Origin: Candidatus Gastranaerophilales bacterium
GTDB taxonomy: Bacteria > Cyanobacteriota > Vampirovibrionia > Gastranaerophilales > Gastranaerophilaceae
NCBI GenBank assembly: GCA_944324475.1
Contig: CALUWK010000001.1
Coordinates: forward strand, 62,001-126,000
Reading direction: 5' to 3'
DNA length: 64,000 bases
Part shown: positions 1 through 64,000 of the stretch, piece by piece
Layout of the letters: each line of letters opens with the position of its first letter
Position numbering within the stretch: position 1 is the stretch's first letter
Made by a program: the position numbers and the translations under genes
Notes under the pieces: model-generated
Databases searched by the model: none
Seen by the model: the letters and a program-made list of their open reading frames with translations, nothing else
Told to the model about the DNA's origin: nothing

Positions 1-285
1 GAGGTCTTCTGATACTGCTTTAATTCTTGAATCCAGATAGTCAATAAATCCTTGTTGCAAGTGTGGGTCGTTTAATTGTTCCCCCAAAATCGGAGTAATT
101 CCGATAGTCAATTTAGCTTTTATTCCTTCGTCATATAATTCAGAAATCATATTCAATAAAGGAACATAAGTTTCCTCCATACATTCATATAAGCATTCTT
201 CGCCAAAAGGCCACATTCCTGCCATCCTATAATATGGAAGGTGTGAATGCAACATAAAGACGAATTGTCCGATTTTTTGCACCAT
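1..285 (-). CDS. Glycoside hydrolase family 57 protein (1,4-alpha-glucan branching enzyme-like), N-terminal part only
   Basis: The frame is open from an ATG at 283-285 (minus strand) to the left window edge, giving the first 95 residues. The N-terminus contains LHSHLPYYR, GMWPFGEECLYE and an ETYVPLL segment, which is the characteristic beginning of GH57 enzymes that act as alpha-glucan branching enzymes or amylases; LHSHLPY is the first conserved GH57 motif. A GGAGG ribosome site lies about 10 nt before the start. A role in glycogen-type glucan metabolism is inferred from the family and from glgC (42537-43775) in the same window. The catalytic Glu and Asp lie beyond the edge, so amylase and branching enzyme cannot be separated here. 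Confidence 0.85.
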   Translation of the reverse strand, partial: MVQKIGQFVFMLHSHLPYYRMAGMWPFGEECLYECMEETYVPLLNMISELYDEGIKAKLTIGITPILGEQLNDPHLQQGFIDYLDSRIKAVSEDL

Positions 286-522
286 ATTTTATTTTGCCTC
301 CGATTTTTCCTGTTAGTGTTTTTACTATAACATAAATTATAATAAAAAATAATCATTTAGAATTAGTACATTTGTATAAATTTACTAAAGTTAATATAGT
401 TAATAAGAATTAATATAGGAAATTATATTTATATAAAATATGTAAATATATAGTTTACTATATAAATTATTTATTTACTATAATTTCTGGATTTTAATTG
501 ATTTTTTCAGTAGAATAGATTT

Positions 523-1110
523 ATGGAAAAAAAGAAAAAAGTTTTATTTGATCCTGGGTATGCTCCTATTGTGATTGATTCAATCGGGCAAATTGGATAC
601 GTTTATTATATGTTTTCAGCTATTCCAAATTTAAAGTTAAAGAGGTTAAATTTTCCTATAACTTTTAAAAAAATAGAAAAACTTTTAAAAATAAATATTT
701 CTTTTTATTTGGGGTGTCTTTTGTGGGCAAATATAATTTCTAATTGTAAAGATTGTGAAATCGAAGGGAATAAACTTTTAGGAGAGGATGCAAAAGAAGA
801 CGAATATACAAGCGAAATAAATTTTTTGATTGATTTTTTAGAAAAAGATTTTTCTCGTGATTGTAAATATTTTATGAATAAAGAATACGTGCCTGATGAA
901 AAATATATAAAAATTTTAAAAACTTATAGAAAATTTTTGGTAATTAATAGAGGTTTTGTAGAATGTTCTAATACAAATCAGATTAAATTACCTGATTGTT
1001 GCAAGTCTTTTGATGAAGGAGTTATAGATTTAGTCAAAGAAAAAATAGATTTTGCTATTTCAAATAAAGATTTAACTTCTCTTTTTGATTGTTATAATTA
1101 TATTTTATAA
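523..1110 (+). CDS. Hypothetical protein, 195 aa
   Basis: I do not recognise this family. The product is Lys/Glu rich, has no signal peptide or clear membrane helix, and carries seven cysteines, two of them as a CxxC-like pair (NCKDC near residue 76) and two as a CC pair near residue 159. The ATG has no Shine-Dalgarno sequence, but a TAGAAT box at 511-516 is spaced so that transcription would begin at or next to the ATG, suggesting a leaderless mRNA. The stop codon sits inside the foot of a 16-bp inverted repeat that separates this gene from convergent comM. Codon use looks like that of its neighbours. Function unknown. Confidence 0.6.
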   Translation: MEKKKKVLFDPGYAPIVIDSIGQIGYVYYMFSAIPNLKLKRLNFPITFKKIEKLLKINISFYLGCLLWANIISNCKDCEIEGNKLLGEDAKEDEYTSEINFLIDFLEKDFSRDCKYFMNKEYVPDEKYIKILKTYRKFLVINRGFVECSNTNQIKLPDCCKSFDEGVIDLVKEKIDFAISNKDLTSLFDCYNYIL

Positions 1111-1200
1111 AAGAAGTCGGGGTTTTGAATAAAACCTGTCCATTTAAAAGCGCTAAAGATGTAACACTACGGTGACAGGAAACACCCGACTTCTTTTATA
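1106..1200. terminator. Convergent structured element: 16-bp stem enclosing a 63-nt folded insert
   Basis: Positions 1106-1121 are perfectly complementary to 1185-1200 (core AAAAGAAGTCGGG / CCCGACTTCTTTT). The 63-nt interior can form GTTTT-GAAT-AAAAC (1122-1135) and a CCTGTC/GACAGG stem (1135-1140 with 1174-1179); CAC-TACG-GTG (1165-1174) is a further small hairpin. It lies between two convergent genes and the stem ends in T-rich sequence on both strands, so a bidirectional terminator is the simplest reading. The loop is far longer than a normal terminator, so a structured RNA is also possible. Confidence 0.5.
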
Positions 1201-1243
1201 TTATAGATTTTATTTAAATTAAAAACATTACCTTAAAGTTTAA

Positions 1244-2761
1244 TTAAAAGCTTCTTAATTGAAGTGCTTGAGCTATGTGTGAAACTTCAATATTTTCTTT
1301 TTCTTCTAGGTCTGCTATTGTTCTTGAAATTTTAAGAATTCTATCAAATGCTCTTGCAGAAAGGTTGAAACTATTTATCGCATTCTTTAGAAACTGTTTT
1401 GTGGTGTCATCAATTTTACAATATTTTTTGATTAATTTTGAATTAAGCTCGGAATTTGTTAAAATTCCTTCATTTTTATATCTTTCTGATTGAATTTTTC
1501 TTGCTTTTATTACTCTTTTTCTTATTGTTTCAGAATTTTCAACATTATTGTTATTATCTAAAAGTTCATCTTCATTAAGCCTTTGAATTTTAATTTGTAT
1601 GTCAATCCTATCTAACAGTGGTCCGGAGAGTCTTGAGCGATATTTGTTTATTTGATATTCTGAACATGTACATTGTTTTTTATTATCACCCAGAAATCCG
1701 CATGGACAAGGATTCATTGCCCCTAAAAGTATAAAATTGGCGGGATATTGAATGCTTGTTTGCGCTCTTGAAATTGTGATTACTTTATCTTCGAGTGGTT
1801 GTCTTAAGACTTCAAGAGTTTTTCTTGGGAATTCAACCATTTCATCTAAAAAAAGAACACCTCTGTGTGCAAGAGTAATTTCTCCTGGTTTTGGATTAGA
1901 GCCTCCTCCTATGATGCCTACTGCGCTTGCGCTGTGGTGTGGTGAGCGAAATGGCCTTGATGTTATTAAAGGTTTTGATCTGTCCAAGAGTCCTGAAATA
2001 GAATATATTTTAGTAAGTTCAATTGCTTCTTGTTTTGAAAGTGGCGGTAAAATTGACATAAAAGCTTTGGATAGCATTGTTTTTCCGGCACCAGGGGAAC
2101 CTGACATCAAAACATTATGTGCTCCTGCAGCTGCAATTTCAAGTGCTCGTTTTGCAATTTGTTGCCCTTTTATATTCGCAAAATCGACATTGAATTCTTC
2201 TTTTTTATTTAAAAAATCATCAACATTTTGTTTTAGTGTTTTTAAATCACCTTCATTATTAAGGTAAGAAACAACTTGTGATAAGTTTTGTGCGCCAAGC
2301 GTTTCGATGTTGTCTATAAAACTTGCTTCTTTTAGGTTTTCATAAGGAACAATAATTTTTTTAATTCCTAAATTAGCAAGTCCGCATATAATTGGTAAAA
2401 CTCCGTTTATTGCTCTTAAAGAGCCGTCTAAGGAAAGTTCTCCCAAAAAAATTATTTCATTTTTGTTAAAATCTCTTATTATGTTTTCTTTTAATAAAAT
2501 TCCAATAGCCATCGCAAGGTCGTAGTTTGAGCCTTCTTTTTTAATGTCTGCAGGTGCAAGATTAATAACTACTTTTGTTTGAGGAAAAGAAAAAGATGAG
2601 TTTTTAATAGACAGACGTAATCTTTCTTTGGCTTCAGATATTGCGGTGTCACCCATTCCTATAATTGAAACTTGCGGTATAGAATTTATTGTGTCTACTT
2701 CAACATTAATTTCAAAAACATCAAGGCCGATAATTGCTGCACTTTTAACCGTAACTGCCAC
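1244..2761 (-). CDS. comM: YifB/ComM family Mg-chelatase-like AAA+ ATPase
   Basis: The 505-aa length and full architecture match ComM/YifB. An N-terminal ChlI-like domain (residues 1-160, with the PQVSIIGMGDTAISEAKER motif) precedes an AAA+ core with Walker A GSPGAGKT and Walker B LFLDEM. The C-terminal Mg-chelatase-type domain carries a cysteine cluster (CPCGFLGD, CTC). In naturally competent bacteria ComM is a hexameric helicase that promotes branch migration during integration of transforming DNA; here that role is inferred by family. The start is GTG, preceded by GAGGAG at 5 nt, and it shares one base with the stop of the upstream TPR gene (TAGTG), so translation is probably coupled. Confidence 0.9.
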   Translation of the reverse strand: MAVTVKSAAIIGLDVFEINVEVDTINSIPQVSIIGMGDTAISEAKERLRLSIKNSSFSFPQTKVVINLAPADIKKEGSNYDLAMAIGILLKENIIRDFNKNEIIFLGELSLDGSLRAINGVLPIICGLANLGIKKIIVPYENLKEASFIDNIETLGAQNLSQVVSYLNNEGDLKTLKQNVDDFLNKKEEFNVDFANIKGQQIAKRALEIAAAGAHNVLMSGSPGAGKTMLSKAFMSILPPLSKQEAIELTKIYSISGLLDRSKPLITSRPFRSPHHSASAVGIIGGGSNPKPGEITLAHRGVLFLDEMVEFPRKTLEVLRQPLEDKVITISRAQTSIQYPANFILLGAMNPCPCGFLGDNKKQCTCSEYQINKYRSRLSGPLLDRIDIQIKIQRLNEDELLDNNNNVENSETIRKRVIKARKIQSERYKNEGILTNSELNSKLIKKYCKIDDTTKQFLKNAINSFNLSARAFDRILKISRTIADLEEKENIEVSHIAQALQLRSF

Positions 2762-4434
2762 TATATCTCCTCTTGTTCACTGTTTGGAATAAGTTTTAAA
2801 AGTTTAGTATTTGCAATTTCAAAATTTGGGTTGAGATTTAAAGAAGTTTTATAGAATTGTATAGCATCTTTGTTTTTATTTATTGCTTGATTATATATGC
2901 CGCAAAGATAATAATAGTAATAATTTTTTTCAAGTGTGAAAGATGCGTTGTAAATCAAACCTTTTGCAAGTTCGTAACTTTTATTTTTTAAATATAATTC
3001 AATAAGTTCGCCTAACGCTTTTTCGTACATCGGATTAATTGTTAAAGCTTTTTTTAAAAAATCTTCTTTTAAAATATCATTTTTTTGAGCAATGCTTATT
3101 GCACTGTTGTAGTACGCTAAATATTCATTTTGAGGCATTTTGTCCAGTTGCTGTTCAAGTTTTTGGAGTTCTTTCGGATTTTTTGCATATTGTCTTTGGG
3201 AAACTGCAAGTTTTAATATAATTTCATAATTATTTTTTTCTTTTGAAATTGCTTTTTTATACATCTTGACGGAATTTTTGTAATCTCCGTGGATATATCT
3301 TATATCACCAAGTCCTATTAGGGTTTCCGTGTTATTTTTATTTTCTTTGTATGAATTTATAAAATATACATTTGCTCTTTCTACGTTTCCTAAGGCGAGT
3401 TCGCTTTTAGCGTATAATGCCATTATTTTATCGTTTTCTTTGTCAAAATTTAAAATATTTTGGCAATCTTTTTTTGTTTTTTCAAAATTTCCTTCAAGAA
3501 AACTTTTTTTTGCGATATAGTATTTTTTCTCTTTTTCATCTTTTGTTGTATTAGCAAGAACAGTCTGCTTTAATATTTCTATTTCATTCACGAAGTCAAC
3601 TGTGAGTTTTGTTTTTTCGAGCTTTTCAATTAGTTTTTGCGCATCATTATACTTTCTTGAGTTAATAAGTGTATTAATTTTAAAAATCTGGTAAGAAACG
3701 TTGTTTGGATTTAAAGTTATTGCTTTATTTATTGAATTTATCGCTTGATTATATTTTTTTAATTCTAGATTTGCCCTTGCTAAATTATATTGAGCAAAAT
3801 CATTTTTTTGGAATTTTTCCTGATTGGTTATAAGCTCATTAATTGCTTCTTGAGCTGTGTTTTCAAAATATATTCCGCTATATAATTTTGCAAAATATAT
3901 TTCTTCTTCTTTTGTTAATTGAGTTTTTGGTTTATAACTTTTTTCGAGATTATTTATATTTTCATAAAATTGGTTTTTATAAATTATTTTTTCAATGGCT
4001 TTATCACCTAATGAAAAAAAACCAATTTCATAAAAGATCTTGGATAATGCCAGTAAGGATGTGTCATTGTCTATTTTTTGAATTAATTTTTCATATTCAT
4101 CATAAGCAACAGAAATGTTACCTTGGTTGAATTTTTGTGTTGTTGAAATAAAGTCACGTCTTATTTTTGCTTTTTTGTCTGCAATATCTTCTTGTGGTTT
4201 GGTTTCGTTATTTAAAAAAGTGTCTACAATATTTGCTAAATTAAAGTAATTTGAATCTGGATTTGGTTTATATTCATTGTGTATTTCAATGTCTTCAATG
4301 GGTTGCAAGAGGTTATCATTTTCTCCATATGCAAAGGAAAAAAGATTAAGCACCCCAAAGACAAAGAACAATAATGTTATGTTCTTTTTAATTAATTTAT
4401 GCAGTATAGTGGTAATATTTATCAAATGTCTCAA
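2761..4434 (-). CDS. Exported TPR-repeat protein, 557 aa
   Basis: A Sec signal-like segment (about residues 15-37, LLFFVFGVLNLFSFAYGE) is followed by many tetratricopeptide units. Clear examples have the A-P spacing of TPRs, such as YNQAINSINKAITLNPNN near residue 230 and KDAIQFYKTSLNLNPNF near the end. TPR solenoids bind partner proteins; this one should act outside the cytoplasmic membrane. The start is TTG at 4432-4434 with GAGG 6 nt upstream, and it overlaps the end of the HD-GYP gene by 38 nt. No ATG exists near the N-terminus. It forms one leftward unit with the HD-GYP gene upstream and comM downstream. The specific partner is unknown. Confidence 0.75.
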   Translation of the reverse strand: MRHLINITTILHKLIKKNITLLFFVFGVLNLFSFAYGENDNLLQPIEDIEIHNEYKPNPDSNYFNLANIVDTFLNNETKPQEDIADKKAKIRRDFISTTQKFNQGNISVAYDEYEKLIQKIDNDTSLLALSKIFYEIGFFSLGDKAIEKIIYKNQFYENINNLEKSYKPKTQLTKEEEIYFAKLYSGIYFENTAQEAINELITNQEKFQKNDFAQYNLARANLELKKYNQAINSINKAITLNPNNVSYQIFKINTLINSRKYNDAQKLIEKLEKTKLTVDFVNEIEILKQTVLANTTKDEKEKKYYIAKKSFLEGNFEKTKKDCQNILNFDKENDKIMALYAKSELALGNVERANVYFINSYKENKNNTETLIGLGDIRYIHGDYKNSVKMYKKAISKEKNNYEIILKLAVSQRQYAKNPKELQKLEQQLDKMPQNEYLAYYNSAISIAQKNDILKEDFLKKALTINPMYEKALGELIELYLKNKSYELAKGLIYNASFTLEKNYYYYYLCGIYNQAINKNKDAIQFYKTSLNLNPNFEIANTKLLKLIPNSEQEEI

Positions 4435-6151
4435 TTAACCTCAACTCATCTTCGGTGATAACCATTCTATCTTTTAATAGAATATCATATAATTCGTTTA
4501 AATTAAACTGTTTTAATAAAATTTCGTTCGATAAATTACAATTTGAATTACTTAAAATTACATTTAGAATATCGTATGTTGAAATATTCATAAAGGCATT
4601 AACTATATTTTCATCAAAATGTGTATTTTTACCTTCAAGCATTATTTTTAGGGCATCTTTAATTTTCATTTTGTCTCTATAGTGTCTTTTTGATGTTATA
4701 GCATCAAAAACGTCACAGACTGCAAGAATTCTTCCTCCAAGAGGTATATTTTCGCCCTTTAAACCTCTGTAATAACCCGTTCCATCGAATTTTTCGTGAT
4801 GTGAACTTGCAATTTCTGCTACATCTTCAAAGTTTTTTGATATATATACTTTGCTTAAGATGTTGTGTGTTAGTCTGGCATGTTCTTTTATGTGTTCATA
4901 TTCTTTTGGTGTTAGTTTACCTTCTTTTTGAAGTACGGAGTCTTTAATTCCTATTTTTCCTATGTCATGCAGGAGTGAAGCATTTTTTATAATTTCTTTT
5001 TCTTCATTTGAAAGTTTATATTTTTCACAAATCAATTCGGCATATAAAGTAACACGCTTAGAATGACCTGCGGTAATTTTATCTCTTGCATCTATTGAGG
5101 CCGCAAGAGTGTCGATGAAACTAGAAAATAATTTTTTTTGTTCTTCAATTAGTTTTTTTTGTTTATTAAATAAGTTAGCATTTTCGAGAGCAATCCCTGC
5201 AGATGAACCTATTGCAATGAGTAAATCTTCGTCTTTTTGTGTAAAATCTCCTTCAAATTTATTTAATACTTGAAAAACCCCAACTATTTGATGAGACAAA
5301 TTTCTAATTGGCATGCAAAGTATATTTTTCGTTTTGTAGCCTGTTTGAAGGTCAATATCTTTGTTGAAATACTCACTTTCATAAGCATTTTTAATGTTTA
5401 TTGTTTCTCCTGTCATTGCAACATGTCCTGCGAGTCCTTTATTTGCGGCAAATCTTAGTTCTTTTGTTTCAAGACCAAGTGCAACTTTGCTCCAAAGTTC
5501 ATTATGTTCGTCATCAAGTAAAAAAACAGTACATCTGTCTGCAACGAGTGCCTGTTGAATTTGTTGAGCGATTATAGTCAGAAGGCTATCAATGTTAGTT
5601 TCAACAGCTATTGTTCTTCCGACCTGTAAAAGTGCTAAAAGTGCATCATCTTTTATTTCGTTAGGTATGAATGATGGTGGAGTTGAAGATATAATTTTTT
5701 GTCTGTTTTCATTTTCAATTTTTTGTTTATATTTTAAAATTGCTTCATCAAGTTTATTTCCTTCTGGTATTTTTATATATAAACTTGCTTTTATAAGGTT
5801 TAGTGCGGTATTGTAGTTTTTTTCATAGTATTCAATAAGGCCTGAGATAAAAACATTAATTTTTTGTGCTAAAAATGAATTTGATGAGTTTGCTAGATAT
5901 TTTGCATCGTTTAATAGGCTTAAAGTTTGATAATATCTAGCTCCTTTGCGATAGTTATTGATTGCAAGATAAGACATTGCAACAGAAACTAAATCAAAAT
6001 CTTTTGTTGCTATTGCTTTTTTATGAGCGGAATTTAATTCTTGTTGTTTTAGAAATTTATCTTTGCAAATACAGTCAAAAAAAGAGTTGATAAGAAAAAT
6101 TTTCATCTCTTTGTAGTTACTTTTTTCAAGGTTTTGTAAAATTTCCGTCAT
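4397..6151 (-). CDS. GAF-HD-GYP domain protein, probable cyclic di-GMP phosphodiesterase
   Basis: The 584-aa product has a helical, TPR-like N-terminus (1-150), a GAF sensor domain (about 181-325), a short coiled-coil linker and an HD-GYP domain (about 345-530). The HD-GYP hallmarks are intact: HSKR (363-366), LLHDIGKIG (393-401) with the HD metal ligands, HHEKFDGTGY (451-460) and a GYYRG box in place of GYP-R. HD-GYP enzymes hydrolyse c-di-GMP or related cyclic dinucleotides. The GAF domain would sense a small ligand or a partner. It starts at an ATG with AGGA upstream and shares a divergent promoter region with polA. Loss of the Pro in GYP is tolerated in some members, so activity is likely but unproven. 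Confidence 0.85.
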   Translation of the reverse strand: MTEILQNLEKSNYKEMKIFLINSFFDCICKDKFLKQQELNSAHKKAIATKDFDLVSVAMSYLAINNYRKGARYYQTLSLLNDAKYLANSSNSFLAQKINVFISGLIEYYEKNYNTALNLIKASLYIKIPEGNKLDEAILKYKQKIENENRQKIISSTPPSFIPNEIKDDALLALLQVGRTIAVETNIDSLLTIIAQQIQQALVADRCTVFLLDDEHNELWSKVALGLETKELRFAANKGLAGHVAMTGETINIKNAYESEYFNKDIDLQTGYKTKNILCMPIRNLSHQIVGVFQVLNKFEGDFTQKDEDLLIAIGSSAGIALENANLFNKQKKLIEEQKKLFSSFIDTLAASIDARDKITAGHSKRVTLYAELICEKYKLSNEEKEIIKNASLLHDIGKIGIKDSVLQKEGKLTPKEYEHIKEHARLTHNILSKVYISKNFEDVAEIASSHHEKFDGTGYYRGLKGENIPLGGRILAVCDVFDAITSKRHYRDKMKIKDALKIMLEGKNTHFDENIVNAFMNISTYDILNVILSNSNCNLSNEILLKQFNLNELYDILLKDRMVITEDELRLIETFDKYYHYTA

Positions 6152-6214
6152 ATTCTATCCTATTTTATATTGTAGAATTATTATCTTTTTATGTCAAACG
6201 TAGAAAAGACTTGT

Positions 6215-6263
6215 TTTTACTATAATTTCAAAATTTTTACAACAATTTGAAATTATAGTAAAA
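6215..6263. promoter_or_regulatory. Perfect 18-bp inverted repeat carrying symmetric -10 boxes between divergent genes
   Basis: Arms 6215-6232 and 6246-6263 are exact inverted copies (TTTTACTATAATTTCAAA) separated by 13 nt. Each arm contains TATAAT, one reading toward polA and one toward the HD-GYP gene, so the two putative start sites would be only about 12 nt apart. No good -35 box is evident on either side. The core TTTACTATAATTTC also occurs at 473-486 before the 523-1110 gene. A symmetric operator is an alternative reading. Confidence 0.5.
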
Positions 6264-6282
6264 TTAATTTTAAGGGGAATTT

Positions 6283-8925
6283 ATGGAAGATAAAAAGACA
6301 CTTATTTTAATAGATGGTCACGCATTGGCTTTTAGAATGTTTTTTGCACTCGAACGAACAAATATGCAAACAACGACTCATATTCCGACTTGGGCGGTTT
6401 ATGGTTTTTTTAAAGTAATCTTTGACCTTTTGGCGGATAAAAAACTCTCTCTCAAACCAAATTCTATTGCAGTTGCATTTGATGTTTCAAAAGCAACTTT
6501 TAGACTTGAAAAATATTCAGAATATAAGGCTAACAGATTAACCATGCCGGATGCCTTAAGAACTCAGCTGGAACTTATTAAAGACGGGCTTAACGTTCTT
6601 GATATTCCGATATATACAATGGAAGGATATGAGGGTGATGATGTTATAGGTACTATTGCCTCTCAGGCAAGCAAGAAGGGTCATAGAACATATATTTTAA
6701 CTGGCGATAAGGATTCTTTTCAACTTGTTGATGATATGGGTTTAATTTCTGTTTTAATTCCTCAAAAAGGTGAGATTAATGAATATAATAAACAAAAAGT
6801 TTTTGAAAATTTGAACGTATATCCTAATCAAGTTGTAGACTATAAAGCTTTATGCGGCGATAGTTCGGATAATATTCCAGGGATTAGAGGAATTGGCCCA
6901 AAAAGTGCAGCATCTTTGCTTGAAGAATATTTAACTCTTGATGGAGTTTACGAAAACATTGAAAAAATCAGTAAAAAATCTTTGAAAGAGAAATTAATTG
7001 AAGGTAAGGAAAATGCCTATTTATCACAGTTTCTTGCAACAATAAAAAAGGATTTGGATATAAAATTTGATTTTGAAAGTGCGTGTTTAACTGCTCCAAA
7101 TAAGGAAAAAGTTAAAGATTTTTTTCAAAAATTGCAGTTTTATTCATTTGTTAAAAATATTGATAAATTACTTTCTCCCTTCAATATAGAAACTTCTTGC
7201 GAAAATGAAAATATTGTTAAATTTGATGAAATAAATCCTTCAATTTTGCAGATGAGTCTTTTTGATGAATCTGAAGAAACAAAAGAATTGAAAGAAGTTA
7301 TAAAATTAAAAGATGATGAAGTGAAAATCTTTTTAAATTCTATAAAAACAGGGGATAAAATAGCATTATTAGCAGATTATGCCGACAATAATTTTTGTTA
7401 TGTTTCAGACGGCAAAAGCACTTGTAAGGTTTCGTCTATAGAAATAAAGGATATATTTTTAAATGAGGAAATAAAAAAATGTGTTTATGATATAAAAACT
7501 ATTTTGTCTTCTGAAATAGGAGATATTAAAGGAGTTATAAGCGATGTACAACTATCAAGTTATATGCTTGATTCATCAAGAAAACATGATTTGATTACTC
7601 AGATAAATGAATGTTTAGAGGTTGTTCCCGATGAAAAGGATTTATATTCTTTATGTTCCTATATTTTAGATTTAAACGAATTTTATAATAAGAAATTAAC
7701 CGATGCAGAACTTAAATTATTGAATGAGGTTGAACTTCCTTTGGCTTTTGTTTTAAGTGATATGGAAAAAACAGGAGTTAAGATTGATGTAAATTGCCTT
7801 CAGGAAATTGGAAAAGAAATTGATTTTAAAGTTGCTGAATATGAAAAGAAAATATATAAAGAGGCTGATTGCACTTTTAATATAAATTCTCCTAAACAGG
7901 TAGCAGAAGTTTTATTTGACAAATTACAAATTAAACCCAAAAAAAGAGGTAAATCTGGAACATATAGTACAAATGCTAAAATATTGGATGAGCTTGCTTT
8001 TGAATATAATATTGCTTCTGATATTTTGCAACATCGTCAGTTGATGAAATTAAAAACAACTTATGTTGACGTTTTGCCTAAACTTGTTAAGGGCGACGGA
8101 AAAATTCATACACATTTCAATCAAATAGTAACTACAACTGGAAGATTGTCTTCTTCTGATCCTAATTTGCAGAATATTCCAATTAGAACTGAATTTTCAA
8201 ATAGAATTAGGGGTGCTTTTATTCCTGCTGATGCAGAATCATATATAATGAGTGCTGATTATTCACAAGTAGAATTGCGTCTTTTAGCTCATTATTCGGG
8301 AGATGAAAGTTTAATTAAGGCGTTTGTGGAGGATGTAGATATTCATAAAGTTACGGCCTCAAAGATTTTTGGTGTCCCTGTTGAAAATGTTACAAAAGAA
8401 ATGAGGAGAAAAGCTAAAACTGTTAATTTTGGTATAATATATGGTCAGACAAAATATGGATTATCTAAAACATTGGGAATTGAGCCTTTTGAAGCGCAAG
8501 AATTAATTAATAAGTATTTTATGACTTATCCTAAGATTTCGGGTTATATAAATTCAACTCTTGAAAAAGCAAATGAAAAAGGGTATGTTGAAACTTTATA
8601 TGGTAGAAGAAGGTATCTTGGTGCAGAATTAAATTCGAGAAATGCAAATATAAGGGAGTTTGCTGCTCGTGCTGCAATAAACGCTCCATTGCAGGGAACA
8701 AGTGCTGATATTATTAAAATGGCGATGGTTGATTTATTTGAGAAATTGAAAAGTTACAAGTCAAAAATGATATTACAAATTCATGATGAATTGGTTTTAG
8801 AAGTTCCGAAAGATGAAATTGAAATAGTAGAACAAATTGTAATTAAAGCAATGGAACTTAATCAACCTTTAAAAGTGCCTCTTAAGGTTGAAGTTAGTTT
8901 GGGAAAAACTTGGATGGAAAAATAA
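6283..8925 (+). CDS. polA: DNA polymerase I
   Basis: The 880-aa product has the three PolA regions. The 5'-3' exonuclease/FEN domain (1-300) includes EGYEGDDVIGT, LTGDKDSFQL and the GIRGIGPKSA helix-hairpin-helix. A 3'-5' exonuclease-like region (about 320-480) follows, then the polymerase domain (490-880). Polymerase motif A (SADYSQVELRLLAHYS), motif B (RRKAKTVNFGIIYGQ) and motif C (QIHDELVLEVP) are intact. The proofreading domain lacks the canonical DxE, with LLADYADN at that place, so it is probably inactive, as in Taq and Bacillus enzymes. It heads an operon with priA and a helicase/nuclease pair. Role: Okazaki fragment maturation and repair synthesis. Confidence 0.97.
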   Translation: MEDKKTLILIDGHALAFRMFFALERTNMQTTTHIPTWAVYGFFKVIFDLLADKKLSLKPNSIAVAFDVSKATFRLEKYSEYKANRLTMPDALRTQLELIKDGLNVLDIPIYTMEGYEGDDVIGTIASQASKKGHRTYILTGDKDSFQLVDDMGLISVLIPQKGEINEYNKQKVFENLNVYPNQVVDYKALCGDSSDNIPGIRGIGPKSAASLLEEYLTLDGVYENIEKISKKSLKEKLIEGKENAYLSQFLATIKKDLDIKFDFESACLTAPNKEKVKDFFQKLQFYSFVKNIDKLLSPFNIETSCENENIVKFDEINPSILQMSLFDESEETKELKEVIKLKDDEVKIFLNSIKTGDKIALLADYADNNFCYVSDGKSTCKVSSIEIKDIFLNEEIKKCVYDIKTILSSEIGDIKGVISDVQLSSYMLDSSRKHDLITQINECLEVVPDEKDLYSLCSYILDLNEFYNKKLTDAELKLLNEVELPLAFVLSDMEKTGVKIDVNCLQEIGKEIDFKVAEYEKKIYKEADCTFNINSPKQVAEVLFDKLQIKPKKRGKSGTYSTNAKILDELAFEYNIASDILQHRQLMKLKTTYVDVLPKLVKGDGKIHTHFNQIVTTTGRLSSSDPNLQNIPIRTEFSNRIRGAFIPADAESYIMSADYSQVELRLLAHYSGDESLIKAFVEDVDIHKVTASKIFGVPVENVTKEMRRKAKTVNFGIIYGQTKYGLSKTLGIEPFEAQELINKYFMTYPKISGYINSTLEKANEKGYVETLYGRRRYLGAELNSRNANIREFAARAAINAPLQGTSADIIKMAMVDLFEKLKSYKSKMILQIHDELVLEVPKDEIEIVEQIVIKAMELNQPLKVPLKVEVSLGKTWMEK

Positions 8926-8926
8926 A

Positions 8927-9289
8927 ATGAGAAAAATATTTTTAATTTTAAGTTTATTATTTTCAATTTGTTTCGCTCAGAGTATGTTTGAAGAATGTTA
9001 TAGGATATATCCAAAAGATGCGGACACTCTTTTTATGAGTGCAATAGGGGCGATTAATTCTGATTCTAGGTTTTCAATTTCTGAAATTCAGTCTGCAAAC
9101 GGATATATTTTGTTTTTATATGGCTCTAAGTATTATCTTTTAACATTAACAAAAAGGTATCAAAATCAAACTGAAATAAAAATTCTTCCTCAAAATAGTG
9201 ATTTTTCTCAGGGAAGTACGGTCGCAAAGGCTGTTTTTGCACTTATTGACACAAAATTGAAGAATTCTCCAATGGGACTTGTTAAGTAA
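8927..9289 (+). CDS. Small exported protein of unknown function, 120 aa
   Basis: The ATG at 8927 begins one base after the polA stop codon. It opens with a Sec signal peptide (MRKIFLILSLLFSICFAQS) with likely cleavage after FAQ or CFA. The mature part of about 100 residues has a YPKDADTLFMSAIGAI segment and beta-rich stretches (YILFLYGSKYYLLTLTK). The reading frame continues upstream to 8888 inside polA, but the signal peptide makes 8927 the sensible start. It is sandwiched between polA and priA with 1-2 nt spacing, so it is co-transcribed with repair genes although its product is exported. I do not recognise the family. Confidence 0.7.
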   Translation: MRKIFLILSLLFSICFAQSMFEECYRIYPKDADTLFMSAIGAINSDSRFSISEIQSANGYILFLYGSKYYLLTLTKRYQNQTEIKILPQNSDFSQGSTVAKAVFALIDTKLKNSPMGLVK

Positions 9290-9291
9290 TT

Positions 9292-11334
9292 ATGATTGGC
9301 TTAGATGAAAAAAAATATGCACAGGTTTTGGTTGATATTAATAAATTGGGAACAAAAACATTTAGCTACTTAATTCCAGATGAATTTAAAAAAGAAATTA
9401 AAGTAGGTCAATCCGTTCTTGTTCCCTTCGGCAGGAGAAAAGATGGTTTAAAGGCTTATGTAGTCGGGTTTTCTAATTATCTTGAAGAAGGAATAAAAGC
9501 GAAGTATATCACAGAAATTTTAGAAACAGAGTCTTTATTTTCTCTTGAATATTTGAAACTTTTGGATTGGGTTGCAAATTATTATTATTGCGATATTCAG
9601 ACAGTTTTAAATATGGCTTTGCCACAGAAATTTTTTGAAAAAAATGTTAAAAAATATAGAAAACCGAAAAAAGAAAATGAGATTTATAAAATTATAATAA
9701 AGGAAAAAATAGAACATAATTTGTCTATAGAACAAGAAAAAATTTATAAAGAAATAAAAAAAGTTAATGCAAAAACCTCTTTATTATATGGAATTACTGG
9801 TTCAGGTAAGACTGAAATATATTTTAAATTAATTGAAGACACCATTAAAAAAAATAAAAATGTTATTTTTTTGGCTCCTGAAATAGCACTTGTTTCTCAG
9901 CTTACTATGCGTACTATTGAGCGCTTTGGAGCTGAATGTGTAGCGCTTTGGCATAGTTCTGTTACTGAAGCAGAAAAATATGAAACTTGGAAAAAATTAA
10001 GAAATAACGAGATAAAAATTCTTTTTGGAGCAAGGAGTGCTGTTTTTGCTCCAATTCGTGATTTAGGACTTGTTATAATAGATGAAGAACATGAATCTAG
10101 CTATAAGCAGACGATGCCTTCTCCAAGATATAACGCTAAAGAAGTAGCTAAAAAGTTATGTGAATTATATGATGCTAAGCTTGTTTTAGGGTCTGCAACT
10201 CCTTCTATCGAAAGTTATTATGAAGCAGTTAATACAAATTCTCTTTTTGAGCTTAAAACAAGATATAATAATGCAAAATTACCGAAAGTAAGTGTTATTG
10301 ACATGAAAACCGAGAGGGCGGAAAAAAATTACACTCCTTTTTCAAGAACGCTTATAAAAAGTACTAAAGAAGCTATTGAAAAAGGGCATCAAGTAATTTT
10401 TTTGATTAATCGTAGAGGTTTTTCATCCTATACACAATGTATGGAGTGCGGTGAAGTTTTGATGTGTGAAAAATGTGCAATTCCATTGATTTATCATAGT
10501 CAGACAAATTCTTATAAGTGTCATTATTGTAATTTTGAAAAAAAAGGTGAAGTAAAATGCCCTAAATGCAATTCTGATGTTTTAGAAAATTTTGGTTTAG
10601 GTTCTCAAAAAGTTGAAGTTACAGCAAAGGAAATATTTTCTGATTACAGGATAGAAAGGCTTGATTCTGATAGTCTTTCAAAGAAAAATGAGCATATAGA
10701 AATTTTAAGAAGATTTCAAAATAAAGAAATTGATATTTTAGTTGGAACTCAAATGATTGCAAAAGGTTTGGATAATAAAAATGTTACTTTGGTTGGAGTT
10801 ATTAATGCGGATTTAAGTTTTAATTTGCCTGATTATAGAAGTTCTGAACGTGGTTTTTCAATTTTAACTCAAGTTGCAGGACGCTCAGGTAGAGGGGATG
10901 AAGAAGGAAAAGTTATTTTTCAGACCTATAATTCATCAAATATGTTTTTAAAAGATGCACAAAAACAGGATTATGAAAGTTTTTATGAAAATGAAATTAA
11001 ATTAAGGGAACTTCTTGACTATCCTCCCTTTTCTAATATGATTAGAATAGTTTTGTCATCTAAAAATGAATTTAGAGCTGAAAAATCGGCAGCGGAAATT
11101 GAGTTACATTTGTCTGATTATTTAAAGAAACTTTCTTTGGATGAAGCAATATTGGTGTTGGGGCCTGTTGAATGTGTTTTAAAAAAAATAAGAGAAGAAT
11201 ACAGATATAATATAATAATTAAAAATAAGTTGTCCGAAAAAGGGCATGGGGTTATTTTAAGATTTTTAAGAACAATTCATCTTCCTGATGACATTAAAAT
11301 GGTTGTAGATATTAATCCTTCGGATATATTGTAA
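9292..11334 (+). CDS. priA: Primosomal protein N' (replication restart helicase PriA)
   Basis: The 680-aa length is typical. The N-terminal 3'-DNA-binding domain (YAQVLVDINKLGTKTFSY ... VGQSVLVPFG) is followed by Walker A GITGSGKTEIY (about 167-177), a DEEH helicase motif II, and the PriA-specific zinc region of paired cysteines (CMECGEVLMCEKC ... CHYCNF ... CPKCNS). Helicase motifs V/VI follow (VGTQMIAKGLD, QVAGRSGRGD). PriA reloads the replicative helicase at stalled or recombined forks. The gene sits 2 nt after the small exported-protein gene and 2 nt before the helicase gene, so its position fits coupling of recombination repair to restart. Confidence 0.96.
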   Translation: MIGLDEKKYAQVLVDINKLGTKTFSYLIPDEFKKEIKVGQSVLVPFGRRKDGLKAYVVGFSNYLEEGIKAKYITEILETESLFSLEYLKLLDWVANYYYCDIQTVLNMALPQKFFEKNVKKYRKPKKENEIYKIIIKEKIEHNLSIEQEKIYKEIKKVNAKTSLLYGITGSGKTEIYFKLIEDTIKKNKNVIFLAPEIALVSQLTMRTIERFGAECVALWHSSVTEAEKYETWKKLRNNEIKILFGARSAVFAPIRDLGLVIIDEEHESSYKQTMPSPRYNAKEVAKKLCELYDAKLVLGSATPSIESYYEAVNTNSLFELKTRYNNAKLPKVSVIDMKTERAEKNYTPFSRTLIKSTKEAIEKGHQVIFLINRRGFSSYTQCMECGEVLMCEKCAIPLIYHSQTNSYKCHYCNFEKKGEVKCPKCNSDVLENFGLGSQKVEVTAKEIFSDYRIERLDSDSLSKKNEHIEILRRFQNKEIDILVGTQMIAKGLDNKNVTLVGVINADLSFNLPDYRSSERGFSILTQVAGRSGRGDEEGKVIFQTYNSSNMFLKDAQKQDYESFYENEIKLRELLDYPPFSNMIRIVLSSKNEFRAEKSAAEIELHLSDYLKKLSLDEAILVLGPVECVLKKIREEYRYNIIIKNKLSEKGHGVILRFLRTIHLPDDIKMVVDINPSDIL

Positions 11335-11336
11335 AA

Positions 11337-14300
11337 ATGTTGATAAATGCTAATTCTAATACAAATAGAACTGAAATATTACAGAAAAAATATTTAGAAC
11401 TTTTAAATTCAGGAGTTGAAGCTGAGAAGATACTTGTTATTGTTCAGAATTCTAAAAAGAAAAAAGAATTTGTAGATAAAATTAAAAAAGAGTCAAAAAA
11501 TGGTTTTATAGGTTCTCTTAAAATATATAGTTTTTGGGGTTTTATAAGAGAATATATTTTTGAAAATTGGGTAATTGTTGAAAATAGTTTAAAAGATAAA
11601 AATACAAAAATTATACCTAATTTATCCGGCCTTGAAGTTTCCCAGTATATTTTTAAAAAGAGTATAGAAGAAGTTGATTTTACAGGTTATAATTCAAGAA
11701 TTAGTCTTTTACACCAACTTTTTAGGAGAAATTCATTAATTAATTTGAATAATCTTTCAAGAGAGGAAGTTGAAAAAAGAGATAAAATTTTAAAACAAAC
11801 ATATTCTAATGAAGCAAATCAAGTAATTAATAAATATAAAGCTAAAACTATTGACTTAAGAGCGTTCGATTATATAAGACAAATTAATATTTTTGAATTT
11901 CTATATAAAAAAATTGAAAATAAATTTGAATATGTTTTTGTGGATGATGCGGATGAAATTACTCCTTGTGTTTTAGCTTATTTTGAATATATTAAAAAAA
12001 ATGTAAAAGAATTTTTTATTGGTTATGATGAATTTGGTTCTTCCAGATTGGGTTATTTAGGAGCGATTAATGTTAATTTTGAAAAATTTTTGAATGTAAA
12101 AGCATTAAAAATTTTTAACGATGATATTAAATCCATGAATTCACTTAAAATTTTTAATTTAATTAAAGAAGATAAAAAAATTGATATTGAAAACATTAAA
12201 TCAAAATCTTTTTTAAAAAGAAATGAAATGTTAGATTGTGTTATTAAAGATATAAAAATTTTGCTAAATAGTGGTGTAAAATTTTCAGATATAGCAATAA
12301 TAACTCCATTAACTGATGAATTTTTAAAAATGGAGCTTGAAAAAACACAATATAAATTTAATTTTATTTCAAAAAGCGAGAAATTAAATCAAAATAGACT
12401 TATAGGTTATCTTTTAGAGTTATTAAAGATTATAATTGATACAAATAACAGGTTTATTTCTCCTTATGTTTTAAAAGGAATTTTAATTGATATATTAAAT
12501 ATTGAAAAAAAAGAAGCGCTTTGTTTTATTCAGGAGTATAAGACGGGATATGAATTACAAGGTTTAAATTTGTTTGACTTAATGAAAAATAATAACAGTG
12601 AAAAATTAAGAAAATTTGTTGAAATTTATGAAAAAGTGAGATTTGAAAAATTATCAATAATACTTTTTGAAATTGTATCTTGTTTTATTCCTTTTAAAAA
12701 AGAATTATCCAAGGATATAATTAAAATTAATCAGCTTTTAAAACAAATTGTGGATTTTGAAGATGTTTTTAAAGATGAATTTAATAGGTTAGATTTAATC
12801 ATTCAGCTTGAAAATACGATTATTTCTGAAAATCCTTTGAGTGATGATGAAATAGATGAAGATTCAATAATTGTGTCATCTGCTCAAAAAATTATTGATT
12901 ATTCTTACAAAACGAAATATCAATTTTGGTTAGATGTGTCGTCTGAAAATTGGTTAAGACAAGATATAGGACCTTTGTATAATTCTTGGGTTATGCAAAA
13001 AAAATGGAATAAAGAAATTTTTGAACTTGAAGATAATATAGAACTAACAAAAGATAGAACTGCCAGAATGCTTTATAAGCTTTATTTATTGGGGGATAAT
13101 ATAACTTTATATTCAAGTGCTTATGATTATATAGGGGCAGAAAATTTTTCGGGTATTGATAGGTATTTTGAATGTAAAAATGAATTTGAAAAAGATGAAA
13201 ATATTAAAATTGAACCTATTGTGCCGAGAGATGATCAAAAAGAGGTATTGAAATATAATGGCGGTTTAATGTCTGTAAGCGCTACTGCTGGTTCAGGAAA
13301 AACAACAATAATGTTGCTTTTGGTAGATAAGATTTTATCAGGTGAAATATTAAAAGATATTGAACCCAAGAATATTTTTGTTTTGACTTTTATGGAATCA
13401 GCTGCAAGGAATTTTAAAGAAAGAATAAAAAATAAATATCCAAATTTAAAGGAATTGCCAAACATTTCAACAATTCATGGACTTGCGCTTAGAATTTTAA
13501 AGGAAAATAATAATTTTTCAAAAGTTGGTCTTGATTATGATTTTGAAATTTTAGATGAAATAAAAAGAGCAAATATTTTAAACGAAGTAGTATATAAATT
13601 TTTGGGTTCAACTGAAAAAGTTGATTTGTATGATGGTGCAATAAGTGCTTATAAAAATGAGCTGGCTTTGTATGGAAATTTTGATTGTAAAAATAAACTT
13701 TTTTTAAGTATTTATGAGGCTTATGATGTACGTTTGAAATCGGAAAATTTGATTGATTACGACGATTTGTTGCTTTTAAGTTTGAAATTATTAAAAGAAA
13801 ACAAAGATATTTTGGATTATTATAATGATTTAGCTAAAATTATTATTGAAGATGAGGCACAGGATTCTAGCAATATTCAGCAAAATTTGATATTGCTTTT
13901 GGGGAAAAAATATAAAAATATAATTCGTTGCGGGGATATAAATCAAGCTATAACTTCAACATTTTCAAATTCTGATGTTGAAGGATTTAAAGAATTTATA
14001 AAAAAATCTAAAAATGTTGTAATGGATAGATGTCAAAGATGCGCAACAGGGGTTTTAGATTGTGCAAATAGTACCGTAAATTATGCAAAAAAAGAAAAAA
14101 TAGAAGCATTTGGTGATTTAATAATGAAACCGGTTGAAGGAAAAAATATAGTTGATTTTAAGGCTGTTAAAAGTTTAATTTTTGAAAAAGAAAAAGAAGA
14201 AAATGATTTTATTTTAAGAGAGATACAATCTATATTAAAAAATGCTAAAAAACCTGTTTCTATAGCAATTCTTACAAGAAGTAATTTTGCTATTAATAAA

Positions 14301-15134
14301 TGGGCAAAAATTTTTGATGAGAATAATATAAAAATTTACAAAAATTCTGAAAGTCTTATAAATAATTTATGTTATAAAGTTATACTTTTGATTATGGAAT
14401 ATATAGCTAATCCTTATGATTTAAAAGTTTTAAGGGAAATTGCAAAAGAACTTTATGATGCAGGTTTTTATGAATTTGATACTTTAAAGTATGTTAATTC
14501 ATTAAATGAGCCTATTTTTCTAAAGAAAGATTTTGATGAGCAGTTTTGGTGGGATATTAATTATTTTTTGTTTAAAAATCATTATTCAATTTATGATTTG
14601 GCTTGTGAAATTGGAGAATTTTATTTTTCTAAAACTTCTGAAAAAGATAATATTCATATGGTTGCAACAATAGCACAAAAAATAAAAAATTCTCAAAAAA
14701 CATTTGAAGATGCTGTCATAAAATTAAGAGAGATTCAATTTAAAAATAATTTTTCAAATATTAAATTTTTTAAAAATGAAAAAAAGGATTTTAAAAAAAA
14801 TACTGTATGTGTTATGACTTTACATAAATCAAAAGGGGATGAATTTGATTATGTATTTATTCCTGAATTAACAAAGGATAATTTGTGTTTAAGTATTGAT
14901 GATTGTAAATTGAAAGAAAAGTCGATTTTTATTCAAAAAGTCAAAAAAAATTCAAAAAATGACTATGAATTAAAAAAAGAAATAGTGGAAGAAAATTTTA
15001 GATTAATTTATGTTGGAATTACAAGGGCGATTAAAAAATTATACTTGTCTGTTTCAAACAATTATAAATACTTTTCAAAAGATAAAAAATTTGAAAATTC
15101 GGAAATTTTTGAGGGGGTATTGTGCAAAAAATAG
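11337..15134 (+). CDS. Giant UvrD/AddAB-like protein: degenerate N-terminal helicase half plus intact C-terminal helicase half
   Basis: The protein has 1265 aa. The C-terminal half is a complete superfamily 1A helicase: motif I ATAGSGKTT (649-657), motif II EDEAQD (838-843), motif III RCGDINQAIT, motif V MTLHKSKGDEFDYVFIPEL and motif VI YVGITRA (about 1224-1230). The N-terminal half also looks helicase-like, but motif I has decayed to NANSNTNRT (4-12) and motif II to FVDDADE (201-207), as in the inactive AddB or RecC subunits. The RecB-type nuclease is encoded by the next, overlapping gene. Likely role: double-strand break end processing, by analogy with AddAB/RecBCD. The fusion order is inferred, not tested by structure prediction. 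Confidence 0.75.
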   Translation: MLINANSNTNRTEILQKKYLELLNSGVEAEKILVIVQNSKKKKEFVDKIKKESKNGFIGSLKIYSFWGFIREYIFENWVIVENSLKDKNTKIIPNLSGLEVSQYIFKKSIEEVDFTGYNSRISLLHQLFRRNSLINLNNLSREEVEKRDKILKQTYSNEANQVINKYKAKTIDLRAFDYIRQINIFEFLYKKIENKFEYVFVDDADEITPCVLAYFEYIKKNVKEFFIGYDEFGSSRLGYLGAINVNFEKFLNVKALKIFNDDIKSMNSLKIFNLIKEDKKIDIENIKSKSFLKRNEMLDCVIKDIKILLNSGVKFSDIAIITPLTDEFLKMELEKTQYKFNFISKSEKLNQNRLIGYLLELLKIIIDTNNRFISPYVLKGILIDILNIEKKEALCFIQEYKTGYELQGLNLFDLMKNNNSEKLRKFVEIYEKVRFEKLSIILFEIVSCFIPFKKELSKDIIKINQLLKQIVDFEDVFKDEFNRLDLIIQLENTIISENPLSDDEIDEDSIIVSSAQKIIDYSYKTKYQFWLDVSSENWLRQDIGPLYNSWVMQKKWNKEIFELEDNIELTKDRTARMLYKLYLLGDNITLYSSAYDYIGAENFSGIDRYFECKNEFEKDENIKIEPIVPRDDQKEVLKYNGGLMSVSATAGSGKTTIMLLLVDKILSGEILKDIEPKNIFVLTFMESAARNFKERIKNKYPNLKELPNISTIHGLALRILKENNNFSKVGLDYDFEILDEIKRANILNEVVYKFLGSTEKVDLYDGAISAYKNELALYGNFDCKNKLFLSIYEAYDVRLKSENLIDYDDLLLLSLKLLKENKDILDYYNDLAKIIIEDEAQDSSNIQQNLILLLGKKYKNIIRCGDINQAITSTFSNSDVEGFKEFIKKSKNVVMDRCQRCATGVLDCANSTVNYAKKEKIEAFGDLIMKPVEGKNIVDFKAVKSLIFEKEKEENDFILREIQSILKNAKKPVSIAILTRSNFAINKWAKIFDENNIKIYKNSESLINNLCYKVILLIMEYIANPYDLKVLREIAKELYDAGFYEFDTLKYVNSLNEPIFLKKDFDEQFWWDINYFLFKNHYSIYDLACEIGEFYFSKTSEKDNIHMVATIAQKIKNSQKTFEDAVIKLREIQFKNNFSNIKFFKNEKKDFKKNTVCVMTLHKSKGDEFDYVFIPELTKDNLCLSIDDCKLKEKSIFIQKVKKNSKNDYELKKEIVEENFRLIYVGITRAIKKLYLSVSNNYKYFSKDKKFENSEIFEGVLCKK

Positions 15135-15751
15135 ATACATTTAGTGCAAATTCGCTTAAAATTTTAGATAAAAGTTTTGAAGAGTTTGAAAATAAGTATA
15201 TATATAATCTTTCAGTATATAAAAAAGATGAAAGAACTGTGCTCGGACAAAAGTTTCATACCTTGATTTGTTTTTATATAAGAGGTTTTGATGTTAAAAG
15301 ATTGGTTATGGATTTGAGTCCTGATGAGCACATCTTTTGGCAGAAATTAGAAAAAAAATTAAAAATAATAAAATCAAATTTTATAAAAACAGAATATTCT
15401 TTTCTGATTAAAGATGAATTAAATAATTTTTCATATTATCTGACAGGTCGTTTTGATGGAATTTATAAAGATGAAAAAGGCTATATAATTTATGATTGGA
15501 AAACTTTAAATCTTCCTAAGAATCCTTATGATGATATTCAAAGTATTGTATATTTGTATTCTTTAAGCAAAATTTATAAAACAAATAGAATAAAGATGCG
15601 ATATCTTTCCATAGAAAAATTGGATACTTTGGATGTTGATTTTGTATCTAGTGAAAAATATAAGAAAAAAATAGATAAAATTTTATTAAAGTTACCTTGG
15701 TTTAATATTTCTTCAAGTAATGACTTAGAGTTTCAAGAGTTGAATTTTTAA
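15122..15751 (+). CDS. PD-(D/E)XK (RecB-family) nuclease, stand-alone
   Basis: The 209-aa product carries the RecB/Cas4 nuclease signature: H46 (GQKFHTL), E91, GRFDGI with D112, YDWKT with D125 and K127, and the QxxxY motif at Q140-Y144. These residues bind metal and catalyse phosphodiester cleavage. The GTG start at 15122 has a strong GAGGGGG site 4 nt upstream and overlaps the helicase gene by 13 nt, so the two are translationally coupled and probably form one complex. In AddA/RecB this domain is fused to the helicase C-terminus; here it is separate. The four-cysteine Fe-S set of Cas4/AddB is absent. The 3' end overlaps convergent mnmD by 50 nt. Confidence 0.85.
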   Translation: MQKIDTFSANSLKILDKSFEEFENKYIYNLSVYKKDERTVLGQKFHTLICFYIRGFDVKRLVMDLSPDEHIFWQKLEKKLKIIKSNFIKTEYSFLIKDELNNFSYYLTGRFDGIYKDEKGYIIYDWKTLNLPKNPYDDIQSIVYLYSLSKIYKTNRIKMRYLSIEKLDTLDVDFVSSEKYKKKIDKILLKLPWFNISSSNDLEFQELNF

Positions 15752-16496
15752 TTTCTAAATTTCTATAATTTGTTATTAATTTATGGTTAGAATTAAGGTT
15801 TTTATCTTTATATGTTATGGCTGATTTTGTTTTTAACATACCTAATTCAAAGTTATTTAAGGGATTTTGAATTAAATTAGAGTTATATGAGGCAATGGTA
15901 CCTATTGTTCTGTTTTTTTTAATGGTTTTTCCTATCGTTATTCCTGTTTTATATAAAGCGTTTAGGACTGGTTTAGAATGATTATATGTGCAATAAAGCC
16001 CGTTTTTATCCAGTTTTTTTATTATTTCATAAATTAAATCTTCGCTCCAAAGTTCTGCTTGTTTGTGGGGAGCAAAACCGTCATGAAAAATTATGTCGTA
16101 TGTTTTATCCAGTTTTTTTATTATTTTTCTTATGTCATTAAAATAAAAGTTTATAAAATCAGGTTTTTTAAGGTTTTCCTTTATAATTTTATTTATATTT
16201 TTTGTAGATTTGTATTCAAATTCAAAAGATTTTTTTGCAAGTTTAAAATCAATTTCCACACAATCTATGGATTTTATAGTGTTAAAATTTTCTATGGCAC
16301 ATTTTGTGTTGTAACCTATGCCATAGCATATATCGAGGATATTTAAAGGTTTTTTATTTAAAGGCAGGCATGGCATTACAAATTTTTCAAAAGCTTCTGT
16401 TTTAGCACCTTCTTTTGAGTGGTATATTTCACCTAAACTTTTATTATAAAGCCCGATTGAGCCATCTTTGGTTATTATTATTTCAATATTTTTCAT
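15702..16496 (-). CDS. mnmD: MnmD-type tRNA (5-methylaminomethyl-2-thiouridine) methyltransferase
   Basis: The 264-aa product matches the methyltransferase domain of MnmC (DUF752). It has an SAM-binding segment LNILDICYGIGYNTK (about 52-66), acidic loop VEID, a YDIIFHDGFAPHKQAELWS catalytic-type motif near residue 135, and YCTYNHSK. It would add the last methyl group of mnm5s2U34 in tRNA. The FAD-dependent oxidoreductase half of bifunctional MnmC is missing, as in the stand-alone MnmD of Bacillus and Aquifex. It starts at an ATG just beyond the ftsZ terminator, so it is transcribed separately from ftsZ. The call rests on motifs only. Confidence 0.8.
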   Translation of the reverse strand: MKNIEIIITKDGSIGLYNKSLGEIYHSKEGAKTEAFEKFVMPCLPLNKKPLNILDICYGIGYNTKCAIENFNTIKSIDCVEIDFKLAKKSFEFEYKSTKNINKIIKENLKKPDFINFYFNDIRKIIKKLDKTYDIIFHDGFAPHKQAELWSEDLIYEIIKKLDKNGLYCTYNHSKPVLNALYKTGITIGKTIKKNRTIGTIASYNSNLIQNPLNNFELGMLKTKSAITYKDKNLNSNHKLITNYRNLEIKNSTLETLSHYLKKY

Positions 16497-16514
16497 ATTT
16501 ATTACTATTACTAT

Positions 16515-16544
16515 AAAACCGCTTTTTATACAAAAAGCGGTTTT
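16515..16544 (-). terminator. Intrinsic terminator of ftsZ
   Basis: A 13-bp perfect stem (AAAACCGCTTTTT / AAAAAGCGGTTTT) with a 4-nt loop lies 21 nt past the ftsZ stop codon. On the minus strand it ends in TTTTATAG. The A/T-rich arms give a U-tract on either strand. It separates ftsZ from mnmD. Confidence 0.8.
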
Positions 16545-16565
16545 ATTAAAGTTATTTGTTAATTT

Positions 16566-17771
16566 TTATAATCTGTTTTTGGGATTTAAAAATTCAGGGA
16601 TATCCAATGATGAACTTGAAGTTGGAGCAGGTGCTTGTTCTTTTAATCTTTCTTCTGTTGAAGTGGGCATTCCAAATGGAAATGAAGAAGCATTGCTCGA
16701 AATTCCTGTTGAATTAAAACCGCCAAATAAGCCCGCTGCTGAAAGTTTATTATCGGTTGTATTTGGAGCACTAATTTCTCCGTTTTTCATTTCGAAACCA
16801 GTTGCAATTATTGTGATTTGAATTTCTCCTTGAATTCTATCATCAACAACTGCGCCAAATATAACCTCTGCATCATCTGCAACAGCGTCATGAATAACGC
16901 TTGCTGCCTCGTTAACTTCAAATAATGTCATATCAGGACCACCTGTGACATTCATAATAATACCTGTTGCACCATTTATTGAAGTTTCAAGCAGTTTAGA
17001 ATCTATTGCTAATTTAGCAGCTTCAAGGGCCCTTCCTTCTCCTGAAGATTTACCGATGCCCATAAGCGCACTTCCTGAAGATTGCATGATTGTTTTAACG
17101 TCTGCAAAGTCAACATTAATTAATCCGCCTACAAGAATTATGTCTGAAATACCCTGTACGCCACATAAAAGAACTTCGTCTACTACAGAGAATGCGTCTT
17201 TGAATGTTGTTCTTCTTTCAACAACTTCCATTAATTTGTCATTAGGTATTACGATTAAAGCATCAACATTTTCTTTTAGTTTTTCAAGACCTGCAAGCGC
17301 TTGAGCTAAACGTTTTTTGCCTTCGAATTTAAATGGTTTTGTGACAACACCGATTGTCAATGCACCCATTTCTTTAGCTATTTTAGCAACAACGGGAGCA
17401 GCACCCGTTCCTGTACCACCGCCCATGCCTGCCGTAACAAAAACCATATCGGCACTGTCAAGTGCTACTGTTATATCTTCTCTTGATTCTTCTGCTGCTT
17501 TTTCGCCAACTGATGGATTTCCTCCGGCACCAAGTCCGTTTGTTAATTTTGTTCCAAGTTGTACTTTTCTTGGCGCACTAGACATTTCAAGAACTTGTGC
17601 ATCAGTGTTCATAGCCCAAAATTCAACCCCGCTTAATCCCGATGCTATCATTCTATTAACGGCATTGCCGCCACCACCGCCTACGCCAACGACTTTAATA
17701 TTAGCATTTGTAGAAAATCTCGGATATTCCGCAGGTTGTCTGTCATAATTATCTAGTTTGAACTTATCCAC
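16566..17771 (-). CDS. ftsZ: Cell division protein FtsZ
   Basis: The 401-aa tubulin homologue forms the Z-ring. The GTP-binding signature [12 protein letters not shown] is present, as are the N-terminal [14 protein letters not shown] glycine loop, NTDAQ and the T7 loop NVDFADV. The C-terminus has a disordered linker (Ser/Pro rich, about 345-390) and a short conserved tail [13 protein letters not shown], the peptide that binds FtsA or other membrane tethers. The start is GTG (17769-17771), chosen because GAGGG lies 7 nt upstream. It is monocistronic here with its own terminator; ftsA and ftsQ are not adjacent, which is common in cyanobacterial relatives. Confidence 0.97.
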
Positions 17772-18046
17772 TTGTCAGCCCTCTTATTTTAATCTTTTAT
17801 TTTACTATATTTTAAAAATTTTTATATGTAAAGAATTTACACTATAAGTATGCTTTAAATTTAACATAAATTCAAATTTGTTAAAAAAATTTTAACAGGA
17901 GTTATTGTTGCTTTTCAAAAAATAAAAAATGCTTTATAATTTCATAAGGTAAATTTTTGTAAATAAAAGATTAGATTGTAACACTTTATTTTTTTATTAA
18001 ACTTTAATAAATCGTGAAATGCGTTATAATGACTAAAGAGGTTAAG

Positions 18047-18361
18047 ATGAATTTTAAAAATTTTAAATTAGTTAGAAAGTTAAAAGATTTAAGCCCAAAG
18101 TTAAAGTGGCGCATGTTTTCTGAATTTCAGGATTGTAAAATTGCTTCAAGATATATAGATTATCTTATTCCCGAAGATAAAAAAGACATAAATAAAGATA
18201 ATGAAAAATTAGAAAAAATGGTTCGTGACACTTTAATCAAGGAATTTTCTCCAAAAATTAGGAACATGAAGTCTTTTGAACTTTTGGTTGATGCTACTGT
18301 TCATAATATCAAGCAAAAACAATTAAAAGCTATGGGCGATTTTGAGGATATTGAATTATAA
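18047..18361 (+). CDS. Hypothetical protein, 104 aa
   Basis: Not recognised. The product is highly charged and probably alpha-helical, without signal peptide or membrane helix; the C-terminal half (KLEKMVRDTLIKEF ... ATVHNIKQKQLKAMG) looks amphipathic. The ATG at 18047 is chosen over in-frame starts at 18014 and 18029 because AAAGAGG ends 5 nt before it. Two TATAAT boxes (17935-17940 and 18025-18030) lie upstream; the first has a plausible TTTTCA -35 box at 17 bp. The gene runs into the XRE regulator gene convergently with a 6-nt overlap of stop regions. Confidence 0.6.
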   Translation: MNFKNFKLVRKLKDLSPKLKWRMFSEFQDCKIASRYIDYLIPEDKKDINKDNEKLEKMVRDTLIKEFSPKIRNMKSFELLVDATVHNIKQKQLKAMGDFEDIEL

Positions 18362-18712
18362 GTTATTTTTAATACTTGATTTATACCTTGTAAGCCCTTT
18401 TTGAGCTTGTTTTAGAAGGGTTAAATAAAATTCAAGTTCGTTTTGTGATGAGTTGTTTATAAATTTTAGAAGTTCGGTTTTTGTGATATTATTTTCTATT
18501 GGAATTTTTAAGTCAAGGTTACTCATTTTAAATTCTATATCAAGAGTATTAAATATTTTTATAATGTTGTCTAGTGTTGGCATATATTTTCCCGATTCAA
18601 TTCTTGAAATGTGTTTTTCATGCATTGAAACAGCTTCAGCAAGCTGTGCTTGTGTTAAACCTTTTATAATTCTTGCTTGTTTTATTTTTCGTCCGAGTGA
18701 TATTTTATCCAT
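18356..18712 (-). CDS. XRE-family helix-turn-helix transcriptional regulator, 118 aa
   Basis: Residues 6-60 are a Cro/CI-type HTH: LGRKIKQARIIKGLTQAQLAE, VSMHEKHISRIESGK, then MPTLDNIIKIFNTLDI, the usual helix 2-turn-helix 3 pattern with SRIE in the recognition helix region. The C-terminal half is short and helical (ELLKFINNSSQNELEFYLTLLKQ) and may mediate dimerisation. It starts at an ATG at 18710-18712 and is transcribed away from the large pilin-like gene, sharing the 18713-18988 intergenic region with it. That region holds several GTTAC boxes, so the regulator may control itself and the pilin-like gene; this is inference. Confidence 0.85.
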   Translation of the reverse strand: MDKISLGRKIKQARIIKGLTQAQLAEAVSMHEKHISRIESGKYMPTLDNIIKIFNTLDIEFKMSNLDLKIPIENNITKTELLKFINNSSQNELEFYLTLLKQAQKGLTRYKSSIKNNL

Positions 18713-18988
18713 AGAAATCCCTTAATAAGAATGTTACTTATATGATAAGGTTTGATGATAAAATTATGAACCATAATAAAGTTACTATCAAAATTTATTG
18801 GTAACGTATTTATTAATAAAAATAAAGTTTATATAAATGCCAGTTATCTCATATAATAGTTGTAAATTCGACATAAAATTATATAAAGGTGATGTACATG
18901 TTTAATTATTTATAATATTATAGTAACATATTTAAAGATAAAAATTTTTAAATTTGGATTTAAAAATTAGTTTTGAAAGTTAATAAAT
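18713..18988 (+). promoter_or_regulatory. Leader region of the pilin-like gene: GTTAC boxes, -10 box, mini-ORF and start-masking inverted repeat
   Basis: GTTAC or its complement GTAAC occurs at 18733, 18781, 18801, 18923 and 18991; the 18781/18801 pair forms an inverted repeat. TATAAT lies at 18853-18858. A strong AAAGGTGAT site precedes ATG at 18892 or 18898, opening a mini-ORF of 5-7 codons that ends at 18915. Then AGTAACATATTTA (18922-18934) is the exact reverse complement of TAAATATGTTACT (18984-18996), which contains the ATG (18989) of the large gene. A hairpin would mask that start, which itself has only a weak ribosome site. The elements are visible; the regulatory reading is inference. 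Confidence 0.45.
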
Positions 18989-21900
18989 ATGTTACTTAAA
19001 AAATCAAATAAATTTATATTTGCATTTAGCTTAATTGAACTTATGGTTAGTTTAATTACAATAAGTTGCATTGCTGCAGCTTTTTCTCCAATCATTTCAA
19101 AAAAACTTTCAATGTCTTCAATTATGGTATCTAAACCATCAGGGGGATCTGAAGGGGATAGCTCTGGTTCTTGCCCATCTGGTCAGTATATGCCAAGTGG
19201 GACAAATACTTGCACAAAATGTTCTGATACTTTTTCTGGTTGTTCAATATGCACTGAATCAGAGTGTTTAGTCTGTAATTCTGGTTTTAATTTATTTAAT
19301 GGTCAATGTGAACTTAATAGTTGTCCAGCAAATACTATTAAAATTACCACTAATGGTAAAGATCTTTGTGTAACTCAGTATAATATGGGTGACAGATCTG
19401 AGTTCCCGGTTAACATTTCAAATGTTTCTGTAGTTTCAGTTGGTACAAGTTGCACTGCTGATGCCTGCTGCTGGCAGGGTAAGACCTCTGAATCTTGCGA
19501 TTCAGAAAACGGTGGTTATAGCGGATGTAATAGAACAGTATGTACTTACTATGCAGCAGAAAAAATATGTAACAACTTAAATTATGGTGGTATGGGCTGG
19601 AGACTACCTACTAAAGATGAACTCGCTGGATTTGATCCAACTACAAATTCAAAATATAAAGGTACATCAGGTCTTATGTTGTGTGACGACGATTCTGGTT
19701 ACGGTTCTGCTCAATGTGCTGATTATTATAATTGTGATACTAATTATTATGAATGTTCTTCAAATCACATTTGGTGTGTTCAAACTATTCAACCTAGTAA
19801 TTGGAAAACTAGTACATATGCAATGGGTTCGGGCTCTTGGAGTAGCTGGTCATCTACAGGTACTCGTTACGCCTATTCCGTACGTTGTGTCAGTAATTTG
19901 ACTTGTGCTACTAAATTTAATTCAAATTGTTTAGATTGTAGCGATACTACATGTACTGTCTGCAAAAAAGGGTATGTAGTTAATAAAAATGGTCAATGCA
20001 TAGCTGATCCATGTCCAGAGAATACTGTTTATGTTGAAGCTGATGGTAAAGAACTTTGTGTAACTCAATATAATATGGGGGATAAAACTGAATTTCCAGT
20101 TAATGTCTCTGGTGTCTCTGTAGTTTCAACTGGTACAAATTGCAGCGCAAATGCCTGCTGCTGGCAGGGTAGGACTTCTAATTATTGCAATTCAGATAAT
20201 GGTGATTACAGCGGATGTAATAGAACTTTATGTACTCAATATGCAGCAGAAATTATATGTAACAACTTAAATTATGGTGGTTTAACTTGGAGACTACCTA
20301 CCAAAGATGAACTTGCTGGATTTTATCCAACATATTCAAAAGACCTAGGAACAAGTGGTCTTATGTTGTGTGACTACTATTCTGGTTACGGTTCAGCTCG
20401 GTGCGACGATTACGATGTTTGCGACGGCTCCTACGATGGTAACTGCTACCCGTACTACGTTTGGAGCAGTGCGCTTAATAGTAGCTTTAATGCTTATCTT
20501 TATTGTTTGCATGCAAGGTCATGGGGTTTAAATTCATTTAATAGACGTGAGGCTAATTCTGTTCGTTGTGTGAGTAATATAGCATGCACAAAATTCGGTT
20601 CAAATTGTACAGATTGTAGCGATTCTGCCTGCACTGCTTGCAAGGAGGGGTATGCAGTAAAAAATAGTCAGTGCGTAGCTTGTTCTAGTGCTTTTGGTTC
20701 AGGTTGCACTTCTTGCAGCTCATCTGCCTGTACTGCTTGTTCTGATGGGCATATTTTAAAAGACGGAAAGTGTATAGTAAGTCCATGTCCAACTAATACT
20801 GTTTATGTTGCAGCAGGTAATAAAGAACTTTGTGTAACTCAATATAACATGGGGGATAAAACTGAATTTCCAGTTAACGTTTCTGGTGTCTCTGTAGTTT
20901 CAACAAATTCAAATTGCAACGCAAATGCCTGCTGCTGGCAGGGTACGACTGCATCTCCTTGTAATTCAATTAATGGTGATTACAGTGGATGTAATAGAAC
21001 TTTATGTACTCAATATGCAGCAGAAAAAATATGTAACAATTTAAATTATGGTGGTATGAGCTGGAGACTACCTACTAAAGATGAACTTAAAGGATTTGAT
21101 CCAGGTTCATATTCAATAAACAAGGGAACAAGTGGTCTTATGTTATGTGACTACGGTTCTGGTTATGGTTCTGCTTATTGCCATGGTTGTTATGTTTGTA
21201 ATGGTTCTAGCAGTGGCAGTTGCAGTCCAGATCGCATTTGGTGTAGTACACTTTATAGTAGTTCTAGTGCCTATAATTATTATTTGTATTCAGGGTCTTG
21301 GACTCAGGATCAATATGAAAGACGCCATGCTTTTTCCGTTCGTTGTGTCAGTCCCTTAAGTGAAAAAACTTGCAAAGACACCTTTGGCAATGGTTGCGTT
21401 GAATGTTCATCATCTGCCTGCACTAGATGTGTAGATGGGTATAACTTAAAAGATGGTCAGTGTGTAGCTTGTTCTAGTGCTTTTGGTATAAATTGTACTT
21501 CTTGCAGTTCATCTGCTTGTACTATTTGTAAAGAAGGATATGGAATAAAAGATGGTCAATGTGTTACTTGCTCTGATGCTTTTGGTGCAGGGTGTACTTC
21601 TTGCAGTTCATCTGCTTGCAATATTTGTTCTAGTGGATATACCTTAAAAAATGGCAAATGTGTCGTGGTGCCAACATGTCCAGCGAACACTGTTAAAATC
21701 ACAGTTAGTGGCAAAGACCTTTGTGTAACTCAATATAACATGGGAGATAAAACCGAGTTTCCCGTTAACGTCTCTGGTGTCTCTGTAGTTTCAACAAATT
21801 CATATTGCGGCGCAGATGCCTGCTGCTGGCAGGGCAGGACTGCTAATAATTCTTGCAATTCAAATAATGGTGACTACAGCGGATGCAAAAGAACTGTATG

Positions 21901-22255
21901 CACTCAATACGCTGCTGAAATTATATGTAACAACCTAAATTATGGTGGTATGAGCTGGAGATTACCTACTGAAGATGAACTTGCTGGATTTGATCCAGAT
22001 ACATATTCAAGATATAAAGGTGCTAGCGGCCTTATGTTGTGTGACGAGCTTTCCGGTTACGGTTCTGCTGAATGCTACAAATGCAGTGCTTGCGCTGGCT
22101 CCGACAATGGTAACTGCGAGCCGTACCACGTATGGAGTAGTACACTTTATAGTAGTTCGAGTGCTTACGAATACTTCTTGGGTTATGGGTCATGGAATTC
22201 GAATCACGGCAATAAACGGTACGCCTCTTCCGTACGTTGTGTCAGTGAGTTATAA
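18989..22255 (+). CDS. Type IV pilin-like, cysteine-rich protein with four tandem C-type-lectin-like (DUF1566/FISUMP-type) modules
   Basis: The 1088-aa protein opens with a prepilin signal: a Lys-rich leader, then FA|FSLIELMVSLITISC, with Glu at +5 of the mature form and cleavage after Ala12. Four modules of about 190 aa follow (near 110-304, 342-531, 600-789, 898-1088). Each has ELCVTQYNMGD, ACCWQG, NNLNYGG.WRLPT.DEL, GLMLCD..SGYGSA and a final SVRCVS, the WRLPT...RCV layout of DUF1566/FISUMP domains. Linkers carry short Cys-rich units (CTSCSSSACTACSDG.ILKDGKC type). It is probably a surface pseudopilin or adhesin cross-linked by disulfides. Ligand unknown. No pilus assembly genes are nearby. 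Confidence 0.8.
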   Translation: MLLKKSNKFIFAFSLIELMVSLITISCIAAAFSPIISKKLSMSSIMVSKPSGGSEGDSSGSCPSGQYMPSGTNTCTKCSDTFSGCSICTESECLVCNSGFNLFNGQCELNSCPANTIKITTNGKDLCVTQYNMGDRSEFPVNISNVSVVSVGTSCTADACCWQGKTSESCDSENGGYSGCNRTVCTYYAAEKICNNLNYGGMGWRLPTKDELAGFDPTTNSKYKGTSGLMLCDDDSGYGSAQCADYYNCDTNYYECSSNHIWCVQTIQPSNWKTSTYAMGSGSWSSWSSTGTRYAYSVRCVSNLTCATKFNSNCLDCSDTTCTVCKKGYVVNKNGQCIADPCPENTVYVEADGKELCVTQYNMGDKTEFPVNVSGVSVVSTGTNCSANACCWQGRTSNYCNSDNGDYSGCNRTLCTQYAAEIICNNLNYGGLTWRLPTKDELAGFYPTYSKDLGTSGLMLCDYYSGYGSARCDDYDVCDGSYDGNCYPYYVWSSALNSSFNAYLYCLHARSWGLNSFNRREANSVRCVSNIACTKFGSNCTDCSDSACTACKEGYAVKNSQCVACSSAFGSGCTSCSSSACTACSDGHILKDGKCIVSPCPTNTVYVAAGNKELCVTQYNMGDKTEFPVNVSGVSVVSTNSNCNANACCWQGTTASPCNSINGDYSGCNRTLCTQYAAEKICNNLNYGGMSWRLPTKDELKGFDPGSYSINKGTSGLMLCDYGSGYGSAYCHGCYVCNGSSSGSCSPDRIWCSTLYSSSSAYNYYLYSGSWTQDQYERRHAFSVRCVSPLSEKTCKDTFGNGCVECSSSACTRCVDGYNLKDGQCVACSSAFGINCTSCSSSACTICKEGYGIKDGQCVTCSDAFGAGCTSCSSSACNICSSGYTLKNGKCVVVPTCPANTVKITVSGKDLCVTQYNMGDKTEFPVNVSGVSVVSTNSYCGADACCWQGRTANNSCNSNNGDYSGCKRTVCTQYAAEIICNNLNYGGMSWRLPTEDELAGFDPDTYSRYKGASGLMLCDELSGYGSAECYKCSACAGSDNGNCEPYHVWSSTLYSSSSAYEYFLGYGSWNSNHGNKRYASSVRCVSEL
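19318..22252 (+). repeat. Four intragenic direct repeats encoding the lectin-like modules
   Basis: Approximate units are 19318-19899, 20014-20582, 20788-21357 and 21680-22252. Near-identical DNA blocks recur in every unit, for example GCCTGCTGCTGGCAGGG and the ATGTGTAACAA-type block before NLNYGG. Between these fixed blocks are two strongly divergent patches per unit, after the GLMLCD block and just before RCVS. The third unit resembles the fourth in its VWSSTLYSSSSAY-type stretch, suggesting recent duplication or gene conversion. Confidence 0.85.
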
Positions 22256-22363
22256 CAATGAGGTGTCAATACTTTAGTCATTTTACAATTTAATACTTTT
22301 TATAAAAATGTAGGAAGTAAAAATAGAAAGGAGAAAAACAAAAAGAAAAAAAATCTAATTCCA

Positions 22364-22400
22364 GTGGTTTATTTATAATCCACGGCTATAAATAAACCAC
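22364..22400. other. 14-bp perfect inverted repeat without a T-tract
   Basis: GTGGTTTATTTATA (22364-22377) and its reverse complement (22387-22400) enclose a 9-nt loop. It lies 109 nt past the pilin-like gene and is not followed by T residues on either strand, so it does not look like a simple terminator. It could stabilise the mRNA 3' end or be a protein site. The 22256-22572 gap otherwise holds two terminators and no ORF I would support. Confidence 0.5.
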
Positions 22401-22449
22401 GCTCCAAATAATTACAAAAAATTTCATATTATTTTTTGTGTTTTGGTTA

Positions 22450-22481
22450 GGGACAATGCTCCAACATTGTCCCTTTTTTTT
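22450..22481 (+). terminator. Intrinsic terminator after the pilin-like gene
   Basis: GGGACAATG / CATTGTCCC form a 9-bp stem with loop CTCCAA, followed by eight T residues. Strong rightward terminator for the 18989-22255 transcript. Confidence 0.9.
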
Positions 22482-22542
22482 ATTTTAGGAACTTTTTTTA
22501 TAAAAAATCGTCTTAATAATCAAATGCCGTATTTGCTACTTG

Positions 22543-22575
22543 GGCCTTTGTGGAGAGAACAAGGGCCTTTTTTTA
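22543..22575 (+). terminator. Second rightward intrinsic terminator
   Basis: GGCCTTTGT pairs with ACAAGGGCC (one G-U pair), loop GGAGAGA, followed by seven T residues. It overlaps the 3' end of the convergent membrane-protein gene and acts as a back-up stop, or terminates an unrecognised transcript begun between the two terminators. Confidence 0.75.
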
Positions 22576-23199
22576 TTTAAGTTTTTTAGTATATATTATG
22601 CAAATAGATACTATGGTGCAATACAGCGCAAATTCAACAGTTTCTTCTCCACAAGTGTTATGTGTTTTTTCAAAATATAGTTGTAATATTGTAAAAATAA
22701 TGCCTGAAGATAATGTCCAGATTGGAAATTTTACTTTGTTTATTATTTTAATAATGTCAAGCCAAATTTTATTTAATATTCCATACAATGCTATGGCAAA
22801 AACATAGAAACCTACTGCAACATGTACTAAATATCCGTATTTATAGTGCGACCAGGTATAAAATTCATTAGGACAGTTTGGTATTTGACAAAAAATCACT
22901 CTGCCATAGCTTAATTCTCTTAAAATCATTAATATGAAAAGTAAAGCGAGGCAATTAAAAAATTTTTTATATTTTTTAAATCGATAGCATATAACTATAG
23001 CTATAAAAAGCGGTATTAAAGAAATATTTTCAAGCAAACTGTTTTCTTGAATTTTGGTTATATTAAAGATATTTATATATAAAATGCTTAAAATTAATAT
23101 AAATATTGTTAATATATCCGTTTTTTGAAAACTGAAATCAATACACTTTTTAATTTTATTCTTAATTAAACCAAACATGATTGTATTAGTATAATACAT
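22573..23199 (-). CDS. Integral membrane protein of unknown family, about 208 aa
   Basis: At least five hydrophobic segments are visible: LTIFILILSILYINIF, ISLIPLFIAIVICY, CLALLFILMILREL, LVHVAVGFYVFAIALYGIL and LSSGIIFTILQLYF, with a final ALYCTIVSICIIY helix. A conserved-looking loop ELSYGR precedes a Cys pair (CQIPNC) that may face the periplasm; HNTCGEET near the C-terminus adds polar residues in the bilayer region. The start could be ATG at 23197-23199 or the ATG 21 nt further in, which has a TATACT-like box just before it and no Shine-Dalgarno sequence. I do not recognise the family. Confidence 0.65.
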   Translation of the reverse strand: MYYTNTIMFGLIKNKIKKCIDFSFQKTDILTIFILILSILYINIFNITKIQENSLLENISLIPLFIAIVICYRFKKYKKFFNCLALLFILMILRELSYGRVIFCQIPNCPNEFYTWSHYKYGYLVHVAVGFYVFAIALYGILNKIWLDIIKIINKVKFPIWTLSSGIIFTILQLYFEKTHNTCGEETVEFALYCTIVSICIIYTKKLK

Positions 23200-23239
23200 T
23201 TTTTAAAAAAAAGTAAAATATTTATGATAGAATTTTTTT

Positions 23240-24691
23240 ATGAGCAAACAATTTAAACAAGAATTTTCTATAAAACAGGTTCCGACAGATGATCCTATGT
23301 TGTTGCAAAATACTTTGAATTCAATGTCAAATGGTGGTTTTGAGCTATATTCAATTTATGAAGCGGAACAAAATTCTAAAATAGTATATAATTGTATTTT
23401 TGTTAAGGAAAGTGAAAATTTATTGGATGAAGTTGATGATGAGTTGGTAAATTTTCGTTCTCAAGTCGAAAAAATGCTTTATTCAAAAGAAGAACCCTAT
23501 GAGCTTTGTTTAAATTTGCAAAAGAAAATAAGAGATAAAAAAGAAAAAATAGAGCGTGTAAAAAAGTTTCTTGAAAGTTCAAAAGATACTGAACGTGAGC
23601 TTTTAAATGATGAGATTAAGAAAGATATTGATGATTTAAATGATTTAAAAAGAGATTTAAAAGAGGTTTTAGCTCCTTCTAAAATGTCTAAATTTTTGGG
23701 AGAAGAAAAACTTTCAATTAGTTTATCTCAGGAAAATTATTGTCTTTGTGATTTTCAAGAAGAAAGAAATCTTTTGTCGCAAATTGTAAAAGTTCGCCAA
23801 GAATTAACAAAAGAGCTTGGCTACATTATCCCTAAGGTTCAATTTATTGAAAATTCTTCATTAGATGAATATGAATTTTCAATTAATGTCCATGGGGTAA
23901 GTGTCATGTCATCAAAGGCTTATCCTAATCATTTAGCTTTTTTTGAGGATGAATTAAACATTGAAAAAGCTCCAAAAAATTCTTATAGAATAAAAGATCC
24001 TTTAACCAAAAGAAAAATGGTCTGGATTTTAAAGGATGAATGTGAAGATTATTGGTTGCAAGGAATTGAGCCTGTTGAATATATTGCAAATTATTTGAGT
24101 TATTATGCAATAGTGCATGTAGATGAAATTTTTGATTATGGTGATTTAAATCGTTACATTGATTTTGTAACGAGTAAAAATTCGTTTTTGGTTGAAACAA
24201 TATTAGGTGATTTTATAAGTGTTTCGGAATTAAAGTATATTTTAGTTCAGTTGATTAGAGAAAGAGTTAGTATAAAGGATATAGTTTATATTTTTGAAAA
24301 ATTAAATGACTTTTCAGATGATTCAACTAAGGCTGATTTATTAGATAGATTAAGGATGGCGCTTGCAAGGCAAATTTCAGAAAGTGTTGCAACGAAAGAA
24401 AAAGAAATTTTTGCTTATGAAATTAATGATGAAACTATAGAATTACTTGAAAGACAAGCGAATAAAGAGGAGTCCAATATAAAAATTGATTTATCGAAGT
24501 TTGGTAAATTTAAAAAAGTTTTAAAAGAAATGAAAAAGGATATAATTGAAAGAAATGCTGTCCTTGTTGTTCCTCAACAGTATAGGCAGATTATTTTTAT
24601 TCTTGTTTCTCAGTTTTTTATTGATATTCCGGTTATTTGTTTTGAAGAAATAGCAAGTGAATATAAATTGAACATTCTTGGTAAAATATAA
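23240..24691 (+). CDS. Soluble FlhA cytosolic-domain (FHIPEP) homologue with DUF4177-like N-terminus and coiled coil
   Basis: Residues about 158-483 follow the FlhA cytoplasmic domain closely. LLSQIVKVRQELTKELGYI..P matches the LL..I..IR..LA.ELG..VP segment; YEFSINVHGVSV matches YRIKI.GVEV. EPVEYIANYLSYYAIVHVDE matches the ATHL..... helix; LKYILVQLIRERVSIKDI and RMALARQISES match the conserved FlhA sequences. The end DIPVICFEEIASEYKLNILG matches the FlhA terminus. FlhA needs about eight membrane helices before this domain; here residues 1-50 look like DUF4177 (LNSMSNGGFELYSIYEAE) and 60-145 are coiled coil. No membrane helix is present. It may bind export chaperones or substrates away from a gate, or replace that function. 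Confidence 0.8.
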   Translation: MSKQFKQEFSIKQVPTDDPMLLQNTLNSMSNGGFELYSIYEAEQNSKIVYNCIFVKESENLLDEVDDELVNFRSQVEKMLYSKEEPYELCLNLQKKIRDKKEKIERVKKFLESSKDTERELLNDEIKKDIDDLNDLKRDLKEVLAPSKMSKFLGEEKLSISLSQENYCLCDFQEERNLLSQIVKVRQELTKELGYIIPKVQFIENSSLDEYEFSINVHGVSVMSSKAYPNHLAFFEDELNIEKAPKNSYRIKDPLTKRKMVWILKDECEDYWLQGIEPVEYIANYLSYYAIVHVDEIFDYGDLNRYIDFVTSKNSFLVETILGDFISVSELKYILVQLIRERVSIKDIVYIFEKLNDFSDDSTKADLLDRLRMALARQISESVATKEKEIFAYEINDETIELLERQANKEESNIKIDLSKFGKFKKVLKEMKKDIIERNAVLVVPQQYRQIIFILVSQFFIDIPVICFEEIASEYKLNILGKI

Positions 24692-24751
24692 AAAGTATTA
24701 TTGCGCGTTTTTTAATATGTAACAATCTTTTAAAGAAGAACACCAAAACTT

Positions 24752-24859
24752 ATGCAAGAAGTAGGTAAAGGATGGGTCTTGTTCTTTGTTGTATTTTGCT
24801 TTTTAAAGCACTTATTCTGGAGGAGTTTTATTTGTTGTTGTTTAAAAACTGAGGAGTAA
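24752..24859 (+). CDS. Possible small membrane protein, 35 aa
   Basis: An ATG-initiated frame encodes a short basic start, a hydrophobic stretch (WVLFFVVFCFLKHLFW) and a CCC triplet before a charged C-terminus. Only a weak AAGAAG-like ribosome site precedes it by about 12 nt. Coding status cannot be judged from this sequence alone. Confidence 0.25.
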   Translation: MQEVGKGWVLFFVVFCFLKHLFWRSFICCCLKTEE

Positions 24860-24880
24860 GTATATTTAACACAAAAAATT

Positions 24881-24953
24881 TGCGTCTGGCGCGATTCGAA
24901 CGCGCGACCTATCCCTTAAAAGGGGAGTGCTCTACCTGCTGAGCTACAGACGC
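24881..24953 (-). tRNA. tRNA-Lys (anticodon TTT)
   Basis: A complete 73-nt cloverleaf reads on the minus strand. Acceptor GCGTCTG/CAGACGC has a discriminator A, D-stem GCTC/GAGC, anticodon loop CTTTTAA with TTT at 34-36, and T-arm GCGCG-TTCGAAT-CGCGC. The anticodon stem has one C-T mismatch at its outer pair (27-43). The CCA end is not encoded. A run of T residues follows directly and may end transcription. Confidence 0.95.
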
Positions 24954-25002
24954 AAATTTCATTAATAAAATTTTCAAACAATCAATTCTTGACTGCTAAT
25001 TC

Positions 25003-25031
25003 AATATATCAAGAACAAAACTATACGTCAA
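25003..25031 (-). promoter_or_regulatory. Sigma70-type promoter of tRNA-Lys
   Basis: On the minus strand TTGACG (25031-25026) and TATATT (25008-25003) are separated by exactly 17 bp. The predicted start is about 43 nt before the tRNA 5' end. Confidence 0.7.
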
Positions 25032-25142
25032 ATATTTTTTTAAAAAAGTTAATATTGCCTTGTCAGTTATTGCTCTGTCGTTGATTATAGAATTTTTTTT
25101 GGTTTGCTATTTTTTAAATATACAATTTTGAAAGGTTAAGAA

Positions 25143-25751
25143 ATGAAAAAATTATTGTTCTCTTTTTTGGCATTTACGGTTTTTAGTTCTATTTCTTTTG
25201 CTGCACCTTGCAGTATGGAAAAATGTACAAAAACTAATTGTTCAAAAACTCCTGCTTGTGAAACTCAAAAAACCACTCCGTGTGAAGAAAAAACTGACTT
25301 GTGTGAAGAAAAAACTTCTTGTGATAAATGTAGTGTAGATGATGATGAGTATTGCGTTTATAATCAATGTTTCTTTGATAAACAATATAAGAAAATGAAA
25401 AAAGAATTGTGTTTAACAAAAAAACAAGAAGCTTGTATAGATAATATTTATAAAAGTTTTAAAACGGATATGGAAGCTCAACATGCTAAATATCGTGTAG
25501 AAAAAGATAAACTTTTAAATATGATTGAATGCAATAATGATTGTTGGAAAGATCAGGCAAAAGTTCTAAAAGAGATGAAAAAAGATGCAAAAGAAAAATG
25601 CAAACAATTTAGAGATGATGTCAAAGAACAATTATGTAAAAATCAATACTCGGCTTTTAGAAAATTCCAAAGATGTGAAAGAAGCAAAATGAGAAAACTC
25701 ATTAAATATGCAAAAGTTTATAAATTCCCTTGCACTGATTGCTGTAAATAA
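25143..25751 (+). CDS. Exported cysteine-rich protein with Spy/CpxP-like LTxxQ region, 202 aa
   Basis: A Sec signal (MKKLLFSFLAFTVFSSISFAA) leads a mature protein of about 180 aa with roughly twenty cysteines. The first part is a low-complexity stretch of CxxxxC units (CEEKTDLCEEKTSCDKC). From about residue 90 a helical, Lys-rich domain begins with LTKKQEACIDNIYKSFKTDM, which resembles the LTxxQ motif of Spy/CpxP periplasmic chaperones, and ends in CTDCCK. The family link is weak. The Cys richness suggests metal binding or disulfide cross-links in the periplasm. The ATG has AAAGG upstream and the gene has its own terminator. Confidence 0.7.
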   Translation: MKKLLFSFLAFTVFSSISFAAPCSMEKCTKTNCSKTPACETQKTTPCEEKTDLCEEKTSCDKCSVDDDEYCVYNQCFFDKQYKKMKKELCLTKKQEACIDNIYKSFKTDMEAQHAKYRVEKDKLLNMIECNNDCWKDQAKVLKEMKKDAKEKCKQFRDDVKEQLCKNQYSAFRKFQRCERSKMRKLIKYAKVYKFPCTDCCK

Positions 25752-25755
25752 ATTT

Positions 25756-25779
25756 AACGGGGTGTATGCCCCGTTTTTT
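25756..25779 (+). terminator. Intrinsic terminator after the Cys-rich gene
   Basis: ACGGGG / CCCCGT stem (25757-25762 with 25769-25774), loop TGTATG, then a T-run. It overlaps the stop of the convergent DUF2993 gene. Confidence 0.85.
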
Positions 25780-26647
25780 AGTAATTTTTCTTTATTAAAA
25801 TTATTCCGTCTATTGTAATTTTGGAATCAGAAATTTTAACTGTTTGAATTTCATTTTCGCCTTTATTGTTGTTGTCTATTGAAACAGAATATTTAAGGGG
25901 ATTTAAAAGGTTTATTATTGGAAGAAAATAGTTGTTAGAATATTTTTTTGAATTTAGCTCAAAGTCACAAAGTTCTAAATTGCCATTGTTTGCTTTCAAA
26001 TTTGTGCTAAAAGTTAATTTAACTGGTTTTAAAGTAAAAGGAGTAAGAAAATTTAAACTGTTATTTATGGTTGGGATTATTTCATATTTAAAAATGAGTT
26101 TATTGTTTTTAATTTCTGCTTTTGAATTTTTTATCTTTAATATTGAGGATATAACTATGTCGTTATTCATTTTGTCAATGATTTTTTTGTATTCCGGCGA
26201 TTCGAAAGTTTTATTAAGGTCATTTTGAGTTATATCAGTTGAATATTTTAGAACCATATTTTCTTTAAAAAATAATTTATTATCGTTAAATGTGATTGAA
26301 TTGTAAGGGCATAGTGTTTCTATATCAAGATTTGATGTATAAAAACCCTTGTAGTTAAAATCTTTGCTGGTTGCTTTTAGGGATTTAAATTCTCCTTTCA
26401 AGATGTTTACGCCATAAAAATTTTCAACATTTACCTTGAAATTTGAATTTGTTTCTTTTTTTAAATTTTTTGAAATTTCATGTTCGATAATATTTCTGCT
26501 TAAAAAATTCACTCCTAAAAGACTTGAAATATTACCCGAAAAAGTTTTTTGCGGATTGTTTGTTGAACAGTATTGAAGAAAATCTTTAGCAAAAAGTGGG
26601 TTTACTAAAGCAAAAATAATTATTAAAGTTAATATAGTTTTTTTCAT
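25778..26647 (-). CDS. Exported DUF2993 (LmeA-like) family protein, 289 aa
   Basis: The ATG at 26645-26647 is chosen because it gives a clear signal peptide (MKKTILTLIIIFALVNPLFAK) with AGAG upstream. The frame runs on to 26764 but that extension lacks any signal. The mature domain follows the DUF2993 pattern: NVENFYGVNILKGEFKSLKATSKDFNYKGF, LDIETLCPYNSITFNDNKLFFKENMVLKYSTDITQNDL in pieces, with the typical LxxxDL step, then a beta-rich C-terminus. DUF2993 proteins such as LmeA are periplasmic, phospholipid-binding and linked to envelope maturation; related proteins are common in cyanobacteria. Substrate here is unknown. Confidence 0.7.
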   Translation of the reverse strand: MKKTILTLIIIFALVNPLFAKDFLQYCSTNNPQKTFSGNISSLLGVNFLSRNIIEHEISKNLKKETNSNFKVNVENFYGVNILKGEFKSLKATSKDFNYKGFYTSNLDIETLCPYNSITFNDNKLFFKENMVLKYSTDITQNDLNKTFESPEYKKIIDKMNNDIVISSILKIKNSKAEIKNNKLIFKYEIIPTINNSLNFLTPFTLKPVKLTFSTNLKANNGNLELCDFELNSKKYSNNYFLPIINLLNPLKYSVSIDNNNKGENEIQTVKISDSKITIDGIILIKKNY

Positions 26648-26888
26648 TTTTTTCTCTGAACATATTTTAATATAAACTTTTGAATTAAGAAACTTGAATA
26701 TTGACTTATTTTGTATTATAATATTGGCGTGTTTTAGGTGTGCATTGTTAATTTGGGGCAACAAAATCGAATTTCAATCGTCAATTAATATGTAAATTTT
26801 TATTAAAAAAAATTTATGTACTATAAAGTTTTGTTCTTTCTAATCCGTTTGAATAAAATATGATGACAAGCGAAAGCGAGGTTATATA

Positions 26889-27044
26889 ATGTTAGAATTG
26901 TTTAGTCTTGTGTTTTTTGGAATGATAGTTTATACATTCCTTGTAATTATTCCGGCAGTGGTTGAAAATCTTTCTACGGAGGAGTTTAGAGCCGCATATT
27001 TTTCTCATCTTGCTTCTCGTTGGGTAAATTCATACGGCAAGTAA
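26889..27044 (+). CDS. Small membrane protein, 51 aa
   Basis: The ATG at 26889 is preceded at 7 nt by GCGAGG, a good ribosome site. The product starts with a membrane helix (LFSLVFFGMIVYTFLVIIPAVV) and ends with a charged helix (ENLSTEEFRAAYFSHLASRW). The stop lies one base before the stop of the convergent metalloprotease-like gene. The N-out or N-in topology is not clear. I do not recognise the family, but the translation signals and helix pattern support a real gene. Confidence 0.65.
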   Translation: MLELFSLVFFGMIVYTFLVIIPAVVENLSTEEFRAAYFSHLASRWVNSYGK

Positions 27045-27045
27045 G

Positions 27046-27690
27046 TTATAACAATTCTTCAAAACCATAGGAGCGTTCGGGCAGATTTTGGTATCCTTTA
27101 TTTGTTATAACAAATTTATGGATATATTTGCTTGTGTAGTCGCCCCTTACAAATAATTTTTTTATTATATTCTCGCGTTCAACTAAAGGATGTGAGATTT
27201 TTTCTAGTTCAGGGTTGTCTTCTGTTAGTTGTGTCCAGACGGCTGCTTCAAGTGTCCATGCATACGTTTCTTCATTTAAAGAGTTGTATTCATCTTGATG
27301 TATAGCTTCATGGGCTAGAATTGCGCTTAAAGCTTCAATCGGAGCGTCTTTATGTTTTTCGTTTATGTAAATACAGAGATTTTTCTTTTTTTTCCAACCT
27401 AGAGCATCAAAATTGGCATACATCGGGTTAATTGTGCTAAGATTAGCAAATTCTACTTTTATTGGTTTTTTGGATAAGTTATCCCCTAAAATTGCGTCAC
27501 GAGAGTATTTACCTGTTGTATCTTTTAAAAGTTCTATTGCCTCTATTACGTTTCTGTCTTCTGTTACATTTTTATATTGTTTTATGATATTTTCATTAAT
27601 TAATTGTTTGGTTGCCATGTCTTGAATGGCAAAAACATTGTTTCCAATTAAAAAAGATAAAATTATTGCAAAAATTATATTTTTTTTCAT
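27046..27690 (-). CDS. Exported zincin-like protein with HExxH motif, 214 aa
   Basis: A Sec signal (MKKNIIFAIILSFLIGNNVFA) precedes a domain containing ALSAILAHEAIHQDEYNSLNEE, an HExxH zinc site with a Glu a short distance downstream (NEET) that could be the third ligand, as in gluzincin-type peptidases. The segment LCIYINEKHKDAP before it would form the active-site strand. A periplasmic or secreted metallopeptidase is the likely role, with substrate unknown. The ATG has GGAG 5 nt upstream. The gene is transcribed alone and converges on the small membrane-protein gene. Confidence 0.7.
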   Translation of the reverse strand: MKKNIIFAIILSFLIGNNVFAIQDMATKQLINENIIKQYKNVTEDRNVIEAIELLKDTTGKYSRDAILGDNLSKKPIKVEFANLSTINPMYANFDALGWKKKKNLCIYINEKHKDAPIEALSAILAHEAIHQDEYNSLNEETYAWTLEAAVWTQLTEDNPELEKISHPLVERENIIKKLFVRGDYTSKYIHKFVITNKGYQNLPERSYGFEELL

Positions 27691-27807
27691 AATCTCCTAC
27701 CAAATATACTAATTAATATTATTATACGCATACTTTTTTTATAAGGACAAATTAGAATTATTCAAATTATATTTTAGTTATGTTATTTTTTATATTAGAA
27801 TTAAGTT

Positions 27808-28146
27808 ATGATTAAATATTTAACACCAATTATTTTATTAACAATTTCAAATATTTTTATGACGTTTGCTTGGTATGGGCATTTGAGGTATAAAAGCTCT
27901 GCTTTGTGGGTTGTTATATTGGTTTCTTGGTTGATTGCTTTTTTTGAATATTGTTTTCAGGTTCCTGCGAATCGTTTTGGACATGAGGTTTACAATGTTG
28001 TTCAATTGAAGACAATTCAAGAAGTTATAACTTTAATTATATTTTCACTTTTTAGTGTGTTATATTTAAAAGAACATTTTCGTTGGAATTATTTAATCGG
28101 TTTCATTTTTATTGTTCTTGCTGTATTTTTTATATTTAAAAAATGA
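27808..28146 (+). CDS. DUF486 family (DMT-like) membrane protein
   Basis: The 112-aa, four-helix protein matches DUF486: LLTISNIFMTFAWYGHL, WVVILVSWLIAFFEYCFQVPANR, LKTIQEVITLIIFSLFSVLYLKE and NYLIGFIFIVLAVFF. The FEYCFQVPANR and K.IQEVI.L..F motifs are diagnostic. These small proteins resemble half of an EamA-type drug/metabolite transporter, with unknown substrate. A TAGAAT box at 27796-27801 sits 7 nt before the ATG, so the mRNA may be leaderless. The MFS transporter gene follows after 14 nt and is probably in the same operon. Confidence 0.85.
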   Translation: MIKYLTPIILLTISNIFMTFAWYGHLRYKSSALWVVILVSWLIAFFEYCFQVPANRFGHEVYNVVQLKTIQEVITLIIFSLFSVLYLKEHFRWNYLIGFIFIVLAVFFIFKK

Positions 28147-28160
28147 TTTTGGTATAATTT

Positions 28161-29402
28161 ATGACACTTCATCAAAAACATCACTATAGGTTTATTTTAA
28201 TATTTATTGCAACTATATTTTATTTCTTGGCTAATGTTCAAAGAACGGCAATTCCAGGAGCTATATTTGATATTTTGCAGAGTGATTTTTCTGCTTGCGC
28301 ATCTAAAATTACACTTCTTGGAGCTATATTTTGTTATATATATGCTATAACTCAACTTTTTGTCGGACTTATGGTGGATAAAATTGGTGGTTTCAGAGTT
28401 ATTGCAATAGGAAGTATTATGTTTGCGATAGGTTCTATTGTTTTTCCTCATTCGTCAACTGTTATGGGTTTATATTTGTCAAGGGCTTTTATGGGATTTG
28501 GAGCTGCAACATTTTATTTAAGTGTAATTAGAGAGGTAAAAAAATACGCAAAAGACAGGAATTTTTCACTTGCAGTCTCTTATATTTTATTTATAGGTTA
28601 TAGTGGTGGAATTATTGCAAATGCTCCTTTTGTAATGTGCGTTAATGAAATAGGATGGAGAAATTCTCTGTATTTGTTGGGTTTTTTAACTTTATTGCTT
28701 GCTATTATTTACCTTATTGTGTTATACATATTTAAACCAGTTCACATAGAATCAGATACACACCTTTCTTTTGCGCCTTTTAGGGAGGTTTTATCGAATA
28801 AAAAGAATATAAATGTTTTTTTGTTTGGTAGTATTAACTATGGACTTTATTATGTTTTACAAACGGTAATAGGAAAGAAATTTTTAGAGGATTTTTGTAA
28901 TATAAGTGGAAATAAAGCTGCAATAATTCTATCCTTAATGGCTGTTATTTCTGCTTTTGCTGGAACAATTACAGCTATTATATCAAAGTGTATTCATAAT
29001 AGGCGTTCGGTAATTTTTAAAACTTTTGCAGTGTTATCTTTTATGTCGGTGTTATCAATTACTTTATTACTTATTTTTGACATTCAAACAAAATTTATTG
29101 CTTTAATATTTTGTATACCTTCGTTTATTGGGAGTATATCTCCGCTTTTAATCACAACATTACACCTTTTAAATAGATATGAAGTCTCTGCAACTGCAGT
29201 TAGTATACAAAATTTTGGTTTTTTTATGATGGTTGGCATTTTAGGAATGTTATCAGGTATGCTTATGAATGTTTTTCAACCTGAAAATATAAAGGGTGTT
29301 TTGGTATATTCAAATAAATCGTATTTGCTTGTATTTTTATTGTTTTTAATTTTAAGTTTATTTGAGTTATTTTACGCTTTTAAGATTAAAGATTATAATT
29401 AA
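28161..29402 (+). CDS. Major facilitator superfamily transporter
   Basis: The 413-aa protein has about 12 hydrophobic segments. The MFS inter-helix 2-3 signature is present as GLMVDKIGGFRVIAIG (about 74-89), and an FMGFGAATFYLS helix 4 follows. A longer polar loop with KPVHIESDTHLSFAPFREVL separates the two six-helix halves. MFS carriers move small solutes by proton coupling or uniport; the substrate is not predictable here. It follows the DUF486 gene by 14 nt. A TATAAT sequence at 28153-28158 lies too close to the ATG to be its promoter unless translation starts further in. Its end overlaps the convergent unknown gene by 17 nt. Confidence 0.9.
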   Translation: MTLHQKHHYRFILIFIATIFYFLANVQRTAIPGAIFDILQSDFSACASKITLLGAIFCYIYAITQLFVGLMVDKIGGFRVIAIGSIMFAIGSIVFPHSSTVMGLYLSRAFMGFGAATFYLSVIREVKKYAKDRNFSLAVSYILFIGYSGGIIANAPFVMCVNEIGWRNSLYLLGFLTLLLAIIYLIVLYIFKPVHIESDTHLSFAPFREVLSNKKNINVFLFGSINYGLYYVLQTVIGKKFLEDFCNISGNKAAIILSLMAVISAFAGTITAIISKCIHNRRSVIFKTFAVLSFMSVLSITLLLIFDIQTKFIALIFCIPSFIGSISPLLITTLHLLNRYEVSATAVSIQNFGFFMMVGILGMLSGMLMNVFQPENIKGVLVYSNKSYLLVFLLFLILSLFELFYAFKIKDYN

Positions 29403-30087
29403 AGTGTTTGCTTTTTTTTAAGTAAAAATTAATTCTGTCTTTAGGTAAATACATGTAAGCTTGTCTTGGGCCGTTGTATGCGCCATAGTAGTTTAAGGAT
29501 TGCATTCCTTGGCGTATTTTTTCTTCAATTTCTCTATCAATAGCTCTAAAACCTCTGATATAACTTGCAGGGATATTTAAGTTATATGCCTTGTAGCCGT
29601 CTTCGCTGGGACAGCTTTCGTATTCTTTAGATGTATTTTTGGCATTTATCACGATGCAGCCTTTAGAGCCATTGTGCTTACTAAATTTAACAGCTTCACT
29701 AATTAAAAAGTTTCTCTCTGATTTGTTTTTAGCTGATATTTCTTCTATTACTATGGGTCCATTTTTAGTTTTTTTATAAAATTCATCACTGAAATAAAAT
29801 TCATTTTTACCAGAAAAACGAAGTTTCATTGAAGCAGTTTCTTCCCCATTTTCATTATATATAAAATATTGTGTCTCATTTATGGTTTTAACTTTTTTCT
29901 TTTCATTTCCTATTTTTATAATTCTGGATATATTTGTATTATTTCCTTTGTTGCGTATAAAGCAATCAACTACAGCATCTTGACCAAAATTTTTATAGTA
30001 GTCTAAAAAAATTAAATCCTTGATTTTACCAAAGGGGATATTTGTATTTTTATAGTTTTTAATTAAATTTATATTTTGTATTTGCAT
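29386..30087 (-). CDS. Hypothetical protein, 233 aa, with weak GNAT-like pattern
   Basis: I do not recognise this family with confidence. The middle region (about 85-150: GPIVIEEISAKNKSERNFLISEAVKFSKHNGSK in pieces, then GCIVINAKNTS) has the strand-helix-strand order and spacing of a GNAT acetyltransferase core, but without a clear R/Q-x-x-G-x-G/A acyl-CoA motif. The C-terminus contains YGAYNGPRQAYMYLPKDRINFYLKK. There is no signal peptide. An AAAGG site precedes the ATG. It stands between convergent MFS and a co-oriented U32 gene on the minus strand. Confidence 0.5.
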   Translation of the reverse strand: MQIQNINLIKNYKNTNIPFGKIKDLIFLDYYKNFGQDAVVDCFIRNKGNNTNISRIIKIGNEKKKVKTINETQYFIYNENGEETASMKLRFSGKNEFYFSDEFYKKTKNGPIVIEEISAKNKSERNFLISEAVKFSKHNGSKGCIVINAKNTSKEYESCPSEDGYKAYNLNIPASYIRGFRAIDREIEEKIRQGMQSLNYYGAYNGPRQAYMYLPKDRINFYLKKSKHFNYNL

Positions 30088-30142
30088 AAAAAACCTTTCT
30101 TTTGTATTTTTTAAAAAACAGTAAAAGAAAAAGATTGCTAAT

Positions 30143-31933
30143 TTATGAAGAAAAAATTTTCATTTCGCAGTTTTTGCAATCAAAAATAAGAGGATATTTT
30201 ATGCCTTTTTCATCTTCTAGGTATAATTTTTCATTATTTTTGCATCCTAAAAAAGCTTTTTTTAAGCAGTGTTTTGTCGTCATCAATTCTTTATTTTTTC
30301 TATTTGTTAAACTTTCGAAACTATTTTCAATAATTTTACAATTTAAAAGTTCATAAAATTCTTTTGCTTTTTTATTGTGAACATTTAATTTATAATCCCC
30401 TTGTTTTATTGGATAGTCAGTTAAATTGAGAGGCTTTTGTTTTTTTGTCTTATAATTTTTTAGGATTTTTTCACTTAATTTATTTAAAATTTCTCGTCTG
30501 ATTTCGTTTATTTTGCTTACAGGTATAAAGGGTAGTGTATCGGTTTTAAATTCAATTTTTCTTACTATATATGGAGTATCTGTTGTTTTAGATATTGATT
30601 TTATAAAATTTTCTTTCATTTTTTCTTGGTTTTTTGCAATTTCGTCAAAATTAAAATCAAGAGTTATTTTGTTATTATTTATATCTTTTGTTTCTATTTT
30701 GTTTTGAAAAATGTTGAAATCTATTTCTAATTTTCTTGTTGTTTTTGAATTTTCAAGAATTTTGTTAAATTTTACATCCAAATTTCTGTATATTTTTGTG
30801 CCTGTTTTTAAAAATGCATTGTCGAGCTTTTTGTTTGGATATATTTTTGTTAGATTTTTTATTTTTTCAATTTTGTTTACTGAAAATCCGTTCGATTCGC
30901 TTTCATTGATTATTAAGAGCCCGTCTTGGGGATTTATTTCTTTATTGGTTTTAATTATTAAACCTTTTTCAAAAGTTGATTCAATTATTCCTATATATTC
31001 TCCTAGTGATTTTGGTGTAGTGAAGTTATAGATGTTATCTTTTTTATTAAATAAATAATCATCACAAAAACCCCTATTAAATGATTTTTCAAGATTTGCT
31101 TCAAAATCTTTGATAATTATCCCATGGCTTGTTCTGGGGTATTTTTCAAGGAGATTGTTGTAGTATAAAACAACATTTTTTACATAGTTTTTATCTTTTA
31201 ATCTTCCTTCGATTTTAAAAGACGTTACTCCTGCTTTTACTAGTTTATTGAGGTGTTTGGATAAATTGTTATCTTTTAGAGAAAGTAAGTATTTATTTTT
31301 AACTATATATTTTTTATCTTCTGTTACAAGGGAATAGCGTTTTCTGCATGCTTGAGCGCATTCTCCTCTATTTGCGCTTCTTTTTCCTATGTATTCAGAT
31401 AAATAGCACTGTCCTGAGTAGCATACACATAATGCTCCATGGATAAAGTGTTCTAGTTCAATGTTTGTGTTTTTTTTAATTTCCTCAATTTTTTCTATAG
31501 ATAACTCTCTTGCTAAAATTGCTCTTTTAAAACCTATATTTTCTAAAAATTTTATTTTTTCAACTGTTCTATTGTCGCATTGTGTGCTTGCATGGAGAAT
31601 TATTGGAGGGATTTCATTTTTGCAGGCCAAATATAAAATCCCAAAGTCTTGAATTATAATGGCATCTGTTTTTATTTCATATAATTTTTGAATTAATTTT
31701 TTGCATTTTTCTAATTCTTCATTATTTAAAATGGTGTTTAAAGTTACATAGACCTTAACATTGAAAAGGTGGGCATAATTTATTATTTTTTCAAGAGATT
31801 CTATAGAATTAGAAGCATTTTTTCTTGCTCCATAATTAATTGAGCCGATATATATTGCGTCTGCTCCGGAATTTATTGCATTTATTGCACACTCATAGTT
31901 TTTTGCAGGTGCTAAAAGTTCCAGTTTTTTCAT
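30143..31933 (-). CDS. Peptidase U32 family protein, RlhA-like
   Basis: The 596-aa protein begins KLELLAPAKNYECAINAINSGADAIYIG, the U32 signature opening, and has HGALCVCYSGQCYLSEY, SANRGECAQACRKRY with conserved cysteines, and SFKIEGRLKDKNYVKNVV. These cysteines coordinate an Fe-S cluster in the tRNA/rRNA hydroxylation enzymes of this family (TrhP, RlhA). The length and an extra C-terminal DUF3656-like region ending in a CKNC pair point to RlhA, which makes 5-hydroxycytidine in 23S rRNA, rather than the shorter TrhP. Protease activity is unlikely. The exact RNA target is inferred only from length and domains. Confidence 0.8.
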   Translation of the reverse strand: MKKLELLAPAKNYECAINAINSGADAIYIGSINYGARKNASNSIESLEKIINYAHLFNVKVYVTLNTILNNEELEKCKKLIQKLYEIKTDAIIIQDFGILYLACKNEIPPIILHASTQCDNRTVEKIKFLENIGFKRAILARELSIEKIEEIKKNTNIELEHFIHGALCVCYSGQCYLSEYIGKRSANRGECAQACRKRYSLVTEDKKYIVKNKYLLSLKDNNLSKHLNKLVKAGVTSFKIEGRLKDKNYVKNVVLYYNNLLEKYPRTSHGIIIKDFEANLEKSFNRGFCDDYLFNKKDNIYNFTTPKSLGEYIGIIESTFEKGLIIKTNKEINPQDGLLIINESESNGFSVNKIEKIKNLTKIYPNKKLDNAFLKTGTKIYRNLDVKFNKILENSKTTRKLEIDFNIFQNKIETKDINNNKITLDFNFDEIAKNQEKMKENFIKSISKTTDTPYIVRKIEFKTDTLPFIPVSKINEIRREILNKLSEKILKNYKTKKQKPLNLTDYPIKQGDYKLNVHNKKAKEFYELLNCKIIENSFESLTNRKNKELMTTKHCLKKAFLGCKNNEKLYLEDEKGIKYPLIFDCKNCEMKIFSS

Positions 31934-32029
31934 AAGAAAATTATACCAAAAAAATGTTTATACACTTTCGATATGATAGACAAATAATGAAGCAAATAGT
32001 ATTATTTACATAGGAAAGTATATTCAAAA

Positions 32030-33004
32030 ATGGAAGATCAAGATTTTAATTTAGATGAAGGTGTAAAAGATGTTCCGGAATTTAATCTCGAAGTTTCGGT
32101 GTCTGATGAATTTAAAAGAGGATGTAAATTATATAATTTTAGACGTCCCGATAAGTTCTCTAAAGAACATTTAAAAGCCTTGCAGGATATTCATAGGGAT
32201 TTTGCACGTCACTTAGCAACGGTTTTAACTGGATATTTGAGAATGGAAGTTGAAATAGATGTTATTTCGGTTGATCAGTTGACTTATGAAGAGTATATTT
32301 GCTCAATGCCATCACATGTTCAAAACATGATTTTTAAACTTAATCCTCTTTCAGGAGAGATTTCTATGGGAATGAGCCCTGAGGTCTTAGCTGTTGTATT
32401 GGATAGAATGCTCGGTGGTTCTGGGGTAGTTAATGATCACAACAGAGAGTTAACTCAAATAGAAGAACTTTTAACTACAAAATTTGTTGAAAAAATTATA
32501 AAAATATTAGAAGAAGCTTGGGGGACTATTTTACCTGTAAAATCTGAATTTGTGACATTAGCAAACGGTTATCACTCTGTTCCTATCACAACAAGTGGTG
32601 AAATAGTGACTTTGATTTCGTTTGAAGTTCGTTTAGGCCAGAAGAACTTTGGTTTAATGAATATATGTTTTCCTTACCCTGTTTTGGAGACTGTTTTGCC
32701 GAAATTGACTCCGCAATATATATATCAACATACGAGTGTTGCAGCAAATGAAATAGGAAAAAATGAAACTTTAGAAAAAATTAAGAGTGCGGAGCTTGAG
32801 GTACAAGTTGTTCTTGGAATGGCAAAGGTTGAAATTAATGATGTATTGGATTTAAAAGTTGATGATGTTATAAAATTGGAACAAAAATTAGATAAAGAAC
32901 TTATTGCTTGCGTAAATAAAAAAAGAAAGTTTTTTGTTGTTCCGGGTGAAATTCAAAATAAAATTTGTGTAAAAATTGTTGATCAATATCTTGAAAAGGA
33001 GTAA
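32030..33004 (+). CDS. fliM: Flagellar motor switch protein FliM
   Basis: The 324-aa protein shows the FliM middle domain (YNFRRPDKFSKEHLKALQDIHRDFAR ... LSGEISMGMSPEVLAVVLDRMLGGSG ... LTQIEELL) and a C-terminal SPOA domain (AELEVQVVLGMAKVEINDVLDLKVDDVI, about 255-320). FliM forms the C-ring that sets rotation sense. The usual N-terminal CheY-binding peptide (LSQxEIDALL) is absent; the N-terminus is only an acidic tail. An AGGAAAG site lies before the ATG. The fliN and receiver genes follow with 3 and 11 nt gaps, so all three form an operon and their products probably assemble together. Confidence 0.93.
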   Translation: MEDQDFNLDEGVKDVPEFNLEVSVSDEFKRGCKLYNFRRPDKFSKEHLKALQDIHRDFARHLATVLTGYLRMEVEIDVISVDQLTYEEYICSMPSHVQNMIFKLNPLSGEISMGMSPEVLAVVLDRMLGGSGVVNDHNRELTQIEELLTTKFVEKIIKILEEAWGTILPVKSEFVTLANGYHSVPITTSGEIVTLISFEVRLGQKNFGLMNICFPYPVLETVLPKLTPQYIYQHTSVAANEIGKNETLEKIKSAELEVQVVLGMAKVEINDVLDLKVDDVIKLEQKLDKELIACVNKKRKFFVVPGEIQNKICVKIVDQYLEKE

Positions 33005-33007
33005 AAC

Positions 33008-33325
33008 TTGTCAATGGAGCCTAAAAATCTTGATATAACTAAGCTTGAAAGTGTTGAAAAACCGGTAAAGGTTGCTAAATCAAAAACGTACAGCCTTTTA
33101 CTTGATGTTGAGCTTGAGTTATCTGCAATTTTGGGGGAGACAGATATATCATTGAAAAAAGTTTTAGATTTAACTAAAGGCTCAATTATTGAACTTGATA
33201 ACAAGACAGTTGAGCCGATTAAGCTTCTTGCAAATGGTTCCGAAGTTGCAAGGGGTGAAGTTGTAATTATTGAGGATAATTTTGGTTTAAGGATTACAGA
33301 TATTTCAGAAAAGAGTGTAATTTAG
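33008..33325 (+). CDS. fliN: Flagellar motor switch protein FliN
   Basis: The 105-aa protein is essentially one SPOA domain: LLLDVELELSAILGETDISLKKVLDLTKGSIIELD, then VEPIKLLANGSEVARGEVVIIEDNFGLRITDI, the typical FliN end. FliN tetramers or FliN-FliM heteromers build the base of the C-ring and also dock export complexes. The TTG at 33008 is preferred over ATG 33014 because AAGGAG ends 6 nt before TTG but 12 nt before ATG. The N-terminal 25 residues are variable as in other FliN proteins. Confidence 0.93.
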   Translation: MSMEPKNLDITKLESVEKPVKVAKSKTYSLLLDVELELSAILGETDISLKKVLDLTKGSIIELDNKTVEPIKLLANGSEVARGEVVIIEDNFGLRITDISEKSVI

Positions 33326-33336
33326 TTGGTGTAATT

Positions 33337-33897
33337 ATGAGTGAAAAAAAAGTTGAAATAAATACAAATATATTAAAAGAAGTATTTAAAATAGCAGGAA
33401 TGAAGCCTCCTCAAGATATTTCAGATGAAAATCTTTTAGAAGCCGTTTATAAAATTAAGCATATTAATGAGTCTGAAGTTCAGGATGAAGTTCATCCTGA
33501 AGGGTTTACCCCTTCATCAAATAATATTTTGGTTATAGATGATATTGGTGTTGTCACGTATCAGTTAAAAATATTGTTAAGGAATTTAGGGTATAATGTT
33601 CAAGTTGCAAAGGATATTTTTAGCGGATTGAATACCTTTGTTCGTTCTAATTATGCGTTTGTTATAATGGATTTATTTGTTTCTACTGAACAAGAAGGTT
33701 ATACTCTTTTAAATGAAACAAAAAAAATAATTACAAAAAATAATCTTGATACTAAAATTGTTGTTATAACGGCATCAAATAAAGCTGAAAATAGGGTGAA
33801 ATGTTTGAATGGTGGTGCTGATATATTTTTAAAAAAAGATGCTGGTTGGCAAGATAAATTGCTTGAATTAATAGAGAATTTTCAACCAAGGGCTTAA
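33337..33897 (+). CDS. CheY-like response regulator with N-terminal extension
   Basis: The 186-aa protein has a 60-residue N-terminal extension with a helix NILKEVFKIAGMKPPQDIS, then a receiver domain (62-184). The acidic pair D68-D69 (LVIDDI), phosphoacceptor D112 (VIMDLFV), the VVITAS switch Thr and a FLKKD lysine are intact, so it can be phosphorylated. As third gene of the fliM-fliN operon it probably signals to the switch. Because this FliM lacks the CheY-binding peptide, the N-terminal extension could provide docking; this is inference. A kinase candidate is the CheA at 62930-64000. Confidence 0.85.
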   Translation: MSEKKVEINTNILKEVFKIAGMKPPQDISDENLLEAVYKIKHINESEVQDEVHPEGFTPSSNNILVIDDIGVVTYQLKILLRNLGYNVQVAKDIFSGLNTFVRSNYAFVIMDLFVSTEQEGYTLLNETKKIITKNNLDTKIVVITASNKAENRVKCLNGGADIFLKKDAGWQDKLLELIENFQPRA

Positions 33898-33954
33898 TAA
33901 CTTGTTAATTAATGTAAAGAATTTTTTAAAATTTAATTAATTAACTGTTTAAAA

Positions 33955-33984
33955 TTGAATATAAATATTTTTTGATACTATAAT
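33955..33984 (+). promoter_or_regulatory. Promoter of coaD, predicted leaderless transcript
   Basis: TTGAAT (33955-33960) and TATAAT (33979-33984) are 18 bp apart. The coaD ATG begins 8 nt after the -10 box, so transcription would start at or one base before the start codon. No Shine-Dalgarno sequence precedes the ATG. Confidence 0.6.
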
Positions 33985-33991
33985 ATGAATT

Positions 33992-34501
33992 ATGATAGAT
34001 TCATCATTTGATAAAAAAATTGCGCTTTATCCGGGAAGTTTTGATCCTATTACAAACGGACATATTGATGTGCTTGAAAGAGCACGTAGAATGTTTGATT
34101 TTGTTGTGATAGCAGTTTTAAATAACCCTGAAAAGAAATCTTTTCTTTCAACTCCTGTTCGAGTTGATTTAATTAAAGAAGCAGTTAAAGATATGGAAAA
34201 TGTTTCTGTAGCAAGCTTTGACGGTCTTACAGTTGAATATGCAAAACAGATTGGAGCAAATTTTTTAATTAGGGGCTTAAGAACAATTACAGATTTTGAA
34301 TATGAAGTTCAGTTATGCCAGACTAATCAGGTAATTGCTCCTGATATAGATACGGTGTTTTTGTCGACACGTCCTGAACATAATTTTATTTCTTCAAGTA
34401 TAGTAAAGGAATTATCTAATTATAAAACAGATATTTCTAAATTTGTTCCAAAAAATGTGGTAGAATATTTACAAGATGATTTAAGAAAGGTTTTAAAGTA
34501 A
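33992..34501 (+). CDS. coaD: Phosphopantetheine adenylyltransferase
   Basis: The 169-aa size is standard. The nucleotidyltransferase motif ALYPGSFDPITNGHIDVLERA (with TxGH as TNGH) binds ATP; LIRGLRTITDFEYEVQL and the ISSS motif (FISSSIVKEL) complete the active site. CoaD converts 4'-phosphopantetheine and ATP to dephospho-CoA, the penultimate step of coenzyme A synthesis. It is followed 1 nt later by a coiled-coil protein gene, an arrangement also seen next to coaD in Firmicutes. Confidence 0.97.
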   Translation: MIDSSFDKKIALYPGSFDPITNGHIDVLERARRMFDFVVIAVLNNPEKKSFLSTPVRVDLIKEAVKDMENVSVASFDGLTVEYAKQIGANFLIRGLRTITDFEYEVQLCQTNQVIAPDIDTVFLSTRPEHNFISSSIVKELSNYKTDISKFVPKNVVEYLQDDLRKVLK

Positions 34502-34502
34502 A

Positions 34503-35069
34503 ATGACTGAATCAGTAAATAAAATGTTTGATTTAATAGATGATTTAAGTACGTTGTGTGATGATGGTATACCGATTTTTCCTGGTCGTATGATTGTTAA
34601 TACTAAAGAACTTTATAAAATCGTTAATGCTTTTCCTAATGCAATTTCTGATGAAATTCAAGATGCAAGAATAATTTTGAAGAAAAAAGATGAAATTATC
34701 CAAGATGCAAAACTTAAAGCAGAAAGAATTATTCAGGATGCTGAAAATGAAAGATATAAACTTTTAAATGAGTCCAGTTTGAATAAAGCAATGGAAGAAC
34801 ATGCCGAAAAATTTAGACAGACAGTTTTTGAAGAATGTCAACAAATAAAAATGGCTGCTTTTAATGAAGCTCAAGAGCTTAGGCTTAATGCTAAAAATGA
34901 TTCAATTAGAATGAAAGAAGAATCTCAAGAGTATGCGCAGGCGCTTTTAAATAATTTAGAGCAAGATTTAAATAGATTGTACCAAGTTGTTATGAATGGT
35001 CAACAAAGACTTCAAGAAATGAAATCTAATGATTCTATCCAACAGATGGGTATGGAGCAACATAAATAG
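34503..35069 (+). CDS. Coiled-coil, ATPase-associated-like protein encoded with coaD
   Basis: The 188-aa protein begins with a short conserved-looking region (LIDDLSTLCDDGIPIFPGRMIVNTKELYKIV) and continues as a long Ala/Glu/Lys/Gln-rich helix from about residue 55 to 175 (KLKAERIIQDAENERY and similar). This resembles the ATP synthase b/E-subunit-like or DivIVA-like proteins often encoded beside coaD. Its function is unknown; a scaffold role is likely from the coiled coil. It starts 1 nt after the coaD stop and its 3' end overlaps the small convergent ORF 35035-35205. Confidence 0.7.
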   Translation: MTESVNKMFDLIDDLSTLCDDGIPIFPGRMIVNTKELYKIVNAFPNAISDEIQDARIILKKKDEIIQDAKLKAERIIQDAENERYKLLNESSLNKAMEEHAEKFRQTVFEECQQIKMAAFNEAQELRLNAKNDSIRMKEESQEYAQALLNNLEQDLNRLYQVVMNGQQRLQEMKSNDSIQQMGMEQHK

Positions 35070-35205
35070 TTTCAGGGTGATTAGAATTTGACAGTATTAT
35101 TTCTTTATATTCATTTTTGTTAAAATCTATACCCCAGTTTTTTGTGTTTAATTTTTTGTATTTCATTTTTTTCTTTTTGATTGAATTGGGGCGCATATCT
35201 TTCAT
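35035..35205 (-). CDS. Small basic protein, 56 aa, translationally coupled to the AMIN-like gene
   Basis: The ATG shares a base with the stop of the upstream gene (TAATG), a common sign of coupled translation, and AAAGAGG lies about 13 nt before it. The product is Lys/Asn rich (MRPNSIKKKKMKYKKLN) with an IYVAPYPSVG tail and no membrane helix. Its last 35 nt overlap the 3' end of the coaD-linked coiled-coil gene on the other strand. No family recognised. Confidence 0.5.
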   Translation of the reverse strand: MKDMRPNSIKKKKMKYKKLNTKNWGIDFNKNEYKEIILSNSNHPETIYVAPYPSVG

Positions 35206-36977
35206 TACATTACAACCTCTTTAATCATGGTTGACTTTGTAACTTTAATTAGCATTTTTGTTTTATCAACTTTTACAATGAAAGTTGCAGTTTTATCGGT
35301 TTTTTCAGACATTCTAAATTTTATATTGTAGTTTTCTAATTTTGGTGTTTTGAAGTTGTGAAGTGCAAAAACATCATCGAATATATAGCCCAACAGATTA
35401 ATGTTATCGTTATATGAAACACACATAAAACCTCTTTCGGGGGCAATTTCAACACTTGATAAAACTTCAGGTTCTTTTGTTATTTCATTAGGTATTTGTT
35501 TTTGTAATTGTGGTTTAATTTCTTCTTTTAGAATAGGCGACGTAACACTTTGTTTTATTTCTTTGGTTTTAAGGTCAATTTGTTCTGATTCTCGCGGAGT
35601 AATTTCAATGAAACTGTCTTCTTTTAATATCTTTTGAATAATGTCATATTCTGATTCTTGAGTTCCTACTTTTGAGTTTTTTGTCGTTCCGTATGGTTCT
35701 ACTTCTGCTCGTTTATAGTTATCTCTTAAATCAGGTTCGTAGCTTGATAATTCATAATTTCTTTTGATAGCAGATGTTGCAGGATCGCAAAAGCCTGTTT
35801 GTTTTACACTTTTATCAAAAATAAAGTATTGTCCATTGTTTGGAGTTTGATGTGAACTTTCATCAGGTTTTTTGAAGGTTAAGTTTGATTTTTCGTTTTT
35901 TTCTATTAAATCTGCTTTATTTTTTAGTCTGGGTTGAGGAGTTTTTCTTGTTAATATCAATAGCATTATAATAAAACTTATAATACCCGCAAGAGCCATT
36001 AGTAAGATGTCTCGTATACTTAAGCCATATTCTTTTAGTTTATTTTTAAAACTTATTTTGTAAGCAAATATTTTTTGTTTTATGGAAGATAATTTGCTTT
36101 TTGTAGCTATAAGGTAGTCGTATAAATCTTTTTTAGGTTCTTTTATATTTTGATTTTCATCTGCTAAAAGCTCATTCTCCGTATATTTTTCTATGGAGTT
36201 TGTATTTTCTGTTTCAAGGTTTGTTTCGTTTTCGCTTGTTTTTTCTTGAATTTCTTCTGTTTTATTTGATTCGATTGGATTTTCTTTTTTTATTTCTTGA
36301 TTTTGATTATTGATTTTAGGAGTTTGTATATTTGTTTTTTCAATTTTTTTTATTGTTTCTTTTTTTTGAGTCGTTATTGTTGTTGATTTTACTGTTTTTG
36401 ATTTATTTTCATTTTTAGCAGTTTTTGTTTTGTTTGTTGATTCAGATAAATTTTCTTTTATCTTTGCTTTTTGAAAAGCCACATTTTTTTTTTGATTATT
36501 AGTCGTTTGAGTGATTGTTGATGCTTTTGGAGTTATTTTTTGTGAATTTGATGCTACTTCATCTGTAAGCTTAGAAGCTGCTTGCGCATTGTTTTTTATT
36601 GCTACTTTAAAATTAAGAGGTTTTGTTGTATTTATATTTATTTTTGTGTATCCGTTATTAATATCGGCTCCTGCATATTGAAACACTTTTGCATCAACAT
36701 TTCTTATATCAGAGGTGTTAAAAGAAGTTAAAGTAGCCGAGTTTTTTGTTTCAGGTAGTAAGATATAGTAGTTTAGATCACTTTTTTTTATTATTTTAAC
36801 TGGTTCGGAAAATTTCTTAGATGTATACAAGTTTACATTATATGAATTTTCGCTTGTTTTTGTAAGTTCAATTTTTGTTAAAGAATTTTTATATTCATTA
36901 TCAATGGCATTTGCAGCGTTCAGCAATAAAAATATTGTAAATATAGGAATTGAAATTCTTGATAAAATTCTATTCAC
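35205..36977 (-). CDS. Exported, membrane-anchored protein with N-terminal AMIN-like domain and disordered linker, 590 aa
   Basis: The N-terminus is a signal or anchor (RISIPIFTIFLLLNAANA). Residues 25-125 have an AMIN-like beta pattern (SYNVNLYTSKKFSEPVKIIKKSDLNYYILLPE), as found in peptidoglycan- or pilus-associated proteins. A long Lys/Thr/Asn/Glu-rich linker (about 130-320) follows, then a membrane helix ILLMALAGIISFIIMLLIL near 325-343, another disordered stretch and a small C-terminal domain (GFMCVSYNDNINLLGYIFDDVFALHNF). AMIN plus this layout recalls PilQ- or FimV-type envelope proteins, but no secretin or LysM is seen. The start is GTG with AAGGA about 9 nt upstream. Confidence 0.65.
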   Translation of the reverse strand: MNRILSRISIPIFTIFLLLNAANAIDNEYKNSLTKIELTKTSENSYNVNLYTSKKFSEPVKIIKKSDLNYYILLPETKNSATLTSFNTSDIRNVDAKVFQYAGADINNGYTKININTTKPLNFKVAIKNNAQAASKLTDEVASNSQKITPKASTITQTTNNQKKNVAFQKAKIKENLSESTNKTKTAKNENKSKTVKSTTITTQKKETIKKIEKTNIQTPKINNQNQEIKKENPIESNKTEEIQEKTSENETNLETENTNSIEKYTENELLADENQNIKEPKKDLYDYLIATKSKLSSIKQKIFAYKISFKNKLKEYGLSIRDILLMALAGIISFIIMLLILTRKTPQPRLKNKADLIEKNEKSNLTFKKPDESSHQTPNNGQYFIFDKSVKQTGFCDPATSAIKRNYELSSYEPDLRDNYKRAEVEPYGTTKNSKVGTQESEYDIIQKILKEDSFIEITPRESEQIDLKTKEIKQSVTSPILKEEIKPQLQKQIPNEITKEPEVLSSVEIAPERGFMCVSYNDNINLLGYIFDDVFALHNFKTPKLENYNIKFRMSEKTDKTATFIVKVDKTKMLIKVTKSTMIKEVVM

Positions 36978-37060
36978 TTTTACTATCCTTTTATTTTTAA
37001 TTTATAATTATTAATATTATAGTATAAATATAGATTATTGTAAAAGAAGTAAATTGTCTA

Positions 37061-37981
37061 ATGAAAAAAATAATTGAAAAAGATGATAAAAAAATTTTTA
37101 AATCCGGCATAGTGGCTCTTGTGGCTCGTCCAAATGTCGGAAAATCAACTCTTTTGAATAAAATTTTAGGTCAGAAAGTGGCTATAGCCACTTCTTTAAA
37201 ACAAACTACAAGAAAAAACCTTAAGGGTGTTTATACTGATAGTAATTCGCAAATTATTATAATAGATACTCCAGGGGTTCATAAACCAATAAATGAACTT
37301 GGAAGATATTTGTCTGAACAATCAAAAAGTGCTTTAGATAGTGTGGATTTGATTTTGTTTATGGTTGATGTCACTGAGCAGTGTGGTCCGGGGGATAAAT
37401 GGATATATGAGAATTATATAAAAAATTCTAAATCTCAGGTTTTACTCGTTTTAAATAAGGTCGATTTAATTAAGGATATAAATAAAAGAGAGCTGAATCT
37501 TTTTTCTTATAAAAAAATGTTTTGTGATAATGTGGATTCCATAAAAATAAGCGCTAAAACCGGAAGAAATGTTAACGATTTAATTGATAAAATTAAAAAT
37601 CATATTTCTGTTGGTGAAAAGTTTTATGATGATGATATAATTTGTGATTCAAACATGCGTGAAATTGCAGGTGAAATTATCAGAGAAAAAATAATTTTGA
37701 ATACAAAAGATGAAGTTCCTCATAGCGTGGCTGTTTTGGTTGATGATTATATTGAACAAGAAAAAATAGACAAGATTACAGCGAGAATAGTTGTAAATAG
37801 TGAGAGTCAAAAGGGCATTTTGATAGGCAAAAATGGCTCAATGTTAAAAAATATCGGAAAAGAAGCCAGGATTGAGTTAGAAAAAATATTAGGAAAAAAA
37901 GTTTACTTAAAGCTTTTTGTAAAAGTTCAGAAAAATTGGTTAAAAGATAAAGCTATTATTAAGGATTTTGGATATAATTAG
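37061..37981 (+). CDS. era: GTPase Era
   Basis: The 306-aa protein has all Era features. G1 is ARPNVGKST, G2 lies in KQTTRKNL, G3 is DTPG within IIIIDTPGVHKP, and G4 is NKVD. A C-terminal KH domain (about 225-300) has the signature GILIGKNGSMLKNIGKEARIE in pieces and ends LFVKVQKNWLKD, typical of Era. Era binds the 3' end of 16S rRNA during 30S maturation and couples growth to division. The N-terminus carries about 13 extra residues. The 3' end overlaps the stop of the convergent permease by 4 nt. Confidence 0.96.
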   Translation: MKKIIEKDDKKIFKSGIVALVARPNVGKSTLLNKILGQKVAIATSLKQTTRKNLKGVYTDSNSQIIIIDTPGVHKPINELGRYLSEQSKSALDSVDLILFMVDVTEQCGPGDKWIYENYIKNSKSQVLLVLNKVDLIKDINKRELNLFSYKKMFCDNVDSIKISAKTGRNVNDLIDKIKNHISVGEKFYDDDIICDSNMREIAGEIIREKIILNTKDEVPHSVAVLVDDYIEQEKIDKITARIVVNSESQKGILIGKNGSMLKNIGKEARIELEKILGKKVYLKLFVKVQKNWLKDKAIIKDFGYN

Positions 37982-38814
37982 CCTTTTACGGCTCCTTCGG
38001 TTGAGCCTGAAATAAAATATTTTTGAAGTGCAAGAAAAAATACCATAATAGGTATAATGCTAATTATTGATCCTGCTGCAACAAGCCTGTAGTCTGAACT
38101 AAATGCACTTGAGAGGTTGTTTATTCCGACAGGAAGAGTAAATAATTTTTCATTGGTTAGTACTATGCTTGGCCATAAAAATTCTCCCCAAGAACCGATA
38201 AAAGTGAATATTGCAAGAAGTGCAACGGATGGTTTTATCATAGGAAGTAATAATTTAAAAAATATTTGAAAAGAATTGCAGCCATCTATAATAGCACTTT
38301 CTTCTATTTCTTTTGGTATTGTTAAAAATGCTTGTCTTAAAAGAAATATTCCAAAAGCATTGACTGCAAAGGGCATAATTAAACCTAAATATCCTGCTAA
38401 TATTGAATAATTGTCAATTAAATGTAGTTTAAGTGTAATTATATATACCGGAAGCATTATTGTTTGAAAAGGTACCATTATTGTTGCGAGTATTGCAAAA
38501 AAAGCAATTTTCTTACCTTTAAATTCCATTCTCGCTAAGGGGTATGCAGCAAGAGCAGAAAGTATTACATTTAATATAACTGTTGAAGAAGCCACAATAA
38601 AGCTATTTATGACATACCGTACTATTGGAACAAGTTTTAAAACTTCTTTAAAATTATTTAGTGTAAAGTCTTTTGGTATAAAAATCGGAGGGTAAGCAAA
38701 AATATTTTCACATCTTCCTTTGAGCGCAGTGGATAATAGCCATAAAAAGGGTACTAAAGAAAGTATGCAAATGAAAATTAGAATTATATGAGTAATTATG
38801 TTTTTTATTTTCAT
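37978..38814 (-). CDS. ABC transporter permease, carbohydrate type (MalG/UgpE-like)
   Basis: The 278-aa protein has six membrane segments and the EAA loop EESAIIDGCNSFQIFFKLLLPMIKP (given in pieces: ESAIIDGCNS, LLLPMIKP) that contacts the ATPase. It ends in YFISGSTEGAVKG, the standard terminus of MalG/UgpE-type CUT1 permeases. It imports a sugar or glycerol-phosphate with the partner permease upstream; start and stop overlap as ATGA. No solute-binding protein or ATP-binding subunit is encoded nearby, so these must be elsewhere, as is common where one shared ATPase serves several importers. Confidence 0.92.
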   Translation of the reverse strand: MKIKNIITHIILIFICILSLVPFLWLLSTALKGRCENIFAYPPIFIPKDFTLNNFKEVLKLVPIVRYVINSFIVASSTVILNVILSALAAYPLARMEFKGKKIAFFAILATIMVPFQTIMLPVYIITLKLHLIDNYSILAGYLGLIMPFAVNAFGIFLLRQAFLTIPKEIEESAIIDGCNSFQIFFKLLLPMIKPSVALLAIFTFIGSWGEFLWPSIVLTNEKLFTLPVGINNLSSAFSSDYRLVAAGSIISIIPIMVFFLALQKYFISGSTEGAVKG

Positions 38815-39680
38815 ATTTTGTATTTATCCTTTTCAAAAACAAAAATATTTAAAATTGAAAAACCCATAACTATAAAAAGTAATATAACCGCTCCTGCACT
38901 TGCGAGACCTAAATCAAGGTTTTCAAAAGCTTTTTCGTATATGTAATAAACTATTGTTTTTGTCGAATCAAGAGGTCCACCTTTTGTCATAACATATATT
39001 TCAACAAAAACTTTCAAAGCTGAAATTGAGCTTATAGTGCTGACTAATGCTATCATTGGCATTATGTGTGGAATTGTTACAAGCAAGTGTTTTTTTAAAC
39101 CTGTTGCGCCATCAACTTCTGCTGCTTCGTATAATTCTTTAGGTACACTCATTAAAGCACTTAAATATATCATCATGTAATATCCTATACCTTTAAAAAT
39201 GGTAACTATTGCAACGGATACCATGGAGACTTTTGGGTCAGAAAGCCAACCGATTGAATTATAACCTATTTTTTCAATAAAAAAATTTAAAAGTCCATTT
39301 GGTGCATAAAGCCATTTAAAGGCTATGGCAACTACTACTATAGAAATAATTACTGGAAGATAGATTATAATTTTATATATATTTTTGCATTTTATATTTT
39401 GGTTGATTAGAATTGCTAAAAATAAAGGGAAAATAACCAAAAATGGCACACATAAAATCAAAAAATAAAAAGTGTTAATTATAGTTTTTAAAAAAAGGGG
39501 TGATTTGATAAGTTCAAAGTAATTATTTAAAAAAACAAAATCGGGTGAATAAATATTTTTTGAATAACTAAAAAAGCTAAGCCAAATAGTATGGAAAAAT
39601 GGAATAAAGAAGAATACTAAAAGCACCGCAAAAGCGGGCAGTAAAAACAAATAGGCTCCGATATTTTTCTTTAAATCCAT
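38811..39680 (-). CDS. ABC transporter permease, carbohydrate type (MalF/UgpA-like)
   Basis: The 289-aa partner permease has the CUT1 start LFLLPAFAVLLVFFFIPFFHTIWLS in pieces, six helices and the EAA loop ELYEAAEVDGATGLKKHLLVTIPHI in pieces (EAAEVDGATG, TIPHIMP). Its TGA overlaps the ATG of the second permease. The pair forms the transmembrane channel for a sugar or polyol; substrate cannot be inferred without the binding protein. It diverges from the amidase gene with a 65-95-nt gap. Confidence 0.92.
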   Translation of the reverse strand: MDLKKNIGAYLFLLPAFAVLLVFFFIPFFHTIWLSFFSYSKNIYSPDFVFLNNYFELIKSPLFLKTIINTFYFLILCVPFLVIFPLFLAILINQNIKCKNIYKIIIYLPVIISIVVVAIAFKWLYAPNGLLNFFIEKIGYNSIGWLSDPKVSMVSVAIVTIFKGIGYYMMIYLSALMSVPKELYEAAEVDGATGLKKHLLVTIPHIMPMIALVSTISSISALKVFVEIYVMTKGGPLDSTKTIVYYIYEKAFENLDLGLASAGAVILLFIVMGFSILNIFVFEKDKYKI

Positions 39681-39775
39681 AAGTAAATACTATATTAATT
39701 CAAATAAAAATTCAACAATCCGTATTAGTTAATATTAAAAAGTTAATGCTAAAATTAAAGCATAAAGGAAAATCA

Positions 39776-41758
39776 TTGAAACTACGTAAACTGACAGCAA
39801 TTATATTATTTTTTTTAATGCTGGCGGTGCAGAGTGTACTTTGCAGTGCCTTTTGTGCTGAGAATTTGAAAATAAAAGATATAATTATTGATAATTCTGA
39901 TAGATTAATATACATAAGGGGGCAAGGAAGCTTTAAAGGAGCTCAGAGCGTTGTTTATGTGCCAAATTCTAATGTTAATAATTCCGTTAATTTAATTAAT
40001 AATGTCTCCGCATTTACGATAAGTTCACCGTATCGTTATGTAGTTGATATACCGAATTCAACTTTAATTGGTGCCAGCAGGAATTATAAGCTTCAAAATT
40101 CTGTAATTCAAAATGTTGCATTGAGTCAGTTTTCTGTTAATCCTAATGTGGTTAGAATTGTTTTTACGGTTTCTGGGCAGTCTGATTTATCAAAGTTTAG
40201 AACATATACAAACGGGTCAGATATAGTTGTTAAATATGCTTCATCAATTATTGATAATTCAATTCAATATAAATTTTATACTCCTGTTGGTGATTCTGAT
40301 AAGTCTTCATTATTGCAAAATACCTCTGCAACATTAGTTTATAATACCTCAAATGAGGTTATAGAAATAAATCCAAGACTTCAGACTAAATATTATTTAA
40401 GTCAGGTAAGTCAAAATTCAGATGGCTTAATTTTGAGGGGATTGGGTCAAATTTCAATGCAGAGAGCTACTTATAATTCTGATAATACAGTAGCAGAAGT
40501 TGTATTAGATAGTGCAGGGCTAGCGTCAAAGCTTGAAAATAAAACTTATAATATTCCAAGTTCAAATAAAATAAAAGGTACATTAACAATATCTAAATTG
40601 TCCGCAAAAAAAATCAAATTAACTCTTGAAAGTGATAATGTTCGTGATTTTCGTTTTGTTGTGTCTCCTGACGGACAAAGTCTTTTTGTATCTCACAGAA
40701 CGTATGTAATTAATACTGTTTTTTCAACGAATACTGCAAAAGTTAATTCCTATAAAATGACTAAAAATTCAAATGGCTATAATATTTTTGACATAGCATT
40801 TAATCAAGCGGTTACTTATGATGTTTTTGAGTTAAATGACAGTTTTTACTTAGATGTCAATAATTTGGGTGATTATAATACTTTGCTTTTTGAACAGATG
40901 CTAAAAACAAGTGATATAAAAGTTCAGGTGCTTAAAATATCTCAAGATAAAACTCGTTTCATTATTCCTATGGAGAATTTAAATTTTGCTTATGCAAATG
41001 TTGAAAGTAATGCTAAATCAATTAAATTATGTTTTAAAGAAAAGTCGGTTATTCCTGCGGTTAAAAATGAAATTTTAATTGCAGCGAAAAATGTTGAAAA
41101 AGAAATAAAAGATGAAAAGAAATCTCAAAATCTTAATGTAATATATATTCCAAAAGAAGAAGAAAAACCTGAAATTCAAAAACCTAAAAAGAAAAAAGAG
41201 CCACCTACAATAAGTTCAATGAAAAAAGTGGTACTCGATCCCGGCCATGGCGGGGTGGACAGTGGTGCAATAGGTGGTGGTTATTATGAAAAAACCTTAA
41301 ATCTTGCTGTTGCAAAATTGGTTAAGGAAAAGCTTGAGAAAAAAGATATACATGTTTATATGACCAGAACAAAGGATACAACAATGACCCTTGAAGATAG
41401 AGTTAATTATTCTAACGAATTAAGTCCTGATATATACGTTAGTATTCACACTAATTCAACGGTTAAAGAAGATTCGTTTGGTCTTGAAACTCATTATTAC
41501 AAGGATGATAGTTATGAGCTTGCTCAAAAAATTCACTCTGTTTTTGCAAGTGAAAAAAATCTAAAAAAATGGGAAACAAAAGACAGAGGTGTGATAAAAT
41601 CTTGTTTTTATGTTATAAATCATACAGAAGCACCAAGTGTTTTAATTGAAATGGGTTTTATTTCAAATCTTGAGGAAAGAGCTAAATTACTTAAAAAAGA
41701 TAGGCAAGAGCAAATTGCAGAGTCTATTGCAAAAGGTATATTGGAGTACTTAAAGTAA
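39776..41758 (+). CDS. AMIN-domain N-acetylmuramoyl-L-alanine amidase
   Basis: TTG at 39776 is chosen over the in-frame ATG at 39746 because AAAGGA lies 6-7 nt before it; the ATG has no ribosome site. The Sec signal is KLRKLTAIILFFLMLAVQSVLC. Two or three AMIN-like beta modules (about 30-430) lead to a Lys/Pro/Glu-rich hinge and an Amidase_3 domain (about 480-660). The zinc ligands and catalytic Glu are visible: LDPGHGG, YYEKTLN, SIHTN and LIEMGFISN. It cleaves the bond between MurNAc and L-Ala during cell separation, as AmiC does. murI begins immediately after its stop. Confidence 0.93.
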   Translation: MKLRKLTAIILFFLMLAVQSVLCSAFCAENLKIKDIIIDNSDRLIYIRGQGSFKGAQSVVYVPNSNVNNSVNLINNVSAFTISSPYRYVVDIPNSTLIGASRNYKLQNSVIQNVALSQFSVNPNVVRIVFTVSGQSDLSKFRTYTNGSDIVVKYASSIIDNSIQYKFYTPVGDSDKSSLLQNTSATLVYNTSNEVIEINPRLQTKYYLSQVSQNSDGLILRGLGQISMQRATYNSDNTVAEVVLDSAGLASKLENKTYNIPSSNKIKGTLTISKLSAKKIKLTLESDNVRDFRFVVSPDGQSLFVSHRTYVINTVFSTNTAKVNSYKMTKNSNGYNIFDIAFNQAVTYDVFELNDSFYLDVNNLGDYNTLLFEQMLKTSDIKVQVLKISQDKTRFIIPMENLNFAYANVESNAKSIKLCFKEKSVIPAVKNEILIAAKNVEKEIKDEKKSQNLNVIYIPKEEEKPEIQKPKKKKEPPTISSMKKVVLDPGHGGVDSGAIGGGYYEKTLNLAVAKLVKEKLEKKDIHVYMTRTKDTTMTLEDRVNYSNELSPDIYVSIHTNSTVKEDSFGLETHYYKDDSYELAQKIHSVFASEKNLKKWETKDRGVIKSCFYVINHTEAPSVLIEMGFISNLEERAKLLKKDRQEQIAESIAKGILEYLK

Positions 41759-42547
41759 ATGGAATATATCGGAATTTTAGATAGTGGAGTCGGAGGTCTA
41801 AGCGTATTATCGGAATTAGTTGCTATTATGCCAAAGGGTAAATTTTTGTATTTTGGTGATACAAAAAATATGCCTTATGGGACAAAGACTTTTGATGAAA
41901 TATATTTTTACACCAAGAAAATTTTAGAATTTTTTATTCAAAAAAATGTTAAAAATGTTGTTTTTGCTTGTAACACAACATCTGCTGTTGTGTATGATAA
42001 GCTAAGTGAGGAGTTTGATGGAATTTTAAAAATTTTTCCTTTAATTCAAACTGTAGTTAAAAAAGCGATAAGTAATTTAAAAGATAATGATACTATAGCT
42101 ATTTTTGCAACTCGTGCGACTATTAATTCAAAAAAATATGAAATAGAAATCAAGAAATATAATCCAAAAATTAATGTTGTAGAAATTGATTGTACGGGTT
42201 TTGTGGAGATAGTTGAAGAAAGGTTGTATGAAGATAAAAAATCTATAGATTTAATCAAGTCTAAAATGGATATAGTTAGAAATTCCGGTGCAAAAAAACT
42301 TGTTTTAGGTTGTACACACTATCCTTATTTAATTAATATATTTAAAAGCATTAATTCTGATATTGAATATTTTAACCCAGCAGGCTGTTTAGCGGAAGTT
42401 GTAAAGGAGAATATCAGAGTTGGAAGTGATTTTTATGAAAATAAGGGTAAGATTAAATTTTTTGTTTCAAAAAATCCGGAAGATTTTAGAAAAAATGCTG
42501 AGTTATTTTTTAATATTAAAGATGAAATTACTTTAGTTAATCAATAA
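41759..42547 (+). CDS. murI: Glutamate racemase
   Basis: The 262-aa protein has the family start IGILDSGVGGLSVL, GDTKNMPYG, the first catalytic Cys in FACNTTSA and the second in LGCTHYPYL. MurI makes D-glutamate for peptidoglycan. The ATG abuts the amidase stop codon, so the two peptidoglycan genes are one operon. The 3' end overlaps convergent glgC by 11 nt. Confidence 0.96.
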   Translation: MEYIGILDSGVGGLSVLSELVAIMPKGKFLYFGDTKNMPYGTKTFDEIYFYTKKILEFFIQKNVKNVVFACNTTSAVVYDKLSEEFDGILKIFPLIQTVVKKAISNLKDNDTIAIFATRATINSKKYEIEIKKYNPKINVVEIDCTGFVEIVEERLYEDKKSIDLIKSKMDIVRNSGAKKLVLGCTHYPYLINIFKSINSDIEYFNPAGCLAEVVKENIRVGSDFYENKGKIKFFVSKNPEDFRKNAELFFNIKDEITLVNQ

Positions 42548-43775
42548 TTGCACCTTTTGGTACTACTGTTATTCCTCCTTGCGATACATAAAAACCTCTT
42601 TTAGTGTCTTCTTCTTTGTTGTATCCTATTTCTGTGTAGGGTGGAATGTTTACGTTTTTATCGATAATTGCACGATTAATTTGAGAATGTCTGCCTATTG
42701 TAACATTTTCCATTAGAATTGAATCTACAACGCTAGAATAGCTGTTAATTCTAACATTTGGCGACAAAACACATCCTGAAATGCAACCTCCTGAAATTAT
42801 GCATCCTTCTGAAACCAAAGAGTTCTTTGCAACTCCAACTCTTTCATCCTCGTCCCAAATGAATTTTGCAGGTGGAAAATTATAATTGTATGTTCTTAAT
42901 GGCCATTGTTGTGAGTATAAATTAAGTTCGGGAGAATATGCTAATAAATCCATATTTGCCATAAAATAACTGTCTACATTTCCAACATCTCTCCAATAAC
43001 CTTGTTCAGCTGGAAGCATTCCTTGAAAGGTATTTGAGCTAAAATTATAAATATATATTTTGGAGTTATTTTTTAGCATATTTGGAATAATGTTTTTGCC
43101 GAAATCATGGCTTGAATCTTCGTCAAATGCATCATATTCAAGTTCTTCAATTAGTTTTTCGGGTTTGAAGATGTAATTTCCCATTGAAGCGAGGCATTTT
43201 GTGGGGTCGTTGGGAATATGTTTTGGTTTTGTTTTAGGTTTTTCGATGAAATTTTGTAATCTCCAATTTTCATCTACTTCAATAATTCCATATTCACCAG
43301 CAAGTTCAATAGGTATTGCAATGGAAGATATAGTTAAATCGGCATTTTTTTGAATGTGATAGTCAAGCATTTGGCGAACATCCATTTTATAAATATGGTC
43401 TCCTCCAAAAACACAAACGTGGCTATAGTTTTCGTCTGTTATTTGGTTTTTATTTTGATAAATTGCATCGGCAGTTCCTTTGTACCAGTTGCCATCAGTC
43501 CTCATTTGTGCAGGAACGAGATCAACGTATTGGTCTATTGAGGGACATAAATTCCACCCTCTTGAAATATGTTTGTTTAGGGAATCAGATTTGTATTGTG
43601 TTAAGATTTTTATTTTATAAAATCCCGAGTTAACAAAATTGTTTAAAACAAAATCAATAATTCTGTATCTTCCACCAAATGGAACAGCAGGTTTTGCGCG
43701 GTCTTTAGTTAAAGGATAAAGTCGTTTTCCTTGTCCGCCTGCTAAAATCATTGCTAAAACCTGATTATGATACAT
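42537..43775 (-). CDS. glgC: Glucose-1-phosphate adenylyltransferase
   Basis: The 412-aa protein carries MILAGGQGKRLYPLT, KPAVPFGGRYRIIDF, the GTADAIYQN substrate motif, FGGDHIYKMD and FIEKPK, followed by a C-terminal left-handed beta-helix (from about 300). It forms ADP-glucose, the committed step in glycogen synthesis. With the GH57 branching-type enzyme at 1-285 it shows that the cell builds alpha-glucan. The gene is alone, between convergent murI and the divergent CooC-like operon. Confidence 0.95.
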   Translation of the reverse strand: MYHNQVLAMILAGGQGKRLYPLTKDRAKPAVPFGGRYRIIDFVLNNFVNSGFYKIKILTQYKSDSLNKHISRGWNLCPSIDQYVDLVPAQMRTDGNWYKGTADAIYQNKNQITDENYSHVCVFGGDHIYKMDVRQMLDYHIQKNADLTISSIAIPIELAGEYGIIEVDENWRLQNFIEKPKTKPKHIPNDPTKCLASMGNYIFKPEKLIEELEYDAFDEDSSHDFGKNIIPNMLKNNSKIYIYNFSSNTFQGMLPAEQGYWRDVGNVDSYFMANMDLLAYSPELNLYSQQWPLRTYNYNFPPAKFIWDEDERVGVAKNSLVSEGCIISGGCISGCVLSPNVRINSYSSVVDSILMENVTIGRHSQINRAIIDKNVNIPPYTEIGYNKEEDTKRGFYVSQGGITVVPKGAIID

Positions 43776-43927
43776 GATATTACCTATTTACTTACGTTAT
43801 TATTTTACTTTTTGGGATAATTAAATACAATAATTCAAATATATGTATTTTGGAGTAATTATTTTTTTATCATTTTAACTAAGAGAATTTTGTTGTACAA
43901 TTTTTATGTAGTTGAATAAGGGGCTTT

Positions 43928-44662
43928 ATGACATCTACAATAGCTTTAATAGGTAAATCTGGAAGTGGCAAGACTACTTTTGCAAGGGTTTTTGGAGATT
44001 TAATTAAAAAAAAATTTCCTAATTCTTCGATTTTGTTTGTGGATAATGACTTGTCTCTTGAACTTACGGATAGTTTTGGCGTTAAAACAAGAAATACTAT
44101 TTATGGTATAAAATCAGGTAAACATGAATATAAAACAGGAATTCCTAATGGAATGACTAAGCAGGAGTTTATAGAATGGGCTCTTGAAGATATAATTATA
44201 AATGTAGATGAAAATGTTGATTTGGTCGCCTCTTGGTTTGTTACTCCAAAAGATTGTATTTGTCCTTCTACTAAATTGATGCGTGATTCACTTGTTAAAT
44301 TGATTGAAAGGTATGATTTTGTTATTTTTGATTGTGAATATGATTTGAAGTACCTTAATTTACTTGTTGATTACCCCATTGATGAAACAATAATAGTTTC
44401 TTTGTGTTCGAAATCTTCTCTTTTTCTTGCGTCAAAAATTGCTGAATCATCGAGAAAATATGCAGTAGAGGGGCAGTTAGGAGTTGTGGTCAATAAGGTT
44501 GAAAAAGAAAAACTAAAGGAAATAAATGATATTGCAAAAAGCCTTGAATTAGATATTGTTGCATGTGTTGAAAATTATATTAATGAATTTGGAGGAATTG
44601 ATTATAATAAAATAAAAGATGTTGTTGAAGTTTCTTATTCAAGAATGAATTTGCCGCAATAG
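43928..44662 (+). CDS. CooC-like P-loop ATPase
   Basis: The 244-aa protein has a Walker A GKSGSGKTT (8-16), a switch-like FVDNDLSLEL segment and FVIFDCEYDLKYL, then VVNKV as the base-recognition motif. The layout is that of the MinD/CooC (SIMIBI) family, in which CooC inserts nickel into CO dehydrogenase. The canonical deviant Walker A (KGGxGKT) is replaced by a classical one. A CxC-like pair (DCICPS, near residue 116) could bind metal. It heads the folD-alr-gcv operon with an AAGGGG site before the ATG; its role there is unknown. Confidence 0.7.
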   Translation: MTSTIALIGKSGSGKTTFARVFGDLIKKKFPNSSILFVDNDLSLELTDSFGVKTRNTIYGIKSGKHEYKTGIPNGMTKQEFIEWALEDIIINVDENVDLVASWFVTPKDCICPSTKLMRDSLVKLIERYDFVIFDCEYDLKYLNLLVDYPIDETIIVSLCSKSSLFLASKIAESSRKYAVEGQLGVVVNKVEKEKLKEINDIAKSLELDIVACVENYINEFGGIDYNKIKDVVEVSYSRMNLPQ

Positions 44663-44679
44663 TAAAAAAGGGGAAAAAG

Positions 44680-45519
44680 TTGATAATTGACGGAAAAAAA
44701 GTTGCTTTTTTAATTTTAGAAGAATTAAAAGAAAAGGTTAAAAAGTTTGATAAAAAACCTGGATTAGCGGTAATTTTGGCAAATGATGATCCGTCAAGCA
44801 GGATTTATGTTGCTTCTAAGGAGAAACATTCGCTTAATTTAGGTTATAAATCTTGTGTTTATAGATTTGATAATTCTATTACTCAGGGAAAATTGACAGA
44901 ATTAATACACGAACTTAATGAAAACCCTGATATAAATGGTATTCTTGTCCAATTACCATTATATTCTCATTTAAATGAAAGCGAGATTATAGAATTAATT
45001 GATCCAAGAAAGGATGTTGATGGGTTTCATCCGTTTAATATTGGAAAGCTATATGCGGGATTTAATCCTTATGCTGTGTGTTGTACTCCAAAAGGAATAG
45101 TTAAACTATTAAAAGCTTATAATATAAAAATTGAGGGTAAAAATGCGCTTGTAATAGGACGTTCAAATATCGTAGGAAAGCCTGTTGCTTCTCTTTTGTC
45201 TAATGAAAATGCGACAGTTACTTTGGCTCATTCAAAAACACAGAATTTGAAGGAGTACACTAAAAATGCAGACATTATAGTGAGTGCAACTGGTAAAGCA
45301 AAGTTAATTACTTCTAGCATGGTTAAAAAAGGTGCGGTTGTTATTGATGTAGGAATAATAAAACAAGACAATGGAAGGCTTGTTGGGGATGTTGATTTTG
45401 AAAAAGTTAAAGATGTAGCAAGTTATATAACCCCTGTCCCTGGTGGAGTGGGGCCGATGACCATAGCTTGCTTAATGGAAAATACATTTGAATTATTTTT
45501 ATTACATAATAAAAGGTAG
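44680..45519 (+). CDS. folD: Bifunctional methylenetetrahydrofolate dehydrogenase/cyclohydrolase FolD
   Basis: The 279-aa length is standard. Motifs include PGLAVILANDDPSSRIYVASK with the catalytic Lys region, GILVQLPL, DVDGFHP, the NADP-binding ALVIGRSNIVGKPVASLL in pieces, and the end TPVPGGVGPMT. FolD links 5,10-methylene-THF to 10-formyl-THF. The start is TTG with AAGGGG 6-7 nt upstream. Downstream in the same operon are glycine cleavage genes that generate the methylene-THF it consumes. Confidence 0.96.
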   Translation: MIIDGKKVAFLILEELKEKVKKFDKKPGLAVILANDDPSSRIYVASKEKHSLNLGYKSCVYRFDNSITQGKLTELIHELNENPDINGILVQLPLYSHLNESEIIELIDPRKDVDGFHPFNIGKLYAGFNPYAVCCTPKGIVKLLKAYNIKIEGKNALVIGRSNIVGKPVASLLSNENATVTLAHSKTQNLKEYTKNADIIVSATGKAKLITSSMVKKGAVVIDVGIIKQDNGRLVGDVDFEKVKDVASYITPVPGGVGPMTIACLMENTFELFLLHNKR

Positions 45520-45524
45520 GCGTA

Positions 45525-46694
45525 ATGCAGAATTTTAGAGGAACGTATGTTAATAAAAACAGGGATGCTTGGGTTGAAATCAATCTTTCTAATTTAGAAC
45601 ATAACGTCTTAGAAGTTAAGAAGTATTTAATTAATAATTGTCTTGATAAAAGTAATCCTCCCGAGATATTTGCGGTTATTAAAGCTGATGGGTACGGTCA
45701 TGGTTCATTAATGTGTGCTCCTGTTTTGTTGGCTTGTGGAGTTAGTGAATTTGGTGTTGCAAGTGTGGATGAGGGGATTGAACTTAGAGAAAATAAAATC
45801 GATGCTCCTATATTGGTTCTTGGCGCTGCGCCTTTGTGGGCTTTTGAAAATGCTATAAAGTATGATATTTCAATTTCTATTTTTAATGAGGAACATTTGG
45901 ATGTGGCTTGTCAGTTATATAAAAGATTGAATAAAAGATTAAAAGTTCATATTAAACTGGATACGGGTATGAATAGAATTGGGCTTGAAAAAGAATTTGC
46001 TAAAGATTTTATAAAAAAAGTTTTAAAATCGGATTTTGTTGAATTAAAAGGGATTTTTACTCATTTTGCAGACGTTGAAAATAAAATATTATTTGAAAAA
46101 CAAATAAATTGTTTTAAGGATATAATTGAACCTTTTAGGAATGAGTTTAAAAAGAATGGGGTAAAGATTCATTGTCTAAATTCTCCAGGTATTTTTTCTT
46201 ATCCTGAATTTTCTTATGATATGGTTAGAATGGGGATTGTGATGTGGGGTTTGAGTCCTTATTCAAATAAATCAGAGGAAAATAAAAAAGTAAAATCAAT
46301 GTTTCCTGTTATGGCTTTGAAAGCGAGAATTACAAATATACATACTTTAAAAAAGGGCGATGGAATTAGCTATGGACATATTTATGTTGCTAAAGAAGAT
46401 AAAAAAGTTGCAACAATTCCTCTTGGTTATGCAGATGGAGTTGCAAGAAAATTATCAGGCAATATTATTGCATTTTTAAATGGTAATCAAGTTAATCAGA
46501 TTGGAAGGATTACCATGGATCAAATGATGTTTGATGTTACCGGAATTGAGTGTTCAAAAGGTGACATTATAGAGCTTTTGGGCGAACATAATAAAATAGA
46601 TACTATTGACAGTTGGGCAAATAAACTTGATACAATTAATTATGAATTAACTTGCAGATTAAAAATGCGATTGCCCAGAATTTATATTAGGTAA
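45525..46694 (+). CDS. alr: Alanine racemase
   Basis: The 389-aa PLP enzyme shows WVEINLSNLEHNV, the PLP-lysine motif AVIKADGYGHG (about 50-60), HIKLDTGMNRIG, and C-terminal ISYGHIYVA and GRITMDQMMFDV with the second active-site region. It makes D-alanine for peptidoglycan. It begins 5 nt after folD within the one-carbon operon, an unusual neighbour for the pathway. About 10 extra residues precede the usual start. Confidence 0.95.
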   Translation: MQNFRGTYVNKNRDAWVEINLSNLEHNVLEVKKYLINNCLDKSNPPEIFAVIKADGYGHGSLMCAPVLLACGVSEFGVASVDEGIELRENKIDAPILVLGAAPLWAFENAIKYDISISIFNEEHLDVACQLYKRLNKRLKVHIKLDTGMNRIGLEKEFAKDFIKKVLKSDFVELKGIFTHFADVENKILFEKQINCFKDIIEPFRNEFKKNGVKIHCLNSPGIFSYPEFSYDMVRMGIVMWGLSPYSNKSEENKKVKSMFPVMALKARITNIHTLKKGDGISYGHIYVAKEDKKVATIPLGYADGVARKLSGNIIAFLNGNQVNQIGRITMDQMMFDVTGIECSKGDIIELLGEHNKIDTIDSWANKLDTINYELTCRLKMRLPRIYIR

Positions 46695-46703
46695 GAGGTT
46701 TTA

Positions 46704-47876
46704 ATGGAAATATTAAAAGAAGCAAAAAAAACTTGTTTGTATGATGAGCATATAAAGTTGGGTGCAAAAATGGTGCTTTTTGGTGGTTGGTTAATGCCTG
46801 TTCAATACGAAGGAATTATAAAAGAACATAATGCAACAAGAGAATTTGCAGGTCTTTTTGATGTTTCACACATGGGTGAAATATATATAAAAGGAAAGGA
46901 AAGTCTTGAATACTTGCAAAGCATTGTTCCTCAGGATATTTCAAATTTGAAGGAAGGTTTTGCGGTTTATTGTCAACTTCCAAATAAAGAGGGCGGATTG
47001 GTTGATGATTTAATTGTTTATAATGTAAAAAATTTTGAAATTGATGCAGATTATCTTGTTGTTATTAATGCTTCAAGGATTAATGATGATATTTTATTTA
47101 TGTGGGAAGAAGCTAAAAATTTTGATGTTCAAATTGTAAATAAAAGTGATGAATTTTCAATGTTGGCGCTGCAAGGACCAAATTCAAAATTTATAGTAGA
47201 TAATTTGGGGCTAAAACTTGAAGTACAACCAAAATTTTTTACAATTCAAAAAGCAAAATTTGGTGACATTCCTGTTTTGTTAACCAGAACGGGTTATACA
47301 GGTGAAGATGGTTTTGAGATTATTTTTGAAAATAAATATGCTATTGAAATTTGGAATAAAATATTGTCTTATAAAAGTAAATTTAATGTTGTTCCGGTTG
47401 GTCTTGGTGCAAGAGATACTTTAAGACTTGAAGCAGGTTTGCCTTTATATGGTCATGAATTAAATGAAAATATGACGCCTGTAGAATCTTCTCTTGGGTT
47501 TTTTATCCCGAATGATAAGAAGGAAAATTATAATGGTAAGAGTTTAATATTAGCTCAAAAATTAGGACAAAAGCCATTAAGAAGAAAGCTTTTTTCATTT
47601 ATTATGGAAGATAGGCAAATTGCAAGAAATGGTTGTGATGTTTTTGTTGATGGCGTTAAGGTTGGGTATGTTACATCTGGTGCACCAAGTCCGACATTAG
47701 GAAGAAATATAGGTTTTTGTGTAATTGAATTTGCTAACTTGTCTTCAAGCTTGGTTACAAGACTTAACAATCCTCAAGAAAGTCTTGGCATGATTATACA
47801 AGTTATGGTAAGAAATAAATTATATGATGCAAAATTAACTAAGAAACCTTTTATAAAGAAAAATTATGAAAGATAG
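46704..47876 (+). CDS. gcvT: Glycine cleavage system T protein (aminomethyltransferase)
   Basis: The 390-aa protein has the GcvT features GAKMVLFGGWLMPVQYEGI, FDVSHMGEI, the folate-site segment LLTRTGYTGEDGFEI, and GLGARDTLRLEAGLPLYGHEL in pieces. It transfers the methylene group from the lipoyl-bound intermediate to THF and releases ammonia. An AGAGG site precedes the ATG. gcvH and gcvPA follow directly. Confidence 0.96.
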   Translation: MEILKEAKKTCLYDEHIKLGAKMVLFGGWLMPVQYEGIIKEHNATREFAGLFDVSHMGEIYIKGKESLEYLQSIVPQDISNLKEGFAVYCQLPNKEGGLVDDLIVYNVKNFEIDADYLVVINASRINDDILFMWEEAKNFDVQIVNKSDEFSMLALQGPNSKFIVDNLGLKLEVQPKFFTIQKAKFGDIPVLLTRTGYTGEDGFEIIFENKYAIEIWNKILSYKSKFNVVPVGLGARDTLRLEAGLPLYGHELNENMTPVESSLGFFIPNDKKENYNGKSLILAQKLGQKPLRRKLFSFIMEDRQIARNGCDVFVDGVKVGYVTSGAPSPTLGRNIGFCVIEFANLSSSLVTRLNNPQESLGMIIQVMVRNKLYDAKLTKKPFIKKNYER

Positions 47877-47890
47877 GAGATAATAATAAA

Positions 47891-48268
47891 ATGAATATAC
47901 CAGAAGGAATTTTATGTTCTAAGACTCATGAGTGGGTTCTTGAGGAAGGCAATCAAGTTTTGATTGGTTTAACGGATTGGGCTGTAGAACAACTGGGAGA
48001 TGTTGTTTTTGTGGAATTTCCTGAAGTTGGTTCTAATTTTTCAAAAGATGAAGTTTTTGCAACAATAGAATCTGTTAAAGCGGCAAGTGAAATTTATATG
48101 CCTGTTGCGGGTGAAGTTGTTGAGATAAATGAACAGTTAATTAATTCACCTGAATTGATTAATGAAGATGCTTATTCTGCTTGGCTTGTTAAAGTTAAAC
48201 CTTCTAATTATCAGGAAGATATTGAAGGTTTAATGGAATATGATGATTACAAAGACGAGGTTCAATAA
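47891..48268 (+). CDS. gcvH: Glycine cleavage system H protein
   Basis: The 125-aa lipoyl carrier has SKTHEWV near the start, VFVEFPEVG, and the lipoylation site in ATIESVKAASEIYMPVAGE (Lys in ESVKA). It shuttles the aminomethyl group between P, T and L proteins. It lies 14 nt after gcvT and 12 nt before gcvPA. Confidence 0.97.
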   Translation: MNIPEGILCSKTHEWVLEEGNQVLIGLTDWAVEQLGDVVFVEFPEVGSNFSKDEVFATIESVKAASEIYMPVAGEVVEINEQLINSPELINEDAYSAWLVKVKPSNYQEDIEGLMEYDDYKDEVQ

Positions 48269-48280
48269 AAGAAGGAATTA

Positions 48281-49546
48281 ATGTATAATTACGAGGCATT
48301 GTCTGATAATGATAGAGCTCAGATGCTTGATGTTATTGGTGTAAAATCTGTTGAAGAATTGTATGGTTCAATACCTGAAAGTGCAAGAGTGAATTTTTTA
48401 AATTTATCTGAAGGAGCAGATGAGATAGCTGCCCAGAAGAATCTTGAAAAGATTGCAAAGATGAATAAAATTGATTATCTTTGTTTTTTGGGTGGAGGTG
48501 CTAAAAAAAGATTTATTCCTCCTGCGATAGCTGATCTTATATCAAGATTTGAATTTTTATCTTGTTATACACCTTATCAAGCTGAAATTTCACAAGGATC
48601 TTTGAGGGTTATGTATGAATTTCAATCAGTGATTTGTTCTATTGTTAATCAGGATGTTTCAAATGCTTCGGTTTATGATGGAGCTAGCGCTTGTGCAGAA
48701 GCAATCTTGATGGCATCTCGTTTAACAAAAAAAAGAAAAGTGTTTGTGTGCGAGGATATCAATTTAAATTATCTTGAAGTAATAAAAACCTATTTATGGG
48801 CGAATGATATAGAGCTTGTGATAGGTAAAGATACTGATGATATGGAGCTTTGCGCTAAATTATATCAAACTCCCAACAGATATGGTGAATTAAAAGATGT
48901 TTTCAAGAAAAATTCAAAAGAGCTGATTATAGCTTGTGTGGATTTAATGTCTTGTATTTTGTATGAACCTCCAAAAGTTGATATTACTGTTGGTGACATT
49001 CAATCATTTGGTGTTGGTCTTAATTTTGGCGGAGCTTATGCGGGTTTTATTTCTTGTAGAGACGAATATAAACGTCAATTACCAGGCAGAATTTCTGGAA
49101 AAACAGTTGATAAAAGCGGAAAAACGGCGTATTGTTTAACTTTACAAACAAGAGAACAACATATAAGACGTGAAAAAGCAACTTCAAATATTTGTTCTAA
49201 TCAGGCACTTGTTGCTTTTATTGCTAATTTATATGCAAGAATATTGGGTGAAAAAGGACTTTTAAAAATTGCAAAAATGTCATACAATAATGCCCATAAA
49301 TTGGCTGAAAAATTATCAGAATTAGGGTTTGAAGTTGAAAATGAGGACTTTTTTGATGAATTTACCCTTAATGTCGGATGCAGCGAAAAATTTTTGGAGT
49401 TTATGAAAGAAAATAATATTCTTGCTGGGTGCAAAATTGATGAAAAAAGGATTTTAGTTTCAGTATCTGAATTAAATGATGACGTTGAAATAAGTGAGTA
49501 TATTAGTTCGGCTAAAAAATTTTCATTAATTAGAATTGCTCAATAG
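48281..49546 (+). CDS. gcvPA: Glycine dehydrogenase (decarboxylating) subunit 1
   Basis: The 421-aa length and motifs (RVNFLNLSEGADE, FLGGGAKKRFIPPAI, FLSCYTPYQAEISQGSLRVMYEFQS in pieces, NASVYDGASACAEA, and GAYAGFISC) identify the N-terminal half of split P-protein. The PLP-binding partner GcvPB, which carries the Schiff-base lysine, is normally adjacent; here the next gene is an unrelated 89-aa ORF. GcvPB is needed for glycine decarboxylation, so it must be elsewhere or lost. Confidence 0.95.
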   Translation: MYNYEALSDNDRAQMLDVIGVKSVEELYGSIPESARVNFLNLSEGADEIAAQKNLEKIAKMNKIDYLCFLGGGAKKRFIPPAIADLISRFEFLSCYTPYQAEISQGSLRVMYEFQSVICSIVNQDVSNASVYDGASACAEAILMASRLTKKRKVFVCEDINLNYLEVIKTYLWANDIELVIGKDTDDMELCAKLYQTPNRYGELKDVFKKNSKELIIACVDLMSCILYEPPKVDITVGDIQSFGVGLNFGGAYAGFISCRDEYKRQLPGRISGKTVDKSGKTAYCLTLQTREQHIRREKATSNICSNQALVAFIANLYARILGEKGLLKIAKMSYNNAHKLAEKLSELGFEVENEDFFDEFTLNVGCSEKFLEFMKENNILAGCKIDEKRILVSVSELNDDVEISEYISSAKKFSLIRIAQ

Positions 49547-49620
49547 TTTTTCAATAGGATAATGTATTTTTTTGTAAGATAGTTTAATATAAGAACCTGA
49601 TTATTATTTTGGAGGTTTTT

Positions 49621-49890
49621 ATGTGTAAAACTTATGATGCTATTTATGAATTATCTAAACATACGGAATCTGATATTTTACTTTGTTTTTTGAGAAACAA
49701 AAGGATTGAAGGGCAGCTGCACAAGTGCGATAGTAAATTTCATGAAGATAAGTGCTATGAAGGAGTTATTACTTTAAAAGATGCAGTTGTTACTTGCCGC
49801 AATGAAGATTATATAAGAGAGTATAAATGGATTAACATTCCATCAAAGTATATTGAAACTTTCGCTTTTAAATGTTGTGAAAAAATATAA
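49621..49890 (+). CDS. Hypothetical cysteine-containing protein, 89 aa
   Basis: Not recognised. ATG 49621 is preferred to the in-frame TTG 49609 since TTGGAGG lies 5 nt before it. The short product has six cysteines, including a terminal CC (FAFKCCEKI), and a beta-rich core (LLCFLRNKRIEGQLHKC, GVITLKDAVVTC) that could be a small barrel. No signal peptide. It sits 74 nt beyond gcvPA and before a strong terminator, so it may be the last gene of that operon. Confidence 0.6.
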   Translation: MCKTYDAIYELSKHTESDILLCFLRNKRIEGQLHKCDSKFHEDKCYEGVITLKDAVVTCRNEDYIREYKWINIPSKYIETFAFKCCEKI

Positions 49891-49906
49891 AATAAAGTTT
49901 GCTATA

Positions 49907-49937
49907 AATAGCTCCTGTTGATAACAGGAGCTATTTT
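49907..49937. terminator. Bidirectional intrinsic terminator
   Basis: AATAGCTCCTGTT and AACAGGAGCTATT form a 13-bp perfect stem with a 3-nt GAT loop. A/T-rich arms give T-tracts both ways. It lies between the 49621-49890 gene and the convergent alcohol dehydrogenase. Confidence 0.9.
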
Positions 49938-49940
49938 GAT

Positions 49941-51137
49941 TTATAGGGATTTTTTATAAATTTCTTTTACTGCTTCTTTTGTTGCTTTGGTTGGAGCTAT
50001 TGAAAGTAATCCGTCCAGAGATGGCGTTGTAAAAGCAAGTTCGGTTAATCTTTCAATATCATTTTCGCTAAATCCTTCATCTTTTAATTTATTTGGAACA
50101 CCGACAGATTTTAGCCATTCATATACTAAATCGCCTGCTTCTTTAGCGCTCATTGCATCGTTAATTGACGGTGCCATTGGTTTTAAAATGTGTGTTAAGG
50201 TTTCTTTTTTCGTTTCCCACATATTTTCAATGACTGCAGGAAGGAGTATCGCAAGACCTAAGCCATGTGATAATTCATGTTTAATTGCTGAAAGTGGGTG
50301 TTCAAGAGCGTGTGTATAGTGAAGTAAGCCGTTGTCGAAACAAACTCCGCCGAGCATTGCAGCATAAGCAAGAAAATATCTTGCATTAATATCTTCAGGG
50401 TTTTTATTTGCATCGGGCAGATATTTTGCAACCATTGAAATTACTTCATGAGCAAGGCAAATTGTATAAGGAGAAGCAACTTTACTGGTGGCAGCTTCTA
50501 TAACATGGTTTACTGCATCGATTGAAACATACTTTGTTTGTTTTTCGGATAATTTTGTCATTAATTTAGGATCATCAATAGCATACATTGGATAAATACA
50601 ATTGTATGCTATAGCTGGTTTATAATCTTTTTCTACTATTGTTGCAACCGCAAATCTGTTAGTTTCAGTTCCTGTTCCGTGAGTTAAATTAATAGCAACG
50701 ATTGGAACAGCTTTTTCAGGTGTAAATTTAAATTCATACAAGTCATTTGCTGTTTTATCTTTGTATTGTAATAATATTGCAACTGATTTGCCTGCATCGG
50801 TTGGAGAACCCCCGCCTATTGCAATAACCGCTTCTGCTCCAAAATTCCGAGCTATTTTAGTTGCTTCATCAATGGCAATATTTGTCGGATTTGGTGTAAC
50901 TTTGTCGTAATTAATATATTCAATATTGTTTTGTTTTAAGGCTTTTTCAACAACACTCCAAGCTCCTGTTGCTTTGTATGCGTTTTTTCCTGACATAACA
51001 ATTAACTTATTTATTCCTGTGGATTTAAGGTTAGCTAAAATGTCATTTATTTTTTCTATTGCCCCAACGCCAAAAAAAACATTTGTCCTTGTTCTGATTT
51101 CTTTAATTTCATTGATGTTAATGTCTTTTTCCCACAT
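49941..51137 (-). CDS. Iron-containing alcohol dehydrogenase
   Basis: The 398-aa protein belongs to the group III Fe-ADH family: VIAIGGGSPTDAGKS (NAD site), LTHGTGTETNRFAV, and the metal ligands in YVSIDAVNHVIEA, YTHALEHPLS and HELSHGLGLAI. It could reduce an aldehyde to an alcohol (for example ethanol or butanol) in fermentation. The exact substrate is not predictable. An AAGGAG site precedes the ATG and a TTACAA/TATAAT-type promoter lies just upstream. It is monocistronic with the terminator at 49907. Confidence 0.9.
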   Translation of the reverse strand: MWEKDININEIKEIRTRTNVFFGVGAIEKINDILANLKSTGINKLIVMSGKNAYKATGAWSVVEKALKQNNIEYINYDKVTPNPTNIAIDEATKIARNFGAEAVIAIGGGSPTDAGKSVAILLQYKDKTANDLYEFKFTPEKAVPIVAINLTHGTGTETNRFAVATIVEKDYKPAIAYNCIYPMYAIDDPKLMTKLSEKQTKYVSIDAVNHVIEAATSKVASPYTICLAHEVISMVAKYLPDANKNPEDINARYFLAYAAMLGGVCFDNGLLHYTHALEHPLSAIKHELSHGLGLAILLPAVIENMWETKKETLTHILKPMAPSINDAMSAKEAGDLVYEWLKSVGVPNKLKDEGFSENDIERLTELAFTTPSLDGLLSIAPTKATKEAVKEIYKKSL

Positions 51138-51200
51138 ATAGAAACTCCTTTATAATGTACAAATTCATTGTAACATTTTTTTAAGAGTTTGTGATAAAAT

Positions 51201-52124
51201 TTATTTTTTCTCGGGTTTTTGTATGCTAAAAGATTTATTTTCGTTTATTTCTATTCTTGCAGATTTGATTTTGTCTTTAATTTCATCTGAAATGCCCGAA
51301 CCTTGAACAAGTCTGTCTATAAATGCGTTATTTAATTTAACCGCCTTTGGAAGTGCTTTTAGTTCTTCAAGAATTTCTTTTATTTTTTCAAAATCATAAG
51401 AAAAAGTTTTTTTATGGTTATAAGTTAAAATTTCTCCGCTGTTTGATTGTATTTGTCTTCCTCCACGTTCAAAATATATTTTAAAAATTGAACGTAGGTC
51501 TTGAATTTCCGATTGCATGGTGTTAATTGCTGATTGAAGTCTTAAATATCTTTCAAAAAGATATTCCACATGGTCAATTTGAGATAATTGCCAGTTATAC
51601 TTTTGATAGTACAGCGCTTTTAATCTGGGATAGCATTTTGCTAATGCCATAGCATCTCCCATAGCTCTGTGACGTTTTTCATTATCGGCATTAAATACGC
51701 TAACAAGGCAATCAAGTCCGCAGGATTCATATTGCGGATATACTTCTTTAAACATCATTTGAGTATCTATGTAATTATTTTCAAGTTGTTTGTCATATAA
51801 CCTTTTTGAGGCTTTGTTTAAGAAACTAAAATCAAAAATTGCGTTATGAGCAACTATGGTTGCATCACCTATAAATTCAAAAATTTTGGGGTATATTTCT
51901 TCTTCTGTTGGAGCATCTTTCAGGTCTTCTTCTGAAATTCCATGGATAGCTTGAGATGATTTTCTTATATGGTGTTTTGCGTTGATTAATGTTTCAAACT
52001 TATCTTTAATTTTTCCATTTATAAGTTTTACTCCTGCAAATTCAATTATTTTTTCTCTGGTATAATCCAGACCTGTTGTTTCAACATCTATTATAACTTC
52101 AATTTCTTTAGGTTTTCTTGGCAT
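51201..52124 (-). CDS. DnaQ-like 3'-5' exonuclease with C-terminal extension
   Basis: The 307-aa protein has the DEDDh fold: VIIDVETTGLDYTREKIIEFAG (Exo I, D and E), VAHNAIFDFSFL (Exo II, D), and HRAMGDAMALAKCY (Exo III, H and D). About residues 1-180 form the exonuclease, similar to the epsilon subunit of DNA polymerase III or to DinG/PolC exonuclease domains. The C-terminal 120 residues are helical and unrecognised, with SAINTMQSEIQDLRSIFK. It may proofread or act in repair; a clamp-binding motif is not obvious. Confidence 0.85.
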   Translation of the reverse strand: MPRKPKEIEVIIDVETTGLDYTREKIIEFAGVKLINGKIKDKFETLINAKHHIRKSSQAIHGISEEDLKDAPTEEEIYPKIFEFIGDATIVAHNAIFDFSFLNKASKRLYDKQLENNYIDTQMMFKEVYPQYESCGLDCLVSVFNADNEKRHRAMGDAMALAKCYPRLKALYYQKYNWQLSQIDHVEYLFERYLRLQSAINTMQSEIQDLRSIFKIYFERGGRQIQSNSGEILTYNHKKTFSYDFEKIKEILEELKALPKAVKLNNAFIDRLVQGSGISDEIKDKIKSARIEINENKSFSIQKPEKK

Positions 52125-52162
52125 TTAATTTTTGTTTCCTTCATGAGAATGATAACATAAAA

Positions 52163-52822
52163 TTATTTTTTTATAAATTCGTTTAATTTATCAACGTTTG
52201 TATTAACTTTTTTAATAGTTTTTACCATATTATTTTGTTCACTTTTAATATTTTCAATTTTATTTGTTATATTTTTATTTATATCTTGAATTTCGTTTCC
52301 TATTTGCTTAATTTTAGTATCGTTGGTATCTTTAATGTTGTTTAAAAATTTCTCCATTCCAGCTTTATTGAGACCTTTTATATATTTTTCTATTTGTTCC
52401 ATAATTTCTACAAGACCTGTTGCTTCTTGAGCTATGTCATTTATTCTTATTGTTTCTCCGGTAACTATTCCAACATCACAAGAGTTATCCGGAGGCATAA
52501 GTTCTATTGATTTAGAGCCGCCAAGTCCGTAGAATTCGACTCTTGCAATAGTTCCGTTCGGGATTTTCATATTTTTTTGAGTTATTATTATTTGAACTTG
52601 AATATGTTTATTTTTTGATTTTAATTTTCTTACATATCCGACATTAATTCCCATAAATCTTACGGGAGAACCTTTGGTTATTCCGTCAATATCTTTAAAA
52701 TCAATATTATAAATGTTTGGTTCAACAAATATTTTGGAATAAGCAAAAATTATTCCGCTAAAAACTATTGACAATAATATTGTCCAGATAACTATTTCGG
52801 CTAAAATTGTTCTTTTTTTCAT
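52163..52822 (-). CDS. MCE/MlaD-family lipid transport protein
   Basis: The 219-aa protein has one N-terminal membrane helix (IVIWTILLSIVFSGIIFAY), an MCE domain (about 35-120: FKDIDGITKGSPVRFMGINVGYVRKL, FYGLGGSKSIELMPP), and a long helical C-terminus with coiled coil. MlaD proteins form rings that carry phospholipid between the inner and outer membranes. It is encoded immediately after ilvD (TAAATG junction), but other mla genes are not adjacent. Confidence 0.85.
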   Translation of the reverse strand: MKKRTILAEIVIWTILLSIVFSGIIFAYSKIFVEPNIYNIDFKDIDGITKGSPVRFMGINVGYVRKLKSKNKHIQVQIIITQKNMKIPNGTIARVEFYGLGGSKSIELMPPDNSCDVGIVTGETIRINDIAQEATGLVEIMEQIEKYIKGLNKAGMEKFLNNIKDTNDTKIKQIGNEIQDINKNITNKIENIKSEQNNMVKTIKKVNTNVDKLNEFIKK

Positions 52823-54481
52823 TTATTGTGCTATTGCGCCTTTATCTGCTTGGGATACGCTTTTTTGATATTTTGACAAATAACCCTTTAAAATTTCATT
52901 TTGATATGGCTTAAAGTTTTCTTTTCTTTTGTTAAGTTCTTCGTCTGATATTAAAAGATTAATTGTTCTTTTGTTTATATCTATTTGAATTTTATCTCCA
53001 TTTTCAATTAATCCGATTGTTCCTCCTATTGCGGCTTCTGGGCATATATGCCCTATGCATAATCCTCTTGTTCCCCCTGAAAATCTTCCATCTGTAATAA
53101 GAGCACATTTTTTTCCAAGACCTTTTCCAACTAAAAGCGAAGTTGGAGCAAGCATTTCTCTCATGCCAGGGCCGCCTTTAGGACCTTCATAGCGTATTAC
53201 AACTACGTCTCCTGCAATAATATCATCGTTTTCGATTGCTTTCATGGCATCTTCTTCGTGGTTGTATACTTTTGCTGTTCCAGTAAATTCAAATACATCA
53301 GGATCAACTCCTGAAATTTTAACAACTGCACCTTGAGGAGCTATATTTCCGTGCAAAATGGCAAGTCCGGGATTTGATGTAATTGGGTCATCAAAAGGTT
53401 TTATAACATTATTATCTACCCATGCATTTTCTATAATTTCACTTATTGAAATGTTTAAAATATTTTTAGTATTTTTCATCTCAGGAGTTTTTCCATATAT
53501 TGTTTTAATAACCCCCGAAATTCCTCCTGCGTTATCTAAATCAGTCATAGTAAGCGTGCTTGAGGGGTCAAGTTTGATTATTTGAGGAATTTTTTTACTT
53601 AAATTTTCAAAATCATCTAAACTTAACGGAATGTTTGCACTTTGAGCGATGGCGAGAAGATGTAATATTGAATTTGTTGAACCTCCAAGTGCTAAATCTA
53701 CAATTATAGCATTTTTAATTGAATCCAGAGTTACTATGTCTTTTGGTAGTACATTATTTTTAATTAAATCACAAATTGCAAATCCTGAATCGAATGCAAT
53801 TCTGCGTTTTTTAGAGGATACTGCAGCTGCGGTTGCGCAACCTGTTAGACTCATTCCCATCACTTCCGTAAGGCATGCAAGTGTATTTGCTGTGTACATT
53901 CCTTGACAAGAGCCTATTGTAGGGCAGGCGTAGTGCTCCATTTCGCATAATTTTTCTTTCGTAATTTGTCCTACTCTGTATCTTCCCACAGCTTCCGATG
54001 AACCTCTAATAAATGTTAAGGTTTCGCCTTTACAATGTCCTTCGAGTGAAGGACCTGCTGTTACTATAATTGATGGGATGTTTAATCTCAAAGCTGCAAT
54101 TAACATCCCTGGAGTTATTTTGTCGCAATTTGTTAAAAGAACTAAACCATCTAATTGGTGGGCGTTTGCAACTGTTTCAACACAATCTGCAATTAAATCA
54201 CGACTTGGTAGGGAATATCTCATGCCGCAATGACCCATTGCTATGCCGTCGCATACGGCAGGAACTCCGAAAATAAATGCTTGCCCACCGTTTGAATGTA
54301 TTCCTTTTTCGATTTGACGTTCCAAGTCTCGCATGCCAGCATGTCCGGGAACTAAATCAGAAAATGAGCTGGCAATACCTACAAAAGGTTTTTTAATGTT
54401 TTTGTCTGATAACCCGCCTGCGTATAATAATGCTCTGTGTGGAGCGTGTTCTATTCCTTCTTTTACAATATTGCTTCTCAT
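52823..54481 (-). CDS. ilvD: Dihydroxy-acid dehydratase
   Basis: The 552-aa protein carries the Fe-S cluster cysteine motifs [13 protein letters not shown] and [35 protein letters not shown], and the C-terminal signature [14 protein letters not shown] with GHICPEA. IlvD makes 2-keto acids for valine, leucine and isoleucine. The ATG has GGAG upstream. No other branched-chain genes are in the window. Its stop abuts the MlaD start, giving a two-gene unit of unrelated function. Confidence 0.96.
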
Positions 54482-54626
54482 TTTTTCTCCTGTTGGCTTA
54501 ATCCATTTTAATTAAAACATTTTTTTAATTATTCATCAATAAGGTTTATAGAATATAATCATTTTATATGTAGAAATCAATTTTGATTTTGTTATAATAA
54601 AGGAAAATTATTATAGGAAAAAATAA

Positions 54627-55853
54627 ATGGGTTTTAAACAAATGCTTAAAAGATTTTCAATATTTTTTGTTATGTTTTTATTGTTTTGTGCTACTAATGT
54701 GCAAAATCCAGCTTTAGCCATAACTCCGCAAGGTTTATATGATAAAGCTTGGAAATTAATTCACACAAAATATGTTGATGATACTCAAAATCAACAAAAT
54801 TGGGATCGTTGGCGTCATAAGTATGATAATGTTATAAAAGATGAAGAAGATGCTTATGTTGCGATAGGCACTATGGTTGATAGTCTTGGTGATGTTTATA
54901 CAAAATTTTTAACACCAAAAGAATATAAAGAGGAATCTGAAAGTATCCAAGGTTCACTTAAAGGCATAGGCGTGCAAATTGGTGTTAGGGATGGTAAATT
55001 GTTAATTATTGCACCTTTAGAAGATACTCCTGGAGAAAAAGCAGGACTTTTGAGTGAAGATGAAATTTTGGAAATTGATGGAAAGTCTACAAAAGGTATA
55101 ACGGTAGAAGCTGCTGCTGATAAAATAAGGGGTCCTGAGGGAACTCAAGTTAAACTTTTAATTAAAAGAAAGGGTCAAGAGCCTAAATATTATACAATTA
55201 CAAGAGCAAATATTGAGCTTAAATCAGTTTCTATAAAGCCACCTAAAATTGGTAAAGTTGATGATAATTTAGGTTATATCAGACTGAGTTCTTTTATTTC
55301 TAGAAATGCTGCATCTGAATTTCAAAATGCTTTAAATCAAATGAAAGATAAAGATGGAATTATAATTGATTTGCGTTCTAATCCGGGGGGACTCTTAACA
55401 AATGCTATTTATATAGCTGACATGCTTCTTTCATCTAAGGTTATTGTTTCTACTGTTGATAGAGATGGATACAAAGAAACTCAAAATTCTCTTTCTCAAG
55501 TAAGTACAACTCAACCTATTGTAGTTTTAATAAATGGTGGTTCTGCTTCTGCATCAGAAATTTTATCAGGAGCTCTAAAAGATAACAATAGAGCTGTTAT
55601 TGTAGGTAAAAAGTCTTTTGGAAAAGGATTGGTTCAAGAGATAAATAAGTTGCCTGATGGTTCTGCTTTGCATATTACAATTCAGAAATATTTAACTCCA
55701 AGCGGTACCGATATTAATAAAAAGGGAATTACACCTGATTATATTGTTGATATAACCGAAGAAGATATTAAAGCAAATAAAGATCCGCAACTTGCTAAGG
55801 CTTGTGAGATTTTATTGCAGGAAGTTCACAAAAATACAAAACCTGCTCAATAA
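54627..55853 (+). CDS. ctpA: S41 carboxy-terminal processing protease CtpA
   Basis: The 408-aa protein has a signal sequence (FSIFFVMFLLFCATNVQN), a PDZ domain (about 105-200: LKGIGVQIGVRDGKLLIIAPLEDTPGEKAG in pieces) and the S41 core. The catalytic serine lies in NGGSASASEILSGAL and the lysine in GKKSFGKGLVQ. CTPs trim the C-termini of envelope proteins; cyanobacterial homologues process the D1 protein, which is not expected here. A TATAAT box and an ATTATA-flanked ribosome site precede the ATG. Confidence 0.95.
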   Translation: MGFKQMLKRFSIFFVMFLLFCATNVQNPALAITPQGLYDKAWKLIHTKYVDDTQNQQNWDRWRHKYDNVIKDEEDAYVAIGTMVDSLGDVYTKFLTPKEYKEESESIQGSLKGIGVQIGVRDGKLLIIAPLEDTPGEKAGLLSEDEILEIDGKSTKGITVEAAADKIRGPEGTQVKLLIKRKGQEPKYYTITRANIELKSVSIKPPKIGKVDDNLGYIRLSSFISRNAASEFQNALNQMKDKDGIIIDLRSNPGGLLTNAIYIADMLLSSKVIVSTVDRDGYKETQNSLSQVSTTQPIVVLINGGSASASEILSGALKDNNRAVIVGKKSFGKGLVQEINKLPDGSALHITIQKYLTPSGTDINKKGITPDYIVDITEEDIKANKDPQLAKACEILLQEVHKNTKPAQ

Positions 55854-55948
55854 AACTTTACAAAAATATAAAAATCATTAAAGAAATAACCGAATGCTGC
55901 CGTATTAGACATTGTAAGGATAAGCAATAAAGGAGCAATTCTTGGTTT

Positions 55949-56218
55949 ATGGCTGAAAATTATAATTTAGGTTCTAAATTCGGTTTAAATGTTTCTTCTA
56001 AAGGAAATAAGCTTCAATCTGCCGAAGTTAAAAAAACCGAAGCTGAAAATATTACTCCGAATTTGTTTGATTCCATGACAAGTTACGTTGCTAAATATGA
56101 AAATGTTTTTAATGGTGAAGTAGCAGAGGAAATTAATATGTATTCACGCCAAGCTATGATTGTAGGTATGAATTTAAAAGCTGCAGAACAAAAGCGTAGT
56201 TTTGATATGAATATATAA
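55949..56218 (+). CDS. Hypothetical protein, 89 aa
   Basis: Not recognised. The product is polar, soluble and lacks cysteine; its second half is a long amphipathic helix (FDSMTSYVAKYENVFNGEVAEEINMYSRQAMIVGMNLKAAEQKR in parts). AGGAG lies 13 nt before the ATG, an unusually wide gap. It is separated from ctpA by 95 nt. Its last bases approach the convergent 56224-57564 gene. Confidence 0.6.
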   Translation: MAENYNLGSKFGLNVSSKGNKLQSAEVKKTEAENITPNLFDSMTSYVAKYENVFNGEVAEEINMYSRQAMIVGMNLKAAEQKRSFDMNI

Positions 56219-56223
56219 ATTTT

Positions 56224-57564
56224 TTAAGCTTTTTTCTTTAAGATGATTATAAATTTGTCTATTAATTCTCCGAGCATTAAAGACATTTTCCTATAATCTA
56301 GAATTGTAAAATCTATTGTTTCAGTTTCAAATAGACGTTTTTGTTCGTTGTCCATAATAGTTAAGCGAATAAGAGCATGCTCTATTCCATCGTATTCTAT
56401 TGCTATTGAAGCGCAAACATCTCCCGAAGAAACACTAAAAAGTGATTTGTTGCCGGTGTATGAGTTAATTGCAAAATCTTGTCTTTTTATTTTTAAAATA
56501 TTTTCATATTTTTTAAATACAGGATCAATAACTACTTTTAGTTTTCTTTGATAGGCTTGGTTAAAAAGCTTAATACTGTTTTTATCAAAGGCATTTTGAG
56601 CTTCATTTTTATTATTTTGAATTGGTTCAGGATTGCTTTGTGTATTGTTGGAATTTAATAAATTTCTTTTTGCTTCGAAATTCATTATAGGTTTATTTTC
56701 TTCTGCATAAAAATCTGATGCAACAATTAAAGAGTTGGTATTTTCTGAAGCTTTTTCAAGAGCAGCTTCTAGTGCTTCTTTTATATCTTCAAATTTTTGC
56801 TCTAAAATTTCAACAACTCCGGCGTTTGCTCCTGAGTCAATTCCGAGATTGTTGTTTATGCGTTCAAAAACGCTATATGCACCATTTAGCTTTGTTTTAT
56901 GTAAGTATACGTAAAATTGATCAATGTCTTTGATTATAATTGAGTCATTTAAACGAATTGATTTTTTTATTATTGAAATAAATTCTTTAGGATTTTTATA
57001 TTGAGGATATTTTTTATCTGGAGCAACAAGTAAAATGCAGGCTCTTTGCTGATATTTACGAGTTTGATTTATTTCATTTTTTAAAAAGTCATCACAGTAT
57101 TTTTGGGTGTATACTCCCGTTTCTGCTTGAACAACGCCTAGTGTAGTCAGAAATTCCATCCTTGATTCTATATTTAAATTTAATTCATTTTTTTGTAAAC
57201 ACCAAATTACTCTAATTAAAAGTTCATAATCTATAATTGGCATAAAAAGTACGTCGCTAATGCCATTATCAAAGGCTTCAATTATTGTTTCTCTTGAGCA
57301 GTTTTCATTGATTAAAAGTATAGGTAAATTTTTATACAATTCTTGTTTTTTTATTTTTTTTACTAAATTTATGGCATGTAAATTATTGTTGTCACAGTGT
57401 AGAATTATTACATTTGGAGAAAATCCATCAAACATATTTTGTGCTTCTTCAATAGAGCAAGATTTAATTTTGTCTAAATTTCTGAGCAGAACAAGTTTTT
57501 GTGAAATTTGATTAACAAGCTCTTGTCTGTCACTTACAATTACAACTGTATTTGCATCAGCCAT
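56224..57564 (-). CDS. Degenerate receiver plus GGDEF-like domain protein, 446 aa
   Basis: Residues 1-120 fold like a receiver (VVIVSDRQE; NVIILHCDNNN where the acceptor Asp is replaced; LPILLINENCSRETIIEAFDNGISDVLFMP), so phosphorylation is unlikely. Residues about 140-285 look like a GGDEF domain that has lost GGDEF (TGVYTQKYCDDFLKNEI, then IRLNDSIIIKDIDQFYVYL in the catalytic place). A disordered link leads to a C-terminal beta domain (about 345-446). It is probably a non-enzymatic c-di-GMP or scaffold protein; ligand unknown. Confidence 0.65.
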   Translation of the reverse strand: MADANTVVIVSDRQELVNQISQKLVLLRNLDKIKSCSIEEAQNMFDGFSPNVIILHCDNNNLHAINLVKKIKKQELYKNLPILLINENCSRETIIEAFDNGISDVLFMPIIDYELLIRVIWCLQKNELNLNIESRMEFLTTLGVVQAETGVYTQKYCDDFLKNEINQTRKYQQRACILLVAPDKKYPQYKNPKEFISIIKKSIRLNDSIIIKDIDQFYVYLHKTKLNGAYSVFERINNNLGIDSGANAGVVEILEQKFEDIKEALEAALEKASENTNSLIVASDFYAEENKPIMNFEAKRNLLNSNNTQSNPEPIQNNKNEAQNAFDKNSIKLFNQAYQRKLKVVIDPVFKKYENILKIKRQDFAINSYTGNKSLFSVSSGDVCASIAIEYDGIEHALIRLTIMDNEQKRLFETETIDFTILDYRKMSLMLGELIDKFIIILKKKA

Positions 57565-57644
57565 TAGTAATTATTACTCCAAATTAATACTACTTATTTA
57601 CTACAATACTACAAAAATAACTTTTTTAGCAAAAAATTTTACAA

Positions 57645-57673
57645 ATGACAATATAAATTAAATCTGTTAAAAT
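57645..57673 (+). promoter_or_regulatory. Promoter of the GT39-like gene, predicted leaderless transcript
   Basis: ATGACA (57645-57650) and TAAAAT (57668-57673) are separated by 17 bp. The ATG of the glycosyltransferase starts 8 nt after the -10 box, and there is no Shine-Dalgarno sequence, so transcription should begin at or next to the start codon. Confidence 0.55.
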
Positions 57674-57680
57674 TAATTTT

Positions 57681-59081
57681 ATGAAAGATTTTTTTAAAGA
57701 TAATAAGGTAATTTTAATAATAATATTACTTACTGGTTTAGGGTTAAGGTTGTGGAATTTAAATAAGCCAGAAGGGCTTTGGAATGATGAATATATAGTA
57801 TACTCTATTTCTATGTTAAAATTTCCTTTTGATTTTTTTGAGGGGATAAAGACTAATTGCCATGCGCCTTTGCATTATTTTTATTTAAAACTGTGGATGA
57901 CAGTATTTAAAAATTCTGATTTTATGTTAAGACTTTCATCTTTAATACCTAACCTTTTAGGATGTCTGGTTATGTATTTTGTTGGGAAAAATTATCAAAC
58001 TAAGGGTTATTCTATTCAAATAGGGCTCGCTTGTGCTTTGATTTGTGCTATAAGTTCTTTTTTAATTTATTTTTCACAAGAAGTTAGAATATACTCTATG
58101 ATTTTTCTTCTTTCTTCTTTGATTCTTTTGTTCTCCATAAAAATGTATAATTCACCAAGTAAAAAGAATTGTTGGTGGCTTACATTTTTTTCGATTTTGT
58201 TAATTTTAGAACATACTATAGGTTTTGTGTTTGTTTTATTTAATGTATTTGGGCTTTTGGCGTTCAGGCAAAAAGCTAAAAAGAAAAAAGATGCAGATGA
58301 TTTTTATATACCTATTTTGTCTGGATTGATTTTGTGTTTGCCTATAATTCCTTTTTTATTTAGGATTTTTGCGCATCCTACTTATTTTTCTCAATGGTGG
58401 GCACCTTTTAGTTGGTCAAAAATATTCTTTTATTTTACTGATTTATTTTCTCCGGTGTTGAAAAATATTACTAATTCTCCCGTTAGTTTTTATCATCAAA
58501 TTATAAAAAATGATGTTATAAATGTTGGTTTCATATTATTTGCAATTATTCCTGCTTTAATTGCTTTATTTTTGATAGTTAAATCAAATATTGATTCAAA
58601 AAGAATAAATAAATATTTTTTAGCCGTTTTTACGGCAAGTTTTTTAACTGTTTTAATAGCTTCTATTGCAGGAAAAATAATTTTTCTGACTAAATATTTA
58701 ACTGAATTGTACCCGATTTTAATTTTAATGGCTGCAATAGGCTGGAGTGAGTTAAATAATAGAAATTCTAAAATTATGTTTGCAACCGTTTATATTTTTA
58801 TGAGTTTATTTTTTATCATTGTTTCTCATACTTCAGCTATAAGACTTGTTAGAGAAGAAGGGCAAAGGCTTCCTATTGTTGCAATGCATGATATGGGTAT
58901 TCAAAAAAATGATAAAATTCTTTTTTTATATTATCCAAAAACTCATTTCACAAAATATTATAACGACAATGATTATATAGTATCATCGATAGATAAATAT
59001 AATTTTCCTTATGTTTTTGAAAAAGGCAATACTTATGATGCATTTAAAGACGGGCACAATTTATACAAAGTTTTTTTTTAG
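57681..59081 (+). CDS. GT39-type (PMT/ArnT-like) membrane glycosyltransferase
   Basis: The 466-aa protein has about ten membrane helices. The first periplasmic loop contains LWNDEYIVYS with the DE motif used by GT-C enzymes, followed by NCHAPLHYFYLKLW, and a YFSQEVRIYSM loop. These are the marks of ArnT/GT39 family proteins, which transfer a sugar or arabinose from a polyprenyl phosphate to lipid or protein. Acceptor and donor are unknown. The gene is not next to other cell-envelope sugar genes. Confidence 0.85.
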   Translation: MKDFFKDNKVILIIILLTGLGLRLWNLNKPEGLWNDEYIVYSISMLKFPFDFFEGIKTNCHAPLHYFYLKLWMTVFKNSDFMLRLSSLIPNLLGCLVMYFVGKNYQTKGYSIQIGLACALICAISSFLIYFSQEVRIYSMIFLLSSLILLFSIKMYNSPSKKNCWWLTFFSILLILEHTIGFVFVLFNVFGLLAFRQKAKKKKDADDFYIPILSGLILCLPIIPFLFRIFAHPTYFSQWWAPFSWSKIFFYFTDLFSPVLKNITNSPVSFYHQIIKNDVINVGFILFAIIPALIALFLIVKSNIDSKRINKYFLAVFTASFLTVLIASIAGKIIFLTKYLTELYPILILMAAIGWSELNNRNSKIMFATVYIFMSLFFIIVSHTSAIRLVREEGQRLPIVAMHDMGIQKNDKILFLYYPKTHFTKYYNDNDYIVSSIDKYNFPYVFEKGNTYDAFKDGHNLYKVFF

Positions 59082-59110
59082 AAAATAGTAAAAAAGAAGT
59101 AGAAAAAAGA

Positions 59111-59365
59111 TTGGATGAGAAATTTTTTACTAATATGAAAAAAGGCGAAAGGTTTTTTGTTGTTGATCTTACAAGTGTTAGTTTATTTGATAAAGAAAGT
59201 TTAGAAAAAATTGTAAAAAATGAAATAAGATACAAAGAAATTCCTTTTTTGTATCTTATTTCAAGTTATATCAGAAATTCAGTTATTGATGTTGCCAATT
59301 CAAAATTAAGTTATGTTAAAAAGAAACAAATGTATTCTTGGATGATTTATGAATTTCAGTATTAA
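59111..59365 (+). CDS. Hypothetical protein, 84 aa
   Basis: Not recognised. The frame is open back to 59048 inside the glycosyltransferase end, but TTG 59111 is the first start codon, and ATG 59135 is an alternative; neither has a clear ribosome site. The product has [19 protein letters not shown] and [19 protein letters not shown], suggesting a small alpha/beta fold that may resemble STAS-type domains. Its stop overlaps that of clpP by 4 nt. Confidence 0.5.
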
Positions 59366-59970
59366 TCTTTTGTGATTATTTTATCGATAAGTCCATATTT
59401 GAGAGCTTCTTCTGCACTCATAAAATTGTCACGTTCCGTATCTTTTTTAATTGTTTCCAATTTTTGGCCGGTGTGTTCTGCTAAAAGTTCATTTAGCATT
59501 GATTTCATTCTCAAAATTTCCCTTGCTTCAATTTCAATATCTGTAGCTTGTCCTTTAGCTCCCCCTAATGGTTGATGAATCATTATTCTTGAATTTGGAA
59601 GCGCAAGTCGTTTGCCTTTAGTTCCTCCTGAAAGTAAAAATGCACCCATTGACGCTGCGTCTCCAAGGCAAATTGTTGACACATCTGCTTTAATTAATTT
59701 CATGGTATCATATATTGCCATTCCTGCGGTAATTACTCCTCCGGGAGAGTTTATATAGAGCATTATGTCTTTTTCTGAGTTTTCGCTATCCAACAGTAGT
59801 AATTGTGCTACAACAGAATTTGCAACATCATCATCAATTTCTGAGCCTAAGAATATTATTCTTTCTCTTAAAAGTCTTGAAAAAATATCAAAAGATCTTT
59901 CTCCTCTGCTCGATGCTTCAATTACTGTTGGAACATAGTCTATTATTTTATATTCATTTATACCATACAT
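59362..59970 (-). CDS. clpP: ATP-dependent Clp protease proteolytic subunit
   Basis: The 202-aa protein is a complete ClpP. The catalytic Ser is in [14 protein letters not shown], the His in [14 protein letters not shown], and the handle region [14 protein letters not shown]-type sequence ([17 protein letters not shown]) is present, with the YGLIDKI end. ClpP assembles in 14-mers with ClpX or ClpA to degrade proteins. A GGAAAA-type site precedes the ATG. No clpX lies beside it. Confidence 0.97.
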
Positions 59971-60161
59971 ATTTTTTTCCTTTTTTTACATTATAATATA
60001 AAATTTATTTTAATTTTCATTTAATTTCAGTATTTTATTAAGCTATTTTAAATTTCAAATAAACTAAAAATAATTTTATTTTTTTGTAGTAAAATAGAAT
60101 AGGATGCATTACCTGTTTTTTGGATTAATCCCTTAAATGTAGTCTGTATGAAGGAAAGAAA

Positions 60162-61538
60162 ATGTATAATGTTGCAATTATTGGCGGCGGACCTGCAGGT
60201 ATTTTTACTGCTTTAGAAATTATGAAATTAAAACCTGATTGGAAGGTATTGTTAATCGAAAAAGGTAGAAAGATTGAAAAAAGAATATGTCCAATAAGAG
60301 AAGGTCAAAAAAAGTGTCTATCTTGTAAAACTTGTGGATTGCTTTGCGGCTGGGGTGGAGCAGGGGCTTTTTCGGATGGTAAGTTGACTTTAACACCTGA
60401 AGTAGGTGGGCATTTGGTTGATTATATGCCATATCATGAAGTTGAAGATTTAATTAAGTATTGTGATAATATTTATTTGGATCATGGTGCGACTCAAACC
60501 GTTTTTGGAACAAATAAGGCTGATTTTGCAGATATCGAGCATGCGGCAACATTAGCAGAATTAAAGCTTGTACATTCTCCGGTCAGGCATTTGGGAACAG
60601 AAAAGTCTCTTGCCGTTTTAAAATCAATGCAAGATTATTTAGAACCAAGAATTGATATCATAAATAATGAGCAAGTTGAAGAATTTATAATAAAAGATGA
60701 TGTGATTAAAGGTTTTACAACTCGTGAAGGAAAAGAATATTTAGCGGATTTTGTTGTGGTTGCCCCTGGAAGAGAGGGTGCAGATTGGTTATCTAAACAA
60801 TTTATTAAACATAAAATCGAAATGGTAAATAATGCAGTTGATGTTGGTGTTCGTGTTGAATTACCTGCTGCTGTTATGGAACCAATCACTTCAAGATTAT
60901 ATGAGTCTAAGTTGATTTATCATGCACCAACTTTTGGTGATGAGGTAAGAACTTTTTGCATGAATCCTAATGGTGAAGTTGTGAATGAAAATTATAACGG
61001 TATTTCAACCGTAAATGGTCATTCGTATGCAGATAAAAAAACTCCTAATACTAATTTTGCACTTTTGGTTTCAAAAAAGTTTACTGAACCGTTTCATGAA
61101 CCTATTAAATATGGTCAACATATAGCATCATTGGCAAATATGCTTTCAGGCGGAATTTTAGTTCAAAGATTTGGTGATTTATTGGATGGTAGGCGTTCTA
61201 CTCCTCAAAGAATTAAAGAATCCATTATTAAACCGACTTTGGAGTGTGCTACTCCTGGGGATTTGAGTCTTGTTTTACCCTATCGTCAACTTTTGAGTAT
61301 TATTGAGATGCTTTATGCACTTGATAAGATTGCTCCTGGTGTAGCTTCAAGATATACGTTGTTGTATGGAATTGAAGTTAAATTTTATTCTGCAAGGGTT
61401 CTTGTTTCTAATGAGCTTGAAACATTAGGTGTTAAAAATCTTTTTGCAATTGGTGACGGCGCAGGGGTTACGAGAGGTTTAATGCAGGCTAGTGCGTCAG
61501 GTGTTTACGCGGCAAGAGTTATTGCAGGTAGAAAATAA
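60162..61538 (+). CDS. FAD-dependent oxidoreductase
   Basis: The 458-aa protein begins with the FAD-binding dinucleotide fold VAIIGGGPAGIFTALEI, followed by VLLIEKGRKIEKR and a cysteine cluster (CPIREGQKKCLSCKTCGLLCGWGG) that could bind an Fe-S centre or form disulfides. The end GVKNLFAIGDGAGVTRGLMQASASGV in pieces is the second FAD motif. This family (COG2509-like) is annotated as uncharacterised FAD-dependent dehydrogenase. The substrate is unknown. A GAAGGAAAG site lies before the ATG. The gene stands 17 nt before the 61556 gene. Confidence 0.85.
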   Translation: MYNVAIIGGGPAGIFTALEIMKLKPDWKVLLIEKGRKIEKRICPIREGQKKCLSCKTCGLLCGWGGAGAFSDGKLTLTPEVGGHLVDYMPYHEVEDLIKYCDNIYLDHGATQTVFGTNKADFADIEHAATLAELKLVHSPVRHLGTEKSLAVLKSMQDYLEPRIDIINNEQVEEFIIKDDVIKGFTTREGKEYLADFVVVAPGREGADWLSKQFIKHKIEMVNNAVDVGVRVELPAAVMEPITSRLYESKLIYHAPTFGDEVRTFCMNPNGEVVNENYNGISTVNGHSYADKKTPNTNFALLVSKKFTEPFHEPIKYGQHIASLANMLSGGILVQRFGDLLDGRRSTPQRIKESIIKPTLECATPGDLSLVLPYRQLLSIIEMLYALDKIAPGVASRYTLLYGIEVKFYSARVLVSNELETLGVKNLFAIGDGAGVTRGLMQASASGVYAARVIAGRK

Positions 61539-61555
61539 ATTTTTATTTGGTAGTC

Positions 61556-62290
61556 ATGACAAAAGATATTATTGCCTTTTGGGGTTATCCCGAAAGAAGT
61601 TTGATTAAGAAAACAAAAGATGAATATCCGAATGCAAAGTGGGTTGATTTGGATATAGATATAAATGCTCCTGATTTAAAGTTATTACCTGAAAATTACT
61701 GTGTGATAATTAAAAATATTTACAATAATGCTCTATTTTTGAAAGACAAAATTATAAAAATTCTTGCTCCGATAGGAAAAGATAAATGTGATAGTGCATA
61801 CTTTGCAAGTGAAATTTTAAAAGAAGCGGGTTTTTGTGTTATACAAACGATTTTTGAGGATATTTGTCCTGATATAAAAGAAATTAAAGTTCCTGTTTCA
61901 AAAAGTTCTATGCCCTTAAGAAAAAAAATTGAACTTATTACCAAAAATATTGTTGAACAAAAAGATTATTCTTATTTAAAACCGGTTAAGCCAAGATTTG
62001 GTTTTTGGGGAGTTCCACCAAATAACCTTTCATTATTGGATTTGTTTCCGGATGAGACTGAAGTTTTTGGTTGGTGTAGAGCTGTTGAAGCAGGTTACCC
62101 CGGAGATTATAGTCTTGAGACTTTTGTAGAAAAGAATTTACCTACAATATTTTTTACTCAGGCTTTCTGTTCTAAAACTCAACTTGCAAAATATCTTGCG
62201 AATAAATATGATGGACTTTTTATAGATGTGGATGTATGTCCAAATAGCTCTATAAAGGCAAAAATAGAAGCATTTTTAAAATTGAGGTAA
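61556..62290 (+). CDS. Unrecognised protein encoded with a BadF/HgdC-type activase, 244 aa
   Basis: I do not recognise the family. Two similar halves seem visible: IIAFWGYPERSLIKKTKDEYPNAKWVDLD at the start and RFGFWGVPPNNLSLLDLFPDETEVFGW near residue 165. Cysteines occur at CVIIK, DKCDSAYFASEI, GFCVIQ, EDICPD, GWCRA, AFCSKT and DVCPNS; several could bind an Fe-S cluster. ATG 61556 is preferred to the in-frame TTG 61547, though neither has a strong ribosome site. It ends 2 nt before the activase gene, so the two are co-translated and probably work together. Confidence 0.65.
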   Translation: MTKDIIAFWGYPERSLIKKTKDEYPNAKWVDLDIDINAPDLKLLPENYCVIIKNIYNNALFLKDKIIKILAPIGKDKCDSAYFASEILKEAGFCVIQTIFEDICPDIKEIKVPVSKSSMPLRKKIELITKNIVEQKDYSYLKPVKPRFGFWGVPPNNLSLLDLFPDETEVFGWCRAVEAGYPGDYSLETFVEKNLPTIFFTQAFCSKTQLAKYLANKYDGLFIDVDVCPNSSIKAKIEAFLKLR

Positions 62291-62292
62291 AA

Positions 62293-62943
62293 ATGAAAAT
62301 TTATGTTGACGCAGGTACAACCTGGACTAAAATTTTAAAAATTGACAATAATGAAAAAAAATATAAAGTTATACCTACGAAAGATTTAAAAAAAATTGAT
62401 ATAAAACCACTAAAAGTTACAGGACATAGCATTTTTAAATCTGATAATTATGAAAATGAAGTTGTAGCATTAGCAAATGGTGCAAGAAAGTATCTAGAGG
62501 ATAATTTTATTGTACTTGATTTAGGTTCTAGAGATATAAAATGGGTAAAATATCAAAATAAGAAATTTCAAGATATGGACTGGAATTCTTCTTGTGCCAG
62601 TGCAACAGGGGCTACGGTTGAAATGCTTTTAAAATTTTATAATGTAGATGTGTCTGAATTAATTTTCACTAAAGAAAAATATGCAATTACTTGTGGTATT
62701 TTTGGTTTAGAAAAAATTATGGATGACGTGTCAAATGGTCTTGAGCCTAAAATTGCGATTTCTAAATTTATACATGGAATTGCTTATAATGCTTATATTT
62801 TTACAAAAAGCCCTGAAAAAATTTGTCTTTCTGGTGGTTTTTGTGAAAACAGGTGTTTTATAGAATGTTTAGAACAATATTGTAAGGTTTTGTCTTTGGG
62901 TAGATTTGTTCTCGTTGATGGATTGGCTTTTAGTCAGGGTTGA
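62293..62943 (+). CDS. BadF/BadG/BcrA/BcrD-type ATPase (2-hydroxyacyl-CoA dehydratase activase-like)
   Basis: The 216-aa protein has the ASKHA start KIYVDAGTTWTKILKI, a second phosphate loop LDLGSRDIKW and LSGGFCENRCF for adenosine binding. Two cysteines in SSCASATGATVEM and YAITCGIFGLEKIM match the positions of the bridging [4Fe-4S] ligands of HgdC-type activases. Such proteins use ATP to inject a low-potential electron into a partner Fe-S enzyme. The classic dehydratase subunits are absent; the gene before it (61556) is the obvious candidate partner. It is shorter than HgdC (about 260 aa). GAGG precedes the ATG. Confidence 0.8.
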   Translation: MKIYVDAGTTWTKILKIDNNEKKYKVIPTKDLKKIDIKPLKVTGHSIFKSDNYENEVVALANGARKYLEDNFIVLDLGSRDIKWVKYQNKKFQDMDWNSSCASATGATVEMLLKFYNVDVSELIFTKEKYAITCGIFGLEKIMDDVSNGLEPKIAISKFIHGIAYNAYIFTKSPEKICLSGGFCENRCFIECLEQYCKVLSLGRFVLVDGLAFSQG

Positions 62944-64000
62944 ATATTTTTTCAATTTCTCCAATAAGTTCTTCTTGTTTGAATAGGTTTTTTTCAATAT
63001 AGGTTATAATTTTAGTTTCTTTAATTTCTTTTGAATATTTTTCTTTTGCCTCTGAACTTACAATAATGACAGGTGTATTTTCATATTCAGGATTTTTTCT
63101 TAGTTTTTTTATAAATTCAAATCCGTTCATTTCAGGCATTTGTACATCTGAGATTATTAAATCATATTTATTTTTTTGTGTTTTTTCGAGTGCTTTAATT
63201 GGGTTTGTTGCTGTTGCAATGTTGTATCCGTAGTTGGATAGAATATTTTTTTGTAAAATTCTTGTTGTATGAGAATCGTCAACTATTAATATTTTATATT
63301 TAAAATTGTTTTGAGTTTTAATGATACCGTTTTTAGTTATTATTTTACTTTTAATTTTTTTGGAATTAACTGTATTTATAATATCTGATATATTTAATAT
63401 TAGGCACGCTTCACCGTTTGCAAGAGTGGTTATGCCTGAAATGTGCCTGATTTTATATAATGGGGGAGCGAGTTTTTTGTGGACGATTTCTTGGTCTGAA
63501 ATTAGTTTTTCTACTATAATACCAAAGGCAGTGTTGTCTGTTTCTATAATTAATAGAGTATATTTATTTGTTTCTCTTGCAACGTTGTCAAAATTTAAAA
63601 TTTGAGACAATGTGTAAATTGCTATAGCTAAGCCATCGTATATATAATAGTTTCTGTTGTCTTTTTCAAAAATTTCATCTGAATTGACTCTTACAATGGT
63701 TTTAATAACCGATGTTTCAATAGCGTATAATTGTGATTGTTCTTCAATAATAAATACTTTTTTTGTAGCAACTGTTGCAGGCAGAATTATTCTAACTATC
63801 ATGCCTTTGTTTATTTCTGAAAATACATCAACTCTGCCGTTTAGTTGGTTTATTTTTGCATTAACTATATCAAGTCCAAGACCTCTGCCTGATAATTCCG
63901 TTACAAAATCTTCGGTTGAAAAACCTGGATAAAAGATTAGATTTGTTAATTCTTCGTCGCTTATCGCATTTAGTTCATCTTGTGTTAAAAGTTTTTTTTC
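62930..64000 (-). CDS. cheA: CheA-type histidine kinase with C-terminal receiver (CheA-REC hybrid), 5' end outside the window
   Basis: The visible 357 residues start in the HATPase domain (FYPGFSTEDFVTELSGRGLGLDIV, in pieces, is the CheA F- and G2-box) and continue into a CheW-like regulatory domain (about 75-205, LIIETDNTAFGIIVEKL). A receiver domain (about 235-357: ILIVDDSHTTRILQKN, IISDVQMPEMNGFEF) with an intact acceptor Asp ends the protein. This layout matches cyanobacterial PixL/PilL and myxobacterial FrzE proteins that steer motility. The HPt and dimerisation domains lie outside. It may phosphorylate the receiver of the fliM operon. The 3' end overlaps the activase gene by 14 nt. Confidence 0.9.
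   Translation of the reverse strand, partial: EKKLLTQDELNAISDEELTNLIFYPGFSTEDFVTELSGRGLGLDIVNAKINQLNGRVDVFSEINKGMIVRIILPATVATKKVFIIEEQSQLYAIETSVIKTIVRVNSDEIFEKDNRNYYIYDGLAIAIYTLSQILNFDNVARETNKYTLLIIETDNTAFGIIVEKLISDQEIVHKKLAPPLYKIRHISGITTLANGEACLILNISDIINTVNSKKIKSKIITKNGIIKTQNNFKYKILIVDDSHTTRILQKNILSNYGYNIATATNPIKALEKTQKNKYDLIISDVQMPEMNGFEFIKKLRKNPEYENTPVIIVSSEAKEKYSKEIKETKIITYIEKNLFKQEELIGEIEKIFNPD

Follow-up and report, generated by a model that had tools for sequence, protein, structure and literature searches.

Two overlapping genes from a Candidatus Gastranaerophilales bacterium raise the question of what kind of helicase–nuclease they encode. The first, ORF1, holds two helicase cores in a single chain, whereas the second, ORF2, is a small nuclease with a start codon of its own. 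Both lie in the 64,000-nucleotide stretch of DNA analysed here (the window; Table 1). A first-pass annotation read them as a rearranged AddAB, with dead and live helicase halves in one chain and the nuclease moved to a separate gene. The Pfam matches, the motifs and the AF2 fold agree on the two halves; the locus, however, is better read as the fusion of two members of a phylum-wide three-gene set than as a shuffled AddAB.

Table 1. Features of the ORF1/ORF2 locus and its upstream neighbours (positions in the window)
Feature	Position	Strand	Details
polA, upstream of ORF1	6283-8925		
133-aa ORF between polA and priA, upstream of ORF1			
priA, upstream of ORF1	9292-11334		
ORF1, degenerate SF1A core fused to intact UvrD-type SF1A helicase	11337..15134	+	ATG start; 1265 aa
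ORF1 first half (aa 1-622), dead helicase core	11337..13202	+	AF2 model, fold searches, homologues
Dead-half P-loop position NANSNTNRT, decayed (aa 4-12)	11346..11372	+	motif alignment
Dead-half Walker B, altered, DDADE (aa 203-207; context VDDADE)	11943..11957	+	aligned to DEFQD of UvrD
ORF1 second half (aa 623-1265), live UvrD-type helicase	13203..15131	+	Pfam, tree
Live-half P-loop ATAGSGKT, intact (aa 649-656)	13281..13304	+	A, G, G, K, T invariant in 21/21
Live-half Walker B DEAQ, intact (aa 839-842; context EDEAQ)	13851..13862	+	motif alignment
Live-half motif VI RLIYVGITRA (aa 1222-1231)	15000..15029	+	motif alignment
Shine-Dalgarno-like GAGGGGG, 4 nt upstream of ORF2 GTG	15111..15117	+	sequence
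ORF2, PD-(D/E)XK (PDDEXK_1) nuclease, own overlapping gene	15122..15751	+	GTG start; 209 aa; Pfam, AF2, fold searches
ORF2 catalytic residues H46, E91, D112, D125, K127	15257..15502	+	invariant in 17/17 diverse rows

The second half of ORF1 had been described as intact, and its P-loop, Walker B and the TRA of motif VI bear this out. Pfam assigns residues 633–1241 to UvrD-helicase (6.9e-44) and UvrD_C (6.5e-25), and in a PDB profile search PcrA/UvrD are closest to this half (2.4e-70). Scanned alone, the first half gives a weak UvrD-helicase match at residues 3–228 (2e-6), which is nevertheless over the Pfam cut-off. Against the NCBIfam pcrA model ORF1 scores 175 bits, with a cut-off of 911, and has no equivalog; residues 1–658 have no NCBIfam match. 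Pfam detects neither a PDDEXK domain nor the RecC family (PF04257) in ORF1, whose chain stops about 35 aa past motif VI.

The first half had been read as the dead helicase half of an AddAB-like enzyme. Its AF2 model (pLDDT 84.7 over 622 residues) was matched by Foldseek to UvrD (1.8e-18), AddB (2.8e-16, TM 0.63) and AdnB (3.5e-16, TM 0.67), and a RecC chain (1w36_F) is also on the list with an E value of 6.5e-12. VIA-align gave Z scores of 29.0 for UvrD (rmsd 9.2, 533 aligned), 23.5 for AdnB (rmsd 4.5, 571 aligned) and 22.0 for AddB (rmsd 5.3, 573 aligned, covering AddB residues 4–699); the absence of RecC from the 50 VIA-align rows shown excludes nothing. These matches make the modelled first half a complete SF1A core beginning directly at the P-loop position, and, with UvrD/PcrA placed above AddB in the fold searches, the predicted fold alone does not favour AddB over UvrD. 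PDB profile searches returned nothing below 0.07 with a narrow alignment, and UvrD (2.6e-6) and AdnA (0.0015) with a wider one, with neither AddB nor RecC among the matches of the latter. An assignment to AddB by profile gained no support from these searches, and the likeness to AddB stands as an alignment of folds that does not extend to a choice of AddB over another SF1A core.

The motifs of this half are degenerate well beyond its P-loop. The Walker B, correctly reported as altered, aligns as DD(L/A)D where UvrD reads DEFQ, the motif III region is without its Q, and the TRA that marks motif VI was not seen in the alignment. Loss of the Walker A had been claimed as well, which holds for the window's family; in several related families and in Vampirovibrio, by contrast, the P-loop is kept. 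The canonical GxxxxGK[ST] occurs in 0/28 genomes of the window's genus (loci L005–L032), in none of 33 further genomes sampled from its family and in 0/3 of family f6, but it is kept in f2 (2/2), f3 (3/3), f4 (1/1) and f7 (2/2), in genome G384, in Vampirovibrio and in one named Gastranaerophilales locus (L088). Among dead helicases that are separate genes, it is kept in G102, G208, G351, G061 and G060 and gone in G069, G098 and G077. Because presence and absence are patchy across families and separate-gene versions, the P-loop was probably lost more than once. Because the motifs other than the P-loop are altered in all rows of the dead-helicase alignment (A5), we read the whole family as non-motor.

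ORF2 had been described as a separate protein translated from an overlapping GTG. This is confirmed by an overlap of 13 nt with ORF1 and by a PDDEXK_1 match of 3.5e-8 (34.1 bits, with a cut-off of 22). The PDDEXK_1 catalytic set H, D, (D/E)xK, Q, Y is found in ORF2, and G42, Q140 and Y144 are, like the residues listed in Table 1, invariant in the 17 aligned rows. Its AF2 model (pLDDT 91.8) aligns best to the nuclease domain of AdnA (Z 16.9, rmsd 2.6, 187 aligned), with cyanobacterial ACE1 (Z 14.4, rmsd 3.3, 188 aligned), the AddB nuclease domain (Z 13.3, rmsd 3.1, 195 aligned) and RecB (Z 10.5, rmsd 4.3, 175 aligned) also matched. A phmmer search with a cyanobacterial nuclease of the set (L203) found no PDB sequence match. 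A four-Cys Fe–S site is a feature of the AddB-type nuclease. Most relatives' nucleases carry a four-Cys pattern (C and CxxC...C), suggesting that they are of the Fe–S type; the pattern is lost in the window and its genus.

ORF1, at 1233–1342 aa, is present in all 20 relatives' loci fetched, and the dead half was matched at E ≤ 0.001 in 53 of 58 relatives, across the order; the arrangement is therefore not a product of chance or of a sequencing fault. The idea of a random N-terminal extension was rejected on the same conservation. The live-half motifs are invariant across the order, and the dead half has 44 invariant columns in 21 sequences. Three relatives' genomes (G169, G328 and G333), 98–99% complete, have no ORF1. 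The nuclease lies directly downstream of ORF1 in 13 of the 20 loci, with an overlap of 4 to 50 nt, and the flank in the other seven is without a nuclease or too short to tell; PDDEXK_1 matches elsewhere in these genomes suggest that the nuclease is unlinked in several of the seven. Among the matches listed in a search with the ORF1 alignment, the named relatives are mostly Candidatus Gastranaerophilales, and the most divergent full-length match is Vampirovibrio sp. (L108). Titles of the full-length matches listed are Gastranaerophilales, Vampirovibrio, Adamsella, 'uncultured bacterium', 'Bacterium', 'Cyanobacteria bacterium' and, once, 'Clostridiaceae bacterium' (L112), the last probably a mislabelling.

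The first-pass annotation had also tied the locus to polA and priA. These genes are real and adjacent, and with the 133-aa ORF they are tightly packed 5′ of ORF1 (ORF calls and Pfam). Of the 20 loci fetched, however, three share the neighbourhood, all from the window's genus, and it was not seen in the available flanks of the other 17. As family-wide evidence of function, this linkage was rejected.

Searches of the window's genome (1.72 Mb, 64 contigs, 97.4% complete) for PDDEXK_1 and RecC turned up neither an AddA/AddB pair nor RecBCD. RecC (PF04257) is absent from it and over the cut-off in 0/58 relatives, with a positive E. coli control, and no RecD-like gene was recognised among the ORFs and Pfam matches of the locus. 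Besides ORF1, this genome has three UvrD-family matches: an 822-aa PcrA-like protein (L002), a 670-aa UvrD-like protein (L003) and a 1013-aa fusion of UvrD with PDDEXK_1 (L004). PDDEXK_1 occurs in two places only, L004 and ORF2. L004, a single-chain helicase–nuclease, is probably a UvrD–Cas4 fusion protein and a possible alternative end-processing enzyme.

The same parts recur across Cyanobacteriota. In the other lineages examined the dead helicase is a separate protein of 660–780 aa; for the three that were tested (L175, L177 and L169), neither Pfam nor NCBIfam gave a match at E ≤ 0.01. Genes for the dead helicase, the live helicase and the nuclease follow one another in this order on one strand in G069, G095, G098, G077 and G104, and in G090 the live helicase adjoins the nuclease. 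A dead–live fusion followed by the nuclease is found in G384, of the same class as the window, and in Vampirovibrio (L108). The three genes are far apart on one contig in G226 and G351, on different contigs in G102 and G061, and dispersed in oxygenic cyanobacteria, S. elongatus included. The fused form thus spans the order and Vampirovibrio, and the three-gene form is found elsewhere in the phylum. A live-half phylogeny built on 37 rows unites the 23 fused rows in a single clade (100/98), to which 10 of the 11 separate-gene rows are sister, with PcrA, UvrD and L004 outside; S_L195 (from G090), on a long branch, falls with the outgroup. The simplest reading of this tree is that dead and live helicases were fused once, in Melainabacteria.

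Occurrence was then compared over 386 genomes of the phylum, searched for the dead helicase (A5, E ≤ 1e-10), the nuclease (A6, E ≤ 1e-8) and RecC (PF04257, E ≤ 1e-10), with overlaps counted by hand from the listed positives. The dead helicase is present in 311 genomes and the nuclease in 309 (11 of them weak, E > 1e-20); both occur in 305 and neither in 71. Six of the 311 have no nuclease at the threshold (G239, G288, G422, G063, G084, G105), and in eight further dead-helicase genomes the nuclease is weak (E > 1e-20). Four genomes have the nuclease without the dead helicase (G169, G328, G333 weak, G255). RecC is found in 62 genomes, namely 57 of family f37, none of which is positive for the dead helicase or the nuclease, and G060, G066, G074, G087 and G107, which also carry the dead helicase; G107 is 9% contaminated. 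Set against each other, the dead helicase alone occurs in 306 genomes, RecC alone in 57, both in five and neither in 18. Because f37 is one family, RecC probably replaced the set once, rather than in 57 independent events. According to excerpts of PMC5101192, recB (E. coli type), recC and recD are all missing from model cyanobacteria, and recBCD occurs mostly in marine Prochlorococcus/Synechococcus; f37 is on this ground probably the marine picocyanobacterial family. An earlier survey of bacterial genomes suggested, in the part available, that unknown presynaptic systems exist where the known ones are missing (PMC1193525).

We note how the set compares with the known systems. First, like AddAB, it has one dead and one live SF1A core together with a RecB-family nuclease, its dead core begins at the P-loop position and aligns to AddB residues 4–699, and its nuclease is of the four-Cys Fe–S type in most relatives, although not in the window's genus. 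The two AddAB subunits, however, both terminate in a nuclease domain of the RecB family, whereas neither helicase here does so, both cores share one chain, and a single, separate nuclease gene was found with the set. Second, RecBCD likewise combines a dead SF1 core (RecC), a live 3′–5′ motor (RecB) and one active nuclease, as described in excerpts of PMC1185551, the nuclease here being judged active by motif. However, neither ORF1 nor its genome matches the RecC family, there is no room after the dead core for an inactivated nuclease domain, no RecD-type motor was recognised in the locus, and the nuclease is not fused to the motor. Third, the AdnA nuclease domain is the nearest structural match of ORF2, whereas AdnAB consists of two subunits, each with motor and nuclease, in contrast to one dead core and no nuclease on either core. 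Fourth, UvrD–Cas4 fusions, as excerpted from PMC5704561, join a UvrD helicase to a pfam12705 nuclease, but they are single chains without a dead core, and L004 is a different gene in the same genome. Fifth, ACE1, of an Argonaute-associated Cas4 family (PDB 9iab, 9iac), is a cyanobacterial stand-alone nuclease of similar fold, but the titles of the PDB entries name no dead/live helicase pair. Finally, UvrD, PcrA and Rep are single SF1A cores of about 700 aa, and the live half lies outside the PcrA/UvrD branch. What sets the architecture apart from AddAB, AdnAB and RecBCD is a nuclease that is joined to neither helicase. By the tests made the set is a member of none of them; we think, however, that it works like them. 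Excerpts of the open-licence PMC literature yielded no description of the three-part set.

We thus favour, at a probability of roughly 0.7, the reading that ORF1 and ORF2 encode a DNA-end-processing helicase–nuclease that works like AddAB/RecBCD, made of three subunits phylum-wide, two of which were fused once in Melainabacteria. In such an enzyme, the C-terminal half of ORF1 would be a 3′–5′ motor that unwinds from a double-strand end, and the N-terminal half would be a dead SF1 scaffold that scans the unwound single strand, in a role like that of AddB or RecC. ORF2 would dock on ORF1 and cut the strands that have been unwound, so that a 3′ tail remains for RecA. In Cyanobacteriota at large, the three subunits would be a dead helicase, a live helicase and a nuclease usually of the Fe–S type. 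The scanner role is proposed by analogy, because the inactivated helicase domains of AddB and RecC hold Chi at the former single-strand site; excerpts of PMC4824097 describe this, as well as an ionic-latch insertion in AddB. A Chi-like site may accordingly exist for the set. The domains and motifs, the conserved gene order, the co-occurrence of the parts, the single clade of fused forms and the complementarity with RecC all speak for this reading. S. elongatus, moreover, has all three parts: in G091, two small contigs of which are 100% identical to S. elongatus PCC 11801 plasmids over the stretches compared, the dead helicase (1.8e-86) and the nuclease (6.7e-34) are both found, and the live helicase (L212) lies inside the tree clade. 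In S. elongatus PCC 7942, loss of uvrD, a pcrA paralogue, or of the PD-(D/E)XK-like Synpcc7942_0992, both candidates for the set by their published descriptions, favours natural transformation (PMC10653904), which a RecBCD-like enzyme that degrades incoming DNA would predict. Against this reading, the exclusion of RecC is mostly that of one family, with the five genomes that have both and the 18 that have neither; L004 could process ends instead, the three genes are dispersed in oxygenic cyanobacteria, the nuclease is absent or weak in some dead-helicase genomes, and three nearly complete genomes have no ORF1. UvrD/PcrA also rank above AddB in the fold searches with the dead half, S_L195 falls outside the clade, and the separate cas4 gene shares the phenotype of uvrD and 0992.

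An unlikely rival is that the genes form a defence module, in which the helicases and a Cas4-like nuclease destroy plasmids, phage or other incoming DNA instead of repairing breaks. The resemblance of the ORF2 model to ACE1 fits such a role, as does the proposal that UvrD–Cas4 fusions are defence parts (in excerpts of PMC5704561). So do transposon screens of S. elongatus PCC 7942, in which, according to excerpts of PMC10653904 and PMC7125226, loss of ago, cas4, uvrD, recJcy, rpoD2 or Synpcc7942_0992 helps RSF1010 plasmids and natural transformation, so that uvrD, cas4 and a PD-(D/E)XK gene limit both (PMC10653904). The uvrD in question is described in the same excerpts as a pcrA paralogue, distinct from pcrA, and 0992 as PD-(D/E)XK-like; the separate cas4 gene gives the same phenotype, and 0992 need not be the nuclease of the set. 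However, RecBCD likewise degrades foreign DNA, so these phenotypes do not tell the two readings apart. The joint occurrence of dead helicase and nuclease in most genomes of the phylum, their complementarity with RecC and the housekeeping polA–priA neighbourhood in the window's genus all speak against a defence module.

Marginally less probable still is an accessory helicase of the UvrD/Rep type that deals with stalled forks or transcription conflicts, with the nuclease acting apart and the dead half serving in regulation or docking. This would suit the closeness of the live half to PcrA/UvrD in the profile search and the dispersal of the genes in oxygenic cyanobacteria, and L004 could then do the end resection. 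Yet 305 genomes combine the dead helicase with the nuclease, the RecC family has neither, the two are adjacent genes in several families, and the window's genome already has separate PcrA-like and further UvrD-like genes. Lastly, that ORF1 is a relic of a decaying AddAB, with breaks repaired via L004 or RecFOR/RecJ, is very improbable: the decayed first-half P-loop in the window's family and f6, the Fe–S-type cysteines lost in the genus and the three relatives without ORF1 would accord with it, but neither the motifs of the live half nor the catalytic residues of the nuclease vary within the order, and the first half retains its 44 invariant columns.

To a broader proposal we give even odds. 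Most Cyanobacteriota and Melainabacteria would resect breaks with a further class of helicase–nuclease beside RecBCD, AddAB and AdnAB, built from three separately encoded subunits (a dead SF1 scanner, a live SF1 motor and a solo nuclease), reduced by fusion to two genes in Melainabacteria. In one family, probably that of the marine picocyanobacteria, RecBCD would have taken its place. A Chi sequence specific to the lineage may be what the scanner reads, its ATP-binding loop being lost stepwise in what would be a natural replay of how a RecC-like subunit could originate; the set itself provides a natural gradation from kept to lost P-loops in a dead helicase. As most genomes that lack RecC carry the set and most of those with RecC do not, it supplies concrete genes for what may process broken ends in most cyanobacteria, a matter of relevance to gene targeting and transformation there.

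The inactive helicase half of ORF1, the fused double-helicase protein, contains a strongly conserved WLDxSSxxWxKxDxGPLYNxWV-like block (residues 527–552) at the position of helicase motif V, within which D533 and W539 are invariant in all 17 alignment rows.

The same genome encodes a second helicase–nuclease, L004, which is probably of the UvrD-Cas4 fusion type described in PMC5704561. In each of G033 and G034, the single PDDEXK_1 match adjoins ORF1.

Around ORF1 and ORF2, the separate nuclease gene, the small ORF between polA and priA is kept in 3/3 genus loci examined, and a family search with it returned no confident family; by eye, its start resembles a signal peptide. On the other side, the 3′ end of a convergent gene and the end of ORF2 share 50 nt. 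Further downstream lies a protein with apparent Cys-rich repeats.

Features of the window and of contig C19 of the same genome (L004)
Feature	Position	Strand	Description
133-aa ORF	8888–9289		between polA and priA
264-aa gene	15702–16496	−	convergent with ORF2; putative methyltransferase-like, by eye
1088-aa protein	18989–22255		by eye, prepilin-like N-terminus and then roughly four Cys-rich repeats that resemble each other
L004, 1013 aa	856–3897 (C19)		UvrD helicase and Cys-rich PDDEXK_1 nuclease in one chain

The helicase–nuclease system has apparently been lost in three genomes of the same family as the window's genome (G169, G328 and G333; 98–99% complete), in which a search for the dead helicase found none and the nuclease search gave only a weak match. 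RecC, the dead helicase and the nuclease occur together in G060, G066, G074 and G087, all of family f14; these genomes are suited to asking whether the RecC machine and the dead-helicase machine divide labour.

Follow-up and report, generated by a model that had tools for sequence, protein, structure and literature searches.

Several lines of evidence indicate that the gene at 18989..22255 of the window, the whole 64,000-nucleotide stretch of a Candidatus Gastranaerophilales bacterium genome analysed here, is very probably one target of a diversity-generating retroelement (DGR) acting on a dispersed family of pilin-anchored Lcl_C genes. The lectin family would, judged from its sequences, form a fast-changing adhesin repertoire in which targeted hypermutation alters the presumed binding faces.

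The gene lies on the plus strand, as do all features of the window given below, and is an open reading frame with an ATG start encoding 1088 aa, in which the ORF and Pfam together delineate a pilin-like anchor, Cys-rich linkers and four Lcl_C modules. Lcl_C (PF07603), the current name of DUF1566, matches the protein in four stretches (E 1.1e-28, 100.3 bits against a cut-off of 34.9). The modules are ~190 aa each, located at 19322..19900, 20012..20581, 20786..21358 and 21677..22252, and they repeat at the DNA level with spacings of 690, 774 and ~891-894; the product contains 106 Cys and 22 CxxC in total. A prepilin-type leader and a hydrophobic helix open the sequence (18989..19111), and a first Cys-rich segment that runs from the anchor to module 1 (19172..19321) has Cys positions that are kept in paralogues and strands at pLDDT ~75 within a low-confidence N-terminal model. 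The 3' flank (22253..22363) is near-identical in most paralogues of the genome and is followed by a 14-bp inverted repeat (22364..22400), common to several paralogues and possibly a cruciform or hairpin, and by a terminator-like hairpin with a T run (22449..22481). A preliminary description of this DNA had given the extent of the gene, its 1088 aa, the four tandem modules and the Cys-rich CxxC linkers, all of which are borne out by the ORF, Pfam and the DNA repeats. It had also called the modules DUF1566/FISUMP-like; DUF1566 is correct, whereas searches of the window protein with Pfam and NCBIfam at E up to 1 gave no match to FISUMP/Fib_succ_major.

Structure prediction was carried out with module 4 (24 relatives in the alignment), giving a model with pLDDT 91.6 and pTM 0.90. 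A sequence profile found no significant match in the PDB, and Foldseek with the model returned as its top three chains only Lcl_C/CTLD structures (E 1e-3 to 3e-3, probability 1.00), namely the C-terminal domain of Legionella Lcl and two chains of the C-terminal domain of Bdellovibrio Bd2740. Structural comparison placed Bd2740 (8oks) at Z 12.2 with an rmsd of 2.0 over 101 aligned residues and Lcl (8q4e) at Z 11.1 with an rmsd of 2.7 over 109, followed by many C-type lectins at Z near 9 to 10. Module 4 is thus confidently predicted to have a C-type-lectin fold closest to those of Bd2740 and Lcl. These nearest solved structures are 19-21% identical to the module, and as solved each is a single C-terminal domain, in contrast to the tandem modules found here. 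TvpA of Treponema denticola is a lipoprotein with a formylglycine-generating-enzyme-type CLec. It resembles module 4 more distantly (2y3c; Z 8.9, rmsd 4.1, 146 aligned) and likewise has a C-type-lectin-type fold carrying a DGR VR (variable region), although unlike the window protein it has no tandem array.

The N-terminus of the protein reads ...IFAFSLIELMVSLITISCIAAAF, and the leader, MLLKKSNKFIFA/FSLIELMVSLITISCIAAAF... or more briefly IFA/FSLIELMVSLITISC, has Ala at -1 and Glu at +5, a prepilin-type motif that is almost unchanged across paralogues. The Pfam N_methyl model scores 13.2 bits on the window protein, below its cut-off of 21.2 (E 0.071), and the N-terminal structure model, which has a helix at residues 15-41, is too poor for use (mean pLDDT 38). 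The genome encodes a prepilin peptidase on contig C21 (A24_N at 106.8 bits, plus A24) and T2SSE-family ATPases on contigs C4, C47 and C21, with members that carry MshEN or are PilT-like. A pilin-like anchor is thus supported by the N-terminal motif, a helix predicted at low confidence and the genomic peptidase. As a pilin head domain is absent from the sequence, the protein may be a minor pilin, a pseudopilin or membrane-anchored only. Searching the assembly gave no platform protein PilC/GspF (PF00482), which almost every congener encodes; its absence is probably a gap, one indication that the assembly has real gaps.

These results bear on most of what had been proposed in the preliminary description. 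The prepilin-type signal with Glu at +5 is present and kept in paralogues, albeit with a sub-threshold N_methyl score, the anticipated C-type-lectin fold is recovered in the prediction for module 4, and the peptidase and ATPases expected elsewhere in the genome are indeed encoded away from the window gene. Of the suggested multivalent adhesin on a pilin-like stalk, the adhesin-type part is supported by the architecture and the predicted fold, whereas the pilus is less secure with PF00482 missing from the assembly. The protein had moreover been regarded as a single unusual pilin, a view that has to be abandoned, because it has paralogues and belongs to a family of DGR-diversified targets.

At least eight lectin genes of this type are dispersed in the genome, with 27 recognised modules as well as fragments at contig ends. 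The last ~70 codons (~210 nt) of each module constitute a VR, and between LCD and SVRCV ~26 codons are freely variable at bases 1 and 2 and constant at base 3; indeed, the whole string of 26 third bases is identical in several modules from different genes. Matched module pairs differ within the VR at 119, 115 and 35 sites of codon positions 1, 2 and 3, as against 152, 162 and 155 in the 150 nt upstream of the VR. Between module 4 and its near-identical twin, which lies on contig C27, there are 3 differences over 393 nt upstream of the VR, as against 54 over 183 aligned nt starting with SGYGSA. A third base that is fixed where the first two are free is the pattern expected if AAY codons are rewritten from a template by adenine-directed mutagenesis, as by a DGR. 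The preliminary description contains nothing of these hypervariable module ends with their fixed third codon bases.

We expressed the signature of each module as an index, the share of codons changed at positions 1 or 2 that are also changed at position 3 relative to the best partner. For the window gene this third-base mismatch fraction is 0.29 in the older-looking VR of module 1 (19679..19894), 0.30 overall in that of module 2 (20366..20575), whose first half is template-like (0.09) and whose second half is not, 0.375 in that of module 3 (21143..21352), the weakest signature, and 0.18 in that of module 4 (22037..22246). Paralogues on contigs C33, C52, C27 and C12 range from 0 to 0.17 as against 0.18 to 0.375 here, and because of this weaker signature we read the window gene as a family member that is older or has been rewritten less often; on its sequence it may be an older, seldom rewritten DGR target. 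The VRs close on a conserved end, TCCGTACGTTGTGTCAGT, located at 22229..22246 in module 4 and also at 19877, 20558 (3 mismatches) and 21335 (1 mismatch), which is likely the position where mutagenic homing is initiated.

The machinery itself is present in congeners. A DGR-type reverse transcriptase (RT) with an IGNLTSQ-type motif, related to the protein of congener G016, occurs in 7/28 genomes of the genus, that is, in 7 of 20 with matches to the lectin family (our own genome counted) and in none of the 8 without, tallies made on related genomes with no correction for kinship. In several congeners the RT is adjoined by a protein resembling bAvd, the DGR accessory protein (E 1.8e-8 and 7.2e-9; 35.3 and 36.6 bits, under the cut-off of 40). 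When the G016 template repeat (TR; L058:7950-8161, minus strand; translation ...LCDNNSGNSSARCNNSSRCPGSNNGNCNPNNVWSG...) is set against a VR at a distance of 2 kb, 24 of 212 nt are mismatched, and 24/24 mismatches are at TR adenines. In congener G019, comparison of the TR with nine VRs gave changes at 178/522 A sites and 45/1359 other sites, and in G025 comparison with seven VRs gave 166/390 and 61/1074. TR-VR identity stops at the same GC-rich TCGGTGCGCTGTGT in both, the equivalent of TCCGTACGTTGTGTCAGT. A first-pass TR in G025 (L060:8271) proved wrong, and the A-rich copy at L060:7834 fits; a pair in congener G010 (L057:8814 and 10953) was rejected as a TR-VR pair, since on the gene strand its mismatches fall on T. 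Among viral contigs the VR pattern had no matches, and the RT had one distant match only (25% identity).

Adenine-directed substitution is thus seen directly against the genome's own TR in congeners and by proxy in this genome, through congener TRs and third-base constancy, because its own TR is missing from the assembly. The proxy is not circular, as sites were defined by the TRs of three congeners and variability was read in this genome. In the template-like modules here, mean entropy is 1.24 at sites that are A in all three TRs and 0.34 where none of the TRs has A (Mann-Whitney p 2.6e-15), and this difference persists within codon positions (1.34 versus 0.33 at position 1; 1.14 versus 0.27 at position 2). 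The index also follows the RT. Some modules fall below 0.15 in 4/4 RT-positive congeners tested, as do 11/26 modules in this genome, and none does in any of six RT-negative congeners with at least two modules each, where the minimum is 0.40; these counts come from genomes that are related to one another and use modules sampled from best matches, and genomes with fewer modules have fewer candidate partners.

No RT, Avd or TR was found in this assembly (1.72 Mb, 64 contigs, 97.4% complete). There is no true PF00078 match and no match to the congener RT; a 14.4-bit PF00078 match on contig C29 was rejected as its ORF looks like a glycosyltransferase. A synthetic TR compared with this genome matched only the lectin genes and, where contig C40 begins, a fragment of such a gene, and Avd had no match in the assembly, a weak negative since the control matched nowhere. 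In G016 and G019 the gene order is lectin gene, Avd, RT, TR and eda-like gene. Here the eda-like gene lies at C35:14933-15520 and the contig ends at 15669, 149 bp on, within the element found at the 3' side of lectin genes; at least ten contig ends of the assembly fall in lectin-gene or anchor sequence. Because contig C35 stops at the place that the cassette occupies in two congeners, a gap in the assembly is more likely than loss of the RT cassette from this species. In G025 and others the cassette is located elsewhere than beside the eda-like gene, which leaves the end of C35 as the leading candidate and no proof.

Could the family have been diversified recently by a DGR that was then lost here, leaving arrays frozen or shuffled by recombination only? 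The failure to find RT, Avd and TR in so complete an assembly would agree with this, as would the many congeners with the lectin family but without RT and the partly decayed VRs of the window gene. We nonetheless regard such a relic as unlikely: modules of different genes still have all or nearly all third bases in common, whereas congeners without RT have lost third-base constancy entirely; contig C35 breaks off just where G016 and G019 hold TR, RT and Avd; and the assembly is also without PF00482, so real gaps exist. An alternative with no retroelement, in which paralogous modules undergo ordinary diversifying selection and exchange sequence by gene conversion, seems to us improbable in the extreme. 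Copies do recombine, as indicated by near-identical blocks among paralogues (the N-terminus, the 3' flank, module 4 and its twin), and some VR shuffling between modules may be of this kind, but it would account neither for third bases that stay fixed where the first two vary, nor for the match between variable sites and the adenines of congener TRs, nor for the real TR-RT-Avd cassettes in congeners. It is also highly improbable that the protein is a plain pilus tip adhesin or T2SS substrate unrelated to diversification, for although the prepilin signal, the Lcl_C fold, the peptidase and the ATPases are all present, neither the hypervariability nor the codon pattern would be accounted for. The display step of that explanation is compatible with diversification by a DGR.

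The position of the VRs raises a further question about how the DGR acts. In the window gene just one VR is terminal; the other three are internal, away from the 3' end of the gene, and most VRs of the family have more coding sequence after them. A DGR might rewrite the 3'-terminal VR only, in which case internal VRs would be older copies that tandem duplication or recombination has carried inward. In published targets the VR is almost always at the 3' end of the gene (PMC7517822), and the conserved 3' flank and inverted repeat follow only the terminal module, both of which would favour such an archive. Yet internal VRs in G019 and G025 are no further from the TR at non-A sites (0.037 and 0.055) than terminal VRs (0.063 and 0.059), and A sites are changed to a fraction of 0.37 and 0.44 in internal and 0.41 and 0.41 in terminal VRs; on balance we hold the archive to be doubtful. 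Homing may extend to internal modules, or else VRs fresh from the template move inward quickly by recombination. We consider the chances even that one DGR rewrites many modules in place, internal ones included, with no need of a 3'-terminal position or an adjacent downstream hairpin, giving two to four independently variable binding faces per protein and more than 25 per cell. If so, internal VRs would call into question the rule that DGR targets have their VRs at gene 3' ends.

In the mechanism that we favour, diversification by an active DGR, the TR would be transcribed from a cassette presumed to lie in an assembly gap, and a DGR-type RT with Avd would copy it with errors at adenines. The cDNA would then overwrite the homologous stretch of ~210 nt that ends Lcl_C modules, as far as the conserved 3' motif, whether a module is terminal or lies within the array. 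The changed codons, mostly AAY in the TR, would fall in the last part of the C-type-lectin fold, so that each protein might have between one and four binding faces, all different. With its N-terminal class III signal the protein would be placed in the inner membrane and, after processing by the prepilin peptidase, it could reach the surface, a pilus or a pseudopilus, where the displayed protein might bind variable partners such as host, phage or neighbour glycans or proteins.

DGRs with Lcl_C targets are known; new are the tandem and mostly internal VRs, the anchor with a class III signal, the dispersed genes and the occurrence in Gastranaerophilales. In the accounts given by two surveys (PMC6642488, PMC8144416), DUF1566 is the commonest named Pfam domain of DGR targets and its bearers include putative pilin structures, and 31 DGRs with several VRs in one ORF are reported (PMC6642488). 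As described there, these targets share with ours a C-type-lectin-type domain, a VR at the domain end, adenine-directed changes and RT, Avd and TR (here in congeners), whereas our proteins have two to four separate VR-bearing modules and a prepilin-type anchor, encoded by at least eight dispersed genes in one genome with a cassette that is not beside its targets in the assembly. Remote targets in Trichodesmium and Nostoc, of a related phylum, are likewise dispersed CLec paralogues, attributed to a distant cassette; their VRs, however, are described as (almost) exclusively near the 3' terminus and the proteins as mostly cytosolic (PMC7517822), as opposed to the internal VRs and class III secretion signal here. 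In Bacteroides, too, a pilin-type adhesin of a gut bacterium is diversified, the DGRs there acting on the tip proteins of type V pili (Macadangdang et al. 2024, cited in PMC12632263). The Bacteroidales pili are, however, type V lipoprotein pili and the leader here is of the type IV prepilin kind, and a tandem module array is not part of the description in PMC12632263.

In the open literature, survey supplementary tables aside, we found no paper joining DGRs and Melainabacteria or Gastranaerophilales. The present assembly also illustrates how repeated target sequences can fragment a metagenome-assembled genome. The RT cassette may then be lost from it, and a survey requiring an RT beside the VR will overlook the system; PMC8144416, in its own account, names this limit. 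Gastranaerophilales, which are related to cyanobacteria, are common in the gut but poorly represented in culture, and the literature searched gave no means by which they recognise host, phage or neighbours. A hypermutated, multivalent and pilin-anchored lectin repertoire would supply such a means, in parallel with the Bacteroides pilus-tip DGRs but by another secretion route.

The 3' flank of the lectin gene in the window (22253-22400) includes a stretch of ~110 nt past the stop codon that is near-identical across most of the pilin-anchored lectin paralogues of the same genome, with equivalents at loci L022, L023 and L027 and partial ones at L026 and L035, and the coding modules of these paralogues are far more divergent than this flank. 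In several of them a 14-bp inverted repeat lies 3' of the ~110-nt stretch. The near-identical flank may represent a retrohoming element; alternatively, it may be left over from a recent duplication. The last ~95 nt of contig C35 (locus L157), directly after an eda-like gene, belong to the reverse complement of the flank, and the contig terminates within it; on contig C40 the ATP synthase genes (L035) are adjoined by this same stretch.

PF00482 (PilC/GspF) was not found across the whole source assembly; nearly all congeners have it. This absence likely reflects an assembly gap, the alternative being a true loss of the pilus platform.

The diversity-generating retroelement (DGR) of congener G005 (L056; template repeat, TR, 8240-8456) targets a pilin-like protein of 531 aa (ORF 6080-7675) whose C-terminal half is glycine-rich. 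Its variable region (VR, 6916-7132) lies mid-gene, and 19 of the 20 TR-VR mismatches fall at A. Congener G025 carries two adjacent TR-like copies downstream of the reverse transcriptase (RT; L060, 7834-8043 and 8271 onwards), one A-rich and the other partly altered; they may be two templates, or one may be a rewritten template.

A second DGR in congener G015 (L063, contig C1; RT 5161-6357, TR 6376-6491, VR 7060-7175) has a different target, of 722 aa, and all 12 TR-VR mismatches at A. Surrounded by phage-like genes, it looks like a prophage DGR. A DGR of G034, from a neighbouring genus, is also phage-like (L064, contig C7; RT 8072-9166), with 11 of 12 TR-VR mismatches at A.

Follow-up and report, generated by a model that had tools for sequence, protein, structure and literature searches.

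What is the task of an FlhA cytosolic domain (FlhA_C) that is encoded without a membrane gate? In FlhA and SctV, a single polypeptide is known to contribute both to the membrane gate and to the receptor ring, which is a homo-nonamer. The locus described here, 23240..24691 on the forward strand of the window (the whole stretch of 64,000 nucleotides that was analysed, from a Gastranaerophilales genome of 1.72 Mb), encodes a gate-less FlhA_C protein, hereafter solo. A reading made from the letters of the DNA (the sequence-only reading) had described it as an FlhA cytosolic homologue in which a DUF4177-like domain and a coiled coil take the place of the gate, and had considered a free ring, a decoy or an adaptor for another secretion route. 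The lineages of the order Gastranaerophilales are, as far as we know, uncultured.

Architecture of the solo protein

The solo ORF is intact (483 aa, ATG start), and its start and full length are kept in relatives. Because only 486 codons lie between the two stops that bound the frame, no membrane part lies in frame upstream of the gene. The Pfam FHIPEP profile matched residues 129-475 with its positions 321-656 of 657 (E 2e-46), that is, with its cytosolic half only, and positions 1-320, which comprise the membrane gate and the FHIPEP loop, were left unmatched. The N-terminal gate of about eight helices was found neither by profile, nor by frame length, nor in the structural model, where the most hydrophobic stretch of 19 residues (approximately 450-469) falls in a helix and strand of subdomain D4. 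Both NCBIfam equivalog cut-offs were missed by solo (154 vs 772 bits for TIGR01398 and 94 vs 692 bits for TIGR01399).

In the AlphaFold2 model of solo (pLDDT 76), a beta-alpha-beta-beta head (residues 5-59; 23252..23416) is followed by a low-confidence spacer (residues 60-85), two helices (86-113 and 116-144) and FlhA_C. The predicted helical hairpin or coiled coil (residues 86-144; 23495..23671) occupies the place of the membrane gate and matched coiled-coil hairpins only; it is followed by a P-x-x-M linker motif (residues 146-149; 23675..23686) and by a complete cytosolic domain with the four subdomains D1-D4 (residues 154-483; 23699..24688), all on the forward strand. For the cytosolic domain, Foldseek against the PDB returned the FlhA_C structure 6ch2 (1.3e-20), VIA-align gave Z 20.4 over 320 residues (model residues 155-483), and hmmsearch matched PDB entry 3mix (5e-49); the nearest solved structures were the cytosolic domains of FlhA and SctV. 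The rmsd between model and FlhA_C was large (8-10 Å), which is consistent with hinge motion between subdomains. The ring-forming subdomain D3 (approximately residues 298-378; 24131..24373, forward strand; core ELKYILVQLIRERVSIKDIVYIFEKLNDF) is the best conserved part of the C-terminal half, and head and D3 are among the best conserved parts of the protein across relatives. The lack of membrane segments, the coiled coil replacing the gate and the presence of the whole cytosolic part, earlier placed at about residues 158-483, were thus borne out by profile search and structure prediction.

The head gave a pLDDT of 86 when modelled alone, and its conserved positions are N27, M29, LY36-37, E41, Y50 and CIF52-54, together with GW at 33-34 in most relatives. 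It resembles DUF4177 (PF13783) in being a short domain with a GWELY-like motif, and a beta-alpha-beta-beta fold is predicted for the head, but the matches were weak: PF13783 was matched in 13 of 25 members of the solo family (best E 3e-4) and was not matched by the protein of the window itself, and at the curated cut-off no match was obtained in 39 genomes of the order, the best score being 23.0 bits vs 25. Stand-alone DUF4177 proteins as a possible source of the head were not found in these 39 genomes, where the only matches were solo proteins, so that in this order the domain was seen only fused to FlhA_C. Among PDB structures, relatives of the head were not found at significant level; the best matches, the C-terminal domain of KCTD5 (Z 6) and GNAT and ACT-like pieces, are within the range of common arrangements. 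Outside the order, the first 150 residues of solo gave nothing but one marginal match of 37 residues. The expression DUF4177-like in the sequence-only reading was fair, while identity with DUF4177 goes beyond matches that lie below the cut-off.

Distribution, paralogy and the second export system

Solo, with the same N-terminus, was present in 53 of the 56 other sampled genomes of the order, and was missing in G029 (98% complete), G030 (93% complete) and the fragmented G054. In the class sample it was present in 187 of 188 same-family genomes, all but G029 (hand count of rows). Outside the order, the class sample did not contain this architecture; only full-length FlhA-type matches were obtained there (full length checked in nine genomes), and E-values rose sharply at the order boundary, from at most 1e-143 inside to about 1e-81 or higher outside. 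Upstream sequences in relatives did not reveal fused membrane helices lost in the window; the relatives share the solo N-terminus instead. In comparisons within the genus, dN/dS was about 0.06 (range about 0.06-0.08), which indicates that the gene is under strong purifying selection. A promoter scan 5' of the gene gave no clear excess with respect to shuffled sequence, and no conserved operon partner was found within approximately 10 kb at the 21 loci searched. Upstream of solo in the window, at 18989-22255, and also at L035:800-3019, large cysteine-rich proteins are encoded whose N-terminus resembles that of type IV pilins and which contain several nearly identical repeated units (DUF1566-like by eye).

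No full flhA lies within the window, as the sequence-only reading had stated. A search of the same genome yielded two full-length FlhA proteins, FlhA-I, which adjoins FlhB on contig 15, and FlhA-II, located on the same contig as solo (contig positions 136692-138668), 10.7 kb beyond the end of the window. FlhA-II is a full-length gate within an operon on the reverse strand (contig positions 136653-143249; L034:10653-17249) that consists of fliE, a lytic transglycosylase, fliF, an unnamed protein in the fliG position, fliH and flhA; the names fliE, fliH and transglycosylase were given by reading the sequence, and FliF was also identified by Pfam. A second FliF and a second FlhB of the genome correspond to the FlhA-II set. 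This operon is a second, non-flagellar export system of flagellar type, designated here system II.

In the tree of cytosolic domains (56 rows), the solo proteins formed one clade (100/100), sister to FlhA-II (95/85), and FlhA-I was placed apart; this phylogeny makes solo a paralogue of FlhA-II, which is the gate of the second system. An origin of solo inside the order's own FlhA-II clade was weakly rejected (AU p 0.03), a result qualified by the length of the solo branch (1.58). Between genera, solo proteins share 30-42% identity vs 72-82% for FlhA-II, which indicates that solo evolves much faster.

FlhA-I, FliF-I, FlhB-I and FliM were all absent from eight genomes, namely G010, G027, G028, G033, G034 and G047, in which solo was kept, and G029 and G030; of these, G047 has a completeness of only 87%, and in G034 one further, weak match to the FliF domain was obtained. 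Flagellin was also absent from these eight genomes, except for one copy in G027. FlhA-II, FliF-II and FlhB-II were retained in all eight, and FlhA-II was present in every genome of the order with a completeness of 90% or more, including those that have lost the flagellum. The retention of solo together with FlhA-II where the flagellar set was lost means that the solo gene tracks system II. In the window, the region 32030-33897 encodes flagellar fliM and fliN (operon at 32030-33325) and a response regulator with an N-terminal extension. Since FliM is lost with the flagellum across the order while solo stays, fliM-fliN is flagellar and not the partner of solo, and the partnership that had been considered between solo and this nearby operon is not supported.

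Additional genes were observed close to system II. In G033, which lacks flagellar FlhA, FliF, FliM and flagellin, FliJ/YscO-like, FliK-like and FlgE/F/G-like genes (L154:2652-4816) lie approximately 5 kb from FlhB-II, which suggests that one rod- or hook-like protein, if not more, is part of system II. A recurring family of proteins starting with MG(M/L)xASQxRxLxLxxR/Q was also noticed (L150:7765-9018, L035:13584-14483, L153:1586-2560 and L153:3871-4203); the three members scanned gave no convincing Pfam match, some members are near system II genes, and the proteins are candidates for substrates secreted by system II or for structural components of it.

Gene sets of this kind have been reported before. 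In the MEL-COG list of Di Rienzi et al. 2013 (PMC3787301), two flhA genes are entered as flagellum-related, although filament, cap, and L and P rings are lacking in MEL.A1. Partial flagellar sets of this kind were read by Soo et al. 2014 (PMC4040986) as encoding no functional flagellum. We infer that one of the two flhA genes of Di Rienzi et al. may be the solo protein.

Conserved and altered residues, and other gate-less forms

The linker proline P146 was conserved in 48 of 48 solo proteins, and position 149 was M or F in all 48 (M in 45, F in 3); both P and M were present in 20 of 20 FlhA-II proteins. Residue M149 is located at, or next to, the position of Trp354 in Salmonella and Phe367 in Yersinia SctV, an equivalence counted by hand from G368. 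Trp354 of Salmonella, Trp350 of Vibrio and Phe367 of Yersinia plug a groove of the neighbouring subunit and stabilise the ring (PMC8213127, PMC8166844). Solo thus carries a hydrophobic linker residue at or next to the plug position, as a putative plug for a neighbouring subunit.

The cleft between D1 and D2 (D2, approximately residues 230-277; 23927..24070, forward strand; aligned with FlhA-I, FlhA-II and Salmonella FlhA) is altered. In flagellar FlhA, D456, F459 and T490 form this cleft and bind chaperones, and F459A lowers the stability of the chaperone complex in Salmonella (PMC5932034). Of this dimple solo retains D456 only (as D253); F459 has become T256 and, on the side of D1, T490 and H491 have become N284 and Y285, respectively. 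Across solo proteins, the F459 site is mostly T, S or N (Y or F in FlhA-II, F in FlhA-I), the T490 site is mostly N, S, R, K or E, the H491 site is mostly Y, A or N, and G368, otherwise invariant, is S. The chaperone dimple is not conserved in SctV either (PMC5932034), so that loss of the cleft alone leaves room for another docking mode. With subdomain limits that we take to be those of Salmonella FlhA, mean identity between solo and FlhA-II was 0.32 in D1, 0.16 in D2, 0.35 in D3 and 0.19 in D4, D2 and D4 being the most diverged.

Solo is not the only gate-less form in the order. In parts of it, mini FlhA_C proteins of 210-340 aa keep D1 and D3, and mostly these alone, while D2 and D4 are absent according to alignment and length (L200:7037-7684, L200:8804-9520, L201:3001-3750 and loci L210-L226); some are soluble and others have one or two likely membrane helices, and those of G220 are near chemotaxis-like genes. 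In genus g31, fusions of 575-593 aa (L212:383-2164, L213:1111-2892, L218:1093-2817 and L219:652-2430) consist of two likely membrane helices, D1, D3 and D4, without D2 (gap at 253-262). In the N-terminal domain of these fusions, hmmsearch detected homology (3e-32 to 7e-20) with the product of the gene that separates fliF from fliH in the FlhA-II operon; the fusions resemble FlhA-II (41-54%) more than solo (28%). The g31 proteins are distinct from solo, but a fusion of this kind, with a component of system II, speaks for free FlhA_C modules operating together with system II.

Proposed role and comparison with known systems

Starting from the established paralogy, architecture, distribution and residue changes of solo, we tentatively propose, as the likeliest of the readings considered, though one that may well be wrong, that it is a ring-compatible accessory subunit of the system II export gate, probably for substrate sorting, and not itself a gate. 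Linker and D3 would let solo dock on the cytosolic ring of FlhA-II, co-assemble with it or form a ring beneath it, head and hairpin would recruit a substrate, chaperone or regulator, and in this way solo would have an effect on secretion by system II. Of the free ring, decoy and adaptor considered earlier, the last comes closest to the data, which point to an accessory component in a different export route, since solo is a gate-less paralogue of FlhA-II that is retained in flagellum-less genomes. Against such a role, no conserved neighbour gene ties solo to system II, and it evolves faster than would be usual for a protein sharing a ring with FlhA-II. FlhA-II systems without solo exist in G029, G030 and other orders of the class, so that solo is not obligatory. 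A broader and rather doubtful extension is that the export ring of Gastranaerophilales is not a homo-nonamer, and that solo and, in some lineages, the minis with D1 and D3 and the operon-domain fusions are incorporated into the ring of FlhA-II or stacked on it, giving it interchangeable reception heads.

Other explanations account for part of these data. Truncation, frameshift or misassembly of a full-length FlhA, for which nothing speaks except the absent gate, is ruled out for practical purposes by a complete ORF, an architecture shared by many genera from different studies, the single clade and the strong purifying selection. That solo is a flagellar part, a second receptor serving FlhA-I with the fliM-fliN operon located 7.3 kb away, is very improbable: this reading is largely refuted by the phylogenetic profile, with six genomes keeping solo after loss of the flagellar set, and identity between solo and FlhA-I is only 17-20%.

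It is unlikely, though worth weighing, that solo assembles into a soluble oligomer of its own and serves in something other than type III export, for example as scaffold or signalling hub; its condition of orphan gene without export neighbours, its fast divergence and the position of the G220 mini paralogues would agree with this, but solo tracks system II in nearly all genomes of the order, conserves the linker and D3 positions common to FlhA-II, and has a related gate-less architecture fused to a system II operon domain. Less probable still is a decoy or brake, in which soluble solo would limit secretion, either by entering or capping the ring of FlhA-II or by holding export clients of system II in the cytosol. 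Ring contacts kept in linker and D3 beside an altered docking cleft, as in a non-productive subunit, and the tolerated loss of solo in G029 and G030 fit such a function; a titrator of chaperones, however, should retain the cleft, and a mere decoy would not need a head that is among the best conserved parts of the protein.

The order-wide paralogue of the ring half, together with the gate-less forms lacking D2, constitutes a natural experiment that separates ring-building from substrate-docking. It also suggests a different view of the partial sets of flagellar genes in non-motile members of the order, which were taken for genome reduction or non-functional flagella in 2013-2014: in these common gut bacteria, relatives of the cyanobacteria, the sets would be a second export system that is being maintained and has accessory proteins of its own. 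The parts of solo are known (FlhA_C and a DUF4177-like domain); no report of a stand-alone FlhA cytosolic-domain paralogue, and no description of a maintained gate-less one, was found in the open-licence literature.

With the FlhA/SctV gate proteins (PF00771; TIGR01398, TIGR01399; 6ch2, 3a5i, 7amy, 7alw), solo shares the complete D1-D4, the linker and the D3 sequence, but it lacks the eight-helix gate and the FHIPEP loop, bears head and hairpin instead, and has a changed cleft and a strongly diverged D4. Its closest paralogue, FlhA-II of the same genome, shares 26% identity with solo across the C-terminal part, rising to 31% in the best-matching stretch, and has the same P-x-x-M linker; it differs in being a full-length gate in an operon, with a conserved cleft (Y459, mostly T490, H491 and G368) and much slower evolution. 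The nearest analogues of solo are the stand-alone cytosolic domains of FlhB of FlhX or YlqH type. FlhX has been listed among export proteins (PMC9321776). Solo resembles this type in that the cytosolic domain of a gate protein is encoded alone beside full-length copies, here FlhA-I and FlhA-II, and differs in deriving from FlhA, not FlhB, and in possessing an additional N-terminal head and hairpin.
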